A stretch of 52,845 bases of DNA, from contig NZ_FOYM01000027.1 of assembly GCF_900115975.1 (NCBI RefSeq), positions 1 to 52,845 on the forward strand, read 5' to 3'. Source of the DNA: Desulfoscipio geothermicus DSM 3669 (lineage in GTDB: Bacteria > Bacillota > Desulfotomaculia > Desulfotomaculales > Desulfallaceae). Positions 1 through 52,845 of the stretch are shown one piece after another (the stretch's first letter is position 1; each line of letters begins with the position of its first letter). The translations under genes and the position numbers were made by a program. Under the pieces are notes generated by a model. It saw only the letters and a list, made by a program, of their open reading frames with translations, did not search any database and had not been told where the DNA came from.

Positions 1-107
1 ACCATAGCGGAGAGGATACACCCGTTCCCATCCCGAACACGGCAGTTAAGCTCTCCAGCGCCGATGGTACTGGGGTTCGTCCCCGGGAGAGTAGGTCGTT
101 GCCGGAA
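1..107 (+). rRNA. rrf: 5S ribosomal RNA, 3' part (5' end cut by window)
   Basis: The stretch shows the conserved 5S core: CCGTTCCCATCCCGAAC, then GGCAGTTAAGCTC, CGCCGATGGTACTG and the closing GGGAGAGTAGGTCG. About a dozen bases at the 5' end lie outside the window. It should be the last gene of an rRNA operon coming in from the left. An intrinsic terminator follows directly. Confidence 0.95.
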
Positions 108-116
108 TTAATTTTC

Positions 117-149
117 AAAAGCTCTTGGACTAAAACCAGGAGCTTTTTC
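117..149 (+). terminator. rRNA operon terminator
   Basis: Stem AAAGCTCTTGG / CCAGGAGCTTTTT with a short A-rich loop and a T-run, placed just after the 5S gene. Confidence 0.85.
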
Positions 150-153
150 TACT

Positions 154-243
154 AAGGGTCAGACTTAAACTTATATAAACTAACTGTTTAAATACTATAT
201 ATTGATAATATGGTTAGTTTAAAGAAGTTTAAGTCTGACCCTT
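154..243. repeat. 90-bp inverted repeat (MITE or REP-like)
   Basis: The outer arms, AAGGGTCAGACTTAAAC at 154-170 and its exact complement at 227-243, are 17 bp long. A second nested pair (AAACTAAC near 177, GTTAGTTT near 214) makes the whole element one long imperfect hairpin with an AT-rich core. The right arm supplies the last codons and stop of the MaoC-like gene on the minus strand, so the element was inserted at, or recruited as, that gene's 3' end. No transposase is nearby. Confidence 0.7.
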
Positions 244-660
244 AATGGGTATTATTTTGCCCGAAACTTCTCCTTCCAAGACCACTTTGTTTTGCTGGTT
301 GGTACAAATTATTTGGAGGGTTAATTTGTTTTTTTGTGGGTCTTTTTCTTTTACTGTAACCCGGGCACAAATAGTTTCACCAATGTAAACCGGGGCTAGA
401 AACTTAAAAGACATTTTAGTAGCCGGGTAAGGTTCAGGTAACAAAGTGCCTCCAGCATGGGTGATCATGCTGCCTGTTAAAAGTCCCGGTATAACCCGGT
501 CTTTGAAACCGCAAAGGGTAGCGGCCCGGGGGTCCAAGTGAATGGGGTTGAAGTCTCCGGTTACACCAATGAAATTGGATACATCTCCTTCTGTGAAAGT
601 GCGATAAAAAGTTATAGTATCACCAACTTGCATATCTTTCCATGATGAAAATGAACGCAT
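229..660 (-). CDS. MaoC-like (R)-hydratase / hot-dog dehydratase
   Basis: A 143-residue single hot-dog domain protein of the MaoC / PhaJ type. The family hydrates trans-2-enoyl-CoA to (R)-3-hydroxyacyl-CoA in the cytosol. The active-site loop GDFNPIHLD (about residues 35-43) carries the expected Asp and His, followed by a family-typical Gly-rich helix region (VIPGLLTGSMI). The length matches single-domain family members. The start is set by AGGAGG eight bases upstream of the ATG. The stop lies in the inverted repeat at 154-243, so the last residues (about PIKGQT) may be repeat-derived. Substrate is unknown. It is a lone gene, separated from the downstream 5S gene by that repeat. Confidence 0.85.
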   Translation of the reverse strand: MRSFSSWKDMQVGDTITFYRTFTEGDVSNFIGVTGDFNPIHLDPRAATLCGFKDRVIPGLLTGSMITHAGGTLLPEPYPATKMSFKFLAPVYIGETICARVTVKEKDPQKNKLTLQIICTNQQNKVVLEGEVSGKIIPIKGQT

Positions 661-746
661 TTTGTAAACCTCCTAATCATAGCTGTACTCCTATTGTTCC
701 TACCGGCAACAATACAGAACCGCTAACGGTTCAGTTCAGTAGTTAT

Positions 747-2981
747 TTAATGCTGATTAAACCGTACGAAAAATGTAGTTCCCGTGGGGCCGGTTTTTAC
801 TTCAATAGTTGCGTTATGCCTGGCTGATATGCTGTAGCACACGGCCAAGCCCAGACCTGTCCCGTTGTCTTTGGTAGTTAGAAATGGCGTACCTATTTTG
901 TCCAGTATTGGGGGGTCGATTCCTTTACCCTCATCCTGTACCGCCAGAACCACCTCATCAGCATCTGTATATGTTTTTATGCTTAGATTGCCGGGGGAAG
1001 TCATTGCTTCCAATCCATTGCGCACCAGGTTAAGAACAAGTTGCCGGATTTCTTTATCATCCAGGTGTAAATCCGGTATATCATGAAGTTCTAAAACAAT
1101 ATTATTGTCAGTTTTAAAGGCGTCCGCCTGGATTAACGGGAAAATTGCTTTCACTATAGTATTCAGGTTTTGCACTTGCTTGTCAACGGGTTTATTTTTT
1201 GCCAGGGATAAAAAATGTGTTATTATGGAGTTAGCCCTGTCCAACTCTTCAATCATTAATTCAAAAAATTCTTTATATTGGATGCATTCCTTTTTGCTCT
1301 CAAGTATTTGTAAAAAACCCCGTACGGTAGTCATCGGGTTTCTAACTTCGTGGCCGATGCTTGCGGCCATTTCCCCAACCAAATTAAGCCGGTCAAGCCG
1401 GGCCATTTCCTTTTCCAATTGCTTGCGCCCGGTGATATCTATGCCTAATACCAGTACCAAAGGGGATCCATCGTTATCATGGAAAGGATAGGCGTAGATC
1501 TGGTAAGTCCGGCCATCAAACCGGTTCCACTCCCATGATCGGGGGCATTGTGTTTCTAAGACAGTGAATGATTTACAAATTTCACAGGGCTTATTTTTTT
1601 GTAATAGAACTTCATAGCAAGCTTTTTTTCCCGGCTTCCCGATGTGTTCCCAAAAATAGCGGTTGGCGAAACGAATTGAACGGTCCGGAGCGAGAAGGTA
1701 GACTAAAGCGGGTAAACTGTCCAAAAGTAAAAATAATCTTTGCCGTTCAGCCTGCAAAGCAGCCTCCGATTGTTTCAATTCGGTGATATCATTAATTACG
1801 CTGAGTATACATTTCTCCCCGGCCACTTCAATGATCTCCGATGACAGCGTCCCTACACGCATACCACCGGATTTTGTGCGAAAATTGGCTTCAATATTAT
1901 TAAGGGTTCCTTGTTCAGTGAAAATACTGTCAATTCTGGCGTATTCTTCAGGATTGGCCCAAATAAACAGTTCTTCCGGAGTACGGCCGATAACTTCTTG
2001 GTGACAAAAACCGAAAACATGTAAAAAACTCTTGTTAATATCAATCAATCGTCTGTCTCCAAGTTTGGAAATATACATTGGCAGCGGACTGGTATTAAAT
2101 GCTTTGGAGAAACGCTCCTCTGACAGGCGCAGCGCTTTCTCCGCCTGTTTGCGCTCCGTGATGTCCGAGACTACCCCGACCAGACCGCCCACGGTGCCGT
2201 CAACATTTAAAAATGTGGCTTTATTGAGGATAACATCGTGATTGGTGCCGTCGGCATACGGAAGAGAAGTTTCATATTTCTGGACACCGGGGTTGCGAAA
2301 CAATACTAAATCCATCCAGCGATATTTACCGGCCAGATCTTTGGGGAAGATGTCATATACGGTTTTACCCACAATTTCCTCTTTGGAAAATCCGATTTGT
2401 TCCTCGAAAGCGGCATTGCAGCCCATATATAAACCATCAACATTTTTATAATAAATCGGGTTGGGTATGGTATCAATTAATCGTTGCAGGAAAAGCAGTT
2501 GTTCCTGTAAAGCCTGTTCAAACTCCTTATTTTTTTTTGCATGTTCTGATATATCTATCGCACAACCACACGCGCCCAGGAGGTTGTTTTGTTCGTCGTA
2601 AATAAAATCTCCTTTTAATAAAACGGTTGTTAATGTTCCATCTGCGGATAATAATGTGGTTTCGTTAATGCTGAAAATACCGTCACTTAAATCTTTGCAA
2701 GCAGTTTGGGGATAAACTATTTTAGTTGATTTACCGGGTTTTATCTGTAGCCGTTTCAAGTATTCTTCCCGGGTTAGCCCCAATAACTGTGCATCATCAT
2801 AACCATCAACTATCCGTGTGGCCTTGTTTCTGTAAATAACTTTACCGGATTCGTCATAAATGATTGTATAAACCGGTAGCTGATCAATAATGTATTTATA
2901 AAACTTGAGCTCTTTAACTTGTTGACGTAGCTCAACCAATTCACCTATTAGTTGCTCTTTTGTTTTTTCTGAATCTTTCAC
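747..2981 (-). CDS. soluble multi-PAS sensor histidine kinase
   Basis: A 744-residue kinase with no membrane segment. A short N-terminal coiled stretch is followed by four PAS domains (roughly 30-150, 155-280, 285-405, 410-525), a HisKA dimerisation domain with the H-box ASIGHEVRNPMTTVRGFL near residue 540, and a HATPase domain with N-box (LNLVRNGLEAM) and G-boxes (DEGKGIDPP, GTGLGLAV). The fourth PAS holds a Cys cluster (CYEVL, KPCEICKS, TQCPRSW), as in a known PAS subgroup that may bind metal or sense redox. The start is GTG with GGGGG upstream. No response regulator is adjacent, so it may feed a phosphorelay such as Spo0A; that is inference. It is divergent from the gene at 3109. Confidence 0.9.
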   Translation of the reverse strand: MKDSEKTKEQLIGELVELRQQVKELKFYKYIIDQLPVYTIIYDESGKVIYRNKATRIVDGYDDAQLLGLTREEYLKRLQIKPGKSTKIVYPQTACKDLSDGIFSINETTLLSADGTLTTVLLKGDFIYDEQNNLLGACGCAIDISEHAKKNKEFEQALQEQLLFLQRLIDTIPNPIYYKNVDGLYMGCNAAFEEQIGFSKEEIVGKTVYDIFPKDLAGKYRWMDLVLFRNPGVQKYETSLPYADGTNHDVILNKATFLNVDGTVGGLVGVVSDITERKQAEKALRLSEERFSKAFNTSPLPMYISKLGDRRLIDINKSFLHVFGFCHQEVIGRTPEELFIWANPEEYARIDSIFTEQGTLNNIEANFRTKSGGMRVGTLSSEIIEVAGEKCILSVINDITELKQSEAALQAERQRLFLLLDSLPALVYLLAPDRSIRFANRYFWEHIGKPGKKACYEVLLQKNKPCEICKSFTVLETQCPRSWEWNRFDGRTYQIYAYPFHDNDGSPLVLVLGIDITGRKQLEKEMARLDRLNLVGEMAASIGHEVRNPMTTVRGFLQILESKKECIQYKEFFELMIEELDRANSIITHFLSLAKNKPVDKQVQNLNTIVKAIFPLIQADAFKTDNNIVLELHDIPDLHLDDKEIRQLVLNLVRNGLEAMTSPGNLSIKTYTDADEVVLAVQDEGKGIDPPILDKIGTPFLTTKDNGTGLGLAVCYSISARHNATIEVKTGPTGTTFFVRFNQH

Positions 2982-3006
2982 TTTTATATTACCCCCGACG
3001 AATGAC

Positions 3007-3033
3007 TTGAAAATTCTTATGATATGGTATAAT
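3007..3033 (+). promoter_or_regulatory. candidate sigma-A promoter (extended -10)
   Basis: TATAAT at 3028-3033 is preceded by TGG (extended -10 pattern), with a weak TTGAAA at 3007-3012 at a short 15-bp spacing. It lies 75 bp before the ATG of the next gene. Confidence 0.5.
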
Positions 3034-3108
3034 TGATTTTAGATCACAGCCGGCATATTACCTTTGGGAATTATGTCGAATTTAGAAAAATTTTAAGGAG
3101 TTGAGCCA

Positions 3109-3444
3109 ATGGAAAGCACTCTGCAAAACAACGATGCCCAATATTTGCTTGCCGCATTGATTGAGATTTACCGGGGAAACAGGGTTTATTTACCGGAATT
3201 TGACCCTCAAATGGAGAGAGAGTTGCTAAGGGACGTATTTTCAGCTGCTATCAGCTTTGCGCGGTTTGATGAATCCCGTAAAACTATCAGTGAAGAAATA
3301 TATAAATGCCTTCATGAAGGGGCGACCGTAAAAGAACAGGTGGAACTGGTACAGGAACAAACGCCGGACGTGTTGAACGCCAAGATGGTTGCCGCCGCGC
3401 ACGTATTAAAGTTGCTGGATGACACTAAAATTAAATTTTATTAA
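3109..3444 (+). CDS. hypothetical protein, 111 aa, alpha-helical
   Basis: I do not recognise the family. The product is soluble, Glu/Lys-rich and predicted mainly helical, with no signal peptide, no membrane segment and no Cys motif. An AAGGAG site seven bases upstream and a TATAAT box at 3028 support it as a real gene. It sits 38 bp before the small symporter subunit gene and on the same strand, so it may be the first gene of the symporter/two-component operon; the link in function is not visible from sequence. Confidence 0.75.
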   Translation: MESTLQNNDAQYLLAALIEIYRGNRVYLPEFDPQMERELLRDVFSAAISFARFDESRKTISEEIYKCLHEGATVKEQVELVQEQTPDVLNAKMVAAAHVLKLLDDTKIKFY

Positions 3445-3481
3445 TAGAATAGTTCAATGCATGGCACCGGGAGGATAACTA

Positions 3482-3619
3482 ATGGCGGAAAAATTTCTCT
3501 TCGGATTACCCGTGGTTACCTGGCTTCTGGTAGTGGCACCTTTCACGGTGTTTTGGTTTTTACCATTGGTTCTGGCCAAAATAATTTTAAACAGACAGCA
3601 GGGGACGGGAATTGATTGA
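3482..3619 (+). CDS. small membrane partner of sodium:solute symporter, 45 aa
   Basis: The ORF codes for a 45-residue protein with one long hydrophobic segment (about residues 6-36: LPVVTWLLVVAPFTVFWFLP) and a short basic tail. GGGAGG stands eight bases before the ATG. Its stop overlaps the TTG start of the symporter gene by 8 bp, which means translational coupling. Small one-span proteins encoded just before SSS transporters are a known arrangement (as with the DUF997-type proteins next to PanF), so I infer an accessory subunit of the transporter that follows. Confidence 0.75.
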   Translation: MAEKFLFGLPVVTWLLVVAPFTVFWFLPLVLAKIILNRQQGTGID

Positions 3620-5090
3620 GCTGTTATACTTGGCGTTTTTTATTTTGTATACCATAACTATTCTCTGGTTCGGCAAGCATGGTTTTGACCGGGTGAATAG
3701 TGTCAGGGATTTTTACCTGGCCGGTAGCACCCTGGGCCTGGTTGCTTCCGTTTGTACTTTTGCGGCCACCTGGTTCAGCGCCGCATCCATGCTGGGACTG
3801 CCCGGTTCCTTGTACGCTTACGGTTACGCCGCCATACCCTATAGCATTTTCGGCTGGTTCATAGGCGCCGCGTTTATCGTGCTTATGAGTGTCCGTCTCA
3901 GGAAGTACGACGTTGTCACGATACCCGAGTTTTTCCGTGTCCGGTACCAGAGCAAGTTGATGCAGGCAATGGGCGGCTTGGTCATTGTTTTCGGTTACAT
4001 TTTCTATATAATAATACAAATCCGCGGCTTCGGCATTGTCATGTCGTCGCTGCTGGACATACCTTATTCTTTCAGCATTCTTTTCATTTATCTTTTTATT
4101 CTGTATACCACCTTCGGAGGCCTGCACTCGGTCACCCGCACCGATGTCGTCAACCTGCTCCTTATTTTCGGCGGCTCCTTATTGTCCGCATATTTCATTG
4201 TTCAGTCCGCGGGCGGAATTACCAACCTGCACCTGGCCGCGGCCGAAATCAACACGGAAGTGCTGGCGGGCAGCGGCGAAATTACCCCCAGGGGCAGCCT
4301 TTTACACCCCTTTGCCATGGGGTTGCAGCCTCCTCTTTTCCTGATCACAGCTTTTTGCGGCTGGGGGCTCGGCCTGGCGGCCAACCCCCAGTATGCCATG
4401 CGCATCCTATCCGCCAGGGATACCAGAACTGCAGCCTTGATGGTGGGCATCGCCGTACTGCTGCTTGGTTTCATATATATAGCCATCATACTGGCGGGGA
4501 TCGGTTCAAGGGTGATGCTTCCCACCGCACCCGTGGATTCCATTGACATGGTTTTCCCTTATATCATAGACAGGGTATTGCATATCAAGCTGGGCGGCCT
4601 TATTCTGATAAGCATCATAGCCGCCGCGCTTTCCACCGCCAACTCCCAGTTACTGATCATAGCCAGCGGGCTTACTTACGATATTTACAAGAATTATTCC
4701 AATTCTTACATTAGCGAAGAAAAATTTATCAATTTAAACCGCGTGGCAATTGCCGCCGGGGGAACCATTTCGTTGCTCCTGGCCGTCAATCCGCCGCAGG
4801 GGCTGCTGGTTTTCGGCAGCAATATTTGGGGCATAGTGGCGGCTACTTTCCTGTTCCCCCTGTACGGCGGCCTCTTCTGGCGGAGTGCAACCAGACAGGG
4901 CGCCATTGCCTCGTTTCTGGGCGGGTTAATTGTCAGCGTCGGCTGGCTGAGGATATATTACAACTACCTGGTTGGTACTCCGGCGGAAATTATTCACCCG
5001 GCGTTTCCCGGCGTGCTGGTTTCTTTTTTGCTGTTCATTTTAATTAGTAAACTGACTGCACAAACAAAAAAACAGGAAACGAACACTTAA
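3612..5090 (+). CDS. sodium:solute symporter (SSS family)
   Basis: A 492-residue, very hydrophobic protein with about 13 membrane segments. It has the SSS pattern: an N-terminal helix, FYLAGSTLGLVASVCTFAATWFSAAS (TM1-2, typical sodium-site region), VPEFF-like VTIPEFFRVRY, and AAALSTANSQLLIIASGLTYDIY in the region of TM8 that carries the sodium-binding Ser/Thr pair. The family moves organic acids, amino acids or sugars into the cell with sodium. The start is TTG, coupled to the 45-aa gene. A two-component system follows 49 bp later, so the transporter may be the signal-linked uptake route for the same substrate as the pxp genes. Substrate cannot be read from sequence. Confidence 0.9.
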   Translation: MIELLYLAFFILYTITILWFGKHGFDRVNSVRDFYLAGSTLGLVASVCTFAATWFSAASMLGLPGSLYAYGYAAIPYSIFGWFIGAAFIVLMSVRLRKYDVVTIPEFFRVRYQSKLMQAMGGLVIVFGYIFYIIIQIRGFGIVMSSLLDIPYSFSILFIYLFILYTTFGGLHSVTRTDVVNLLLIFGGSLLSAYFIVQSAGGITNLHLAAAEINTEVLAGSGEITPRGSLLHPFAMGLQPPLFLITAFCGWGLGLAANPQYAMRILSARDTRTAALMVGIAVLLLGFIYIAIILAGIGSRVMLPTAPVDSIDMVFPYIIDRVLHIKLGGLILISIIAAALSTANSQLLIIASGLTYDIYKNYSNSYISEEKFINLNRVAIAAGGTISLLLAVNPPQGLLVFGSNIWGIVAATFLFPLYGGLFWRSATRQGAIASFLGGLIVSVGWLRIYYNYLVGTPAEIIHPAFPGVLVSFLLFILISKLTAQTKKQETNT

Positions 5091-5139
5091 CCTCCGTTTC
5101 CCAGGGGAGGGCATCCCGGCAGAGAGGGTGAACTTATAA

Positions 5140-6879
5140 TTGCGGCTGGGAATTGAAAATAAAATTATGCTGCCTTTTTTACTACTGGTCATTATCCCCG
5201 TTTTATCCGTGGGTGTTGTTTCTTACCTGGGCAGTTTTAATCACCTGCTTAATAATGAAAAGAAATTATCGGCCAACGAACTGAATAACGCGGCCTTCGC
5301 TTTGGACAATCTCTACCAGATTGGAATCGACAACGGTTTGTCGCCGGAGGATTTGCGCTTCAAGACAACAGAATTCCTGTACGAAAAGAACATGGCCGGT
5401 TTTTTCCTGGACACCGGCCGTTTTGAGGGGGTAATAGAAGACCCGGAATTGGAAAAAGCACTGCTGGTTGCAATGCAGGACATGCCGGGGCGTTTCGAGG
5501 GTGAACTGGCCCTCCCCGGCAGGGATTTTTCCAGGAGATTTCTCGTATACAAGCTGGTTCCCCGGCAAAACCTGGTGTTGTTCAAACCGGTGCAGATGGA
5601 CTATCTGGCGCCGCCGCTGTTTGAAATCCAGAAATATACCATCCTGGTGGCCCTGGTGGGTGTAATTTTGGCCGTGGAATTAACCATACTCATTGCCCAC
5701 AGCCTTTCCAGGCCCATACGCGGGCTGGCCGACGTTTGCCGCGAAATCGGGAAAGGCAACCTGGCGCCACGCTTTGAAATCAAGAGGAATGACGAAATAG
5801 GTATCCTGGCGGAATCTATCCGCGACATGAGTGTGAAGCTGGACGAAAAAAAACAGCAACTGCTCAAGGTACAGCGATTAAATGAGGAAATTTTACAGCA
5901 TACCACCACCGGAATTCTTACTACGGACCATACCGGCAGGGTAGTGGCGGTGAACGATACCGCCAAAGATATAATGAGGTGTGATGGTGCTTCCAATTCC
6001 CCTGTACTGGATGAACTGCTCAACCTGGCCGTTTTGACGCTTGAGTATGGAAAACCCCTGCACGTAATCAAACAGGTTGAGGATAACCAGGACAGGCGAT
6101 ATATTGAGGTAAACACGGCTCTGTTTGACGATGAAATGGACCAAAAAGGAGTTGTTGTCAGTTTCCAGGACGTTACCAGGAAGCGTAAAATCGAAGAAAG
6201 AATTGAAACCATAAATCGCCTAACATCTTTGGGCGAACTGGCGGCAGGCCTGGCGCACGAAATTCGTAATCCCCTGGCGGGGATGAAAACCAGCTGCCAG
6301 GTGCTGGCGGCCAGGCTGAAGGACAACCAGCAATACCTGCCGCTGCTGGAAGGCGTCCAAGCGGAAATAAACAGGCTGGGAAACCTGGTAACGGACCTTC
6401 TGGGTTTTGCCCGCACCACCCCTACGCGCATAACCGCCGTTGACATACAGGAGGTTGTATATAACGCCAAGTTTTTGCTGGACAAGCAACTTGCAAACGG
6501 TAACATCGCCTTTTCCGTCCAGACGCCCACGAACCTGCCGCCCGTTAAGGCGGACAAGGACCACCTGCGGCAAATTTTTCTCAACCTGTTTATGAACGCG
6601 GTCAAATTTATGCCCAACGGCGGCACTCTGGAAGTCAAAATTGAGCCGAGCGACTCTAAAAGCCTATGTATAAAGGTAACCGACACGGGCGTGGGGATTG
6701 CGCCCGGTAATTTGTATAAAATCTTCAACCCTTTTTTCAGCACGGACCCCAGGGGAACCGGGCTGGGACTGTCGGTGGTACAGAAACTGGTTGCTGAAAA
6801 TGAAGGTACCATCGACGTGGAAAGTGAACCGGGCCGGACAACCTTTACGATTCAGCTTCCGGTCATGGGGAGGGGGTAA
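5140..6879 (+). CDS. membrane sensor histidine kinase (HAMP-PAS-HisKA)
   Basis: A 579-residue kinase. TM1 is at about 10-30 and TM2 at about 178-200; between them is a sensor domain of about 145 residues facing outward. HAMP follows (SLSRPIRGLADVCREIGKGN), then a short coiled coil, a PAS domain (about 245-355), HisKA with H-box LAAGLAHEIRNPLAG near residue 375, and a HATPase domain (N-box NLFMNAVKF, DTGVGIAP, GTGLGLSV). It starts at TTG 5140 behind AGAGAGGG. The next gene is its response regulator, 5 bp away. The NtrB/DctB-like layout, with pxpABC and a TRAP transporter downstream, suggests sensing of an external carboxylate or lactam; the ligand is inference. Confidence 0.9.
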   Translation: MRLGIENKIMLPFLLLVIIPVLSVGVVSYLGSFNHLLNNEKKLSANELNNAAFALDNLYQIGIDNGLSPEDLRFKTTEFLYEKNMAGFFLDTGRFEGVIEDPELEKALLVAMQDMPGRFEGELALPGRDFSRRFLVYKLVPRQNLVLFKPVQMDYLAPPLFEIQKYTILVALVGVILAVELTILIAHSLSRPIRGLADVCREIGKGNLAPRFEIKRNDEIGILAESIRDMSVKLDEKKQQLLKVQRLNEEILQHTTTGILTTDHTGRVVAVNDTAKDIMRCDGASNSPVLDELLNLAVLTLEYGKPLHVIKQVEDNQDRRYIEVNTALFDDEMDQKGVVVSFQDVTRKRKIEERIETINRLTSLGELAAGLAHEIRNPLAGMKTSCQVLAARLKDNQQYLPLLEGVQAEINRLGNLVTDLLGFARTTPTRITAVDIQEVVYNAKFLLDKQLANGNIAFSVQTPTNLPPVKADKDHLRQIFLNLFMNAVKFMPNGGTLEVKIEPSDSKSLCIKVTDTGVGIAPGNLYKIFNPFFSTDPRGTGLGLSVVQKLVAENEGTIDVESEPGRTTFTIQLPVMGRG

Positions 6880-6884
6880 GATGG

Positions 6885-8399
6885 ATGAAGGAAAAGATAC
6901 TCATTGTCGACGACGAAGCTACTTTCAGGAACTCCTTGCGAGCGGGGCTGGAAGACGCGGGCTACACTGTCGATACCGACGCCGACGGCGAAGGCGTTCT
7001 GGAACAAATTGCACTGAAAAACCATGAACTGGTCCTGCTGGATATCCGGTTGCCGTATAAAAACGGCATTGAATTGTTAAAGGAAATTAAAATAAAGTTT
7101 CCGGACATAGTGGTTATCCTCATGACAGCTTACGGCGATACAAAAAGTACCGTCGAGGCCATCAAAGAAGGGGCTTATGACTATCTGAACAAGCCTTTCG
7201 ACCTTGACGAGGTCAAGGCGTGCCTGGATAAAGCCTTTGCTACCAGGAGATTGTCCGGGCAGGCAACTTCATTTTACGAGAAGCGCGAAGCTCTGGAAAG
7301 CATCAGCATTATCGGTGAAAGCCCGGCAATCAGGGAGGTAATCAATAAAATATCGATGGTTTCCCAACATGATAACACAACTGTTTTTATCCAGGGTGAA
7401 ACCGGGACGGGCAAAGAGCTGGTGGCCAAGGCGGTGCATTATTACAGTAAGCGGAAAAACAAGCCGTTCCTCGATATTAATTGCGCGGCCATACCCCGCG
7501 ATTTGTTGGAAAGTGAACTGTTCGGCTTTGAAAAGAGTGCTTTCACGGGAGCGTCCAGCACCAAAAAAGGCCTTTTGGAAATGGCCAACGGAGGCACCCT
7601 GTTCCTGGATGAAATAGGCGAGCTGGCCACGGACCTGCAGTGCAAGCTGCTGCGTTTCCTGGAGGATAAAAAATTTAAAAGGATAGGCGGCCTTGAGGAT
7701 ATTCACGTGGACGTGCGGATAATCACCGCCACCAACCAGGACTTGGGGACGGAGATCAACCGGGGTAACTTCAGGAAGGACCTGTACTATCGCCTGAATG
7801 TATTTCCCATCAACCTCCCTCCGTTAAGGGAAAGGGAAGACGATGTGGTGCTTATCGCCTACCACTTTTTACGGCAATTCAACAAACAGATGGGCAAAAA
7901 CTTTACCGGTTTCTCGGTGGAAACCGAAAATATCCTTAAAAGATACACCTGGCCGGGTAACGTACGCGAACTGAAAAACGTGATTGAGAGAATACTGATA
8001 CTGCACGATGTTAAGTGGGTATCTCCGGGCGAACTGCCCGAGTCGTTGCGCAACGCCGCTACCCGTTTGGGCGGCGCGGAGCCGTCTTCATCCAAGGGGT
8101 TGGAAGTGGTTGGCGTTTCCGCGGTTTCCACCGGTCACGGGATAAATGAAGAATCCGTCCCGGTGGGGGCAGCCGCGGAAAAAAACACGGGTATTAACAC
8201 GCCTGCGGTGGAACCGGAAAAACTCAATAACGACGGGTTTTCCCTGGAAAAAGAGTTGCAGTCCATTGAACGAACCTACCTGGAAAAAGCTTTGCGGGAA
8301 ACCCGGTGGAATATTACCAGGGCCGCCGAAATGCTGGGTATAAGCCGGTTTGCCCTGCAGCGCAGAATTGAGAAGTATTTTAAAAAGCCGCGGGACTGA
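6885..8399 (+). CDS. NtrC-family sigma54-dependent response regulator
   Basis: A 504-residue regulator. The receiver domain (1-120) has DDE near residues 9-11, phospho-acceptor Asp in LVLLDIRLP, and Lys in NKPF. The AAA+ domain (about 140-375) has Walker A GETGTGKE and Walker [12 protein letters not shown] Pro/Ala/Glu linker is followed by a Fis-type HTH ([21 protein letters not shown]) at the C terminus. The sigma54-contact loop reads SAFTGA where GAFTGA is the rule (FEKSAFTGA). The start is ATG 6885 behind GGGAGGGGG; an in-line ATG four bases earlier is out of frame. It is paired with the kinase at 5140. A candidate UAS and -24/-12 promoter lie just downstream, so the pxp/TRAP genes are the likely target. 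Confidence 0.92.
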
Positions 8400-8403
8400 T
8401 CAC

Positions 8404-8440
8404 TGTGCAAAATGGCACATCAAATTGTGCGAAAGCGCTC
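8404..8440. promoter_or_regulatory. candidate activator binding sites (UAS)
   Basis: A perfect interrupted palindrome TGTGC-N6-GCACA lies at 8404-8419, and a related half-degenerate copy (TGTGC-GAAA-GCGCT) at 8426-8439. They sit about 170 bp upstream of the -24/-12 candidate and about 230 bp upstream of pxpA, a usual distance for NtrC-type enhancer sites. The binding protein would be the regulator at 6885. Confidence 0.55.
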
Positions 8441-8584
8441 ACTTGAAGGGTGCTTTGGGGGCTTTTCAGGGTAAAAGCGCTCATGCCGGTCGGGGTTGAA
8501 GACAACATGATAAAAAAAATGACTTAAGAAAACCTGTTTGCATTGGGCTGTTAACGCCGGCACCCGGGGAGTACATACCCTCGC

Positions 8585-8600
8585 AGGCATTAAATTTGCT
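8585..8600 (+). promoter_or_regulatory. candidate sigma54 (-24/-12) promoter of pxp operon
   Basis: AGGCATTAAATTTGCT has GG and GC separated by exactly 10 bp and matches the consensus TGGCAC-N5-TTGCW at the key GGCA and TTGCT positions. It is 46 bp before the likely pxpA start. Confidence 0.6.
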
Positions 8601-8645
8601 TTGTAAAATATTTTTGATTCACTGGGCAGCAAGGGAGGTGATACT

Positions 8646-9416
8646 ATAAACAGGGTAGACATGAACTGCGACATGGGGGAAAGCTTCGGTGCTTATAAAA
8701 TTGGCCTGGACGAAGAGGCGGTGAAATACATATCTTCGGCCAACATAGCCTGCGGCTTTCACGCCGGGGACCCCCGGGTGATGGCGCACACGGTGGACCT
8801 GGCCGTGACACATGGCGTGGGCGTGGGGGCTCACCCTTCATATCCCGATTTGATGGGCTTCGGACGGCGTAAAATGGAAGTGACGCCGGCAGAAATTAAA
8901 AACTATATTATTTACCAGGCCGGCGCGCTGCAGGCATTTGCCCGGGTCCGGGGAGCCAAACTGCAGCACGTCAAACCCCACGGTGCTTTGTACAACGCCG
9001 CGTCCGTCGACAAGAAAATTGCCAGGGCCATAGCGGAAGCTATATATGAGCTGGACAGGGACTTGATTTTCATGGTTCTTGCCGGTTCGGAAATGGAAAG
9101 CGCCGCCCGGGAAGTCGGCCTGAGGTACGCCAGGGAAGTATTTGCCGATCGCAATTATAACAGCGACGGAACTCTGGTATCCAGGAGTCACCCCCAAAGC
9201 GTGATTAAAGATTCCGCTGAAGCGGCGCAAAGGATGGTTGAAATAATCACCACCGGCCGGATCAAGGCAATTGATGGCACTGCTTTTTCGGTTCAAGCAG
9301 ATTCCATATGCGTGCACGGCGACACCCCCGGAGCAGTGGAACACATGATTAACCTGCGCCGGGCACTGGAAGAAGCGGGAATTAAAGTTATTCCGATGGG
9401 TGATTTCATTAAATAA
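8646..9416 (+). CDS. pxpA: 5-oxoprolinase subunit A (LamB/YcsF family)
   Basis: The LamB/YcsF protein, a TIM-barrel-like subunit that with PxpB and PxpC opens 5-oxoproline to glutamate using ATP. Family motifs are the N-terminal [26 protein letters not shown], and VKPHGALYN. The first ATG is at 8661, but it is 22 bases after a near-perfect ribosome site (AAGGGAGGTGAT, 8631-8642) and would cut off the conserved first strand (family start is M-x-x-V/I-D-L-N). The codon at best spacing, 7 bases, is AUA at 8646, giving I-N-R-V-D-M-N and 256 residues. I therefore place the start at AUA; the conservative start is 8661. It is the first gene of pxpABC. Confidence 0.88.
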
Positions 9417-9446
9417 AATTTTCAACCGGTGTGCGGAGGGTATCAA

Positions 9447-10187
9447 ATGTATGAACGGGCTAAGTACCTGCCAGCCGGCGATCAGGGACTGGTTGTCGAA
9501 TTCGGCAACGATATATCCCCTGAGTTAAACAATAAAGTAAGAAGTTTTGCATTTGCTCTTGATTGCACAGGTATCCCGGGCTTGGCGGAATATATTCCCA
9601 CATATCGCTCCATACTGGTAATTTATGATCCCATGGTATGGAAATTTGAATCGCTGGTCACCCGGCTAAGGGAACTGGAGGGCAGTCTTGCCTCGATGAA
9701 ACTTCCGCAACCAAGAATATACCATATACCCGTTGTTTACGGAGGCGAATTCGGGCCGGACCTCCCCTTTGTCTGCCGGTATACCGGCCTGACGGAGGAA
9801 GAGGTGGTCGAAATTCATACCACCACGAAGTACTTGATTTACATGCTTGGCTTTACGCCCGGTTTCCCTTACCTTGGCGGGATGGACGATAAAATAGCCG
9901 CACCACGCCTGGATACTCCCCGAACCAGTATTCCCGCGGGTTCGGTGGGAATTGCCGGCCGGCAGACCGGAATATATCCCGTGGAAAGCCCTGGAGGCTG
10001 GAGGATTATCGGCTGCACGCCCATAAAACTCTTTCAACCCTTTAACAAAAGGCCGGTACTGTTTAACGCCGGTGATTACATTCGTTTTTTCGAGGTCACG
10101 CCCGGTGAATACCGGCGAATTGCCCGGGCTGTTGAAAAAGGCGAATACCCGGTAAAGGTGGAGGACTACATTGGGGGGGTGGGGTAA
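9447..10187 (+). CDS. pxpB: 5-oxoprolinase subunit B (KipI/allophanate hydrolase subunit 1 family)
   Basis: A 246-residue KipI-type protein. It has the GDQGLVVEFG start, the mid motif LGFTPGFPYLGGMD, and SVGIAGRQTGIYPVESPGGW, all family signatures. It forms the ATP-dependent 5-oxoprolinase with PxpA and PxpC. I choose ATG 9447, six bases after GGAGGG; an earlier in-frame GTG at 9429 would put the ribosome site inside the gene. It lies 30 bp after pxpA and 3 bp before pxpC, so it is co-transcribed. Confidence 0.92.
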   Translation: MYERAKYLPAGDQGLVVEFGNDISPELNNKVRSFAFALDCTGIPGLAEYIPTYRSILVIYDPMVWKFESLVTRLRELEGSLASMKLPQPRIYHIPVVYGGEFGPDLPFVCRYTGLTEEEVVEIHTTTKYLIYMLGFTPGFPYLGGMDDKIAAPRLDTPRTSIPAGSVGIAGRQTGIYPVESPGGWRIIGCTPIKLFQPFNKRPVLFNAGDYIRFFEVTPGEYRRIARAVEKGEYPVKVEDYIGGVG

Positions 10188-10190
10188 GGA

Positions 10191-11162
10191 TTGGCCTTAT
10201 TAAGAATCATTAAACCGGGGCTCCTTACGACCATCCAGGACCGGGGCCGTTTTCACTATCAAAAATGGGGCGTACCAGTGGCGGGAGCAATGGATGAATA
10301 CGCCCTGCGGGTCGGAAATATACTGGTGGGCAATCATGAAAATGAAGGCGCCCTGGAAATCACTCTTTTCGGGCCGGAAATCGAGTTTCTGGCCCCCGGG
10401 CTGGTTGCAATTACCGGGGCGGACCTTGGAGCCAGGTTGAATGACCTGGATTGCGCGCTCTGGAGGTCATTCCGGGTCAGGAAAGGCGACATATTGCAAT
10501 TTACGGGTTTGCGCAGCGGATGCCGGGCATACCTGGCGGTGGCGGGAGGGTTCAAAATTCCCGAGATCATGGGCAGCAAGTCAACTTACCTGCGCGGCAG
10601 TATCGGCGGCATGGACGGTCGGGCGCTGCGCGAGGGCGATGAACTGGAAAATGAAATACAAGTTAACAACATAAATCTTACGGTCAGGGAGGCACCGCCG
10701 GCATACCGTTACAAACCGGCGAATTCCCAGGTGGTGCGGGTGATATTGGGCCCGCAGCATGATGCCTTTACGCAGGAGGGAATCATGACCTTTCTGGATA
10801 GCGAGTACAAGGTTGCGCCGGAATCCGACAGAATGGGATGCCGCCTGGACGGACCGGCTATCCGGCACAAAAATGGTGCCGATATTATCTCTGACGGTAT
10901 TGCAATGGGTTCGATACAGGTGCCCGGGAACGGTAAACCCATCATTATGTTGGCGGACAGGCAAACAACGGGGGGATATGCCAAGATAGCCACGGTTATA
11001 ACCCCGGACCTGTGGAAAATTGCCCAGGCCAAGCCCGGAGATTCCCTTCGTTTTACCAAGGTTACTCTTGAGCAGGCTCATAAAATATACAGGCAATACG
11101 AAAACAATATCAGAATTCTGGCCGCAAAGTTTAACGGTGCAAATGGCACCCGGCCGGAGTAA
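10191..11162 (+). CDS. pxpC: 5-oxoprolinase subunit C (biotin-dependent carboxyltransferase-like)
   Basis: A 323-residue KipA / allophanate-hydrolase-subunit-2-like protein. Signatures are the N-terminal GLLTTIQDRGRFHYQKWGVPVAGAMD, the central GCRAYLAVAGG, and the C-terminal DGIAMGSIQVPGNGKPIIML with ADRQTTGGYAKIATV. It starts at TTG 10191, behind a G-rich stretch at the end of pxpB. It completes PxpABC. A 101-bp gap follows, then the TRAP transporter; the gap has no clear terminator, so the transporter may belong to the same transcript. Confidence 0.92.
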   Translation: MALLRIIKPGLLTTIQDRGRFHYQKWGVPVAGAMDEYALRVGNILVGNHENEGALEITLFGPEIEFLAPGLVAITGADLGARLNDLDCALWRSFRVRKGDILQFTGLRSGCRAYLAVAGGFKIPEIMGSKSTYLRGSIGGMDGRALREGDELENEIQVNNINLTVREAPPAYRYKPANSQVVRVILGPQHDAFTQEGIMTFLDSEYKVAPESDRMGCRLDGPAIRHKNGADIISDGIAMGSIQVPGNGKPIIMLADRQTTGGYAKIATVITPDLWKIAQAKPGDSLRFTKVTLEQAHKIYRQYENNIRILAAKFNGANGTRPE

Positions 11163-11263
11163 GGTATGAATGGTTGGTAAAGGGGGTTGATCCGGCTGTA
11201 CAGATCAGGGATAGCCGCCCTTTTGGCGTGAGCAGCTAAAATTATTAATTTGGGGAGGTCTTT

Positions 11264-12307
11264 ATGAACTTATTTAAAAAATCCAGTATCGTAACCATTG
11301 TTGTATCGCTCTTCATTCTTTCTTTACTGGCGGGATGCGGCGGGGGCGGTGCACCGGCGGATGATGCCAAATCGGCCGAGCCCGTGAACTGGACGGCCAA
11401 TTCCGTTTGGCCGCCGGAAAATCACCAGAGCGCCGGCCTGCAGGAATTCGCGAATAAAGTCAAGGAAGCAACAAACGGTCAGGTTGAAATCACTGTTCAA
11501 ACCGGTGGAGCTCTCGGCTTCAAGGGTCCCGAGCTTCTCAAGGTGGTCCGCGACGGGCTGGTTCCCGTATCCGACATACTCACCAGCGGAGTGGCGGGAG
11601 ATGAACCTGTTTTCGGCGTTGTCACTCTCCCGTTCCTGATTCAGAATTTCGAAGAAGGAAAAATACTTAACGAAATAGCCCGTCCATACTTTGACAAGGT
11701 TGCGGAAGAAAAGTGGAACCAGAAAATACTGTACATTTCCCCGTGGCCTGCCGCAGGTATTTGGTCAAAAGAAAAGATCGAATCCGTGGAAGACATGCGG
11801 GGCCTGAAGACACGTACCTACGATAAAAACGGTGCCCTGGTAATGGAGGCTGTGGGCGGTACACCATACCCGCTGCCTTTCAGCGAAGTGTATTCCTCGC
11901 TGGCCACCGGAGTTATCGACTCGGTGTTGACATCCACCCCGACGGCGGTTGATGCCAAGTTTTGGGAGGTTCTGAAGTATTACGCGCCCATCAACGTCAC
12001 CATGGCCACCGACCTGGTAACGGTCAACCTGGATGAATTCAATAAACTTGACGAAGAGACCCGGGAGGCTCTGATTGCAGCAGGTAAAGAAATGGAAGAA
12101 GAAATGTGGGCCAAGGTAGCTGAGTTGGACAAGCAAAAAGAAGCTGAATGCAACGAAAACGGCATTGAAACCGTTCAGCCCAGCCAGGAATTCCTGAACG
12201 AACTGTCATCCATTACAAAAGATATCCGGGAAGAATGGCTGAAACAAGCACCGCCGGAGGCCAAGGAAATTGTTTCTGAATTCCTGAAACAGGTTGGCCG
12301 CCAGTAA
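11264..12307 (+). CDS. dctP: TRAP transporter solute-binding lipoprotein (DctP family)
   Basis: A 347-residue extracytoplasmic binding protein. A signal peptide ends in the lipobox LLAGC (Cys about residue 25), so it is anchored to the outer face of the membrane, as usual in Gram-positives. The mature domain has the TRAP fold signatures LLKVVRDGLVPVSDI, MRGLKTRTY (the conserved Arg that binds the substrate carboxylate) and GVIDSVLTS. The start ATG follows GGGGAGG. It lies downstream of pxpABC and before dctQ/dctM. The genomic link suggests 5-oxoproline or a related acid as ligand; this is inference. The gene order P-Q-M is standard. Confidence 0.92.
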   Translation: MNLFKKSSIVTIVVSLFILSLLAGCGGGGAPADDAKSAEPVNWTANSVWPPENHQSAGLQEFANKVKEATNGQVEITVQTGGALGFKGPELLKVVRDGLVPVSDILTSGVAGDEPVFGVVTLPFLIQNFEEGKILNEIARPYFDKVAEEKWNQKILYISPWPAAGIWSKEKIESVEDMRGLKTRTYDKNGALVMEAVGGTPYPLPFSEVYSSLATGVIDSVLTSTPTAVDAKFWEVLKYYAPINVTMATDLVTVNLDEFNKLDEETREALIAAGKEMEEEMWAKVAELDKQKEAECNENGIETVQPSQEFLNELSSITKDIREEWLKQAPPEAKEIVSEFLKQVGRQ

Positions 12308-12345
12308 GAAGACTAATTAACCATACGGTTGGTTGTTTAATATGG

Positions 12346-12383
12346 AGGAGTAACCGAAAGAGAATAATGGTACGGTTACTCCT
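12346..12383 (+). promoter_or_regulatory. intercistronic hairpin between dctP and dctQ
   Basis: The stem AGGAGTAACCG / CGGTTACTCCT (11 bp, 12346-12356 with 12373-12383) has a 16-base loop and no T-run. It is probably an mRNA-stabilising or partial-termination element that keeps binding-protein expression above that of the membrane subunits. Confidence 0.6.
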
Positions 12384-12418
12384 CTCCATTTACATTTTTA
12401 CTGAAAGGGGGGTAAGAA

Positions 12419-12952
12419 ATGGAACTATTAGTCCGTCTTTGCGACCGTCTTTCCCATGCCTGCGGTATGGTTGCGGGATTGATGATGCTCGTCGGTCTGG
12501 CGCTGATACTGGTCGAAATCGTGATACGTACCCTTTTCAGCATGACGCTTTATATCACTGAAGAATACACCGGTTACATCATGGTAGCCATAACTTTCCT
12601 GGCCCTGGCCTATACGCTCAAAGAAAAAGGCCACATTCGCATGATTTTCCTGCACACGGTGCTGAAGGGAAGGGCCCGGGTTGCCCTTGACATCTACGCT
12701 TTTGCCGTGGGTCTGGCGTTAAGCGCCCTCATTACCATGACTACCTTTCAATTCTTTTGGGACTCGGTGGTTTCACAGAGCCGTTCGATGCAGATTTCAG
12801 AAACTTATCTTGCCATCCCTCAATTTTTTATGCCCTTTGGCGCTTTTGTGTTGACTCTTCAATTCGCAGCCGAGCTTGGTCGTTCATTACTCCGGCTCCG
12901 CACCGGGGTGGTTGGGGAGGAGGAAGTTGAGTCCGGCGCCCTGGGTCGTTAG
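12419..12952 (+). CDS. dctQ: TRAP transporter small membrane subunit (DctQ family)
   Basis: A 177-residue protein with four hydrophobic segments (about 15-40, 48-66, 85-107, 128-148), the DctQ layout. The motif ITEEYTGYIMVAITFLALAY and KEKGHIRM after TM2 are typical. It pairs with DctM to form the membrane part of a sodium-driven TRAP uptake system. A GGGGGG ribosome site precedes the ATG. It overlaps the hydrophobic start of dctM only if dctM began upstream; with my dctM start there is a 37-bp gap. Confidence 0.9.
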   Translation: MELLVRLCDRLSHACGMVAGLMMLVGLALILVEIVIRTLFSMTLYITEEYTGYIMVAITFLALAYTLKEKGHIRMIFLHTVLKGRARVALDIYAFAVGLALSALITMTTFQFFWDSVVSQSRSMQISETYLAIPQFFMPFGAFVLTLQFAAELGRSLLRLRTGVVGEEEVESGALGR

Positions 12953-12989
12953 GCTATACCGTAAACGCATCTTGTTAGGGGGACTTATT

Positions 12990-14291
12990 TTGAGCTTATT
13001 TATCATTTCATTTACCTTGCTGGGCCTGCTGATACTTTTGCTGGGAAGCAGCATATGGGTGGGCATAACCCTGTTCCTGGTGGGAATTGCGGGGTTTACT
13101 CTTTTTACCGGCAGCCCTCCTCTCACGATTTTATCGAACATCCTGTGGAACAGCACCAGCGGTTCCACCATGATGGCCCTTCCGCTGTTCATCTTCATGG
13201 GGGAAATTCTTTTTCGGAGCAAGATATCCGAAAACCTGTTTAAAGGCCTGTCCCCATGGGTAAACAACCTGCCCGGCCGCCTGGTCCACGTAAACATAGT
13301 GGCCAGCGCCCTGTTTGCGGCTGTCAGCGGCTCTTCCGCGGCCACCACGGCCACTGTGGGGAAGATCACGCTGCCCGAACTGCTAAAGCGCAACTACAAC
13401 AAGTCGCTTTGCCTGGGTTCCCTGGCCGGGGCCGGCTCACTGGGTTTTCTGATCCCTCCCAGCATAGTGATGCTGGTGTACGGCATCATGTCGGGGGTCA
13501 GTATCGGCAAACTGTTCATTGCCGGCATCGTCCCCGGGGTCATCCTCGCTGCATCCTTCAGCCTTTACGCTGCCATGCGGTGTGTTTTCAAACCGGAACT
13601 TGCGCCGCGAGGGGAGGACAATTACACGTGGAGTGACCGCATGAAGACGCTTCCGCTGCTGCTCCCGGTAATAATCCTGATTGTGCTGGTGCTGGGAAGC
13701 ATCTATACCGGGTGGGCCACTCCCACCGAAGCGGCCGCGGTCGGCGTGCTTGGCGCCCTGTTTTTTGCGTGGATATCCCGCAGCATGGACAGGAAGGTTT
13801 TCTGGGAGGCGGTCCTGGGGGCGATAAAGACAAGCTGCATGATCATGCTGATTGTGTGCGGGGCTTCATTTTTGTCCGTGGCGGTTGGCTACCTGGGAAT
13901 TCCGGCCAAGCTAACCACGTTCATAGGTGAGCTGGGTCTGTCCAAGTATCAATTAATCATGATTCTTTCCATCATGTATATAATACTGGGTTGCATGTTG
14001 GACGGCTTTTCCATGATCGTCATGAGCCTTCCCCTTGCTCTGCCGTTGATTACGGCGGCCGGCTTCGACCCGCTGTGGTTCGGTATTTACCTGGTAATTA
14101 TGATCGAGGTTTCCCAGATTACACCTCCGGTGGGGTTTAACCTATTTGTAATTAACGGGCTGGTTGAAGAAAACATTTTCAGGATTGCCCGGTACGCGCT
14201 TCCATCTTTTGTGATAATGTTCCTTGTTGTAGCGTTGATTACCGCTTTTCCTCAGATTGTGCTTACACTGCCAAACATGATGATCCGGTAG
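12990..14291 (+). CDS. dctM: TRAP transporter large permease (DctM family)
   Basis: A 433-residue permease with about 12 membrane segments. Family marks are SGSTMMALPLFIFMGEIL, the Gly/Ser-rich SAVSGSSAATTATVG, and SLAGAGSLGFLIPPSIVMLVYG. I start at TTG 12990, seven bases after TTAGGGGG; a longer frame back to 12876 would overlap dctQ by 77 bp and lacks a ribosome site. It is the last gene of the pxp/TRAP block; about 95 bp of AT-rich DNA follow. Confidence 0.92.
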   Translation: MSLFIISFTLLGLLILLLGSSIWVGITLFLVGIAGFTLFTGSPPLTILSNILWNSTSGSTMMALPLFIFMGEILFRSKISENLFKGLSPWVNNLPGRLVHVNIVASALFAAVSGSSAATTATVGKITLPELLKRNYNKSLCLGSLAGAGSLGFLIPPSIVMLVYGIMSGVSIGKLFIAGIVPGVILAASFSLYAAMRCVFKPELAPRGEDNYTWSDRMKTLPLLLPVIILIVLVLGSIYTGWATPTEAAAVGVLGALFFAWISRSMDRKVFWEAVLGAIKTSCMIMLIVCGASFLSVAVGYLGIPAKLTTFIGELGLSKYQLIMILSIMYIILGCMLDGFSMIVMSLPLALPLITAAGFDPLWFGIYLVIMIEVSQITPPVGFNLFVINGLVEENIFRIARYALPSFVIMFLVVALITAFPQIVLTLPNMMIR

Positions 14292-14386
14292 TTAAGATTT
14301 AACAAAAACGTAACACAGTTTTTAAATTATGTTAATTAATTATGCCATGTTATAGGGTAAAATGTTTCTAAGAGGAGGTGGACGGC

Positions 14387-14512
14387 ATGGCATCTGCAAA
14401 AAGAATTGTGCTTTGTGAAAAATGCAGTAAATGCATATATTCCTGGGCGGGGAGTTGCCCCGGATTGACCCGGTTCAACAAAGAAAAATGCAAAAACATG
14501 ACAATAAATTAA
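14387..14512 (+). CDS. Cys-rich micro-protein, 41 aa
   Basis: A 41-residue ORF with five Cys: CEKCSKC, then C after seven residues (WAGSCPG) and C near the end (EKCKN). The site GAGGAGGTG stands seven bases before the ATG, and an intrinsic terminator starts one base after the stop, so it looks like a complete small gene. The Cys spacing fits a small zinc or iron-sulfur site. I do not recognise a named family. A promoter could lie in the AT-rich stretch at 14300-14370. Confidence 0.7.
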   Translation: MASAKRIVLCEKCSKCIYSWAGSCPGLTRFNKEKCKNMTIN

Positions 14513-14544
14513 AATAACCCCTACAAGTAACGGTAGGGGTTATT
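14513..14544 (+). terminator. terminator of the Cys-rich micro-gene
   Basis: Perfect 12-bp stem AATAACCCCTAC / GTAGGGGTTATT with an 8-base loop and trailing T's. Confidence 0.85.
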
Positions 14545-14552
14545 TTTATGAG

Positions 14553-14620
14553 CGGGGCCGCCGCTCCGAAAAGCATGTGCTATTCAGGCAAAAACGGCGA
14601 CGCTACAATTGGGCGCATAA
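14553..14620. repeat. dispersed repeat, copy A (partner at 20253-20320)
   Basis: It shares with 20253-20320 the blocks GGGCCGCCGC, AAAAG, ATG(T)GCT, TTCAGGCA, CGACG and GGCGCATAA in the same order over about 68 bp. In the partner, this segment is the leader and start of a Nudix gene; here the matching start is followed by a stop (TTG GGC GCA TAA). Confidence 0.6.
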
Positions 14621-14624
14621 TACC

Positions 14625-15404
14625 CTATTGTTTAATGTTTGCTTTATATGATTGATGTTGATTTGGCTCGACCTCAGGATATTTAAGTTCCTTAATGTCA
14701 ATATCTGCAAATATTTCGTAGTTACCAGTATTAATTAACTCATTGGTAAAGTTATTCCATTCTTCTAAGCGATTTTTTTGATGCAATTCATATTTTATTT
14801 GTAATTTTTCCTCTGGATTATTTATATTTATTTTATTTTTCTTAATATAGTTGTTAACTTCTTCGTCCGAAGGTAATGGCACTTTACTAAGTAATACTTT
14901 TTTAACTTTAGCTCTTGTTAGAATATCTTTAGTAGCTACCTTAACCTCGGGAGATTTAGAATACTCTTGGGTGGTTTCAAAACCACTTGCTCTCATATCA
15001 TTAATAAATTCTATTTTATTGGGATCATTATCACTTAATGAGCTCATTTTATTTATTATATTGCCCAGATAATCAGATACTTCCTTTTCAGTAACATTAA
15101 TTCCTTTTTGCTTTGCTATATTTTCAAGCTGAGCGTTTAAGATTAGTTGCCTTAAGGCTGCCTTTTCATAAAATGATTCACTTTGAGGGTAGCCGATTCT
15201 TTCCCATTTATTTTTTTCCAGCTGAACTTGACCAGTTAATTGTTTTCCAGTAATTTGTTTATCGCCAACTTTAGCGACAATTTCACTGTAATTGGATTTA
15301 TTAACACCTTGAGATGGATAAAATTGGGATGCATAAACAGCAATAGAAAGTCCCAAAACTGCTATTATGCAAACTAACCCAACTATTATTTTCTTTTTAA
15401 TCAT
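14625..15404 (-). CDS. SurA-N-like exported protein, 259 aa
   Basis: An exported protein with an N-terminal signal or anchor (residues 5-27, IIVGLVCIIAVLGLSIAVYA). The body (about 40-200) has the SurA_N layout: EIVAKVGDKQITGKQLTGQV, ALRQLILNAQLENIAKQKGI and TEKEVSDYL, as in the N-terminal chaperone part of PrsA/SurA folding factors. No parvulin (rotamase) domain is present. The gene is clearly more AT-rich than its neighbours, which suggests acquisition. GGAG lies seven bases upstream of the ATG. Two genes upstream on the same strand are a frameshifted membrane gene and an IS3 remnant. Confidence 0.75.
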   Translation of the reverse strand: MIKKKIIVGLVCIIAVLGLSIAVYASQFYPSQGVNKSNYSEIVAKVGDKQITGKQLTGQVQLEKNKWERIGYPQSESFYEKAALRQLILNAQLENIAKQKGINVTEKEVSDYLGNIINKMSSLSDNDPNKIEFINDMRASGFETTQEYSKSPEVKVATKDILTRAKVKKVLLSKVPLPSDEEVNNYIKKNKININNPEEKLQIKYELHQKNRLEEWNNFTNELINTGNYEIFADIDIKELKYPEVEPNQHQSYKANIKQ

Positions 15405-15582
15405 AATGCATCAACTCCTTTTAGAAAAAGTTGCAAATTTATACATGAACATTCCAAAAATATTCAACTGATCTCATAATTTGATTGGTATCGGGAGCGT
15501 AAACAACCAAGAACTTCTTCAGTAACACAAACTAATTAATAGAGTAAAGATTAAAGCTGCAATTAACAATTTAGCAACTTTA

Positions 15583-15893
15583 TTATGCACCTTTTATCAT
15601 CCTAGATATTATTTTATATAAAAGCAGCAGAGAACTTATTAAGATTAAAAAAATAAGAAATATTTGCCACCAACTCGCACCTGCGTTTGTTGTAAATATT
15701 TCTATATTTGGTGCTACGCTAGAGAAAATTATTAAAACCGGAGCTAATAAATAGCTTATAGAAATTAATCCGGAGCTAATAAATAGCTTATAGAAATTAA
15801 TAATGTTTCAGGTGAAAAAACAAGAGAACTAATAATAATCAGTAACCAGATAATATGTATATAATTAAAAATTTTTCTTATTAATTTTAACAT
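15583..15893 (-). pseudogene. two-TM membrane protein broken by a 32-bp tandem duplication
   Basis: From ATG 15893 the frame encodes a first hydrophobic segment (HIIWLLIIISSLVF) and stops early at 15765. Removing one copy of an exact 32-bp tandem duplication (15738-15769 and 15770-15801) restores a 92-residue frame ending at 15583, with a second hydrophobic segment (WWQIFLIFLILISSLLLLY) and a basic tail. Because 32 is not a multiple of three, the duplication is the disabling lesion. The original function is unknown. The gene is AT-rich like its downstream neighbour at 14625 and may have formed an operon with it. Confidence 0.75.
15738..15801. repeat. exact 32-bp tandem duplication
   Basis: Two identical adjacent units (15738-15769, 15770-15801), each beginning CCGGAGCTAATAAATAG and ending AAATTAAT. 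The lack of any difference between them suggests a recent event or an assembly/strand-slippage artefact. Confidence 0.9.
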
Positions 15894-15930
15894 TCTCCTT
15901 GTTATACAGTAAAAAAATAATATAGGGGGC

Positions 15931-16470
15931 CTATTCATAACTTGAATTATAAGATACGTCATCAAGGTTAACTGTTGATGCATTGGCAAGTTCTTGAGTA
16001 TCTGTGTTGTAGTCAATCATGGCCCATCTTCCACCCATTAGCGCATTCAACCAACATTCGGTACTAATTTTTAGTTGAATCGGTGTGTACGTGCTTAATG
16101 TCTTTCTGCGGCGATGGTTGAGTTCAGCAGATTTTTTTTTCAACCAATTGACCTCTAGGGTCAACTGGTCGATTTGCTTAGTAAGTTCCTTCTTCTCAGC
16201 ATAATACTGCTTTCTTATCTTCTCTATTTCATTTGCGCCACTAGTGAACAGGGAATGCAGGTTCTCAATGGCTTCTGCTTTCCAGCGATGTAGCTGGGCG
16301 GGATGGACTTTATATTCGGAAGCAACTTCTGAGATCTTCTTTACCCCACTTAGCATTTCCAATACGACTTTCGCTTTTTCTTCCGGTTTAAATGTTTTCT
16401 CTTTTCCATGGCTCCATTATAGCTTAATTTTTTGGTTTCTATATCTTAACCGATGGGTCCATTATAATCA
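15931..16470 (-). mobile_element. IS3-family remnant (OrfA HTH part)
   Basis: The minus strand encodes KTFKPEEKAKVVLEMLSGVKKISEVASEYKVHPAQLHRWKAE... in outline: the HTH_Tnp_1 helix-turn-helix of IS3 OrfA, then the leucine-zipper stretch (QIDQLTLEVNWLKKKSAEL) that normally runs into the frameshift with OrfB. After that the frame continues for about 60 residues unrelated to OrfB, so OrfB is missing. No usable start is left (stop, then tgg agc cat before the HTH). A possible element end is the TATAATGGACCCATC-like stretch near 16445-16470. It is inactive. Confidence 0.75.
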
Positions 16471-16643
16471 CCCGCCTTTCTTATAGTAAGCGCATTAATA
16501 TTATACAAGCCTAAAATTAACAGAAAGCGATATTTATGTCTATACTTTTTGCCTACAAGCAGCAAGAGCATGTCTAATTTATGCAAATTATCGCTTGTTT
16601 TTACATAATGAATAATAGAATTTAGTTATTAAAAGTATTATAA

Positions 16644-16928
16644 GTGAAGGAGGAAATAGTATTTATTACAAAAGAAGGGCGCAAGGCCGCAGTTTATTTT
16701 GCCGGAGGCAAAATAAACACCAACGAATCCCTTACTGCTCTGGAAGAGCGGCTGGAAAAATATCAGTTCTATAGAAGTCATAGCGGTTTCATTGTAAATC
16801 TGAACATGATTCGCGAAATTATTCCTATTAGCAGAAATACCTTTGAGTTGGTTATGGCACACACCCGGGAAAGGCCTTTGATGACTTACGAGAAGTTCAA
16901 GGAGTTTGAAAAATTATTCAATTGGTAA
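16644..16928 (+). CDS. LytTR-type DNA-binding protein, N-terminally short
   Basis: A 94-residue LytTR domain: ITKEGRKAAVYFAGGKINTNESLTALEERL, then the hallmark FYRSHSGFIVNLNMIREI and the final strands. Such proteins bind paired direct repeats at promoters. The usual first beta-strand of about 25 residues is missing, and a stop codon stands directly before the GTG at 16644. The GTG itself sits inside the only ribosome-site-like sequence (GAAGGAGG), with no AUG/GUG/UUG at proper spacing after it. It may therefore be a decayed gene or use an unusual start. An intrinsic terminator follows at 16952. Confidence 0.65.
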   Translation: MKEEIVFITKEGRKAAVYFAGGKINTNESLTALEERLEKYQFYRSHSGFIVNLNMIREIIPISRNTFELVMAHTRERPLMTYEKFKEFEKLFNW

Positions 16929-16951
16929 AGTATTGCGGTAGCTCATTTAAA

Positions 16952-16990
16952 AGAACCCCTGATGTTAAAACCCAGGGGGGCTTTTTTTTA
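16952..16990 (+). terminator. terminator after LytTR gene
   Basis: Stem ACCCCTG / CAGGGGG with loop ATGTTAAAACC and a run of seven T's. Confidence 0.8.
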
Positions 16991-17168
16991 TCGGGTTTAT
17001 TCGACTCGGGCAGGGGCCTGCGGGCAGGGTGAACATAAATTCGGTTTTGAGGGCCTGAACCGGCCTGTTTAGCCTATATTAAAATTTAAAACTTTGCACA
17101 AAATAGTTCCCCGGCTTCTAAACAGGGATTGTAAGAAATATTATTACTTAAACGGATCGGAAAACTGC

Positions 17169-17221
17169 TTGACTTGCAAAAGAAAATGCAGTATTTTGTT
17201 GTTAAATAAGAATGATTCCTT
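17169..17221 (+). promoter_or_regulatory. sigma-A promoter and Fur/Zur-like operator
   Basis: TTGACT at 17169-17174, a 17-bp spacer, and TATTTT at 17192-17197. Overlapping the expected start point is an imperfect 7-1-7 palindrome TAAGAAT-G-ATTCCTT (17207-17221; 5 of 7 pairs), the usual form of Fur-family operators. This would give autoregulation of the metal-uptake operon that follows. Confidence 0.6.
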
Positions 17222-17239
17222 TTTAGGAGGGGTCCTTTT

Positions 17240-17695
17240 TTGAAGCTGCAGGAGATTTTGGCCAAGTTAAAAGATTGCGGGTATAAAATAACTCCCCAGC
17301 GGCAGGAGATAGTCAGCTTGCTGATGAGGGAGAACAGGCATATGACGGTGGAAGATATTTATGGTAAAATAGCGGACCGCTACCCGAACCTGAGCCTGGA
17401 CACCGTATACCGGAACGTCGGAATACTGGAACGGCTGAACATACTGACCAAAAGCGATTTCGGCGACGGCAAGGGCAGGTATAGAATAAAAGAAAGTGAC
17501 GGGCACCGGCACCACCTGATTTGTCTGAAATGTGGTTGTTCCGAGGAAATGGATTTTTGTCCTTTGGATTATATCGACCACCGGGAGATAAAGGACAAAA
17601 ATTTCTCCATCAAAAAGCACAACTTTGAGATCTTCGGGTATTGCTCGGAGTGTGTTCAAAAGGAGGGGCAACCGGTTGCGGAAAGAAATAAATAA
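17240..17695 (+). CDS. zur: Fur-family metalloregulator, probably Zur
   Basis: A 151-residue Fur-type repressor. The winged-helix N-terminal domain (KITPQRQEIVSLLMRE, LSLDTVYRNVGILERLNIL) is followed by the metal-binding domain with GHRHHLICLKCG (His-rich site and first CxxC) and GYCSEC (second CxxC, structural zinc). It starts at TTG 17240 behind AGGAGGGG. Its end overlaps znuA, and znuC and znuB follow, which argues for zinc sensing (Zur) over iron or peroxide. The assignment by context is inference. A 7-1-7 operator candidate lies just upstream. Confidence 0.85.
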   Translation: MKLQEILAKLKDCGYKITPQRQEIVSLLMRENRHMTVEDIYGKIADRYPNLSLDTVYRNVGILERLNILTKSDFGDGKGRYRIKESDGHRHHLICLKCGCSEEMDFCPLDYIDHREIKDKNFSIKKHNFEIFGYCSECVQKEGQPVAERNK

Positions 17696-18668
17696 AATAA
17701 TATTATTGTTAAATATTATATTAATCAGTTTTCTAATCTCAGGTTGTTCCGGCGGCGTTGACAAACGGGACGGCAAAGCGCCCGGAGCATCTGAAGTGCT
17801 GGTCTGTACAACCATATACCCGCTGTATGATTTTGCCGCAAATATCTGCGGCGACCGGGCCCGGGTGGTTCAACTGGTCCCCGACGGGGTCGAGCCCCAT
17901 GATTGGGAACCGTCCCCCGGGGACATGGTTAATTTACAGCAGGCCGACGTATTTGTTTACAACGGCGCCGGGCTTGAAAGCTGGGTGGAAAAAACGCTGC
18001 GCAACCTGCCGGAAGGCGGCCCGGTGGTGATTGACAGCAGCAGGGGAATTGACCTGCTCACCGTAAACGGCGAAGCTGACATTGATGTGCACATGCATGA
18101 AAACGATGACCGGCACCTGCACAGCCAGGTCGTGGACCCGCATATCTGGCTGGACCCGGTGCATGCCCGGGTTATGGTGGATAATATACTGCAGGGTTTG
18201 CAGCAGGCTGACCCGGGTAACGCGGATTACTACCGGGACAATGCCCGGCGTTACCAGGCCCGGCTGAGTGAGCTGCACGAAAAGTTCTCCCAAACTCTGG
18301 CCGGCGCCCCGCAGCGCAAGTTTATCGTATCCCATGCCGCCTTCGGTTACCTGGCCAAACGGTATGGCCTGGAGCAGGTGCCCATCCGGGGAATTTCTCC
18401 GGCGGTCGAGCCCGGCCCGGCCCGTATGAAGGAAATAATCAACGTGGCACGTACCACCGGTGTAAGGTATATTTTCTTTGAAACCCTGGTCAGCCCGCGG
18501 GTTTCCGAAGTGATCGCCCGGGAAGTGGGAGCCCAAACGCTGGTGCTGAACCCGCTGGGCGGTATTACGCCCGAAGAAAAACAGGCCGGCAAGGATTACA
18601 TTTCCATAATGGAAGCCAATTTGCAAAATTTAGCTGTGGCCCTGGGGGTGCAGACTAATGATCATTGA
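17676..18668 (+). CDS. znuA: zinc ABC transporter substrate-binding lipoprotein
   Basis: A 330-residue cluster A-I metal-binding protein. Signal peptide and lipobox LISGC (Cys near residue 24) anchor it to the membrane. Metal-ligand motifs are GVEPHDWEP (His), VVDPHIWLDP (His), and FIVSHAAFGYLAKRYGL (His), with a C-terminal Asp/Glu region. A short His/Asp-rich loop (DVHMHENDDRHLH) is typical of zinc rather than manganese members. I start at TTG 17676 because AGGAGGGG lies 8 bases upstream and the signal peptide begins there. It overlaps the end of the Fur gene by 20 bp and znuC by 11 bp. Confidence 0.9.
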   Translation: MRKEINKIILLLNIILISFLISGCSGGVDKRDGKAPGASEVLVCTTIYPLYDFAANICGDRARVVQLVPDGVEPHDWEPSPGDMVNLQQADVFVYNGAGLESWVEKTLRNLPEGGPVVIDSSRGIDLLTVNGEADIDVHMHENDDRHLHSQVVDPHIWLDPVHARVMVDNILQGLQQADPGNADYYRDNARRYQARLSELHEKFSQTLAGAPQRKFIVSHAAFGYLAKRYGLEQVPIRGISPAVEPGPARMKEIINVARTTGVRYIFFETLVSPRVSEVIAREVGAQTLVLNPLGGITPEEKQAGKDYISIMEANLQNLAVALGVQTNDH

Positions 18669-19413
18669 TATTAATGACGTGCATTTTACCTATGGCTGTC
18701 ACCCCGTACTGGATGGTATCTCACTGCATGTGAGCGAGGGCGACGTGGTGGGAGTTACCGGTCCCAACGGGGCGGGGAAAAGCACCCTTGTGCATCTAAT
18801 TATGGGTTTAATGCGTCCCCAGGCCGGTTCCGTCAAGCTTTTCGGTGTGCCCGTGGAAAAATTCAGGGAGTGGCACCGTATTGGTTTTGTGGCCCAAAAA
18901 GCCACTTTGTTTAACAGCAGTTACCCGGCCACGGTATTCGAGGTGGTTTTGTCGGGCCGGGCCGGGCTGCGCGGAATTTTTCGTTTTTTTAACCGCGAGG
19001 ATAAGCGCTGCGCCGAAGAGGCCCTGGAGCGGGTCCATATACTGGAATACAGGAATACCCCCGTTTGCGATTTGTCCGGGGGACAGCAGCAAAGGGTGAT
19101 GATCGCCCGGGCCCTGGCGGTACGGCCCCGGGTTTTGATTATGGATGAACCCACCACCGGCGTGGATGCCGCTAACCTGGCCAGGTTAACCCGGCTGCTG
19201 GCGGAACTGCGCAATGACGGCGTTACCATGCTGCTGGTTTCCCACGAGCCGGAATGGCTGGCTTCACTGGCCAGCAAGCGGGTGTGCCTGGACCGTAAGA
19301 TCTGTTCGTGTAACTGCCGGGGGTACGCCAACGAGGTCCGGTGGGAGGACTGCATGGCCGGCCGGCGGGAAAAGTTGAGCCTGGGGCTGCGCGACGGCCT
19401 GGTTGGGGGGTAA
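18658..19413 (+). CDS. znuC: zinc ABC transporter ATP-binding protein
   Basis: A 251-residue ABC ATPase: Walker A GPNGAGKST, Q-loop VAQKA, signature LSGGQQQRV, Walker B VLIMDEP and H-loop SHE. It powers ZnuB at the inner face of the membrane. The C-terminal tail has a Cys cluster (CLDRKICSCNC and later C), unusual for the ATPase and possibly metal-binding. It starts inside the end of znuA (11 bp overlap) and its end abuts znuB, giving translational coupling across the operon. Confidence 0.92.
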   Translation: MIIDINDVHFTYGCHPVLDGISLHVSEGDVVGVTGPNGAGKSTLVHLIMGLMRPQAGSVKLFGVPVEKFREWHRIGFVAQKATLFNSSYPATVFEVVLSGRAGLRGIFRFFNREDKRCAEEALERVHILEYRNTPVCDLSGGQQQRVMIARALAVRPRVLIMDEPTTGVDAANLARLTRLLAELRNDGVTMLLVSHEPEWLASLASKRVCLDRKICSCNCRGYANEVRWEDCMAGRREKLSLGLRDGLVGG

Positions 19414-19414
19414 G

Positions 19415-20239
19415 TTGCATTTGGAAATATTTCACTACGATTTTATGCTGCGGGCACTGGGCGGCGGGCTGCTGGTGGGCATAATCTGCCCTGTCGTCGG
19501 GCTGTTTATTACCCTGCGGCGCATGTCCATGATCGCCGATGCGCTGTCCCATGTCTGTCTGTCCGGGGTGGCGGCGGGGCTTTTGTTGGGCACCCAGCCC
19601 GTGCTGGCGGCAGCGGCCTTTGCCCTGGGAGGCTCGCTGCTGATCGAAGGCTTGCGGGAAAAGTACAGGCATTACGCTGAATTGTCCATTGCCATTATCT
19701 TATCGGCCGGAGTGGCCCTGGCGGCGATACTGATCAGCCTGGGCAACGGCCTGGGTGGCGGGTTTATGAGTTACCTGTTCGGCAGCCTGGTGCTGATCAC
19801 CGTGGAAGATGTTTGGGTAATGGCAGCCATCGGTATACCGTTATTGCTATTGACGCTGTTGTTTATAAAGGAATTGTTTTGTATTACCTTTGACGAGGTA
19901 TCCGCCAGGGTAAGCGGCCTGCCGGTCAAGCTGATCAACACCGGGTTTACGGTGCTGACCGCTCTGACCATTGCCGTGGCCATGCGTATCGTTGGGATAT
20001 TGCTGGTCTCTTCCCTGATGATTTTGCCCGTGGCCGTGGCCATGCAACTGGCGCGGAGCTTTAAGGGTACTTTGCTGGTTGCCGTGGCTACCGGAGAAAT
20101 GGCCGTGCTGGCCGGTCTGTTGTTGTCTTTTTACCTGGATTTGCCGCCGGGCGGGACAATCGTTATGGCCCTGGTGCTGGCGCTGGTAATGGTGCTGGTG
20201 GTGGCGCCCCGCCGTTATACAGCACGCGCCGGCGCTTAG
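19415..20239 (+). CDS. znuB: zinc ABC transporter permease
   Basis: A 274-residue ABC-3 family permease with about 8 membrane segments. Family marks are YDFMLRALGGGLLVGIICPVVGLFITLRRMSMIADALSHV near the N terminus, and LLVSSLMILPVAVAMQLARS later. The start could be TTG 19415 or TTG 19421, both after a G-run at the end of znuC; the frame opens further upstream at 19403 but that would place the ribosome site inside. It is the last gene of the zur-znuACB operon. A dispersed repeat follows. Confidence 0.9.
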   Translation: MHLEIFHYDFMLRALGGGLLVGIICPVVGLFITLRRMSMIADALSHVCLSGVAAGLLLGTQPVLAAAAFALGGSLLIEGLREKYRHYAELSIAIILSAGVALAAILISLGNGLGGGFMSYLFGSLVLITVEDVWVMAAIGIPLLLLTLLFIKELFCITFDEVSARVSGLPVKLINTGFTVLTALTIAVAMRIVGILLVSSLMILPVAVAMQLARSFKGTLLVAVATGEMAVLAGLLLSFYLDLPPGGTIVMALVLALVMVLVVAPRRYTARAGA

Positions 20240-20252
20240 ATTCACCGGTGGA

Positions 20253-20320
20253 TCGGGCCGCCGCCCGTAAAAGATATGCTGTTCAGGCAGCGACGGAGGT
20301 GCTGTAATTTGGCGCATAAC
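20253..20320. repeat. dispersed repeat, copy B, forming the Nudix gene leader
   Basis: This is the counterpart of 14553-14620. Here it carries the ribosome site (CGGAGGTG) and the first codons (TTG GCG CAT AAC) of the Nudix gene. It contains GC-rich arms (GCCGCCGCCCG and CGACGG) able to pair. Confidence 0.6.
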
Positions 20321-20845
20321 AGAAAACAGCGATTTTTCTTTTGTCCCAAATGCGGGGGGAAACTTTACTATTGTGATAATCACGGACAACCCCGGTTGAC
20401 TTGTGCTTCCTGTACTTATATTTTTTTTGAGAACCCGGTGGCCGGTGTGGCAGCCATTGTATTAAACGATAAAAAACAAATCCTGCTGGGCCGCAGAAAA
20501 AACGGCAATTACGCCGGGTTGTGGTGTATACCCTGCGGTTTCGTGGAATACGATGAGGATGTGTATCATGCAGTCAGGCGGGAGTTCAAGGAGGAAACCA
20601 ATCTGGATATAGAAGTTGTGCGGGTTTACACGGTGCAATCCAACTTCCACGACCCGGAGTGTCATACTGTGGGCATCTGGTTCCTGGCCCGGGTAACCGG
20701 CGGGGAACTGCTCGCCGGGGATGACCTGGCGGAAGCGGGCTATTTTAACCTGGATAATATCCCACCGCTTGCTTTTCCAACTGATCGCGTTATAATTAAT
20801 AAATTGTTTGAGGAATTATATATTAATGAAAAAAAAGAATATTGA
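20309..20845 (+). CDS. Nudix hydrolase with N-terminal zinc ribbon
   Basis: A 178-residue protein. It has a zinc ribbon first (CPKCGGKLYYCDN...LTCASC), then a Nudix domain. The Nudix box is G-F-V-E-Y-D-E-D...A-V-R-R-E-F-K-E-E-T (GX5EX7REXXEEXG, with N in place of the final G: EETNL). The layout matches NudC/YjaD-like or ADP-ribose-type pyrophosphatases that clear nucleotide derivatives; the substrate is not clear. I start at TTG 20309, 8 bases after GGAGGTG, not at the more upstream ATG 20276, which lies inside the dispersed repeat. Confidence 0.85.
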   Translation: MAHNRKQRFFFCPKCGGKLYYCDNHGQPRLTCASCTYIFFENPVAGVAAIVLNDKKQILLGRRKNGNYAGLWCIPCGFVEYDEDVYHAVRREFKEETNLDIEVVRVYTVQSNFHDPECHTVGIWFLARVTGGELLAGDDLAEAGYFNLDNIPPLAFPTDRVIINKLFEELYINEKKEY

Positions 20846-20870
20846 CAACCGGTGGAATATATATTAACAT
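20842..20870 (+). promoter_or_regulatory. strong sigma-A promoter
   Basis: TTGACA (20842-20847), a 17-bp spacer, and TAACAT (20865-20870). The TTGACA overlaps the stop codon of the Nudix gene. Confidence 0.7.
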
Positions 20871-20876
20871 GTTCCC

Positions 20877-20982
20877 TGACAATTAAAAGTAAAGCGGAGC
20901 TAAGCAAGTCCAGGTGAGTTGAGAACAGACGACTCGGAGATTTGGGGTGAGAACCAGCTTTTTTGTGCTGGTTTTTTTTATT
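20877..20982 (+). ncRNA. candidate small RNA or leader ending in a terminator
   Basis: About 105 nt lie between the promoter at 20842 and a strong intrinsic terminator (AACCAGC / GCTGGTT, 20952-20973, then T's). Upstream of the terminator, GAGTTG / CGACTC closes an 8-base loop, extended by CCAGGT / ATTTGG. No ORF with a ribosome site is inside. It could be a stand-alone sRNA or an attenuator for pabABC; an inserted repeat (20994-21236) now separates it from pabA. No T-box core (AGGGTGGNACC) is seen. Confidence 0.5.
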
Positions 20983-20993
20983 TTATTATAGAG

Positions 20994-21236
20994 GATGTTC
21001 GAAAAGTCCGCGCGAGATCCACTTCGAATTTCACTTTGATTAAAACCCTTGCCATATTTATGGCAAGCGCTAAGGATCAAAGTATGGGAATGCGCGCGCT
21101 AAGGGAACTGAATAATGCGCGCATTCCCAACTGCGTTGGCTCGGCTTTTGCGGTGCTCACGTATTATATATACGCTCCGCTCCTCAAAGCCTTCGCCGCC
21201 TTGAACTTCTCGTGTCTATCGTGCTCCTTTTCGAAC
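20994..21236. repeat. structured repeat with covarying hairpins, copy 1
   Basis: Outer inverted repeat GTTCGAAAAG (20997-21006) / CTTTTCGAAC (21227-21236). Inside is an 82-nt core (21048-21129) with hairpin 1, CTTGCCAT-ATTT-ATGGCAAG, and hairpin 2, a 13-bp stem TGGGAATGCGCGC / GCGCGCATTCCCA around the loop GCTAAGGGAACTGAATAAT. The same core, with changed but still paired bases, is at 41629-41710. The first 17 bases (GATGTTCGAAAAGTCCG) recur at 33889. Confidence 0.8.
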
Positions 21237-21260
21237 ACTTACTTAAAGAGGGTGAGACAT

Positions 21261-21851
21261 GTGATTTTACTGATTGACAATTATGATTCATTTGTCTTCA
21301 ACCTTTACCAGTACCTGTCCGAACTGGGCAGGGAAGTGGTTGTCCATCGCAACGACAGAATAACGGTGACGGAAATAACGGAAATGGAACCGGAATGCAT
21401 TGTCCTTTCTCCGGGGCCGTGCACCCCGGACGAAGCCGGCATATCGTTGGAGGCAGTCAGGCGCTTGGCAGGAGTGTTTCCCATTTTCGGGGTATGCCTG
21501 GGGCATCAAACCATCGGCCAGGCTTTCGGCGGTAAAGTGGTACGGGCCAAAAGGTTGATGCACGGTAAAACATCACGGATTTTTCATGACGGAAAAAGTA
21601 TTTACACAGGCCTGCCCAACCCCCTGCAGGTGGCGCGTTATCATTCGCTGATCCTGGAACAGGAAGCCCTGCCCGGTTGTCTTGAGGTAACCGCCCGTAC
21701 TGCCCGGGGGGAAATCATGGGGGTGCGGCACCGGCACCTGGCGGTGGAGGGAGTGCAATTTCATCCCGAATCAATTCTGACCGTCCACGGCAAAAAAATG
21801 CTGACCAATTATTTGCAAATCATTCAAAGGGGGATGAGGAATGCCGGTTAA
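21261..21851 (+). CDS. pabA: aminodeoxychorismate/anthranilate synthase glutaminase subunit
   Basis: A 196-residue class I glutamine amidotransferase. It has the N-terminal LLIDNYDSFVFNL, the oxyanion strand LSPGPCTPDEAG, the nucleophile elbow FGVCLGHQ (Cys), and the C-terminal catalytic VQFHPES (His, Glu). It supplies ammonia to PabB for 4-amino-4-deoxychorismate. The open frame runs far upstream through the repeat, but the conserved start and GAGGGTGAG site place the start at GTG 21261. It overlaps pabB by 11 bp. A role in tryptophan synthesis as well (amphibolic TrpG) cannot be excluded. Confidence 0.92.
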   Translation: MILLIDNYDSFVFNLYQYLSELGREVVVHRNDRITVTEITEMEPECIVLSPGPCTPDEAGISLEAVRRLAGVFPIFGVCLGHQTIGQAFGGKVVRAKRLMHGKTSRIFHDGKSIYTGLPNPLQVARYHSLILEQEALPGCLEVTARTARGEIMGVRHRHLAVEGVQFHPESILTVHGKKMLTNYLQIIQRGMRNAG

Positions 21852-23271
21852 ATTGCCCCTGTACCGAAAACCGGCTGCCCGGGAAAGCGCACCGGAAATA
21901 TTCGAGCGTTTAAAAAATTTACCTTATCCCTTTTTGCTGGATACCGGTATGCTGGTTAACGACCTGGGCCACCATTCGTTTGCCGGTGCGGACCCTTTTC
22001 TGGTTATGAGCAGCAAAGGACGGCAAATTACACTGTGGGAGGGTGGCAGGTCGACAACCTTCAGCGGTTCGCCGATGGCCGAGTTGAAAAAATTGCTGGC
22101 CCGGTACGCCATGCCGCCCGAAAACGGCCTTTTCCCATTTAACGGCGGGGCGGTGGGGTACTTCAGCTATGATTTGGGGAGACTTTTTGAAAAAATTCCG
22201 GAACAGGCCCTTGATGATCTCGGTACGCCCGACATTTGGCTGGGTTTCTACGACACCGTGGTGGCCGTGGATGTCAGAACGAACGAAGCAACTGTTATAT
22301 CCACCGGGCTGCCTGAGCGGGGAGATGCTGCACTGGAGCGGGCCAACCGGCGTTTGCGGGAAGTGGAAGAATTATTGCGCCAAGATTCGCCCCGTTCCGA
22401 GCGAAAAAATATTAGATGGCTTGAAGGTTCTCCGCCCTTGACGTCCAATTTTACGCCAGAAGAATACCGGAACATGGTAAAACGGGCCATTGAATATATT
22501 GCCGCCGGTGATATTTTCCAGGTCAACCTGACGCAGCGGTTTTCCGTGCCGCAACGTGTTAAAGCTTGGGAATTATACAAAAAGTTGCGAACCATTAATC
22601 CCGCCCCGTTTGCTGCTTTTTTGTCCTGTGACGGCATGGAAATACTGTCCGCATCACCCGAGCGCTTTTTAAAGGTGGTAGGGGACAGGGTGGAAACATG
22701 TCCCATCAAAGGTACCAGGCCCCGGGGTCGGACACCCGAAGAAGACGATCGCTTGCGCCGGGAATTGTGGGAAAGCGAAAAAGACCGGGCCGAACTGATG
22801 ATGATTGTCGATTTGGAACGCAACGATTTAGGCCGGGTTTGCGAAATAGGTTCGGTGAAAGTGCCGGAACTTTTTCGCCTGGAGAAATACGCCACTGTAT
22901 TTCACCTGGTATCCACGGTGGAGGGGCGTTTGCTGCCGGGCAAGGATATTACCGACCTGCTGGCCGCTTCTTTTCCCGGAGGGTCCATAACCGGGGCGCC
23001 GAAAATAAGAGCCATGGAAATCATTGAGGAAATGGAACCGGTGCGTCGCGGGGTTTATACAGGTTCAATCGGCTATATCGGTTTTGACGGGCGGGTGGAT
23101 CTCAACATAGTTATTCGTACCATTCTGGCCGCCGGGGGGAATATGTATTTCCAGGTGGGTGGCGGCATTACCGCCGATTCGGACCCGCACAAGGAGTACG
23201 TGGAGACCCTGGACAAGGCCAGGGCGCTGGCCAGGGCGTTGGGGTTGGAAAAAAGCGAATTTGGTTTTTAG
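21841..23271 (+). CDS. pabB: aminodeoxychorismate synthase component I
   Basis: A 476-residue chorismate-binding enzyme. It makes 4-amino-4-deoxychorismate from chorismate with PabA. The N-terminal domain (LPYPFLLDTGM) is followed by the catalytic domain with AAGDIFQVNLTQRF, CPIKGTRPRG, and SFPGGSITGAPKIRAMEIIEE. PIKGT, with Lys in place of the Ala of TrpE (PIAGT), marks it as PabB rather than anthranilate synthase. Length is normal. It is coupled to pabA, and pabC follows 17 bp later. Confidence 0.93.
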   Translation: MPVKLPLYRKPAARESAPEIFERLKNLPYPFLLDTGMLVNDLGHHSFAGADPFLVMSSKGRQITLWEGGRSTTFSGSPMAELKKLLARYAMPPENGLFPFNGGAVGYFSYDLGRLFEKIPEQALDDLGTPDIWLGFYDTVVAVDVRTNEATVISTGLPERGDAALERANRRLREVEELLRQDSPRSERKNIRWLEGSPPLTSNFTPEEYRNMVKRAIEYIAAGDIFQVNLTQRFSVPQRVKAWELYKKLRTINPAPFAAFLSCDGMEILSASPERFLKVVGDRVETCPIKGTRPRGRTPEEDDRLRRELWESEKDRAELMMIVDLERNDLGRVCEIGSVKVPELFRLEKYATVFHLVSTVEGRLLPGKDITDLLAASFPGGSITGAPKIRAMEIIEEMEPVRRGVYTGSIGYIGFDGRVDLNIVIRTILAAGGNMYFQVGGGITADSDPHKEYVETLDKARALARALGLEKSEFGF

Positions 23272-23288
23272 CCAAAGGGGGGCTGGTT

Positions 23289-24125
23289 TTGCGAACATAT
23301 TATATGCTTAACGGTGAACCTGTTTCACCTGAACGGTTACAAATCAATGCCCTGGACAGGGGGTTTCTATATGGCTACAGCCTTTTTGAGACAATGCTCG
23401 TCAGAGAAGGCAAACCGGTATTTTTACAAGCCCATGTGGAAAGGCTGCTTTTATCAGCCGCCGACCTGGGTATCGTACTGCCGGTAACCGGTGACGGGCT
23501 GGCGGCAATTTGCCGTGACGCGTTACGGTGCTCAGGGGTTGGCAGCGGCGTGTTGCGTTTGACTGCTACGGCGGGGCCGGATAACGGCAATGCCGGTTCG
23601 GTGGTGCTGGCAGTGCGGGAAGGGGTGCCATACCGGCCACAGCAATATGAAAAGGGGATTGCTGTACTGGAGCTTGACTTCCCCCGGAATGAAAAATCCC
23701 CGCTGGTCAGGCATAAAACGGCAAACTACCTGGAAAACTTGTTGGGGCGACGTAAAGCAAGGAGCATGGGCTGTGACGAGGGAATTTTTTTAAATACACG
23801 GGGACGGGTGGCGGAAGGTACGGCCAGTAATATTTTTATTGTTATTAACGGCGAGATATGGACGCCGCCGGTGGAGGCGGGTTTGTTACCCGGCATTATT
23901 CGCCGCCTGGTTATTGATTATTCCTCCCAAACAGGTCTGTGCTGCCAAGAAAAAAACATAACCCGTGATGAACTGGCCTGCGCCGGTGAATGCTTTGTTA
24001 CCAATTCTCTGATGGGTGTAATGCCTGTCACTGAACTGAACGGTTTACCAGTGGGCACGGGGGTACCCGGTCCGGTTACACTGAAAGTTGCAGACCTGTA
24101 CAATAAATTAATTAAAGCAACATAA
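23289..24125 (+). CDS. pabC: 4-amino-4-deoxychorismate lyase (class IV PLP)
   Basis: A 278-residue class IV aminotransferase-fold protein. It converts aminodeoxychorismate to 4-aminobenzoate and pyruvate, for folate. DRGFLYGYSLFETM near the N terminus, the PLP Lys in RHKTANYLENLLGRRKA, EGTASNIFIV and PVEAGLLPGIIRRLV are family marks. It starts at TTG 23289 behind AAGGGGGGC. As the third gene of pabABC its role as PabC is better supported than a branched-chain or D-amino-acid transaminase. A terminator follows. Confidence 0.9.
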   Translation: MRTYYMLNGEPVSPERLQINALDRGFLYGYSLFETMLVREGKPVFLQAHVERLLLSAADLGIVLPVTGDGLAAICRDALRCSGVGSGVLRLTATAGPDNGNAGSVVLAVREGVPYRPQQYEKGIAVLELDFPRNEKSPLVRHKTANYLENLLGRRKARSMGCDEGIFLNTRGRVAEGTASNIFIVINGEIWTPPVEAGLLPGIIRRLVIDYSSQTGLCCQEKNITRDELACAGECFVTNSLMGVMPVTELNGLPVGTGVPGPVTLKVADLYNKLIKAT

Positions 24126-24137
24126 CCTTAATAAAAA

Positions 24138-24175
24138 GATAGAAACCCAGCCTGAAACCAGGATGGGTTTCTATC
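24138..24175. terminator. bidirectional terminator
   Basis: GATAGAAACCCA / TGGGTTTCTATC stem between convergent pabC (+) and the first YjcZ-like gene (-). T-rich DNA follows on the minus strand. Confidence 0.75.
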
Positions 24176-24200
24176 GCATAGACATTTGCGTTAACTTTAG

Positions 24201-24311
24201 CTATTTTTCCGCACTGTAAGCGCCGCCATAGCCAAAGAAACCAATGCCAAACACCAACAGGATCAGAATCAGGAAAAGGATGAAGCTTCCGTCAAAAAAG
24301 GTTCCAGGCAT
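24201..24311 (-). CDS. YjcZ-like sporulation micro-protein 1, 36 aa
   Basis: A 36-residue protein, MPGTFFDGSFILFLILIL then LVFGIGFFGYGGAYSAEK. It has the form of the YjcZ-family sporulation micro-proteins (PF09680 type): short polar start, one hydrophobic span, Phe/Gly/Tyr end. AGGGA lies before the ATG. It lies downstream of the second paralogue on the same strand with no obvious promoter of its own, so the two are probably co-transcribed. Function unknown; family members are linked to spore assembly. Confidence 0.8.
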   Translation of the reverse strand: MPGTFFDGSFILFLILILLVFGIGFFGYGGAYSAEK

Positions 24312-24414
24312 TTTAATCCCTCCTTATTTAACATGAACCTAACCTTATTGGATGGTAGGCAATAAAAAGTATTTAGGAATTGTTAATTTTTTTAACAAGG
24401 GTGTAATTTTTTTG

Positions 24415-24546
24415 TTACTTACTACAAACACCGCCGTATCCAAAGAAACCCATACCAAACACCAACAGGATCAAAATCAGGAAGAGGATAAAACTTCCGT
24501 CAAAGTTGGTGTAGCCCGGTACAGATACTCCGCCGCCGTAACCCAT
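24415..24546 (-). CDS. YjcZ-like sporulation micro-protein 2, 43 aa
   Basis: A 43-residue paralogue with a longer N terminus (MGYGGGVSVPGYTNFDGSF), then the shared FILFLILILLVFGMGFFGYGG core and the end VCSK. A GGAGGG site precedes the ATG. A sigma-K-like promoter is present at 24579-24609, about 33 bp upstream of the start codon. It carries a unique Cys near the C terminus. Confidence 0.8.
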   Translation of the reverse strand: MGYGGGVSVPGYTNFDGSFILFLILILLVFGMGFFGYGGVCSK

Positions 24547-24578
24547 CTATATATCCCTCCTTTTTTGAATTTGTAATT

Positions 24579-24609
24579 TATAGTATTCAGCCGGAGTAGG
24601 AGATGTTAC
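24579..24609 (-). promoter_or_regulatory. sigma-K-like promoter of YjcZ-like gene 2
   Basis: On the minus strand, GTAACA, 16 bp, then AATACTATA. It matches AC-N17-CATANNNTA of sigma-K except for A in the first -10 position. The same 31-nt layout recurs at 25321, 25738, 30921 and 31308. Confidence 0.65.
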
Positions 24610-24732
24610 CATATACGGGAATTCATTATAAGATTTTTAAATCTAAATAGCACAAGTTTGGGATTGTATATTAATCAGGGATAAAACAGCGGCGTTATGG
24701 GAGAAACACTAAGAAAAAAAATGAAAGTTCTT

Positions 24733-24762
24733 GTAACAAAATTCCTTTAAGCTAATATTATG
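24733..24762 (+). promoter_or_regulatory. sigma-K-like promoter of the Gly/Pro/Tyr-rich gene
   Basis: GTAACA (24733-24738), 15 bp, AATATTATG (24754-24762). It is one base shorter than the minus-strand copies and lies 24 bp before the start codon. Confidence 0.5.
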
Positions 24763-24785
24763 GTAACAAAAAAGGAGTGATTCTG

Positions 24786-24971
24786 ATGGGATATGGTTAT
24801 GGCGGTTACGCTCCACCTAAAGGCGGGAAAAAAAATAAAGCTGGTTATGGTCCTGGCTGCGGCCCTGGGTATGGCCCCGGTTATCCTGGCTATGGCCCCG
24901 GAAAAGGTCCCGGTAAAGGCCCCGGTTATTGGCCTTGGTTCGGGCCTTATAAGAAGAAAAAAGATAAATAG
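24786..24971 (+). CDS. Gly/Pro/Tyr-rich low-complexity micro-protein, 61 aa
   Basis: A 61-residue protein with a MGYGYGGYAPP start, then repeated GYGPG, GYPGYGPG and GKGPGKGPG units, a WPWFGPY segment and a lysine end (KKKKDK). It has no membrane span. GGAG stands eight bases before ATG 24786. Composition is like spore-coat or crust proteins that cross-link or assemble through Tyr. It is encoded between YjcZ-like genes and has a similar promoter, so I infer a spore-layer component. I know no named family for it. Confidence 0.7.
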   Translation: MGYGYGGYAPPKGGKKNKAGYGPGCGPGYGPGYPGYGPGKGPGKGPGYWPWFGPYKKKKDK

Positions 24972-25076
24972 ATTCACATTTGCTCAAGTGAGATCATATT
25001 TAATAACAGCTTTTGGGCGTGTATATCCTGCTATGCAATTAACAAGGTATTTGCACGAATAGGGTATTTACAAGAT

Positions 25077-25108
25077 AAGATACCTGGGTAAAATTGCCCA
25101 GGTATCTT
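25077..25108. terminator. hairpin after the Gly/Pro/Tyr-rich gene
   Basis: Perfect 12-bp stem AAGATACCTGGG / CCCAGGTATCTT, 8-base loop. The T-run is poor on the + strand, so it may be a weak terminator. Confidence 0.5.
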
Positions 25109-25131
25109 ACTAAATGTTATCATTAAATTAA

Positions 25132-25153
25132 AAGCGCCCCTCACGGAGCGCTT
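25132..25153 (-). terminator. terminator of YjcZ-like gene 3
   Basis: On the minus strand AAGCGCTCC / GGGGCGCTT with a 4-base loop and trailing T's. Nearly the same structure is at 31117-31138. Confidence 0.7.
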
Positions 25154-25166
25154 ACCCACTGATCAA

Positions 25167-25277
25167 TTACTTTTCATAAACTCCACCGTATCCAAAGAAC
25201 CCTGTGCCGAATACCAGCAGGATAAGAATGAGGAACAAAATGAAACTCCCATCAAAAAAGCTGCCACCGTAACCCAT
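25167..25277 (-). CDS. YjcZ-like sporulation micro-protein 3, 36 aa
   Basis: A 36-residue paralogue: MGYGGSFFDGSFILFLILIL, then LVFGTGFFGYGGVYEK. GGAGG precedes the ATG. The protein is identical to copy 5 (31152-31262), and the flanking DNA is also nearly the same, so the two arose by a segmental duplication of about 230 bp. Own sigma-K-like promoter at 25321-25351 and own terminator at 25132. Confidence 0.8.
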   Translation of the reverse strand: MGYGGSFFDGSFILFLILILLVFGTGFFGYGGVYEK

Positions 25278-25320
25278 TAATACAGGCCTCCTTTGTTTAT
25301 ATTTTGTATAATTTACTGTT

Positions 25321-25351
25321 TATCATATGCAACTTGAAAGGAAAGTGTTAC
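25321..25351 (-). promoter_or_regulatory. sigma-K-like promoter of YjcZ-like gene 3
   Basis: Minus strand GTAACA, 16 bp, CATATGATA. The -10 part is a perfect CATANNNTA, and AC stands 17 bases before it. Confidence 0.7.
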
Positions 25352-25519
25352 TAATAAAAAATGCCCGTTCGGTGTAAAAAATAAGTGTCAATCCAAGAAA
25401 AAGTAACAGATTAACACATTACTTTACCTGGGATTGCAACCGCCGGTAGTGACGAAAACGGCAGCGCTGCAGAAAAACAGGTTGGGTTTGCTTCTTTTAT
25501 TATGAGATGTCTTTGGAAC

Positions 25520-25569
25520 AAAAGCTAGAAACCCAAGTCTCGGTTTATGAGAACGGGTTTCTAGCTTTT
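25520..25569. terminator. bidirectional terminator before YjcZ-like gene 4
   Basis: A perfect 15-bp stem AAAAGCTAGAAACCC / GGGTTTCTAGCTTTT. It is related to the stem at 24138-24175 (shared TAGAAACCCA core). It ends the minus-strand gene at 25596. Confidence 0.75.
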
Positions 25570-25595
25570 GCACTTACTGGCCCGGTTTATTTTAT

Positions 25596-25706
25596 TTACT
25601 TGTCAGCGCTGTAACCGAAGCCAAAACCAAAGAATCCCATGCCGAATACAAGCAAAATCAGAACCAGAAACAAAATAAAGCTGCCGTCAAAAAAAGTACC
25701 AGGCAT
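25596..25706 (-). CDS. YjcZ-like sporulation micro-protein 4, 36 aa
   Basis: A 36-residue paralogue, MPGTFFDGSFILFLVLIL then LVFGMGFFGFGFGYSADK, closest to copy 1. AGGAGG lies upstream of the ATG. It has its own promoter candidate (25738-25768) and terminator (25520-25569). Confidence 0.8.
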   Translation of the reverse strand: MPGTFFDGSFILFLVLILLVFGMGFFGFGFGYSADK

Positions 25707-25737
25707 TTAAAATCCTCCTTTTGTTTGTTGATGATAA

Positions 25738-25768
25738 TAACATATTCAGTTGGTTGAAAATCTGTTAC
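25738..25768 (-). promoter_or_regulatory. sigma-K-like promoter of YjcZ-like gene 4
   Basis: Minus strand GTAACA, 16 bp, AATATGTTA: same spacing as the other copies, A in the first -10 position. Confidence 0.65.
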
Positions 25769-25952
25769 AACCAAAACAATTAGATTTTCTAAAAATTAAC
25801 ATTTTATCGTATTAATCTTTTCAGAGAGATTCTTATTAATTCCCTGGAGTGCAAAGAAAATGCGCAAGTTTTTAATTGCGCTGTTATGATAGAACCTCTC
25901 TCACAGAGGAGCTTTTAAATTAAATTGATCCGAGATACTGTTCACGCCATGT

Positions 25953-27002
25953 CTAACCAATATCCCGTTTGTAAACACGGTATAACTTGATCACCTTGCC
26001 ACCGAACAGGGGCTTGATAACTTTTCTTTTTACCACATCATTGCTTTCGGCAACCTGCGAGGCCTCGCCACTGGTGTAACCCAGTTTCCTGCAGCGCTCA
26101 TAGAACTCCCTTAAGACCACCCAGTGGATGCCCCTGTGTTGGAATTCCGGTACAACGCCCCCGATAGCCAGCCTGATCACCCCGTCATTTCCATCCGGAC
26201 CCGGCCGCCTGATGGGTATGGAGAGGAACATGCCGGCCGGCTCGCCGCCCATCTCGAATATAAGAAACAGATCCGGCGGAACTCTGGCAGCCAGGCTTTG
26301 CAAAAAACCACTGGCTTCTTCGATGGTCATGGGAATAAAACCCCATATTCCGGACATGGACCTATTATTAATTTCCATGATAATCCTGGCCTCGTTATTC
26401 ACTGCCCGGTAATTCACCGGGCGGACCGTCAGGCCGGGAGGTGCTGTGGCGTCCCGCAGTTTGGGTGGTAACTCGTCGGGCAGGCGCCATTTAAAACACT
26501 CCAGGTCGTGCAACTTTTCCAACCCCGACTCAGCCAACAGCTCTTTGTAATACGGCGGATTGTATGGTATCTCTTCCTGTGGCTCATACTCAAAACCCTC
26601 AATTAACAGGCCGACCTGTTGGTTGGTATTCAAAGTGGCCGGGCCGATCATGACGGTCTTACCCTGCTTCTTCAGCCACCCGGCAGCCGCGTCCAGCAGA
26701 AGCCTGGCCACTTCCGGTCGTTCGACACATTCGAAACTACCCCAAAACCCTTCCTCAGGTCGGGGGTTCAGCAGGTCATACGAGGCGGTTATTCGCCCCA
26801 CGGGCTGAACGCCTTCCAGGGCCACAAAGTTGGCGAATCTGACGTGCTGTAAGGTCGGGTTGGCCAGGGGCATAAAGCGCATCCAGTTGGCGCCACCGGC
26901 AGTGGCCGGCGGTATTTTGCCGTCCCGGTAAACCATCCGGGGCATCTGCATAAACGCCTGCATGGCGGCGGGGTTATTTGCCCTGGTGACAGTATATTGC
27001 AT
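25953..27002 (-). CDS. GNAT-fold acyltransferase-like protein (YghO type)
   Basis: A 349-residue cytosolic protein. The N-terminal part (about 1-150) has MVYRDGKIPP and WGSFECVERPEVARLLLDAAAGWLKKQG, and the C-terminal part (about 190-349) has the GNAT-like stretch GVVPEFQHRGIHWVVLREFYERCRKLGYTSGEASQV. Proteins of this build are usually annotated only as hypothetical N-acetyltransferase-like (YghO). The acceptor is unknown. TGGAGG precedes the ATG. It is a single gene, not AT-rich, without link to its neighbours. Confidence 0.7.
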   Translation of the reverse strand: MQYTVTRANNPAAMQAFMQMPRMVYRDGKIPPATAGGANWMRFMPLANPTLQHVRFANFVALEGVQPVGRITASYDLLNPRPEEGFWGSFECVERPEVARLLLDAAAGWLKKQGKTVMIGPATLNTNQQVGLLIEGFEYEPQEEIPYNPPYYKELLAESGLEKLHDLECFKWRLPDELPPKLRDATAPPGLTVRPVNYRAVNNEARIIMEINNRSMSGIWGFIPMTIEEASGFLQSLAARVPPDLFLIFEMGGEPAGMFLSIPIRRPGPDGNDGVIRLAIGGVVPEFQHRGIHWVVLREFYERCRKLGYTSGEASQVAESNDVVKRKVIKPLFGGKVIKLYRVYKRDIG

Positions 27003-27196
27003 ATTAAACCTCCATTAAATCAGTTTTTAACTTTTATGTCACAATATTCTTTTCCCTGGAAATTTGCTAACATAAATTTTCATTTTTAATCCCCACCCCC
27101 TTAACCCCTTCGGGGCATACCCGTTCCGGGCATACCCATACCCGTATTGTTCCTTTGCCCTGGCCAAAGAAATGAGGCATTGGCTGTCTAAAGTGC

Positions 27197-27230
27197 AAAG
27201 AAGCGCCTCCTTAAGCGGCGCTTCTTTTTT
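27197..27230 (+). terminator. hairpin in the 27.0-27.4 kb intergenic stretch
   Basis: AAAGAAGCGCC / GGCGCTTCTTT with a 9-base loop and T6. The rest of this 430-bp gap holds no convincing gene; on the minus strand it has a short Gly-Tyr-Gly-Tyr coding-like stretch near 27100-27145 and a CCCCTTCGGGG hairpin, which may be debris of a micro-protein like that at 24786. Confidence 0.6.
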
Positions 27231-27435
27231 CTTGTACTGTGGTGAAAGAGACGGGGGGCTTATATTCTCGTTAAAAATGTTGGGGGGATCTCTAATAGCA
27301 AGGTTTCCCTTTCCCTTTAAGTTACATAATTTAAGAAAGAAGGAAAGGATTAAAGGAGTAATCACATTGATAGGGCTTAACCTGCAAGAAAAAGCATTTT
27401 TAAAATCCAAAATTTAACTTAAAGAAGGGGATACT

Positions 27436-28068
27436 ATGATAAAACATGTAGTTTTTGATTTTGACGGAACAATTGTTGATTCAAGATACTTAGCTGTGGA
27501 ATTATTAAATCAGTTAGCTGAAAAATATAGATTTCGTAAATTAAAAGAAAAAGAATTTGAACATTTCCGTTCTTTATCTATTATGGAAAGATGTAAAGCT
27601 ATTCATGTACCTGTTTATATGATTCCGATAATTTTAACTGAACTTAGACGAAAATATCAAGAATCTACAAGTCATTTAACAGTATTTATGGGTGTTAAGG
27701 AACTGATTAGGGGACTTAAAGAAAAAGGTTTTGAACTTAGTATCATTTCTTCAAATTCAATTGATAACATTAATAAGTTTTTAAGAAAAAATAATATTGA
27801 TGTCTTCGATAGTATTTATTCTTCAAGTAACTATTTTGGCAAAGACAAGGCGCTAAATGCTTTTTTAAGAAAACATAAACTTAATGGGAAAGATGTTGTC
27901 TATATTGGAGATGAATGCAGGGATATTGTTGCTTGCAAAAAAAATAATGTAAAAATTATTTCCGTATCATGGGGCTATGATTCTATAGAGCTACTTGCCA
28001 AGGAAAACCCGGATTTTATAGTCAAAAATCCAAGAGAACTCTTTAAGTTAATCACTTTAAAAATTTAA
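27436..28068 (+). CDS. HAD-superfamily phosphatase (phosphoglycolate phosphatase-like)
   Basis: A 210-residue HAD hydrolase. Motif I is FDFDGTIVDS (catalytic Asp pair), motif II is SIISSNS, motif III Lys is in GKDKAL, and motif IV is YIGDECRDIVA. A small helical cap lies between motifs I and II. It should dephosphorylate a small metabolite in the cytosol; the substrate is unknown. The coding sequence is much more AT-rich than most of the window and uses A/T-ending codons, so it looks acquired. AAGAAGGGG precedes the ATG. Confidence 0.85.
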   Translation: MIKHVVFDFDGTIVDSRYLAVELLNQLAEKYRFRKLKEKEFEHFRSLSIMERCKAIHVPVYMIPIILTELRRKYQESTSHLTVFMGVKELIRGLKEKGFELSIISSNSIDNINKFLRKNNIDVFDSIYSSSNYFGKDKALNAFLRKHKLNGKDVVYIGDECRDIVACKKNNVKIISVSWGYDSIELLAKENPDFIVKNPRELFKLITLKI

Positions 28069-28126
28069 CAAAAACAAACATTTGCATTTGTTCTTATAAA
28101 CTTTTAAACTTTAAACATCAAAATAT

Positions 28127-28168
28127 AAAAAAGCGCGCTTATTCGACTCCCTCCACGCGCGCTTTTTG
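28127..28168 (+). terminator. terminator after HAD gene
   Basis: AAAAAGCGCGC / GCGCGCTTTTT stem with an 18-base loop. Confidence 0.75.
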
Positions 28169-28269
28169 ATACTTTATTTCATCTTCCAGGATAGAATTAA
28201 ACAGGTAGCCGGGACCTTTCCGCAACAAAGTCTTGTGGGTGATGACCAGCGCAAAACCGCAGCCTGGTG

Positions 28270-28374
28270 CTGGAATTTTTAGGCGAAGGGGGCATTCTCG
28301 GCTTACTGGGTGGTGTTCCAGGGGTTGGATTGGGTTATCTCCTGGCCCAGCTGATTGGTCAGAGCGTGCTTTAA
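28270..28374 (+). pseudogene. C-terminal fragment of an FtsX/MacB-like ABC permease
   Basis: The frame 28270-28374 reads LEFLGEGGILGLLGGVPG then VGLGYLLAQLIGQSVL-stop. This is the last-but-one membrane helix pattern of FtsX-type permeases (E-A-x-L-L-G-x-x-G-G). No start or upstream domain is present. The stretch 28375-28420 after it carries two GGGGACA words resembling worn REP arms. Nothing else is seen in the 28.07-28.48 kb gap. Confidence 0.5.
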
Positions 28375-28484
28375 GGAATGGGGACATACCTCCGAATAAG
28401 GAAAGGGGACAAATAGATGACAGTAAAGCATGAATTTTTATTATATGATACCTATAATAAGGAGTTTGCGAGGTTGGACTACGG

Positions 28485-29183
28485 ATGGAAAACCTTTCAT
28501 TATTGAATGCGGGCTTGGCCTTCATGTTTGGCCTGCTGTCGTTTTTGTCTCCCTGTGTACTCCCGTTGCTGCCGGGGTATTTTTCCTTTATTGCCGGTAG
28601 CGGTGGTGACCAGGGCACCATGCCGGAACGACGGCGGCTGGTATGGAACAGCACCGGTTTTGTACTTGGATTCGGTGTCCTGTTCGTGGGCATGGGCGCT
28701 GCGGCCAGCGGGCTGGGCCAATGGCTAAACCAAAACCGGGAAATGTTGACGCAAATTGCCGGTGTGATCATAATTATATTAGGTTTGCATGTCAGCGGGC
28801 TGCTGCCGGTAAAGATGCTGTACCGGCAGGTTAGCTGGCAGCCCGGGCGGAAACTCTCCGGGTGGCCTGGAGCATTTGTGTTGGGCCTTTCTTTCGCTGC
28901 AGCTTGGACACCTTGTGTAGGCCCCGTTCTGGCGTCTATTTTGTTGCTGGCGGGCAGTTTCGAAACTATGACCCAGGGCGTTATTCTGCTAACATTTTTC
29001 ACCATGGGGCTGGCCCTGCCGTTCATGCTGGCCGCATTTGCCGCCGGTTTTGTTTACCCGGCCCTTGCCAAAATGCGAGGTGTCATGCCTTATATTAACG
29101 CTGTCAGCGGCGGACTGTTAATTGCCATGGGAGTGTTGCTGCTGTTCGGAATCTGGGACCGGCTGGCCAGGGTGTTTTACTAA
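28485..29183 (+). CDS. ccdA: CcdA-type thiol-disulfide transmembrane transporter
   Basis: A 232-residue membrane protein with six hydrophobic segments. It carries electrons from cytosolic thioredoxin to outer thiol proteins. The redox Cys pair is in SFLSPCVLPLLPGY (TM1) and AAWTPCVGPVLASILLLA (TM4), both with the family Pro residues. It is followed 40 bp later by a TlpA/ResA-like lipid-side thioredoxin, its natural partner, for cytochrome c maturation or spore/envelope disulfide reduction. The ribosome site (AAGGAG, 22 bases before) is poorly placed, so the start is a little uncertain. Confidence 0.9.
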   Translation: MENLSLLNAGLAFMFGLLSFLSPCVLPLLPGYFSFIAGSGGDQGTMPERRRLVWNSTGFVLGFGVLFVGMGAAASGLGQWLNQNREMLTQIAGVIIIILGLHVSGLLPVKMLYRQVSWQPGRKLSGWPGAFVLGLSFAAAWTPCVGPVLASILLLAGSFETMTQGVILLTFFTMGLALPFMLAAFAAGFVYPALAKMRGVMPYINAVSGGLLIAMGVLLLFGIWDRLARVFY

Positions 29184-29223
29184 GTAGGCAGTATATTGCA
29201 CAAGTAAAGTGGGGGGAGTTAAA

Positions 29224-29784
29224 ATGAATAAAACAAAATTGAGCACTGTCATTGTGGTTATGGTTTTGGTTGCTGCAGGGTTTTTCTTTTCCCGTTCCGG
29301 CGCCGGGGATTTTGCCGGGACCGCCCTGGCCGGGGAAGTATCACTGACTCTTCCCGGTGAACAGAAAACCGTGGATCCGGACATGTCACCCCCGGACTTT
29401 TTCATCATTGGCGAAAATAAAGGGGAAACCACGCTTTCAGAATTGAAGGGCAAGCCTGTGTTTATCAACTTCTGGAACACCTGGTGCCCGCCCTGCCGGG
29501 CCGAAATGCCTGAGTTGGATAAACTTTACCGTGAATACGGTAATGACGCTGAATTTATTTTTATCAACATTACCTCCCAGGAAGAATCTCTGGCGGATGT
29601 AACCACATTCCTTTCCGACAACGGATACTCCATACCGGTCTACCTGGACCGGCGGGGAGAAGTGGCCGGGGCGTACGGGATCCGGGGTATACCCACCACG
29701 GTGGTCCTTGACGCTCAGGGAGAGGTGGTCTATGCCGCTGCCGGCCAGATTTCGTACGACAAGGCAAAGTCCCTGATAAAGTAG
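29224..29784 (+). CDS. membrane-anchored TlpA/ResA-type thioredoxin
   Basis: A 186-residue protein with an N-terminal anchor (residues 7-26) and an outward thioredoxin domain. The active site is FWNTWCPPCRAEMPEL (CPPC), with cis-Pro in GIPTTVVLD. It reduces disulfides in apocytochrome c or similar proteins outside the membrane and is recharged by CcdA, encoded just upstream. I choose ATG 29224, 6 bases after GGGGGGAG, over the GTG at 29209. Confidence 0.9.
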   Translation: MNKTKLSTVIVVMVLVAAGFFFSRSGAGDFAGTALAGEVSLTLPGEQKTVDPDMSPPDFFIIGENKGETTLSELKGKPVFINFWNTWCPPCRAEMPELDKLYREYGNDAEFIFINITSQEESLADVTTFLSDNGYSIPVYLDRRGEVAGAYGIRGIPTTVVLDAQGEVVYAAAGQISYDKAKSLIK

Positions 29785-29868
29785 CAGCCGGGTTAGACGG
29801 GAGTATTCAGGGTAAGCCCCTATACTGCTGCCACGGAAACAGCGTTAGCTATCTTAGGCAGTGGAAAC

Positions 29869-30054
29869 GTGTTTGTAGAGATTGCTTCGTTTTTTCTCGG
29901 GACGCGGGATTTGTTTTTATTGAAACTATGGATGATTGGATCGACCTGCGAGTCTGTAACGGTGGTGCTGAATGAATTGGCAAAAGAAGATTTGATACAA
30001 ATGGGACGGAAGTCGATTCGAGTGCTTAGGAAGCGTGCTAATATGCCCTGCTGA
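29869..30054 (+). pseudogene. remnant of a Crp/Fnr-type regulator (HTH end)
   Basis: A 61-codon frame contains STCESVTVVLNELAKEDLIQMGRKSIRVL. This matches the recognition helix and wing of Crp/Fnr proteins (TTRETVTRVLxELxxxGLI...RKSIxIL) but lacks the rest of the HTH and the cyclic-nucleotide-like domain, and has no ribosome site. The flanking stretch 29785-29868 shows nothing else. Confidence 0.45.
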
Positions 30055-30098
30055 TGGCAGGTTACAAGAAAAAACTGACCCGGAGATGATATAGACGT

Positions 30099-30872
30099 TT
30101 ATTGTAAACCTCCGAAGCGGCGCTCCCGCTGTTGATAATCAACCAGAGCGCTCAATAAATGTTGACGTCGAAAATCCGGCCACAGTACGTTAGTAAACCA
30201 GATTTCACTATAAGCCAACTGCCAAAGTAAAAAGTTACTGATCCTAAACTCACCGGCGGTTCGGATCAATAGGTCCGGATCGGGTAGACCGGCGGTATAC
30301 AGGTGGTCTGTTATCGTCTGGATATCAACCTGGCTGGCTTTCAAACATCCCACTTCAACAGCCTCGGCAATAGCGCGAACTGCGTTTGTTATTTCTAAAC
30401 GCCCTCCATAGTTCAGGGCCAAGTTTAAAACTAGTCCGCTATTATCACGGCTTCGCTCAACAGAATTAGCGATAACATCCTGAACTGATTGAGGCAATTC
30501 TTGCAAAGTGCCTATGGAGTTAACCCTTACTCCTTTTTTACACAATTCACCAATTTCCTTATTTAAGTATTCAATTATCAGATTCATCAGGTAATTTATT
30601 TCTTGCTGAGGTCTTTTCCAGTTTTCCGTGGAGAACCCGTAAACTGTCAGCACCTCAATTTTTAACTCATAACAGATTTCTACTATGCCTTTGAGAGATT
30701 CCGCACCTGCAAGGTGACCCACAGAGCGGGGGAGTCCTCGCTTAAGCGCCCACCTGCCGTTGCCATCCATTATAATGGCAATATGCTTGGGCAGTTTTTG
30801 CCTATCAATAATTTTCAATAAATCTTGCTCATTCAGTTGAATGGTTTGCTCAAAATTAATTTTATTTTTCAT
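30099..30872 (-). CDS. uppS: isoprenyl (undecaprenyl) diphosphate synthase
   Basis: A 257-residue cis-prenyltransferase. Motifs are IAIIMDGNGRWA (catalytic Asp), GHLAGAESL, YGFSTENWKRP, LALNYGGR, and DLLIRTAGEFRISNFLLWQLAYSEI. It joins isopentenyl diphosphate units into the polyprenyl carrier for wall polymers. It stands alone, without cdsA/dxr/frr neighbours, so it is likely a second copy. Its upstream region has the same sigma-K-like promoter layout as the YjcZ-like genes (30921-30951), which suggests use in the mother cell during spore cortex or envelope synthesis; that is inference. Confidence 0.92.
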   Translation of the reverse strand: MKNKINFEQTIQLNEQDLLKIIDRQKLPKHIAIIMDGNGRWALKRGLPRSVGHLAGAESLKGIVEICYELKIEVLTVYGFSTENWKRPQQEINYLMNLIIEYLNKEIGELCKKGVRVNSIGTLQELPQSVQDVIANSVERSRDNSGLVLNLALNYGGRLEITNAVRAIAEAVEVGCLKASQVDIQTITDHLYTAGLPDPDLLIRTAGEFRISNFLLWQLAYSEIWFTNVLWPDFRRQHLLSALVDYQQRERRFGGLQ

Positions 30873-30920
30873 AAAGATATGATCCTCACTGATATTTAAA
30901 AAAACTTTTTGATTTTAGTT

Positions 30921-30951
30921 CATAGTATTCAAATAAAGTTGAATATGTTAC
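30921..30951 (-). promoter_or_regulatory. sigma-K-like promoter of uppS
   Basis: Minus strand GTAACA, 16 bp, AATACTATG, starting about 50 bp upstream of the ATG. The layout is the same as at 24579. The following 165 bp up to 31116 are AT-rich without visible features. Confidence 0.6.
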
Positions 30952-31151
30952 CATTTACAGTGCGCAAAATCCATATACTTAAAGGCACTAGTTAGAATAA
31001 ATCGTCCTTGGGAATATTAAATGAGAAATTTTGCAACATTTACTATTAAATCAACACAATACTTCATTATCACATTTTTGGTATTCAATAATTATGCTAA
31101 ATGTCACCATAAATAAAAGCGCCCCTTATGGAGCGCTTACCCACTGATCAA

Positions 31152-31262
31152 TTACTTTTCATATACTCCGCCGTATCCAAAGAACCCTGTGCCGAATACC
31201 AGCAGGATAAGAATGAGGAACAAAATGAAACTTCCATCAAAAAAGCTGCCACCGTAACCCAT
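31152..31262 (-). CDS. YjcZ-like sporulation micro-protein 5, 36 aa
   Basis: The encoded protein is identical to copy 3 (25167-25277), although several codons differ silently, so selection has kept the protein. GGAGG precedes the ATG. Confidence 0.8.
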   Translation of the reverse strand: MGYGGSFFDGSFILFLILILLVFGTGFFGYGGVYEK

Positions 31263-31307
31263 AAATACAGGCCTCCTTTGTTTATACATTTTGTTTAATT
31301 CACGGTT

Positions 31308-31338
31308 TATCATATGCAACCCGAAAGGAAAGTGTTAC
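31308..31338 (-). promoter_or_regulatory. sigma-K-like promoter of YjcZ-like gene 5
   Basis: Minus strand GTAACA, 16 bp, CATATGATA, as in copy 3. Confidence 0.7.
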
Positions 31339-31473
31339 TAATAAAAAACCCCCGCTCGACACAAATGAACAAACAGGAGAACGCGAAGAAACAGCTGCTT
31401 TGGTTTGGCAGGAATAAATATCCTGCCAGTCGAAACAATAAACAAGTCAGGGTTTACCATAGGGGGATAGGCT

Positions 31474-32196
31474 TTGAATATATTTGCCATCGGAGATTTG
31501 CATCTGTCGTTCAAACAAAATGTTAACGTGGAAAACTGGGATAAAAATGAGCAGTATAAACCAATGGAAGAAGTGGATAAGTCCTGGCACGATCATGCCC
31601 GGAGAATTTATGAAAACTGGCGCCGGGTGGTCGGTGAAGATGATGTGGTGCTGGTTCCCGGTGATATTTCCTGGGCCATGCGGTTGGAAGAGGCCCGGAC
31701 CGATCTGGATTTTCTGGGGCTGCTGCCGGGCCGGGTCATCTGCGTACAGGGCAACCATGATTACTGGTGGCAGAGTATTTCCCGGGCCAGGGCGGCGGCC
31801 CCGGCCAACGTGCAGTTGATTCAAAACGATCATGTCGGGCTGGGCGGTTTGAACATCTGCGGCACCCGGGGCTGGATTTGCCCCAACGGCGCTTACTTCA
31901 GGGAACAGGATGAAAAGATATACCGCCGGGAACTGATTAGAATGGAAAATTCATTGCAGAGCGCCGGTGCGGGTAGAAAAATTGTTATGATGCATTATAT
32001 GCCCACCAATGAAAAACACGAGTATTCAGGTTTTATAGAACTATTCGAGAAGTATGCCGTGGAAACGGTCGTTTACGGGCACCTGCATGCAAGGGCCTGC
32101 CGCTACCGGCTGCCGGACCGGGCCTGGGGCATTAACTTTCACCTGACCAGCGCCGATTATCTGTCATTTTCTCCCAAGTCAATTCTCACGCTTTAA
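31474..32196 (+). CDS. calcineurin-like metallophosphoesterase
   Basis: A 240-residue cytosolic phosphoesterase. The metal-binding motifs are in order: FAIGDLHLS (D-x-H), VLVPGDISWA (GD), VCVQ-like CVQGNHDYWW (GNHD), MMHYMP (H) and VYGHLHARA (GHLH). It resembles the YkuE/YpbG-like group of two-metal enzymes; the substrate is unknown. It starts at TTG 31474 behind AGGGGGATAGG. The gene converges with the next one, with an 18-bp overlap of 3' ends. Confidence 0.88.
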   Translation: MNIFAIGDLHLSFKQNVNVENWDKNEQYKPMEEVDKSWHDHARRIYENWRRVVGEDDVVLVPGDISWAMRLEEARTDLDFLGLLPGRVICVQGNHDYWWQSISRARAAAPANVQLIQNDHVGLGGLNICGTRGWICPNGAYFREQDEKIYRRELIRMENSLQSAGAGRKIVMMHYMPTNEKHEYSGFIELFEKYAVETVVYGHLHARACRYRLPDRAWGINFHLTSADYLSFSPKSILTL

Positions 32197-33030
32197 AGAA
32201 TCGTCAACCTGTGTGAAACATTCCGGGTGACCGAATATAAATTCCTTGTCCGTCCGGGCATGCACGGCTGCGACCCCCGCTGGCACGTCCCGCCGACAAA
32301 CCATGCAGGGCATTGTCTCCCGTGCTTTCAGGATGACGCCCTGGACAAAGTTGTTGTTCCACAGTATATGCGCAGTTTGCAACCTGTTCTTATGCGGTTT
32401 GACCGGCGAACATTCGGGATGATAGAAGCGGCTCTTTTTTTTGCCGTGTTCCCGGAAACGGTACTGTACTACCGGGGTATAAGGCAATATTTTTTTCCGG
32501 CAGCGGGAACAGAGCCGGGTACTGCCGGCATTGGCTTTCAGCAGGTAGCGCAGGTGCGCCGGTTTGCTGCGTACGGTCATGTCTTTTACAAACCGCCGGC
32601 GGGCGGGGTCTTCTTTAAGCCAGGCGTCCACCATTTTGTAAAATTCCCTGTAATTACGTTCTTCCAGTTTGACAGCCGCCGGAAACCCGGCGGCGGTAAT
32701 CTGCTGCTGGAAAGTGTTTTCGGCTACTTCGTGGGCCAGGCCTTCCATGCGGATGGTTTCCCACCGGTAACCGTTTTCCGTCAGCCACCTGTGTACCCCG
32801 TGAAAAATATTGCCGGAACAAACGTAAAAATAATCGTCCCTGGTAGCTCCGGCTTCCTCCATCATTTCCAGCACCTTGTGCAGGGCCATTTCTTCCATGG
32901 TGATATTTTTATCCCAGGTCAAGGGCAGAAATCTTCGATAAATGCGCCTCGGTTGTTCGCAGACCAGTACCAGCACTTCCGAGAATGCTCTGCATCCGCC
33001 CCCGGCGTCTTCAATGTACCAGTTCCTCAT
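32179..33030 (-). CDS. unknown protein with two zinc-ribbon-like Cys/His sites
   Basis: A 283-residue protein that I do not recognise. The N-terminal half (about 1-160) has a pattern like an RNase H / DUF429-type fold (short strands, acidic residues; CEQPRRIYRRFLP, DYFYVCSGN). The C-terminal half has two similar units, CSRCRKKILPYTPVV...FYHPEC (about 175-210) and CMVCRRDVPAGVAAV...FGHPEC (about 242-272), each able to bind one zinc. TAATG-GAGG precedes the ATG. It is a lone gene. The pattern suggests a nucleic-acid-related role, but this is only a guess. Confidence 0.65.
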   Translation of the reverse strand: MRNWYIEDAGGGCRAFSEVLVLVCEQPRRIYRRFLPLTWDKNITMEEMALHKVLEMMEEAGATRDDYFYVCSGNIFHGVHRWLTENGYRWETIRMEGLAHEVAENTFQQQITAAGFPAAVKLEERNYREFYKMVDAWLKEDPARRRFVKDMTVRSKPAHLRYLLKANAGSTRLCSRCRKKILPYTPVVQYRFREHGKKKSRFYHPECSPVKPHKNRLQTAHILWNNNFVQGVILKARETMPCMVCRRDVPAGVAAVHARTDKEFIFGHPECFTQVDDSLKREN

Positions 33031-33207
33031 ACATTACCTCCAACCGTATATTGATAATATATTGCGGTGGGATACGCAAAAACCCCGCATTAATTCAATG
33101 ATAAGCTGCTTATGGGGAATTTAGGTTCTGGTTAGCCTGTCGGCGTTATGATATATTATACCATAGGGAGATTATCATGTCTTTTTCCAGGGGGGAGGGT
33201 ATAATCA

Positions 33208-33537
33208 ATGTCCAGGTTTGTTTGTGATGTATGTGGAAAGGAAATTGCAGTACATGAAGGGATTCTTACCTGGGCCCGGGACGAGGAAACTCTGTCCAAT
33301 TTTATGCTGACACATCAAAATTCTCCCGAGAGAAAATGTCAGCCCAAAGAAAATAACCGTTATAAAGACCTTTATACATTGACCATGATTAACGGTTACA
33401 TGGAGTTTATCAATTACCTTGTTGACCGGTGGGAATCCGGGTTTTACTTGAAAGATGTCGAGTCACTGAAAAAAGTATTGGAGCAGTTGAATTTGCATAT
33501 GCATGAAAAATTAATACTGTTAACTGAAGATGAATAA
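33208..33537 (+). CDS. hypothetical protein with Cys motif, 109 aa
   Basis: A 109-residue soluble protein. The N terminus FVCDVCGKEIAVHEGILTW is a CxxC zinc-knuckle-like motif; another Cys lies at about residue 44 (RKCQPK). The rest is helical and charged. GGGGGAGGG lies upstream of the ATG. The family is not known to me. A REP-like palindrome starts 12 bp after the stop and may serve as terminator. Confidence 0.7.
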   Translation: MSRFVCDVCGKEIAVHEGILTWARDEETLSNFMLTHQNSPERKCQPKENNRYKDLYTLTMINGYMEFINYLVDRWESGFYLKDVESLKKVLEQLNLHMHEKLILLTEDE

Positions 33538-33548
33538 TGATCACTAGG

Positions 33549-33609
33549 GCAAAAAAGGGGACAGGCTCCATTTTCGTTCTTTGAAAATGGTGCCTGTCCC
33601 CTTTTTTGC
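33549..33609. repeat. REP-like palindrome 1 (GGGGACAGG family)
   Basis: 61 bp: arms of 27 bases (GCAAAAAAGGGGACAGGC... and its complement) with one T:T mismatch and a 7-base loop. Related copies are at 39403 and 41516, and arms of the same type flank 41586-41743. Confidence 0.85.
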
Positions 33610-33694
33610 CTGTCCTCCTTTTTGCTTTTTTATAGTATCAATTGGGCCGCATGAAGAAACAATAGAGCAAAAATACAAAGGTGGTGCAGCTGCT

Positions 33695-33880
33695 ATGCGT
33701 GATCAAGACAAAGAATTCAAGGTGCAGGAAAAAGATGAGACTTTTAAACACGAACTGGTACGGGAAGAATCCCCGGCCGATTTGTGGGATAAGGACAAAA
33801 AGGGCGAGGCCCTGCGGGAAAATCCCATGAAGACTCCGCCCAATAATTTGACGACCAAAAAGAAAAAGTATGGGTTTTAA
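33695..33880 (+). CDS. hypothetical charged protein, 61 aa
   Basis: A 61-residue, very hydrophilic protein (MRDQDKEFKVQEKDETFKH... ends TTKKKKYGF). AAAGGTGGTG stands 11 bases before ATG 33695. No motif is seen; it looks unstructured. Such small acidic/basic proteins occur in sporulating Firmicutes, but I have no specific assignment. Confidence 0.55.
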   Translation: MRDQDKEFKVQEKDETFKHELVREESPADLWDKDKKGEALRENPMKTPPNNLTTKKKKYGF

Positions 33881-33888
33881 TTAAAGAT

Positions 33889-33974
33889 GATGTTCGAAAA
33901 GTCCGCCGCCTTGACAGGTGTCAGGTGTTGATAAGTTGAAAATCTATGATTTTCAACTTTCAACCCCTGGCACC
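33889..33974. repeat. partial repeat end plus long palindrome
   Basis: 33889-33905 is the same 17-mer (GATGTTCGAAAAGTCCG) that begins the structured repeat at 20994. Next to it, 33917-33974 folds into GGTGTCAGG...CCTGGCACC around GTTGA..AGTTGAAAATC / GATTTTCAACT..CAAC. The palindrome probably terminates the aminotransferase gene; CTGGCACCAAGATTAA is then repeated twice up to its stop codon. Confidence 0.7.
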
Positions 33975-33978
33975 AAGA

Positions 33979-35172
33979 TTAACTGGCACCAAGATTAAAC
34001 TCCCGGGCCAGTTCGGTGAATGCGGGCAGCGAGTTGCGGATGATCTGCGTGTCTATGCAGTAGGAAAGCCGGAAATAGCCCGGTTTGCCGAACCCGCTCC
34101 CGGGAACCAGCAGCAAATTGTACTTCTGGGCCCGGCGCACAAATTCCACGTCATCCTCAATGGGGCAGCGGGGGAAAAGGTAAAATGCCCCTTTAGGCTT
34201 TATAACATCAAACCCAAGGCCGGAGAGGTGATTGTAAAGCAGGTCCCGCTTTTCCCGGTATTCTTCGATGTTGACGCTTTCCCGCTGCAGCGGCGCCACC
34301 AGGCGCTGGATCAGGGCGGGGGCGTTGACAAAACCCAGGGTGCGGTTGCAGAAAACCAGCCCGTCAAAAATCAGTGCGGCATCTTCAATATCCGGGTTTA
34401 TGGCAATATAGCCGATGCGTTCCCCGGGCAGGGCCAGATCCTTGCTGTGCGAGGTTACCACCAGGGAATGCTTGATGTGTTTGAATACTTTGGGCGGCGC
34501 AGTCCCGTCATAAAAAATCTTGGCGTAAGGCTCGTCGGAAATCAGGTAGATGGTTTTACCCAGTTCTTTTTCTTTTTCTTCCAGCACCCGGCCCAGGGCC
34601 TCCAGTGTTTGGGCCGGGTATACCACGCCGGTGGGATTGTTGGGCGAGTTGATAATCACTGCCCGGGTGTTGGGACCGACAGCGGCGGCGATGGCCTGCG
34701 GGTCCAGTTGAAAACCTGCCGCTGTGGGCACTTCCTTAATTGTACCGCCGTGGTTGTCCACGTAAAAACGATATTCCACGAAGTACGGGGTGGGGACTAT
34801 TACTTCCTCACCGGGGTTAAGCAATGTTTTCAACACGACGTTAAGTCCGCCGCCGGCGCCGCAGGTCATGACAATATGGCCGGGGGTTACGGGTTTGCCG
34901 GTTTCTTCGGCCAGCACATCGGCCACGGCCTGCCTGGTTTCCAAGTAACCGGCGTTGTTCATGTACCTGTGCATGCCGGGCAGCGGGTTACCGGCAATTT
35001 GCCCCAGTTTCCGGTGAAAGGCCTCGGGCGGTTCCACGTTGGGATTGCCCAGGGTGAAATCATATACTTTATCCGGGCCGTGAATTTGGCGTAATTTTTC
35101 CCCTTCCTCAAACATCTTGCGAATCCAGGAAGAGGCGGACAAAAAGCCTTCTATCTTTTGCGCGATGGGCAT
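33979..35172 (-). CDS. class I/II PLP-dependent aminotransferase
   Basis: A 397-residue fold-type I enzyme. Marks are YDFTLGNPNVEPP near the N terminus, GAGGGLNVVLKTLLNPGEEV, INSPNNPTGVVYP, SDEPYAKI, and the PLP Lys in SHSKDLALPGERIGY. It resembles aspartate/aromatic aminotransferases and would transfer amino groups between amino acids and 2-oxoacids in the cytosol. Substrate not assigned. I start at ATG 35172, 9 bases after AAGGAGAG, rather than at ATG 35196. It is followed by the palindrome at 33917. Confidence 0.9.
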   Translation of the reverse strand: MPIAQKIEGFLSASSWIRKMFEEGEKLRQIHGPDKVYDFTLGNPNVEPPEAFHRKLGQIAGNPLPGMHRYMNNAGYLETRQAVADVLAEETGKPVTPGHIVMTCGAGGGLNVVLKTLLNPGEEVIVPTPYFVEYRFYVDNHGGTIKEVPTAAGFQLDPQAIAAAVGPNTRAVIINSPNNPTGVVYPAQTLEALGRVLEEKEKELGKTIYLISDEPYAKIFYDGTAPPKVFKHIKHSLVVTSHSKDLALPGERIGYIAINPDIEDAALIFDGLVFCNRTLGFVNAPALIQRLVAPLQRESVNIEEYREKRDLLYNHLSGLGFDVIKPKGAFYLFPRCPIEDDVEFVRRAQKYNLLLVPGSGFGKPGYFRLSYCIDTQIIRNSLPAFTELAREFNLGAS

Positions 35173-35442
35173 TTTAAAAACCACTCTCCTTAACATGCCG
35201 CTTTGGTTTTTGGCTTATTTTCATGCTGCGCGTACCATTTTATTTCTGTTTTCACGGCAAAATAACCTGCAAAAAATTAAATATTGCAGTGTATAATTGC
35301 CGGGTAATATCCCTAATACTTAATATGTATGATGCTTGTCCAAATGAACTTATGGTTGTTATAATTAACTTATTGTTTACCGGGAACATTATGGTTAATT
35401 TTACCGTCTATATATTTAAATATGCTCCGGGAGGTGACTGGC

Positions 35443-36603
35443 TTGAAAAAGAAAGTTGTCATTATTGTCATTACGATATTGTTGCTTGTTTTGTTACTAT
35501 CCCTGCCCGTGCGGGCGGAAACCGGTCAGGCGCCGGAACCACCGGTCGACAACGGGCGTTTATTTGTTGATGTAGATGAAGACCACTGGGCATATCAACC
35601 CATCAAGCGCCTGTCGGACCGAAACATAATTATGGGGTACCCCGACGGCAGTTATAAACCGCAAAAAAAGGTACAGCGAAAAGAATATGCCTTGATGCTT
35701 ACATCCATTGCGGGGCTTAAACCGCCGGTGCCGGAGGAACATATTTACGCGGATGTCCCCGCCGGGGTCTGGTACGGTCCGGCGGTGGCGGCGGTGCGCC
35801 TGTACATGCCCGGGTCCGCAGGCCAGGACGGCCAAAATTATTTTCACCCGGACGAAGATGCCGCGCGCCAGGACGTAATCAGCGCGCTGGTCAAGGCGCT
35901 ACGTGTTAATTACAAGCAGGTTGACCCGCGGATTTTACAGGAAAAATTTGCGGATTATAAGCAAATAGCCCAAGATGTCCGGCTGCAGGTGGCCTGGGCG
36001 GTGCAAAACAATTTAATCAGGGGTTTTCCTGACGGAACTTTTCGGCCCCGGGAGGGAATCACCCGGGCCGAAGTGGCGGCAATTCTTTACCGGGCTTACT
36101 TTGTAGATAACTCCATTAAAGGTTTGATTCAAAATAAAGAGGTCAAGCCCTTTACAAGCAGTTCTCCCGCCTATCAAAACCTGACCGGCTTGTTGAATAA
36201 CAAGTACGGTCAATTGCCGACCGGAGCATACCAGGTGGAATATTTTGCCAGGGAAGAGAATTATTATGACGGCGAAGGCCTGCAAGTGTTATACATCTTC
36301 GGCCGTATTGACGATGTCAAGTATTTTCGCTGGGAAGCCGAATTCGCCGGTGTTTACGACCAGGTAAAGGAGTTTAATGAAGCGGTTGCCCTGGAAGCGG
36401 CCCGGATGTACCCGCAGAAAAATATACTGGTTATGCTGGGGCATTCTTTTACCCGCTATTTTGATGTCAGTGATATTTACGACAAAAAGTACTTGTCCAA
36501 AACCGGTGACGGCTGGCGGTTTGAGCGGTTCTATACCGGTGTGCTGGTGAAAAACGGCGCCATAGCCCGGGTCTGGGTGGAAGACTTGTTGAGCAAGCAG
36601 TAA
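35443..36603 (+). CDS. SLH-domain surface protein, 386 aa
   Basis: The signal peptide (residues 1-26, cut near VRAET) is followed by three S-layer-homology units (about 35-90, 95-150 degenerate, 155-215: NNLIRGFPDGTFRPREGITRAEVAAIL). The C-terminal part (about 235-386) is of unknown fold, with YQVEYFAREENYYDGEGLQVLYIFGR. SLH domains bind pyruvylated secondary wall polymer, so the protein sits on the cell surface. Start is TTG 35443, 6 bases after GGGAGGTGA; the open frame begins at ATG 35422. Confidence 0.88.
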   Translation: MKKKVVIIVITILLLVLLLSLPVRAETGQAPEPPVDNGRLFVDVDEDHWAYQPIKRLSDRNIIMGYPDGSYKPQKKVQRKEYALMLTSIAGLKPPVPEEHIYADVPAGVWYGPAVAAVRLYMPGSAGQDGQNYFHPDEDAARQDVISALVKALRVNYKQVDPRILQEKFADYKQIAQDVRLQVAWAVQNNLIRGFPDGTFRPREGITRAEVAAILYRAYFVDNSIKGLIQNKEVKPFTSSSPAYQNLTGLLNNKYGQLPTGAYQVEYFAREENYYDGEGLQVLYIFGRIDDVKYFRWEAEFAGVYDQVKEFNEAVALEAARMYPQKNILVMLGHSFTRYFDVSDIYDKKYLSKTGDGWRFERFYTGVLVKNGAIARVWVEDLLSKQ

Positions 36604-36638
36604 GGGCGCCGGACCCGTCAAACGACAAGGCAGTGACA

Positions 36639-38081
36639 CTATCTCCGGGCTGTTTCGGACGCAGGCTGTTGTTCCCGGCCGGGTGGGCCTGCAGGTTCCT
36701 CCGGCCGGTCGAATCGTTTTCTTTCCAGGGTAAAGCCTTGTTCCAGGTTGCTTACCGAAATTAAATCGGCGGCCATCAGCCGCTGCTTTCCTTCCTTATC
36801 AGGACGCAAATGCAGCAGCACCACTGAATAAGGAACTTTGTTCGCCTGCAGTCCCCGTAGTCCCGCTGCCCCGGAGGTGCCGGCATTTACCATAATGCTG
36901 CCCTCCTTTTTTGTTACCTTCATCTGGTGATTATGGCCGAAAAGGATCACCGGCGCTCGCCCGGCCAGCGCCTGGGCCATCCTGTTATTGTGCAGCAAAA
37001 GCATATCCACCCGGGGAAGCCGGTTGAGTTTTTCCTTAACTTGTTCGGCAATGCGGGGTATGGTGCTCAAATCCGGCGGTATGACCGAGTTGCCGGCGGA
37101 GGAAGGGTCGGGTACCCCGTAAAACAACAGCTCGTTTTTCTCCACCAGGCCGTTGACCACGGTGACGCCGGGTATGGTATTCATTTTATCTATAATGGCC
37201 GGCGAATCATGGTTGCCGGCAATAAACAGGTAAGGGACTTGCAATTGTATCAACTGGTCCAGCAGCAGGGTTTCGAGGGGCGTGCCGAAATCGCTGATAT
37301 CGCCGGTGTCGATAATCATATCCACTTTAAAGAGTTCCGCCACCCGAAAAGCGAAATCCATGCCGGCCGGGTTGTTATGCAGGTCCGAGATGTGCAATAT
37401 TTTGAATTCCGTTGTGGTTTCCTGCAGCGGCTGCAATTCGTCCAGCCGTTCATAAAGCCGGTTCAAGTTGGCGGCTACCAGTTCCAGTTTTTCACCCAGG
37501 GTTTCTATTTTGCCCAGGGTTTCCTGGGCCAGGCTGACCATCCACGGAGCAACGCGCAGCACGCCGGAATACTGCGGGTTGCGAAAGGCCCGCACATCGT
37601 ATGTGAAATAGGTTGCGGCCAGCAGTGCGCCTGTCAGCAGCACGCCGAGCAGCGACCCGTAAACATATTTTTTCAAACTGCCCCGGCGGCTCAGGAAAAT
37701 ACCCAGCGCCCCGCCCAGCAGGGCCAGCATTAACAGTTTGATTGTAAAAACTATGAGCACCTGCTTTAAAACCTTTTTACCCTGGCGAATAACTTCTTTC
37801 TGTTCCGGGGCGCCGGCCAGCAGGCGCTGAATCAGCTGCAAGTCAATATTTTCCAAGCGCAAGGATATTAATAGAGGGGTTTTGTGGGTATGGGCCCGGA
37901 TAGTGCCCAGGGGCGGCACTTCCACTTCGGTATACCCCTGTTCGTTGATCTGCACGGCGACGCGGAATTGCAGCGCCTCTATATTAAACCGCATATGCCC
38001 GAATAAGCTGATCAACAGCAGCGCACCGGCCAGGGCCAACACCAAGCCGATATATTTTTCGGTTTTTCGGTAGTTGATCAT
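36639..38081 (-). CDS. membrane metallophosphoesterase
   Basis: A 480-residue protein. It has three membrane segments (about 11-30, 108-130, 138-160), a coiled region, and a C-terminal calcineurin-like domain (about 220-430) with ILHISDLHNNPAG, DTGDISDFG, FIAGNHDSP, and LFGHNHQM. The C-terminal end is Pro/Glu/Arg-rich. The catalytic part is probably outside, as in YkuE-like enzymes that act on lipids or cell-wall polymers, but sidedness cannot be proved here. It converges with the SLH gene. Confidence 0.85.
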   Translation of the reverse strand: MINYRKTEKYIGLVLALAGALLLISLFGHMRFNIEALQFRVAVQINEQGYTEVEVPPLGTIRAHTHKTPLLISLRLENIDLQLIQRLLAGAPEQKEVIRQGKKVLKQVLIVFTIKLLMLALLGGALGIFLSRRGSLKKYVYGSLLGVLLTGALLAATYFTYDVRAFRNPQYSGVLRVAPWMVSLAQETLGKIETLGEKLELVAANLNRLYERLDELQPLQETTTEFKILHISDLHNNPAGMDFAFRVAELFKVDMIIDTGDISDFGTPLETLLLDQLIQLQVPYLFIAGNHDSPAIIDKMNTIPGVTVVNGLVEKNELLFYGVPDPSSAGNSVIPPDLSTIPRIAEQVKEKLNRLPRVDMLLLHNNRMAQALAGRAPVILFGHNHQMKVTKKEGSIMVNAGTSGAAGLRGLQANKVPYSVVLLHLRPDKEGKQRLMAADLISVSNLEQGFTLERKRFDRPEEPAGPPGREQQPASETARR

Positions 38082-38161
38082 TTTCTACTCCCGTGGTTAT
38101 ATGCTAATAATATATTTGCCTGGTAATGTATGAATTAACACAGGGAATACAAAAGTCAATT

Positions 38162-38197
38162 AAAGGAGGGAATGGGCGCATACGCCCGTATAAAATG
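38162..38197 (+). promoter_or_regulatory. ribosome site with spacer hairpin before the DegT-type gene
   Basis: AAAGGAGGG (38162-38170) is 24 bases before ATG 38195. Between them GGGCG-CATA-CGCCC (38174-38187) can fold, which would bring the site to about 10 bases from the ATG. An in-frame ATA at 38180 is the other start at good distance. Confidence 0.45.
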
Positions 38198-39406
38198 TCT
38201 GACAAACCAGCTGTCGCCGGGGGCAGGCCGGTAAGGGACAAGTTGCTGCCCCTGGCCGGAGCGGCGGTAAGTGATGAAGATGTTCATGCCGTAACAGGTG
38301 TGCTGCAAAGCGGCAAACTGGGGTGCGGCGAGATGGTGCGCCGCTTTGAAGAAGCGGTGGCCGGTTACGTGGGCGCCAGGTATGCGGTGGCGGTTTCTTC
38401 CGGCGCGGCGGGGCTGCACATCGGCCTGATGGCTGCCGCGGTGGGTTATGAGGAAGAGGTGATCACCTCGCCGCTGACCCACCCCGCAACTTCGAACTGC
38501 ATATTGTACCAGGGAGGAATACATACCTTTGCCGATATTGACCCCGCCACCTTGAATATGGACCCGCAGTTGGTGGCAGCCAAAATTAATTCCCGTACCC
38601 GGGCGCTGATACCGGTGCACTTCGCCGGCAACCCCTGCGACCTCGACGCTCTGCACGGGCTGGCCCGGGAAAATAATCTCGTGGTTATGGAGGATGCCGC
38701 CCACGCCCTGGGCGGGGAATACGGGGGCAAAAAAATAGGGTCGCTGAGCGATTTAACGGTCTTCAGTTTCAGTTCCCCCCAGCACTGTTATACGGGGGAA
38801 GGCGGCATGGTGACCACCGACTCTGAAGAACTGTACGAGTGGCTGCTCATTTTCCGCGAAAACGGTATGGTGGCCGACCCGGACAAGCAAGCCAAACCCG
38901 AGGGACCCTGGCGGGTGGAAATGCAGGACCGGGGGTATAATTACCGGATGACCGATATGCAGGCGGCCCTTGGCCTTTCCCAGTTGGCCCGGGTGGAGGA
39001 ATTTGTTGACCGGCGCGCCGCCCTGGCTGAAATATATAACCGGGCCCTGGCCGGCCATCCCGCCGTGGCGCTGCCCGAACAAAACAGCCGGGGTCGTTCC
39101 ACCTGGCATTATTATATACTGGCCTTGCGTCCGGAGACGCTCAGGGTGTCCCGGGCCGAGATTTATTACGCCCTGCGGGCGGAAAATATCGAAGTGGGGG
39201 TGCATTACCTGCCGGTTTTTCTACATCCATACTACCTGTGGATCGGGCACCCGGACGTCTGTTCATTGGAAGGCAGTCTTTGTCCCCGGGCGGAGCAAAT
39301 GTACCATCGTTTGTTAAACCTGCCCCTGTATCCGGCCATGTCGGACCGGGATGCCAATGACGTTATTTCCGCGGTCAGCCGGGTGCTGGATTATTTTTCT
39401 GTGTAA
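38195..39406 (+). CDS. DegT/DnrJ/EryC1-type sugar aminotransferase
   Basis: A 403-residue PLP enzyme of the ArnB/PseC type. It has VSSGAAGLHIGLMAA, SPLTHPATSNCILYQGG, PVHFAGNPCDLDALHGLA, EDAAHALGGEYGGKKIGS, and the end YNYRMTDMQAALGLSQL. The normal PLP Lys position (SFxxxKxxTxGEGG) reads FSFSSPQHCYTGEGGM: the motif Lys is replaced by Gln-His. That loss is notable, because some DegT-family members with His at this site are PLP-dependent dehydratases (ColD type). So either a dehydratase-like or an inactive member is possible. The stop codon lies inside a REP-like palindrome. Confidence 0.88.
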   Translation: MSDKPAVAGGRPVRDKLLPLAGAAVSDEDVHAVTGVLQSGKLGCGEMVRRFEEAVAGYVGARYAVAVSSGAAGLHIGLMAAAVGYEEEVITSPLTHPATSNCILYQGGIHTFADIDPATLNMDPQLVAAKINSRTRALIPVHFAGNPCDLDALHGLARENNLVVMEDAAHALGGEYGGKKIGSLSDLTVFSFSSPQHCYTGEGGMVTTDSEELYEWLLIFRENGMVADPDKQAKPEGPWRVEMQDRGYNYRMTDMQAALGLSQLARVEEFVDRRAALAEIYNRALAGHPAVALPEQNSRGRSTWHYYILALRPETLRVSRAEIYYALRAENIEVGVHYLPVFLHPYYLWIGHPDVCSLEGSLCPRAEQMYHRLLNLPLYPAMSDRDANDVISAVSRVLDYFSV

Positions 39407-39503
39407 AAAAGGGGACTGGCTCCTTTTTCGTATTTTGAAAAAGGTGCCTGTCCCCTTTTTTACGCCGGCTCCTTTTTCGCATTTTGAAAAAAGTGCCTGT
39501 CTG
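39403..39503. repeat. REP-like palindromes 2a and 2b in tandem
   Basis: 39403-39463 is a 61-bp palindrome with arms GTAAAAAAGGGGAC... that includes the TAA stop of the DegT-type gene. 39465-39503 is a worn second copy (GGCTCCTTTTTCGCATTTTGAAAAAAGTGCCTGT). Confidence 0.8.
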
Positions 39504-39519
39504 TTTTTCACTCTTGCAA

Positions 39520-39537
39520 GTGTGACGAATGTCACAC
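39520..39537. promoter_or_regulatory. CRP/FNR-type operator upstream of ferredoxin gene
   Basis: GTGTGAC-GAAT-GTCACAC is a perfect 18-bp palindrome that contains TGTGA-N6-TCACA. With a -10 candidate TATATT at 39581-39586, its centre is near -64, the class I activator position. The ferredoxin ATG is at 39620. Confidence 0.6.
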
Positions 39538-39619
39538 CGAAAATGCGAAACAGTTAACTTTAAAATGAAGCTTTATTGTGTATATTAGTATCAACAACAA
39601 TAATAACGAGGTGGTTAAA

Positions 39620-39997
39620 ATGGCTAAAAGACAAATTGTTAAAATAGACGAGGAAAAGTGCAACGGCTGCGGCCTTTGTGTCAGCCCGTGCGCGGAAGGT
39701 GCTATAGTGGTTGAAAACGGTAAAGCCAGAGTAATTAGAGAGGAACTTTGCGACGGAGCCGGTTTTTGCATCGGGGCCTGCCCGCAGGGCGCTTTGTCAG
39801 TAGAAACCAGGGAAGCGCCCGACTTTGATGAAAAAGCGGTGGAAAAACACCTGGCACAAACCGCCGGCGAATACATTCCCCAGATTTGTTTCAACTGCGG
39901 GCGCAACGAGGATGAAGTTCCCGTATTGCCATGCCGAAAAAAAGGTAAAAGCATTTGGGTTTGCACCAAATGCCTTCCCGCCTTGATCCATGGTTAA
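39620..39997 (+). CDS. 4Fe-4S ferredoxin-type protein with C-terminal zinc ribbon
   Basis: A 125-residue protein. The N-terminal ferredoxin fold has one complete cluster motif CNGCGLCVSPC (CxxCxxCxxxC) and a second degenerate one, CDGAGFCIGACP, that lacks the second Cys. A C-terminal CFNCG...VCTKC pair forms a zinc- or cluster-binding ribbon. The build suits an electron carrier or a small redox subunit in an anaerobe. GAGGTGG precedes the ATG. The CRP/FNR-type palindrome upstream suggests control by a Crp/Fnr-family regulator. Confidence 0.88.
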   Translation: MAKRQIVKIDEEKCNGCGLCVSPCAEGAIVVENGKARVIREELCDGAGFCIGACPQGALSVETREAPDFDEKAVEKHLAQTAGEYIPQICFNCGRNEDEVPVLPCRKKGKSIWVCTKCLPALIHG

Positions 39998-39999
39998 AT

Positions 40000-40227
40000 T
40001 TATTTGGTTTCTCCGTGGTCATTATCCGGGCCCGTAAACATTACCCGTGCATGTTCAAAACCGGTATTCATTGCTTCAATCCCCTCTCTGATGGTGCTCA
40101 GGGAACGGGCCGTTTGATCAATCAGGCCTCGTACAAAACCCAGTTTAATGTCGGCCTGTTTATCGGTACTGAGAATCAGTAAAATAAGTATTAAAAATAA
40201 TGTAAAAGGATTGGTATTATTTTCCAA
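40000..40227 (-). CDS. small membrane protein, 75 aa
   Basis: A 75-residue protein that starts at TTG 40227, seven bases after AAAGGAGGT, and has the N-terminal span NPFTLFLILILLILST, similar in feel to the YjcZ-like cores, then an amphipathic helical tail (LIDQTARSLSTIREGIEAMNTGFEHARVMF). A sigma-K-like promoter candidate lies upstream (40265-40291), so it may also be a sporulation gene. It ends 2 bp from the convergent ferredoxin stop codon. Not a family I can name. Confidence 0.7.
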   Translation of the reverse strand: MENNTNPFTLFLILILLILSTDKQADIKLGFVRGLIDQTARSLSTIREGIEAMNTGFEHARVMFTGPDNDHGETK

Positions 40228-40264
40228 TGCAGTACCTCCTTTCACCCCGCAAAAACTTTTTATC

Positions 40265-40291
40265 TATACTATGCAATAAAAGCGTCAAGGT
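40265..40291 (-). promoter_or_regulatory. sigma-K-like promoter candidate
   Basis: Minus strand AC, 16 bp, CATAGTATA: a perfect CATANNNTA with AC at usual distance. An overlapping TTGACG...TATAGA (14-bp spacer) could instead be a poor sigma-A site. Confidence 0.5.
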
Positions 40292-40312
40292 GAAAAAATT
40301 TGCCCCGGTACT

Positions 40313-40531
40313 TTAAAATTGCCGGAGCGGTACAGCGATTACCCGGTCCTCGCCGCAAGCCGGGCAGGTGAAGAGGTGGCGGCAATACTCGCTTTCAAAA
40401 CTCATGTTGAAATACGGGCTGTACGGCCCGGCGTAATCTGTCACCGGGCCCGAGTCCAGCATGGTTTCACCGCAGGGGCACTGCGGAGACAGTGTTTCCA
40501 GGGCGTTGCACAATGCACAGGCTGTTTCCAT
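40313..40531 (-). CDS. zinc-ribbon hypothetical protein, 72 aa
   Basis: A 72-residue, Cys-rich protein. Cys pairs are CALC (5-8), CPC (18-20), and CPAC (56-59), with a lone C at about 50. It looks like a double zinc ribbon. GGAGG stands 8 bases before ATG. No partner is evident. Confidence 0.7.
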   Translation of the reverse strand: METACALCNALETLSPQCPCGETMLDSGPVTDYAGPYSPYFNMSFESEYCRHLFTCPACGEDRVIAVPLRQF

Positions 40532-40598
40532 GATACCAACCTCCAGATAATTGCTATTAAGTGGGATAATGCTTTGGCGGTAAAGGATAAATGTGATT

Positions 40599-40645
40599 TA
40601 AAAGACCGGACGTGACCTGCTGCAGGTTTCGTTCCGGTCTTTTTG
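40599..40645 (-). terminator. terminator of the sulfite-reductase-like gene
   Basis: AAAAGACCGGA / TCCGGTCTTTT stem, T-rich on both sides, between 40531 (start of one gene) and 40652 (end of the other). Confidence 0.75.
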
Positions 40646-40651
40646 ACAAGA

Positions 40652-41389
40652 TCAGTGGGTTATGTTCTGTTCGGGAAGCACTGCGGCTTTAAAGTTATCA
40701 AAACCGGTGCGGTCTATAAAGTCGCCCAAACGTTCATTGGTTTTGGCCTGGTCCTTATAGAACTGCACAACCCTGTCCAGCAGTGAGAATACCTGTTCAG
40801 AAGACAACTCTTCGGCCAGCAGTTGTCCCAGGCGCGGCTTTCTGCCGCCGTTGCCGCCCACGTAAACCTTGAAGCCCTTGGGCATGCCAATGGCGCCGAA
40901 GTCGATCATCATGGAATCCATACACTGGTTGGGGCACCCGCTGATACCCACTTTAAACTTGGAGGGCAGGGTCATGCCGTGGAATTTCTCGTCGATTTTG
41001 GTGCCCAGCCCCACGGAATCCTGCTGACCCCGCTTGCAGAAAGTGGTGCCCGGGCAAAATTTGACGCTGCGCACACACAGCCCGATGGCGGCGCCGGGTT
41101 TCATGCCCAGATCCTGCCACGCGGCGTCCACATCTTCTTTTTTCAGGCCCACCAGAGCGATGCGCTGCGAGGAAGTGACCTTGAGCGCCGGGCATTTGTA
41201 TTTTTTGGCTGTTTCGGCCAATTTGACGAGCAGGTCGGGATCGGTAATGATGCCGCCGGGCAGGTGCGGGGCGATGGCATAGGTACCGTCGCGCTGCAGG
41301 ATGGCCCCCTTCTCCAGCATGTCCCGGTTGGTATTGGTATGCCGGTACCGGTCGTCCAGCCGGTTGGGCATTTCTTGTTGTCTTTCCAT
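40652..41389 (-). CDS. stand-alone nitrite/sulfite reductase-like siroheme/4Fe-4S protein
   Basis: A 245-residue protein that covers one ferredoxin-like half-domain (about 20-90) and the siroheme/4Fe-4S domain. Cluster ligands are seen in VKFCPGTTFCKRG (C-x5-C) and GISGCPNQCMDS (C-x3-C). The length is about half that of assimilatory reductases, and matches small anaerobe proteins of this group whose reaction is not well known. I start at ATG 41389, 8 bases after AGGAGG; an open frame to 41449 has no ribosome site. A terminator lies downstream at 40599 and a hairpin upstream at 41448. Confidence 0.87.
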   Translation of the reverse strand: MERQQEMPNRLDDRYRHTNTNRDMLEKGAILQRDGTYAIAPHLPGGIITDPDLLVKLAETAKKYKCPALKVTSSQRIALVGLKKEDVDAAWQDLGMKPGAAIGLCVRSVKFCPGTTFCKRGQQDSVGLGTKIDEKFHGMTLPSKFKVGISGCPNQCMDSMMIDFGAIGMPKGFKVYVGGNGGRKPRLGQLLAEELSSEQVFSLLDRVVQFYKDQAKTNERLGDFIDRTGFDNFKAAVLPEQNITH

Positions 41390-41447
41390 ACAGATTCCTC
41401 CTACGATAATTTTTTTTATTTTACCCGGCAGCAGTGATATACATGAC

Positions 41448-41476
41448 AAAACCTGCGGAAATTTCCGCAGGTTTTT
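41448..41476. terminator. hairpin upstream of the sulfite-reductase-like gene
   Basis: AAAACCTGCGGAAA / TTTCCGCAGGTTTT perfect palindrome followed by T on the + strand and A/T on the minus strand. It blocks read-through from the degraded ligase/thiolase region, or serves as attenuator. Confidence 0.6.
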
Positions 41477-41515
41477 GAAGCAAGCATTATAACACTGTTA
41501 GCCAAAGTGGTAAAA

Positions 41516-41578
41516 GGAAAAAAAGGGACTGGCTCCATTTTCGCTTTTTGAAAATGGTGCCTGTCCCCTTTTTTTCCC
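41516..41578. repeat. REP-like palindrome 3
   Basis: GGAAAAAAAGGGACTGGCTCC..., with complementary right arm and ATTTTC / GAAAAT inner stem; same family as 33549 and 39403. Confidence 0.85.
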
Positions 41579-41585
41579 TGGCTCC

Positions 41586-41743
41586 GTAAAAGGGGGACAG
41601 GCACCGATTCACACTTCAAATATTATATCCTGGCCATATTTATGGCCAGGACAAAGGAATGAAGTACTGAAAGGCGCGCTTAAAGGGAACTGATTAGGTG
41701 CGCGCCTTTCTTGCAAAACGAATCGGAGCCAGTCCCCTTTTAC
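41586..41743. repeat. composite REP-like element with covarying hairpins, copy 2
   Basis: Outer arms GTAAAAGGGGGACAGGCACC-GATTC (41586-41610) and GAATCGGAGCCAGTCCCC-TTTTAC (41720-41743). The 82-nt core (41629-41710) has hairpin 1 CCTGGCCAT-ATTT-ATGGCCAGG and hairpin 2 GAAAGGCGCGC / GCGCGCCTTTC around loop TTAAAGGGAACTGATTAGGT. The core is the counterpart of 21048-21129, but the outer arms belong to the GGGGACAGG family. A third partial arm (GGAGCCAGTCCCCTT) follows at 41745. Confidence 0.85.
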
Positions 41744-41775
41744 GGAGCCAGTCCCCTTATTATTCTTGTTTAATG

Positions 41776-42132
41776 CTAATCCGCCTGTGCGCAAACCTCT
41801 TCCAGAAGCCGCAGCTTGAGCACTTTCCCGCTGGGCGACTTGGGAATTCTGGGCACGAACTTGACGGCCCGGGGCAGGTTTGCCGGGTCCAATTCGGCGC
41901 TTTGTTTCAAGAAGTCCAGAATTTCCGCTTCGGTCAACCCCGGGTGGCGTGGCACAATGAAGGCCATCAGTTTGTCCGGGCCTTCTTCCCGGGCGGTGCA
42001 AATTACGGCTACCTCGTCAACGCCGGAGTGCTCGTAAAGTATGTTTTCAATCTGGCGCAGCAAGAAGCTGCTGACAACCGGGGGAGTTTCGCTGCCGACC
42101 GGATTTTTTGCGTTATGTTGCACAATAATCAA
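41776..42132 (-). pseudogene. acyl-CoA synthetase, C-terminal domain fragment
   Basis: The frame from about residue 26 on (LRQIENILYEHSGVDEVAVICTAREEGPDKLMAFIV...RIPKSPSGKVLKLRLLEE) is the C-terminal AMP-binding_C domain with its catalytic Lys (PSGKVLKL). The large N-terminal ATP-binding domain is missing and is replaced by 25 unrelated residues. It directly follows a thiolase remnant, so it is the product of a deletion in a former fatty-acid or acyl-CoA operon. Confidence 0.8.
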
Positions 42133-42286
42133 CCTCCCTTTCCACTATCAGGGCCACGCCCATGCCGCCGCCCACGCACAGCGAGGCCAGGCCGTAACGG
42201 GCGTTGCTCATGCTTTCGGTGCCGCCGGCCAACACGATCTCCGAGTTGCCGGTGACAATTTGCTGGTAACCGGAAATAATGGCCTC
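42113..42286 (-). pseudogene. thiolase remnant with internal deletion
   Basis: On the minus strand the frame reads KEAIISGYQQIVTGNSEIVLAGGTESMSNA, the thiolase segment after the active Cys, and then jumps to RYGLASLCVGGGMGVALIVERE, the extreme C terminus (CxGGGMG). About 250 residues in between are lost, and the N terminus is missing. The frame stays open to a stop at 42113, which suggests clean in-frame deletion. It was an acetyl-CoA acetyltransferase. Confidence 0.8.
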
Positions 42287-42412
42287 CTTGATTAATAAAA
42301 TAACATAATTTAACTGGTTATTATCTTAATATTTTATTTCTTCTTAAATTTGAAAAAGTCCTTCTTTTCTAATAATTTTAAAGTTTTTAATATTTAAATT
42401 TTTAGCCGTACT

Positions 42413-42460
42413 AAAAGGCAGGCACTGAGCAAACTGTTTTAATGCGTGCCTTTCTTTTTG
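42413..42460 (-). terminator. terminator at the end of the VanZ-like gene
   Basis: AAAAGGCAGGCA / TGCGTGCCTTT stem overlapping the stop codon, T/A-rich on both sides. Confidence 0.55.
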
Positions 42461-42789
42461 AAATGAACCAGGGCCAGCGCTAATGCGGTGCCCAGCAGGT
42501 CCCGGGCCAGATCAAAAAGGTCCGGGTACCGGGTGGGGATAAAATACTGGTGTATTTCATCGGTGATGCCGTACAAAAGGCATAGACAAAACGTTTTCAG
42601 GTAAGGGCGGGTATGGCGGTTTTTTTGCAGCGCCAGGTAATAAAAGAGGGCCAGCACAAAATAGGCGGCTATATGGCCCGGGTTGAAGTTGTCTATAAAT
42701 GGAAATAGAGAATGAAGTTCATCACCTCTACGCCCGGACAGGTAAAAAATCACGCCCATCCAAACCAGGGCGGGGATCCAGTACAACAA
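42439..42789 (-). CDS. VanZ-like membrane protein
   Basis: A 116-residue VanZ-family protein with four membrane segments. Marks are WMGVIFYLSGRRG, NFNPGHIAAYFVLALFYY, and YGITDEIHQYFIPTRYPDLFDLARDLLGTALAL (the conserved D-E-x-x-Q-x-F...R...D-x-x-x-D/N-x-x-G). The family is linked to glycopeptide tolerance and envelope homeostasis, but its reaction is unknown. Start is TTG with GGAG about 12 bases before. Divergent from lspA. Confidence 0.87.
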   Translation of the reverse strand: MLYWIPALVWMGVIFYLSGRRGDELHSLFPFIDNFNPGHIAAYFVLALFYYLALQKNRHTRPYLKTFCLCLLYGITDEIHQYFIPTRYPDLFDLARDLLGTALALALVHFKKKGTH

Positions 42790-42947
42790 ACAAGGACACT
42801 CCTTTGAAACGGTCTTTTGAGCCGGAAAATACGGTAAAATTAATACTAGATTTGCTTCTACACCGGGGCCACGGTATTTCTGGTTTGTTTTGCCTGAACA
42901 TGTGGTATTATATCATGTAGCGGTATTTTAGGGGAGGGAAAACGGAC

Positions 42948-43418
42948 TTGCGGTTTGTTATATTAATAATGTTGACATTGCTGGCGGACCAGTTTTCCAA
43001 GTATATCATCAGCGCGAGCATGCAGCCGGGGGAATCCATACCGGTACTGCCGCCGGTGTTTCACATCACCTATATTTTGAACCCGGGGGCGGCCTTTGGC
43101 ATGCTGGCCAATCGTACTACTTTCTTCATAATTGTTTCGGTGCTGGTGATTGCGGGGGTGTTGGTGGGATACCGTCACCTGCCCCGGGAAAGGATGTGGA
43201 CCCGGGTGGCCGCCGCCCTGGTGGTGGGCGGCGCGCTGGGCAATTTAATCGACCGGGTGCGCCTGGGCCGGGTAATTGATTTTTTGGATTTTCGGGTCTG
43301 GCCGGTATTCAACCTGGCGGATATTGCCATAGTAACGGGGGCTTTGCTGTTGATTATTGAAGTCTGGCGCACGGGTGACGGGGAGCAAAAAAGGGTGGAT
43401 GCCGGTGCCGAAAAATGA
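42948..43418 (+). CDS. lspA: lipoprotein signal peptidase
   Basis: A 156-residue, four-span aspartyl peptidase. It removes the signal peptide from prolipoproteins after lipidation. Motifs: LTLLADQFSKYI, ILNPGAAFGM, and the catalytic Asp pair in GNLIDRVRLGRVIDFLDF and VFNLADIAIV. TTG start 42948 after GGGAGGG. The lipoproteins ZnuA and DctP in this window are among its expected substrates. It overlaps rluD by 20 bp. Confidence 0.93.
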   Translation: MRFVILIMLTLLADQFSKYIISASMQPGESIPVLPPVFHITYILNPGAAFGMLANRTTFFIIVSVLVIAGVLVGYRHLPRERMWTRVAAALVVGGALGNLIDRVRLGRVIDFLDFRVWPVFNLADIAIVTGALLLIIEVWRTGDGEQKRVDAGAEK

Positions 43419-44331
43419 AACGTACGTGGTGACTGCGGGGGAAGCGGGGACCCGCCTGGATGTTTACGTGGCCGTCCGGGAAGTACAATTAAGCCGCTCC
43501 TACGTGCAAAAATTGATCGGTGAAGGCTTAATCAGGGTGAACGGGTCGGAAGCCAGGGCCAATTATCGCTTGAAGGAAGGCGACACAGTGTCGGTAACCG
43601 TGCCGCCGCCGGTGGAGCCGGAAGTGCGCCCGGAACCCATCCCCCTGGATATATACTACGAGGATGAGGATGTAATAGTGGTAAACAAACCCAGGGGCAT
43701 GGTGGTGCACCCGGCGGAGGGAAATTATACGGGCACGCTGGTCAATGCCCTGCTTTATCACTGCCGGGACCTTTCGGGCATCAACGGGGTGCTGCGCCCC
43801 GGCATCGTGCACCGCATAGACAAGGATACCTCGGGTTTGTTGATGGCAGCCAAAAACGACCTGGCCCACGAGCATCTGGCCGCCCAGTTGAAGGAACATA
43901 CCGTCACCCGGGGATACCTGGCGCTGGCGCACGGACTGTTGAAAAGCGACCGGGGGACGGTGGACGCGCCCATCGGACGGCACCCCGGGGACCGGCAGAA
44001 AATGGCCGTCACCGACCGCAACGCCAAAAGGGCGGTTACTCATTACCGGGTGCTGGGCCGGGCGGAGAATTTCACTTTGCTGCAATTGCGCCTGGAAACC
44101 GGGCGCACCCACCAGATCAGGGTGCACCTGTCCTACATCGGGCACCCGTTGGCGGGGGACACCCGGTACGGGCCCAACCGGCCCCGTTTCGGGCTGGACG
44201 GGCAGTTTCTACACGCCTGCCAACTGGGGTTTGTCCATCCCCGCAGCGGCGATTATTTGGAATTCACCGCCCCGCTGCCGGCTGAACTGGCCGCCGTACT
44301 GAAAAAGCTGGGCCTGGATGAGCCTACTTGA
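43399..44331 (+). CDS. rluD: 23S rRNA pseudouridine synthase, RluD family
   Basis: A 310-residue protein. An N-terminal S4 RNA-binding domain (TRLDVYVAVREVQLSRSYVQKLIGEGLIRVNG) is followed by the RluA/D catalytic domain with GIVHRIDKDTSGLLMAAK, where Asp in HRIDKDTSG is the catalytic residue, and RTHQIRVHLSYIGHPLAGDTRYG. The gene pair lspA-rluD is common in Firmicutes. I start at ATG 43399 behind AAAGGGTGG, inside the end of lspA. Confidence 0.93.
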   Translation: MPVPKNETYVVTAGEAGTRLDVYVAVREVQLSRSYVQKLIGEGLIRVNGSEARANYRLKEGDTVSVTVPPPVEPEVRPEPIPLDIYYEDEDVIVVNKPRGMVVHPAEGNYTGTLVNALLYHCRDLSGINGVLRPGIVHRIDKDTSGLLMAAKNDLAHEHLAAQLKEHTVTRGYLALAHGLLKSDRGTVDAPIGRHPGDRQKMAVTDRNAKRAVTHYRVLGRAENFTLLQLRLETGRTHQIRVHLSYIGHPLAGDTRYGPNRPRFGLDGQFLHACQLGFVHPRSGDYLEFTAPLPAELAAVLKKLGLDEPT

Positions 44332-44776
44332 ACAACCGGATCGTTTCCAGGAACAGGGCGGTGAGGCCCGCCGCCATCAGCGGGCCCACCGGTATGCCGT
44401 TCAAAAAAACAATGCCGAAAACCGAACCGATCAGCAACCCGAAAATCATTTCCGGGTCGATCTGCAGCAGCCGCAATCCCTCGCCGTTCAAGTGGGTGGC
44501 CAGCGCGCCACCGATAATGGCCAGTATGCCGGGCAGCGATGTAAAGGTACCGAGCAGCTCCTTCTCAGTAACCTTACCGCTGGCCACGGGCACCAAAATA
44601 GCCAGCAATAAAAATAATAAGCCCACTTCCAGGCCTCTTCTTTCCAGCAGCGGAAATATGAAATTCAAGTTGGAGAACTTGATGATCAGCAATACGCAGG
44701 CGGCAGTGGCAATTAAATTGGAACGCGCAATGATCCCCACCAAAAGCAAAGCCACCAGAATGGGTACTCCGTTCAT
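44324..44776 (-). CDS. DUF441-family membrane protein
   Basis: A 150-residue protein with four hydrophobic segments and the YtwI/YeaL-type pattern: LLVGIIARSNLIATAACVLL, RRGLEVGLLFLLLAILVPVASGK, NGIPVGPLMAAGLTAL. The function of the family is unknown. Its 3' end overlaps that of rluD by 8 bp (convergent). Confidence 0.88.
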   Translation of the reverse strand: MNGVPILVALLLVGIIARSNLIATAACVLLIIKFSNLNFIFPLLERRGLEVGLLFLLLAILVPVASGKVTEKELLGTFTSLPGILAIIGGALATHLNGEGLRLLQIDPEMIFGLLIGSVFGIVFLNGIPVGPLMAAGLTALFLETIRLFK

Positions 44777-44848
44777 GAGGCTCGCCTCGCAAAAGACAAG
44801 TTTTAGTAAATATATGCCGCTGCCGCCTTCCGTATTACCAGTTTGTGG

Positions 44849-45670
44849 TCATTTGGCAACCGTCGCCTCATTGATGGCCAATTGCAAGGTATCGGCCCGC
44901 AGGCCCACCCGTAGCGCCTCAACGGCCAGCACTTCCCGGGGCGGGATGTTCCCCAGGTTTACGTCCGGGCCGAAACGGGCGACCAGGTCTTGCTGTTGAA
45001 TTTTCAGCGGCGCTTCCCAGATGATCGACGCCGGGTTGCCTATATAATCCATCAGCACCTGTAAGTCATCGTCCGCCATATGCCCCCCGGCGTCGTACAG
45101 TCCCACGTTCAGGCCGCATTCCCTGCCTTCCAGAATAACTTTGTAAGCCCCGGTTTGCAGATCACACACAGCCTGTTCGGCCAGTGCTTGCACCGGCACG
45201 TCCAATCCGTCATTCTTTTTTCCCACTTCCGTCAATACACGGAATCCCTTTTCAGCGGCCATCGTGATCGCGCGCTCTCTCACCTCCTCGCTCAGGGTTA
45301 TTGTTCCGTCGCTGACTTCAATGGCCGTAAAACCCAATGCTTTACATTTGCCCAGGTATTCGGGCAATTTGTTTTGCCACAGGGCCACTTCCAGAAATGT
45401 TCCCCCCGGGTAAATGTCAATACCATACGATTGCACCAGGTGAATTTTTTCTTCCAGTGTGCCTTCGGCATATAACGCCGAGGTGCCGAAACCCAGTTTG
45501 ATAAAATCAATATGCTGGTAGTTGATTTGCAACAGATCGCGCGTCTCTCCAAGCCCCATACCCTTGTCGATAACCATGGTCAAACCTTTGCTCCTGGGTT
45601 TGGCCGTCCGTGCGCCCAGCGGAAAAGTGATTACTTCCCGCCAATTGGTGGAATGCATAGTTTCGGACAA
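44849..45670 (-). CDS. comA: phosphosulfolactate synthase (ComA/YitD family)
   Basis: A 273-residue TIM-barrel protein. It adds sulfite to phosphoenolpyruvate to give (2R)-phospho-3-sulfolactate. Family marks are LTMVIDKGMGLGETRDLL, DFIKLGFGTSALY, GIDIYPGGTFLEVAL, FTAIEVSDGTI and LEGRECGLNVGLYDA. In bacilli the product gives 3-sulfolactate of the spore; in methanogens it leads to coenzyme M. For a spore former with sulfur metabolism the spore role is plausible, but unproved. TTG start 45670, seven bases after AAAGGAG. Confidence 0.9.
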   Translation of the reverse strand: MSETMHSTNWREVITFPLGARTAKPRSKGLTMVIDKGMGLGETRDLLQINYQHIDFIKLGFGTSALYAEGTLEEKIHLVQSYGIDIYPGGTFLEVALWQNKLPEYLGKCKALGFTAIEVSDGTITLSEEVRERAITMAAEKGFRVLTEVGKKNDGLDVPVQALAEQAVCDLQTGAYKVILEGRECGLNVGLYDAGGHMADDDLQVLMDYIGNPASIIWEAPLKIQQQDLVARFGPDVNLGNIPPREVLAVEALRVGLRADTLQLAINEATVAK

Positions 45671-45800
45671 AATATCAGCTCCTTTCCCGGTTTTGCACCT
45701 GCCGAAAAGGCGTATGCCGGGCGTCCACCCCCTTTGTGTTCAACTGCCGGGAAAGGGTTTGTATCCCACATGATTAAAATTATTCACTTTTTATTTGATT

Positions 45801-45863
45801 GGTTACCCGAATTACCTGCCAAATAACGGAGGTACTGCGTATATCAGGACAGATGGGTAAACC
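45801..45863 (+). promoter_or_regulatory. structured leader candidate before SLH protein gene
   Basis: GGTTACCC (45801-45808) can pair with GGGTAAACC (45855-45863, one bulged A), enclosing the hairpin TACCT / AGGTA (45813-45834) and an alternative CCTG / CAGG pairing. It lies 25 bp before the start codon. I could not fit it to a known riboswitch class. Confidence 0.35.
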
Positions 45864-45887
45864 ATCTTAAAAATTAAGGGGAGTGAT

Positions 45888-47585
45888 GTGGATTTGGGTA
45901 AAAGCAGGACAACGAGTATTTTACTGGGGGGGATGTTGGCGATAGCGGTTTTCACCTTCGCTGTCATGGCGTCGCCGCCGAACGCCCTGGCCAAGGGGAA
46001 GTGGAAAGTCCCCCCGGGGCATATGAAAAAAATGCAGCGGGTCCAGTTGGTGCAGGCCGGGAACGTAACTTTCAACATCATGAACGACGTACGGGGTCAC
46101 TGGGCTGCGGAACCGGTAACGGCCATGCAGAAGCTGGGAATAATAAGGGGGTTCCCCGACGGCAATTTTTATCCCCGGCAGGAAGTGACCAAAAGCCAGG
46201 CGCTGGTAATGGTTATGCGCGCCCTGGGGTTTGAAGGTCAAGAGCCGACTGAGGAAAGCCTGGATTTAGTGGAAAATTCGCCCGAGTGGGCCCGTGATAC
46301 CGTTGCCCTGGCCCTGGACAAGGGGATAATTACCAGGCGGGAAATCAAAGATTTCGCCGGTGACTTGCCCGCTCAGCGGTACGAGGTGGCGGTGTGGATT
46401 GCCCGGGCCGCCCGGGGCGGCGATATTGCCGGCGGCAGGCTGACCTTTGCCGACGCCGGCCAGATACCCGAATATGCCAGGAACTATGTGGCCTACATGG
46501 CTTCCAACGGAATTATGAGAGGTTATCCGGGCAACATGTTTAGACCTCTGCACCCGGTGCAGCGCGCCGAAATTGCCGCCATGTTGTTCCGTTGTCAAAA
46601 TATTTATTCTCTGAACACCAAATTTAATTACCTGAAAGGTGAGATGGCGGAAGTGCTGCCCACGGACCCGGCGTTTATCATCCTGGCGACCGGGGAAGGC
46701 ACCGGCGATTCCCGGGTAATGGTGCAGGTCGCCGATGACGCTGCGATATTTATTGACGGTGAAGCAGCGGAATTGGAGGATGTTCAGGAAGGTTACACGG
46801 TCACCGTGGTGTTGAATCCCGCCCGCAAGGCTGTTATGGTGAGCGCCCGGACCGAAGACAATGCCGTTAATGATGATGAAGATGAAGACGAAGAAGAAGA
46901 TAAGAATGCGCCGGAAATTGATGAGTTAAAGCCTGAAAATGGTGATGATAACGTGGAAATCGGTCTTAAAACCCTGGTGGTAACTTTTGATGAAGAAATT
47001 TTCGCCGCTGAGGACGAAGAAGATATTGAAGCCGGAATTAAAGTGAAAAATGAAACAGAAGATGAGGTAGTGGATATTAATGATGTCGATATCGACGGTT
47101 CAAAATTGGTTATTGAACTGGCCGAGGGGCTGAAAGAGGATAGTGATTACTCGGTAATCATTCCGGAAGGGATTATTGAGGACGAAGACGGCAAAGAATT
47201 TGCAGGAATCGAAGCGGAAGATTGGGAATTTACCACGGCGGAGGATGAAGACGATGACGCGCCGGTTATTGAGAAATTGCAGCCCGGGGACGGCGATACG
47301 GTGGACGATGATGTAGATGAACTTACGGTGCGGTTTAACGAAGAAGTGCGCTGGGTAGATGAAGATTTCGATGGTAATAAGGTGTTGGTTTTTGAGATGG
47401 ATACCAATAGCATGGTAACCCCTGACAAAGTGGTTCTCGACGGTGATGAACTGACTATTAAATTTGATGACGAGTTGGATGACGGGGAATACAGCGTAAC
47501 CATCCGGGCAGGCATCATTGAGGACATGTCCGGGAACAAGTTCAATGGTATCGGCGTGAATGACTGGGTTTTTGAGGTGGAATAG
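45888..47585 (+). CDS. SLH-domain protein with two acidic Ig-like (Big_5) domains
   Basis: A 565-residue surface protein. A signal peptide (about 1-36, cut near NALAKG) is followed by three SLH units (about 65-125, 125-180, 180-240: RGYPGNMFRPLHPVQRAEIAAMLF), a small beta domain (about 250-320), a strongly acidic linker (NDDEDEDEEEDKN), and two Big_5 / SbsA-like Ig repeats (about 335-455 and 460-565), each beginning with a P-x-I-x-x-L-x-P-x-x-G-D pattern and rich in Asp/Glu. The acid content suggests calcium or other cation binding. Start is GTG 45888 behind GGGGAG. A terminator follows. Confidence 0.88.
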   Translation: MDLGKSRTTSILLGGMLAIAVFTFAVMASPPNALAKGKWKVPPGHMKKMQRVQLVQAGNVTFNIMNDVRGHWAAEPVTAMQKLGIIRGFPDGNFYPRQEVTKSQALVMVMRALGFEGQEPTEESLDLVENSPEWARDTVALALDKGIITRREIKDFAGDLPAQRYEVAVWIARAARGGDIAGGRLTFADAGQIPEYARNYVAYMASNGIMRGYPGNMFRPLHPVQRAEIAAMLFRCQNIYSLNTKFNYLKGEMAEVLPTDPAFIILATGEGTGDSRVMVQVADDAAIFIDGEAAELEDVQEGYTVTVVLNPARKAVMVSARTEDNAVNDDEDEDEEEDKNAPEIDELKPENGDDNVEIGLKTLVVTFDEEIFAAEDEEDIEAGIKVKNETEDEVVDINDVDIDGSKLVIELAEGLKEDSDYSVIIPEGIIEDEDGKEFAGIEAEDWEFTTAEDEDDDAPVIEKLQPGDGDTVDDDVDELTVRFNEEVRWVDEDFDGNKVLVFEMDTNSMVTPDKVVLDGDELTIKFDDELDDGEYSVTIRAGIIEDMSGNKFNGIGVNDWVFEVE

Positions 47586-47602
47586 GACAATGATTTGTAC
47601 AT

Positions 47603-47642
47603 CCCCGAAGCAACCGTTTGCGGTTGTTTTCGGGGTTTTTTG
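47603..47642 (+). terminator. terminator of SLH protein gene
   Basis: CCCCGAA-GC-AACCG / CGGTT-GT-TTCGGGG with T6. Confidence 0.85.
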
Positions 47643-47776
47643 TATTTGCCGGGATGGTTGCAGAAACATCGATGAGTAAGTTTTCGCGGGTTAAATATTT
47701 TTTGCAAGTGCTTGCCGGTTGTAGTAAACTTTATGTGTTAACCACGATTTTAAGGGTTGCTTATAGTTTGGCAACG

Positions 47777-48523
47777 GTGAAAGTAGGTGCATCTTTGCCG
47801 CAGTTGGTTTGGCGTGATAAACCGGTGCAATATGTAATTAAACGCAGTAAAAAGGCAAAAACGGCCAGAATAACGGTAGATGCGGTGCAGGGTGTTGAAA
47901 TAACGGTGCCTGTAAATTTCAAGCGTGATTGGATTGATCAAATATTAAACCAAAAGGCCGCCTGGATTACTGATAAAATGAACGAGTTGTCCAAACTGGC
48001 CGGTTGTCCGGTGCCCAGGTCGTTTACGGATGGCGATATTTTTTATTATTTGGGTGACCGGTATAATCTGCAGGTGAATATATTTAAAGGAAGGACCTTG
48101 CATCCAGTACTAATAAAGGAAAATAATATACGGGTTGCTGTAAAACCCGGGTTGTCCGAAATCGAAAGGGCCAAAGCGGTGCGCCAGGCCCTCGTTGAAT
48201 GGTACTCCGGGCAGGCGAAACCCATTATTATAAAAAAAGTGGATGTTTTTTCCCATAAGTTGGGGGTCAAACCCGCCCGGGTAAAAATAAAAGAGCAAAA
48301 GTCCCGCTGGGGCAGTTGCTCCGGTAAGGGCAATATCAACTTGAACTGGAAAATCATCATGGCCCCGCCTGGTGTTATTGACTACGTAATTGTCCATGAG
48401 TTATGCCACTTGATAAAACTGGATCACTCCCCGGAATTCTGGCGGTTGGTTGAATCAGTGCTTCCCGATTGGGAAAAACGTCGCCGGTGGTTGAAAGAAT
48501 ATGGCCCGGTGCTTAATTTTTAA
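47777..48523 (+). CDS. YgjP/DUF45-type zinc metallopeptidase-like protein
   Basis: A member of the YgjP (WLM-related, DUF45) family. The metal site is IVHELCHLIKLDHSPEFW (HExxH plus distal His), preceded by the conserved QKSRWGSCSGKGNINLNWKIIMAP. An N-terminal beta domain (VQYVIKRSKKAKTARITV) is typical. The start is uncertain: GTG 47777 gives 248 residues, close to the family; TTG 47795 or 47804 are other options; the open frame runs back to 47618 through a terminator, which is not credible. Its substrate is unknown; the gene in other bacteria sits near restriction enzymes or alone. Confidence 0.82.
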   Translation: MKVGASLPQLVWRDKPVQYVIKRSKKAKTARITVDAVQGVEITVPVNFKRDWIDQILNQKAAWITDKMNELSKLAGCPVPRSFTDGDIFYYLGDRYNLQVNIFKGRTLHPVLIKENNIRVAVKPGLSEIERAKAVRQALVEWYSGQAKPIIIKKVDVFSHKLGVKPARVKIKEQKSRWGSCSGKGNINLNWKIIMAPPGVIDYVIVHELCHLIKLDHSPEFWRLVESVLPDWEKRRRWLKEYGPVLNF

Positions 48524-48578
48524 TTGGATTAGGCGCAGATGCAACTGCGGATGAAGGGTATTATAGTTCTCGGGGATG

Positions 48579-48763
48579 GGCAGACCAGGGTGCATCAACA
48601 CCAACGTGAATGCCGCCAAAAATTTTCTCCGTGAGAGGATAGAGGCAGATTAAAGATTTTGGCCATGGGGCACGCGGTGTCAGCCTGGAGACTGTACCGG
48701 GGTACCGGGCAGTATGAACCAGGAAGAATCTCCCGGCTTTACTCGTGGGGAAAAGTCAATTTA
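48579..48763 (+). pseudogene. probable TnpB (IS200/IS605 OrfB) C-terminal debris
   Basis: The frame 48579-48653 reads GRPGCINTNVNAAKNFLRE, like the RuvC-III motif D-x-N-A-A-x-N-I of TnpB, then a stop. After a frame change, GHAVSAWRLYRGTGQ...EPGRIS up to 48763 is like the worn TnpB tail. There are no intact ORF or ends. The rest of the 48.52-48.94 kb gap holds the csp promoter and leader. Confidence 0.4.
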
Positions 48764-48787
48764 TAACCAAACCATTAAAACTAAAAT

Positions 48788-48816
48788 TTGCTTTTTAAAA
48801 AGTTTCATGGTACAAT
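48788..48816 (+). promoter_or_regulatory. sigma-A promoter of cold-shock gene, long leader
   Basis: TTGCTT (48788-48793), 17 bp, TACAAT (48811-48816). The start point near 48823 gives a leader of about 114 nt, as is usual for cold-shock mRNAs that switch structure with temperature. Confidence 0.7.
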
Positions 48817-48936
48817 GTGTAAGCTAAAAAGTATGAAAACCTAAAAATGATCTTTACGGCCTCTTGTATCAAGCATTACGAGGAAAAGAAGTTTTTATGG
48901 TATCAGCTTTTTAAGATTTTTTTGAGGAGGCCTATT

Positions 48937-49134
48937 ATGATAGGTAGAGTTAAGTGGTTTAACAATGACAAGGGTTTCGGCTTTATTGAACGTGAAAACG
49001 GAGATGACGTATTTGTTCATTTCTCCGCCATTGAAGGGAACGGGTTTAAAAGTCTGGAAGAAGGACAGCAAGTTGAATTTGAAATTGTAGAAGGTGCGAG
49101 AGGGCCGCAGGCTGCGAACGTAGTTCGGTTATAA
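48937..49134 (+). CDS. csp: cold-shock protein (CspA family)
   Basis: A 65-residue OB-fold protein. It has RNP1 KGFGFIE and RNP2 VFVHFSAI, typical for single-strand RNA/DNA binding. GAGGAGG lies seven bases before ATG 48937; the open frame begins at 48847 but without a site. It melts mRNA structure in the cold and is followed by a DEAD-box helicase gene, a functional pair. The last codons read ANVVRL, as in the family. Confidence 0.95.
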
Positions 49135-49161
49135 TAATCGCCGGTATACAAATTTGAATTG

Positions 49162-49203
49162 AAAGGGCATATTCCGGATTATATGGAATAATGCCCTTTT
49201 TTT
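49162..49203 (+). terminator. terminator of csp
   Basis: AAAGGGCA / TGCCCTTT outer stem with TTCC / GGAA inner stem and T7. Confidence 0.85.
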
Positions 49204-49248
49204 AGGATATCTTATAAACATAGTATTAAATAAAGGAGATAAGCGGCT

Positions 49249-50703
49249 TTGGCTACATTTCATGAATTCGGACTCGAACAAACGATACTTCAGGCTATAA
49301 GTAATATGGGGTTTGAAGAAACAACCCCCATTCAGGAGCAGACAATTCCATTTGCATTGCAGGGAAAGGACATAATCGGACAAGCTCAAACAGGTACGGG
49401 GAAGACAGCAGCTTACGGGATCCCTCTTACTGCGAAAATAGAAAGAGACCATGAGCAGATCCAAGGGCTGGTTTTAACACCTACGCGGGAACTGACCATG
49501 CAAGTGGCGGAGGAATTAAACAAAATCGGTCAATTTAAAAAGATACGTTCTTTACCGATTTACGGGGGCCAGGACATTAACCGTCAAATCAAGGCGCTTA
49601 AGCAAAAACCGCATATCGTTGTTGCAACTCCCGGCCGTCTTATGGACCATATGAGAAGAAAAACGATTCGGCTTCATGCAATTCAAACGGTAGTTCTTGA
49701 TGAAGCGGATGAAATGTTAAATATGGGTTTTATTGAAGATATAGAGGTGATTTTGCAAGAAACCCCCAAGGAAAGGCAAACGCTGCTTTTTTCGGCGACT
49801 ATGCCAAAACCGATCCAATCCCTTGCGCAAAGGTTTATGATTGAACCCGGGTTATTTTCGGTCAGGTCGAAGGAAATAACGGTTCCCAATATAGAACAGC
49901 ATTACATAGAGGTACCTGAAAAACAAAAGTTTGATACTTTATGCCGGTTATTGGATATCCAATCGCCGGAATTAGCCATTGTTTTTGGGAGAACTAAACG
50001 GAGAGTTGACGAGTTAAGTGAAGCGTTAAGCAAGCGGGGATATGGGGTTGAAGGGATTCACGGGGATTTAAACCAGGGTAAACGAATAAGCATTATGAAC
50101 CGGTTCAAAGAAGGGGTAATTGAAGTATTGGTTGCCACCGATGTTGCGGCCAGGGGTTTGGATATCAGCGGGGTGACACATGTATATAACTTTGACATAC
50201 CGCAAGATCCGGAGAGTTACGTTCATCGGGTAGGGCGCACCGGCCGGGCGGGCAATAAAGGGTTGGCGGTTACCTTTGTTACTCCGCGCGAAATCGGCCA
50301 TTTGAGAATAATTGAAAATCTCACGAAGCGCAAAATGGAGCGCAAACCAATCCCCACTGTGACAGAAGCCATAGAAGGTCAGCAACGGCTGGCTGTTGAA
50401 AAATTGCTGGAAGTAGTCGAGCAGGGACAATATCAAGATTACAAGACAATGGCCGAGGAACTGCTTGCGGAACATGACTCTGTGACACTGGTTTCCGCAG
50501 CATTGAAAATGCTGACCAAGGAACCGAATAATGCCCGGGTAGTGTTAACCGAAGAGCCGCCGTTGAGGGTGAAGAAGGAAAAATGGGGTGTAAAAAGCAG
50601 GGCGTTGAGAGATGGAAGAGGCAAAAATTATCGTAAGTGGGAAAATAAGAAGAAATGGAGTAATAAGAAGCAGGATGTCATTACTCATAACTCCTTCGGT
50701 TAA
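49249..50703 (+). CDS. cshA: DEAD-box RNA helicase (CshA/DeaD type)
   Basis: A 484-residue helicase. Q-motif [13 protein letters not shown], motif I AQTGTGKT, Ia [26 protein letters not shown], and in the second domain ARGLDI, IV, and [17 protein letters not shown]-terminal region of about 110 residues is basic and Lys/Arg-rich ([29 protein letters not shown]), as in RNA-binding tails. It starts at TTG 49249 behind AAGGAG. It unwinds RNA in ribosome assembly and mRNA decay, particularly in the cold. It is AT-richer than the average gene here. Confidence 0.93.
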
Positions 50704-50725
50704 GATACCTTAACAGAACTAATTT

Positions 50726-50744
50726 AGCCCGGCAAACCCGGGCT
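50726..50744 (+). terminator. terminator of helicase gene
   Basis: AGCCCGG / CCGGGCT with a 5-base loop, then TTTTTATTTTTAT. Confidence 0.85.
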
Positions 50745-51089
50745 TTTTATTTTTATATGGACAAAACCCGGCGGCATTTCCTCTTCCGTATAAAACCGGA
50801 GACATCTAGATCACAAGGGTAAAAACCTACTATTATGACTTATATGGCGGACCGAAGCCACTTTTAAAGTATTCATTGATACAGGTGGATTTATAGCACT
50901 TATCCATAAACATGAGTAAAAAATTACTATAAAAAAATAAAAAACTAAGCAGGAAAGAACAAAAAATGTTGAAATTGGTTATTATTGATATGGAATATAT
51001 TTCTTTTCTTAAAATAAATACGCAGGTGGATTAAGTTTTACGTAAAGAAGAAATTGAATTTAAGATTGCAAGAGGCTAAAAATGGAAAC
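50745..51089. other. gene-free AT-rich stretch
   Basis: No ORF with a ribosome site, tRNA or clear repeat is seen. The stretch leads into transposase debris. Confidence 0.5.
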
Positions 51090-51320
51090 GTTGTTTCACA
51101 TGAGGATATCAAGATTCCAATGCGTATATTCGGGAAACCCATAATATTTTGGCTTATCACAAGCAATCGCGATCACTTCACAACGCTGGCAAACATCAAA
51201 CTTTATCGGAGCACCCGGGCGCGGCAGATCATGCAGACCATCTATCCCCGATTGGCTGAACCGATTTCGCCATTTGCGCACCGTTTTCGTAGATGTCTCC
51301 AGTTCCCTGGCTCGTACCTA
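51090..51320 (-). mobile_element. IS630-type transposase fragment
   Basis: The minus strand reads ARELETSTKTVRKWRNRFSQSGIDGLHDLPRPGAPIKFD, the helix-turn-helix start of IS630 transposases (TVRKWRxRFxxxGLxGLxDxPRPGRP). The DDE catalytic part is missing; after about 60 residues the frame is lost. Confidence 0.75.
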
Positions 51321-51335
51321 AATTTACCATAAAGT

Positions 51336-51710
51336 TTGTCAATTCAAAAAGTACGCATACCGGATGCGCTTACCGTGATCACCACCTGGCGACCGCTTTT
51401 GATTCTTTGCTTCCACGCAACCGACCCCGATTACAATTCCAGCTATGTACCCCATCTCAATGCTGTGTTGGTTACGGCGCCACGCGCCAACGAAGAAGGC
51501 AATCAACCTTCTTATGTTTTTTTACACGAACTGGGCCACGCTTTCCAAGTAGCCCTTACTAAAGACCCGGCTGATATACCATGCTCTTTTTTGCCGGTGT
51601 TTCATTTGACTTTTGGCACGGACCCGGAAGAAGTGTCAGCAAATGATTGGCCGGACATCTTTGCGGACACCTTTTCACTGGCCATGTCATATGGGACGGA
51701 ATTGGCATAA
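51336..51710 (+). pseudogene. HELGH-motif protein, probably truncated
   Basis: A frame of 124 residues includes YVFLHELGHAFQVALTKDP, an HExxH zinc-protease-like motif, and EVSANDWPDIFADTFSLAMSYGT, where the Asp/Glu could be a third ligand. No ribosome site stands before the TTG, the 5' side touches the IS630 fragment, and the coding pattern seems to go on after the stop in another frame (IGITNPFCRMFDNFSQAGI, to 51844). I read it as a broken gene of unknown family. Confidence 0.5.
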
Positions 51711-51844
51711 CCAATCCTTTCTGCAGAATGTTTGATAACTTTTCCCAAGCTGGAATATTACGATATTTCGAGATGATTACTTTAGATGCCTTAAAGAACA
51801 GGGAGGCATTTGAAATGGGATGCCCAACGTATCGCGGACTTTAA

Positions 51845-52110
51845 GGCTGCTGTGCGTGGCAGATAGCCAGGGAACCTAAGCTATTCGAATCAAATCAATG
51901 GATCAATTTGTCCAGTATATCGGAAGTATGTTCAGGAGTATGGCGGCTTCTGCTCAATTTCGCCCCTTTCAAGAAATTTATTGAGGCAGGTGTTATGAAT
52001 GCCGGCCTGAATTATGTCCCGGGTATGGGCGTAACCGTTATTCTTTTTAAAGATGGTTCCTGCCGGACTTCTCCATAACGTCGTAATCGATTACCCAATA
52101 GCAGGGTGTT
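51845..52110 (+). other. degraded coding-like stretch
   Basis: A short frame 51967-52077 reads PFKKFIEAGVMNAGLNYVPGMG then VTVILFKDGSCRTSP-stop, without start or ribosome site. It is probably the end of a decayed gene, maybe the same as the HELGH protein. No other feature. Confidence 0.3.
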
Positions 52111-52131
52111 TAGTCAACTTTTAGAATCTGT

Positions 52132-52137
52132 TATAAT
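52132..52137 (+). promoter_or_regulatory. TATAAT box of the candidate structured RNA
   Basis: A perfect -10 (TATAAT, 52132-52137). The -35 at 17 bp (TTTAGT, 52109-52114) is weak. Confidence 0.55.
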
Positions 52138-52143
52138 ACGGGT

Positions 52144-52440
52144 AACAGATCACAAGGAAGTGGGTGTGGTGATTGGTTGAGATTAGGGGGATAAACCGGA
52201 CCGGAGGTGATTGCCATGGAGAACCCCGGGATCAGAAAGGCCCTACCATTGAGAAAACCTTTTGGCAGAGCAAGCGGGAACGCAAGCTGGGGTGTAGTTT
52301 CAGATTATGCACCAATAAATACCACACTAGGCAACACCTAGCAGTAGTTTACGAAATAGCAGCGTCTAAAACGCCTGAGTCCAGTAATACCAAGGATTTC
52401 AGAGGACGACTTTGTATTACCCCACCATAGAGTATTTTTT
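52144..52440 (+). ncRNA. candidate large structured non-coding RNA
   Basis: Starting just after the TATAAT box, about 290 nt show many local pairings and no long ORF: AGC-AA-GCG-GGAA-CGC-AA-GCT (52269-52288, a GNRA tetraloop with a symmetric internal loop), GGTGTA / TGCACC (52291-52313), CTAGG-CAACA-CCTAG (52327-52341), GCGT-CTAAA-ACGC (52362-52374), and GTAATAC..AAG / CTT.GTATTAC (52384-52420). The 5' TGTGGTG (52165-52171) can pair with CACCATA (52424-52430), closing the whole. T6 follows. The 3' end overlaps the transposase stop. A 41-codon ORF with a good ribosome site (52216-52341) lies inside and is the main other reading. Confidence 0.5.
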
Positions 52441-52845
52441 CAGGTCCAACACCTCCATTAACTTCTTTTGCTCTGGTGTAAGTTTGGAAAGTGTTATATG
52501 CTGCCTATCTTTTTTAGACTGGCCTTTTTTGGGGTAAACCACTACAACCTCTTTAATATCGCCCAATGTATCAAGGATTTTTGGAATGCTCATATCAACG
52601 CCCTTTTGATGCAGTTCCCTTTTCAGCAAAGAACAAAGCATTAACGCCAATACACAATAGAAAGTATGCACCCTGATTTTCTGGTCGGTCCAGTGAAAAA
52701 CCGACCGATAGCTTAAAAAATGCGTGTCTTTCATGCGCTTAAAAGATTCTTCAATTTTATGCTGGCTCCGGTATGAAGTAATAATCTTTTCAGTATCCCA
52801 ATCCAGGTTATTTGTAAAAAGAATGGTTTTACCCAGATACTTTTC
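52417..52845 (-). CDS. IS1634/IS4-like transposase, C-terminal part (5' end outside window)
   Basis: The visible 142 residues contain FTNNLDWDTEKIITSYRSQHKIEESFKRMKDTHFLSYRSVFHW, the Y-x-R...E-x-x-F-K-x-K region with the last Glu of the DDE triad, then RVHTFYCVLALMLCSLL and the end DLKKYSMVG-stop. The gene enters from the right edge; its start and the other IS end are not visible. The terminal inverted repeat should lie to the left of 52417, and would then fall within the candidate RNA. Confidence 0.8.
   Translation of the reverse strand, partial: EKYLGKTILFTNNLDWDTEKIITSYRSQHKIEESFKRMKDTHFLSYRSVFHWTDQKIRVHTFYCVLALMLCSLLKRELHQKGVDMSIPKILDTLGDIKEVVVVYPKKGQSKKDRQHITLSKLTPEQKKLMEVLDLKKYSMVG

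Follow-up and report, generated by a model that had tools for sequence, protein, structure and literature searches.

A sigma-K-type promoter set, a second cis-prenyltransferase gene and a candidate mother-cell terpenoid route in Desulfoscipio geothermicus

Results

Genes and promoter sites at the locus

The window is the whole stretch of DNA that was analysed, 52,845 nucleotides of contig NZ_FOYM01000027.1 of D. geothermicus DSM 3669. Its genome is referred to as G000, other G numbers denote genomes of relatives and L numbers denote fetched stretches. The following features, with predicted promoters, were considered:

24201..24311, minus strand: second micro-gene, 36 aa (ORF; sub-threshold Pfam match to Tad, E 0.047)
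24415..24546, minus strand: Gly/Tyr-rich micro-protein, 43 aa, one hydrophobic segment (ORF; no Pfam/NCBIfam match at E<=0.1)
24579..24609, minus strand: sigma-K-type promoter GTAACA-N16-AATACTATA (exact match; micro-gene start 32 bp downstream)
24733..24762, plus strand: promoter one base shorter, GTAACA-N15-AATATTATG
24786..24971, plus strand: Gly/Pro/Tyr-rich protein, 61 aa (look-alikes behind strict sites in L016, L087 and L049)
25167..25277, minus strand: micro-gene, 36 aa, duplicate of 31152-31262 (ORF)
25321..25351, minus strand: promoter GTAACA-N16-CATATGATA (exact match)
25596..25706, minus strand: micro-gene, 36 aa (ORF)
25738..25768, minus strand: promoter GTAACA-N16-AATATGTTA (exact match)
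25953..27002, minus strand: GNAT-like protein, 349 aa, possible member (Pfam 0.0018, below cut-off)
27259..27418, plus strand: remnant of a cyclase (SHC) promoter and first codons (136/165 aligned columns identical to G013)
27303..27333, plus strand: promoter of the lost cyclase (SHC) gene, GTTTC-N17-CATAATTTA (ends 102 bp before the HAD start)
27436..28068, plus strand: HAD phosphatase, 210 aa (PF13419, 7.8e-36; partner of uppS2 and cyclase in relatives' neighbourhoods)
30099..30872, minus strand: uppS2, second cis-prenyltransferase, 257 aa (PF01255, 290.8 bits; TIGR00055, 289 bits)
30921..30951, minus strand: uppS2 promoter GTAACA-N16-AATACTATG (exact match; near copy before dxs-uppS2 in G013)
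31152..31262, minus strand: micro-gene, 36 aa (ORF)
31308..31338, minus strand: promoter GTAACA-N16-CATATGATA (exact match)
40000..40227, minus strand: small membrane-type protein, TTG start (look-alikes in G013 behind strict sites)
40265..40294, minus strand: looser promoter AC-N16-CATAGTATA

The initial annotation had placed five copies of GTAACA-N16-MATANNNTR in the window, and all five were recovered as exact matches at the same minus-strand positions. Dinucleotide shuffles of the window contained a mean of 0.02 such matches, and none of 100 shuffles contained five or more. The shorter plus-strand version and the looser promoter before the 40-kb micro-gene were also found as described. The first -10 base of the five exact sites is A in three and C in two, a correction to the earlier reading. 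The claim that the sites reflect more than duplication held. The 25321 and 31308 sites lie within a duplicated unit (243 identical over 260 bp aligned), as noted in the earlier reading. The N16 spacers of the remaining nine site pairs agree at just 5-8 of 16 positions, which leaves four independent exact sites.

The micro-genes had been called YjcZ-like; their layout is alike, but none of the Pfam or NCBIfam models for YjcZ, which are weak at this length, matched the micro-proteins at E<=0.1. Neither the micro-proteins nor the Gly/Pro/Tyr-rich protein had a Pfam or NCBIfam family above cut-off. The micro-gene at 24201..24311 has no strict promoter of its own and is perhaps read through from the preceding micro-gene. 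The GNAT-like gene has TTAGC-N17-AATATTGTG 37 bp upstream, and its look-alikes lie near strict sites in G006, G009 and G013.

The motif across genomes

Searches with the strict motif gave 18 matches in the window genome against six for the reversed control, and 231 against 49 over 31 genomes. An ORF bearing a ribosome binding site was led by 72 of 90 distinct sites (median distance 41 bp), compared with 16 on the opposite strand. Of the 18 sites left without a gene, some have one at a greater distance or one that the criterion did not pick up, such as dxs of G012 and G013. Among the 72 gene-leading sites the first -10 base is C in 47 and A in 25, and GTAACA is often followed by C-Y-T-T. The GTAACA form was fixed by the search pattern, so these counts describe that form and not sigma-K promoters as a whole.

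Strict sites within 120 bp upstream were concentrated at micro-genes. In stretches retrieved on the basis of uppS2 or of the cyclase, and so independently of the motif, such sites preceded 3 of 6 micro-genes, identified from protein sequence alone, and 0 of 152 other ORF starts. The corresponding counts were 4/5 and 1/18 in the window, and 4/7 and 0/15 in two G013 stretches chosen for motif hits. We prefer these counts by source to the pooled count (10/17 micro-genes versus 1/185 ORF starts), which omits the duplicate 25167-25277 and includes L087 and L088, stretches picked for motif hits.

The motif-marked set also contains the coat genes cotJA-cotJB, and look-alikes of yjcZ and of phosphosulfolactate genes sit behind strict sites. 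No strict site was found in G023 or G028, despite a full sigK in both. Judged by these counts, the motif is the mark of a real regulon. The genome counts and the excess of ORFs with ribosome binding sites support the original proposal of a sigma-K-type regulon of micro-proteins and a uppS paralogue, as opposed to mere duplication, and equal frequency of the motif before unrelated genes, the outcome that had been named as speaking against it, was not seen.

Assignment of the sigma factor

B. subtilis sigma-K promoters have C at -35 position 4, a gap of 15 +-1 bp and a -10 element of CATAnnnTA (PMC517825). The layout described here (C, 17 nt, [C/A]ATAnnnTR) fits this geometry: C is at -35 position 4 in 5/5 window sites, and their C-to--10 gap (C, 17 nt, CATA) falls within 15 +-1 bp. 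An Arg/Gln switch separates sigma-K from sigma-E, with Arg in sigma-K (PMC517825). A sigma-K with this diagnostic contact Arg (GISRSY) is encoded in the window genome, on contig C37, and in five relatives, and sigma-E with GISQSY in four relatives.

We consider it improbable that sigma-E reads these promoters, either in place of sigma-K or alongside it as the second mother-cell sigma. The cotJ genes are under sigma-E control in B. subtilis, which counts for sigma-E, as do the variant -35 boxes at uppS2 (GC instead of AC in four relatives) and at the cyclase (often TC or CC instead of AC). The -10 element is also common to sigma-E and sigma-K in B. subtilis (PMC517825). However, the discriminating -35 position is C, not T, in all five window sites, and the C-to--10 spacing is the sigma-K optimum (PMC517825). 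In addition, yjcZ is a member of the B. subtilis sigma-K regulon (PMC517825) and the phosphosulfolactate genes of that species are expressed late, and the look-alikes of both stand behind strict sites here. We infer that sigma-K rather than sigma-E reads these promoters, the 31-nt layout most likely being a promoter for this late mother-cell sigma factor.

uppS2 and its partner genes

The score of UppS2 is that of an ordinary UPP synthase (TIGR00055 equivalog cut-off 109.55), and the cis-prenyltransferase motifs DGNGRWA and R-SNF are conserved over eight uppS2. The uppS2 sequences form a separate clade in the tree (support 100/99); both of the "changes" scored for uppS2 stem from row L203, the same sequence as G039u2. 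Of the 113 genomes of the order, 9 carry this clade, and the other 104 yielded no second UppS of its type. A single-protein scan of genome contigs with UppS2 gave no match. We rejected the idea that uppS was recently duplicated within the genome, as the tree neighbour is the UppS of another family (f8), not the genome's own housekeeping copy. A condensation-type acyltransferase was rejected as a general uppS2 neighbour (4/31 genomes only). The gene dxs lies immediately upstream of uppS2 in G013 and adjoins the cyclase in G012, with a strict site at each.

A squalene-hopene-cyclase-like enzyme is encoded in 9/9 uppS2 genomes versus 2/104 others (p 9e-12, for genomes that are not independent); G027 and G036 have the cyclase without uppS2. 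In G039, uppS2, HAD and cyclase form a tight operon with gaps of about 20 and 60 bp. The window HAD gene sits behind the remnant of a cyclase promoter and start, and in G013 a HAD remnant follows the cyclase. A frame change interrupts the cyclase of the window genome, whose cyclase pathway may therefore be decaying. In 6 of 31 genomes a HAD orthologue is present but no cyclase, and every HAD subfamily model scored below cut-off, the naming being phosphoglycolate-phosphatase-like. Outside the order, the 74 loci whose cyclases are closest showed no uppS, HAD or YtpB gene within 6 kb.

The arrangement C-N17-CATAnnnTR was present within 200 bp upstream of the cyclase in 8/10 cases, uppS2 in 7/9, HAD in 4/8 and other genes in 6/208, counting CATA only for module genes and background alike. 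One of the six background matches belongs to the G001 cyclase, at an alternative start, and the G000 match upstream of HAD is the old cyclase promoter. With AATA also allowed, counts that have no matched background, the arrangement precedes uppS2 in 9/9 cases (G013 via dxs), dxs in 2/2, the cyclase in 10/10 (leaving out that of G039, third in its operon) and HAD in 4/8 at N17, or five with G013 at N16.

Discussion

The initial annotation had suggested a dedicated cis-prenyltransferase, perhaps for spore cortex or coat assembly. UppS2 would then raise mother-cell undecaprenyl phosphate for cortex peptidoglycan or coat glycan, with the cyclase unrelated. We regard this as unlikely, and retain a cortex role as a rival because strict sites also precede murC in several relatives (the G013 copy is a Mur ligase by Pfam). 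The UPP synthase score of UppS2 points the same way, as does the tentative tie of C. difficile uppS2 to the polymer PS-II (PMC12548448). The terpenoid module with HAD and cyclase explains the data better, based on the 9/9 co-occurrence with the cyclase, the G039 operon and the cyclase remnant before the window HAD gene; the search of the other 104 genomes, which turned up no second UppS of this type, also counts against the cortex role. A role in undecaprenyl phosphate supply only, first suggested by murC, was set aside on the cyclase co-occurrence.

We infer that the mother cell uses cis-prenyl precursors for a terpenoid pathway, a reading we prefer to a supply of lipid for the cortex. The promoter sites, regulon, co-occurrence and operon are evident in the sequences; the order of steps, substrate and product are proposed as follows. 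A sigma-K-type promoter would switch on the micro-protein, coat-gene and uppS2 set during spore maturation, the micro-proteins being tiny glycine/tyrosine-rich membrane or coat proteins. UppS2 would make a cis-polyprenyl diphosphate, from which the HAD phosphatase would take off phosphate, and the SqhC-like class II cyclase would close rings on the resulting product. The end product would be a polycyclic lipid of the spore, corresponding to the Bacillus sporulenes but made without YtpB. We give this explanation as a whole a probability of about 60%.

Alternatively, the cyclase could use all-trans heptaprenyl diphosphate or imported squalene, with uppS2 and HAD linked to it by shared horizontal transfer only. 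The uppS2 tree mixes families, which makes a transferred island likely, and two genomes retain the cyclase without uppS2. However, linked genes without a joint function should drift apart, and the pairing of uppS2 with the cyclase has been kept in 9/9 genomes from three families with differing gene orders. This alternative seems improbable.

Two established routes were rejected for these genomes. YtpB was found in 27 of 113 genomes of the order and in 0 of 11 cyclase genomes, which argues against YtpB-based sporulene synthesis. Hopanoid synthesis was rejected as no squalene/phytoene synthase (PF00494; squalene synthase, HpnC/HpnD) was found in 31 genomes, including 9 of the 11 cyclase genomes (G036 and G039 were outside this set); the PF00494 control gave matches in 7/14, including B. 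subtilis.

That UppS2, HAD and an SqhC-like cyclase, sometimes with a dedicated DXS, form a third route to polycyclic terpenoids of the spore has in our estimate slightly less than an even chance of being correct. The product of this route would be a cyclised cis-polyprenol or its phosphate, formed with neither squalene synthase nor YtpB. At its far end a cis-polyprenyl chain starts as all-trans farnesyl, so the cyclase could close rings there. If correct, this would be a lipid class not seen before, and the spore terpene of anaerobic spore formers would arise by a different chemistry from that used in Bacillus. The family models name a UPP synthase, a squalene-hopene cyclase and a phosphoglycolate-phosphatase-like HAD, names that suggest hopanoids in bacteria where no squalene synthase was found. 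As the module enzymes are few, and in one genome form one operon, the proposal is directly testable. Spore terpenoids are relevant to oxidant resistance and perhaps to sediment lipid biomarkers.

Comparison with known systems

The promoters resemble B. subtilis sigma-K promoters in the -35 C, the gap, the sigma-K Arg, a yjcZ-like target and, in part of the sites, the -10 type, and differ from those described in PMC517825 in a longer fixed GTAACA -35 and in allowing A at the first -10 base. A link between uppS2 and a cyclase or sporulenes was not described in the titles and abstracts retrieved from open-licence PMC literature, and other descriptions may exist. The C. difficile uppS2, likened here by description only, is likewise a second uppS with little use during growth (non-essential, low in growing cells), but the role suggested for it is in the surface polymer PS-II (PMC12548448).

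The sporulene pathway is HepS/HepT-YtpB-SqhC, with the product made in the mother cell (PMC11708026, PMC13123705). The proposed route shares with it an SHC-superfamily cyclase, those closest outside the order being from Bacilli (identity of 48-56% for the best 80 of 246 loci, B. subtilis SqhC not being among those compared). In contrast to the sporulene pathway described there, YtpB would be replaced by a cis-prenyltransferase, a HAD phosphatase and, in some genomes, dxs. The cyclase resembles hopanoid enzymes in its DXDD motif and in scoring above the NCBIfam TIGR01507 cut-off in 3/4 tested; its tail is GLPG-FYI-Y-SYR, whereas the solved hopene cyclase has GFPGDFYLGYTMYR. This tail motif was also found in 25 of the 74 closest outside-order loci, and the expression used did not detect it in the other 49.

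A HAD-fused class II terpene cyclase is known in the drimenol synthase AsDMS, whose TC-beta domain acts on farnesyl diphosphate (PMC12365925). As in AsDMS, a class II cyclase would be paired here with a HAD phosphatase that has a prenyl diphosphate as its substrate; unlike AsDMS, the two are separate genes, the cyclase is of the full SHC type and a cis-prenyltransferase is added.

Distribution of the promoter layout

The initial annotation had proposed a sigma-K-like promoter layout in front of YjcZ-like micro-genes (tiny genes for membrane-type proteins), a Gly/Pro/Tyr-rich gene and a uppS paralogue. The strict layout, GTAACA-N16-MATANNNTR, occurred five times in the window against 0.02 expected; the N15 version (24733) and the less strict site (40 kb) were confirmed as well. 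Of the exact sites, four are independent, and the remaining one lies within a repeated unit of ~260 bp (93% identical). The whole D. geothermicus genome (3.65 Mb) contained 18 strict matches versus 6 for the reversed pattern, and the totals for 31 genomes, including this one, were 231 versus 49. Shuffled upstream regions yielded no full match (0/850).

In a sample of 90 distinct strict sites, including the window's five, an ORF led by a ribosome-binding site began 10–110 bp downstream of 72 (median 41 bp), whereas the opposite strand, as control, gave 16. ORFs of 90 residues or fewer numbered 46 among the 72, versus 6 in the control. To avoid circularity, micro-genes were also identified solely from the pattern of their proteins. 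In stretches retrieved on account of uppS2 or of a squalene-hopene-cyclase-like gene (SHC) and not of the motif, a strict site lay within 120 bp of 3/6 micro-genes versus 0/152 other ORF starts (p 3e-5). The corresponding counts were 4/5 versus 1/18 in the window, and 4/7 versus 0/15 in two stretches of a relative, G013, that had been chosen for motif hits.

Sigma factor assignment

A B. subtilis study (PMC517825) reports that sigma-E and sigma-K promoters have a common −10 element, that −35 position 4 separates sigma-K (C) from sigma-E and is recognised through an Arg of sigma-K but a Gln of sigma-E, and that 15 bp is the best sigma-K gap. All five exact sites in the window resemble those sigma-K promoters in having a C 17 nt before the −10 box, matching the 15-bp gap. 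An intact sigK was present in D. geothermicus with the motif GISRSY, as in the five relatives read, and sigma-E carried GISQSY in the four relatives read. The same study lists yjcZ in the sigma-K regulon and describes late expression of phosphosulfolactate genes. The strict sites are most likely read by sigma-K; some variant sites could be used by sigma-E.

In at least 7 of the 31 genomes (G016, G018, G020, G022, G025, G026 and G027) sigK was in two halves, split near model position 108–122 and, in five of them, 3–39 kb apart on one contig. G025 also has an intact sigK, and G026 another full-length match below the cut-off. The split looks like a recurrent skin-type interruption at one site.

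Genes downstream of strict sites

Strict sites (13) of the D. geothermicus genome outside the window, by fetched stretch
L008, L016, L017: micro-genes
L015: CotJA-CotJB (Pfam)
L001, L002, L003 (at 180 bp), L007: four other ORFs
L014: near murC, whose start is unclear
L004, L005, L006, L018: look like chance-type hits, as predicted by the control

The ORF of L002 (contig C34, 134322), 30 bp downstream of its site, encodes a LuxR/GerE-type HTH protein that could be a late regulator. In relatives, the genes with strict sites also included murC and those for phosphosulfolactate synthase, superoxide dismutase and PRC-barrel proteins. Eight relatives, from families f1, f3 and f7 (L062–L064, L075, L076, L094, L098, L105), had a strict site 37–65 bp upstream of a murC-like gene, its identity Pfam-checked for G013 only; this peptidoglycan precursor gene is perhaps transcribed in the mother cell. 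The window has its own phosphosulfolactate synthase (ComA) gene at 44849–45670, with no strict site upstream, though the G020 copy (L081) has one. A GNAT-like protein gene (25953–27002) adjoins the window's micro-genes and may belong to the regulon because, in G006, G009 and G013, look-alikes have a strict site or a micro-gene beside them.

The region of G013 at 3.009–3.051 Mb of contig C1 (L087, L049, L088) holds 12 strict sites in 42 kb surrounding dxs-uppS2. Micro-genes are numerous here, and the region also contains genes for a CrtC/lipocalin protein, an AMP-binding protein and a GMC oxidoreductase as well as HAD phosphatase gene remnants. It is a spore-gene island with internal duplications.

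The uppS2, HAD and SHC genes

Window features
27259–27418: SHC promoter and first codons (remnant)
27436–28068 (+): HAD phosphatase gene
30099–30872 (−): uppS2, extra cis-prenyltransferase

Besides uppS2, D. geothermicus has two other prenyltransferase-family genes: one is the housekeeping uppS, 56% identical to it, and the other a divergent copy (31%; C48:21511–22164). Many relatives have a counterpart of the divergent copy, and in some of these the aligned part contains a stop. In a 55-row tree uppS2 formed a single clade (support 100/99) that joined some family f8 UppS (97/89), away from its own family's housekeeping UppS; the f5 and f10 members were nested among f1, suggesting transfer. 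RT[AGS]G was found in 8/9 uppS2 and RSSG in that of Peptococcaceae bacterium BICA1-7 (G039); at this position the other rows had RP, save G028 (RTSG) and the divergent copy.

Among the 31 genomes uppS2 occurred in 8, SHC in 9 (identity ≥61%, excluding weak matches in G018, G020, G022 and G028) and both in 8. Across 113 genomes from the order, 11 carried SHC (E ≤ 1e-30) and 9 a second UppS, each of these 9 also having SHC; this count takes in G012, whose housekeeping copy is only a fragment, and G039, assigned by its second copy and the tree, its score being no higher than that of some single-copy f8 UppS. G027 and G036 had SHC without uppS2. The Fisher p of 9e-12 is too small because the genomes are related; yet in genera g4 and g6 uppS2 and SHC were present or absent together. 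HAD orthologues (identity ≥48%) occurred in 14/31 genomes: every one of the 8 that have uppS2, plus 6 that lack it.

The uppS2 gene and a homologue of the window's HAD gene were head to head in Desulfallas sp. Bu1-1, Desulfotruncus alcoholivorax and D. arcticus, all Desulfallaceae (D. geothermicus being in the same family group, f1), and in G006 and G012; in G024 they were ~4 kb apart. SHC adjoined HAD in G006 and faced dxs in G012, where a strict site lay 136 bp upstream of dxs. In G013 dxs was directly upstream of uppS2, and the strict site in front of dxs was nearly the same as that of uppS2 in the window. In G039 uppS2, HAD and SHC followed in that order on one strand with gaps of ~20 and ~60 bp. 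The window remnant, directly before HAD, was identical to G013 in 136/165 columns, and in G013 80 bp from the 3' end of HAD (92.5%) lay just past the SHC stop; the remnant is a trace of this linkage in the window.

The pattern C-N17-CATAnnnTR was found within 200 bp upstream of SHC (8/10), uppS2 (7/9) and HAD (4/8) versus 6/208 other genes, homologous promoters not being independent in these counts, and its −35 pair varied (AC, TC, GC, CC). The module therefore has promoters of mother-cell type, although they vary more than the micro-gene promoters do.

Cyclase relationships and proposed pathway

PF00494 (squalene/phytoene synthase), which should cover HpnC/D also, was found in none of the 31 genomes, a set that included 9 SHC carriers, in a search whose control was positive in 7/14. 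YtpB (PF10776) occurred in 27 of the 113 genomes and in none of those with SHC (chance of zero overlap 0.04). DVDDT was invariant in 10 aligned SHCs, and DXDD was present in 8/8 read. Near the C-terminus, G-GLPG-FYI-Y-SYR was found in 10/11 SHC stretches of the order (D. arcticus was not matched by the expression), whereas a hopene cyclase of known structure has GFPGDFYLGYTMYR there. The expression fitted 25/74 loci outside the order (24 with GLP); this comparison is only a partial check because it found nothing in the other 49. The nearest kin outside the order (best 80 of 246 loci) were almost all named Bacilli, 48–56% identical, and on that ground only we call the enzymes SqhC-like. No uppS, HAD or YtpB gene was found within 6 kb of the 74 outside loci. 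The D. geothermicus SHC consists of two overlapping ORFs (C28:15010–16251 and 16233–16868; L187). The split reflects either an assembly error or a frame change, in which case this strain may be losing the pathway.

We infer every chemical step of the pathway. UppS2 would make a cis-polyprenyl diphosphate, HAD would remove phosphate from it before or after cyclisation, and SHC would close rings by protonation. PMC12365925 describes a bacterial drimenol synthase in which a HAD phosphatase is fused to a class II cyclase domain. The analogous lipid in Bacillus is sporulene, made by a HepS/T, YtpB and SqhC route according to PMC11708026 and described in PMC13123705 as a mother-cell product, likely sited in the outer spore layers.
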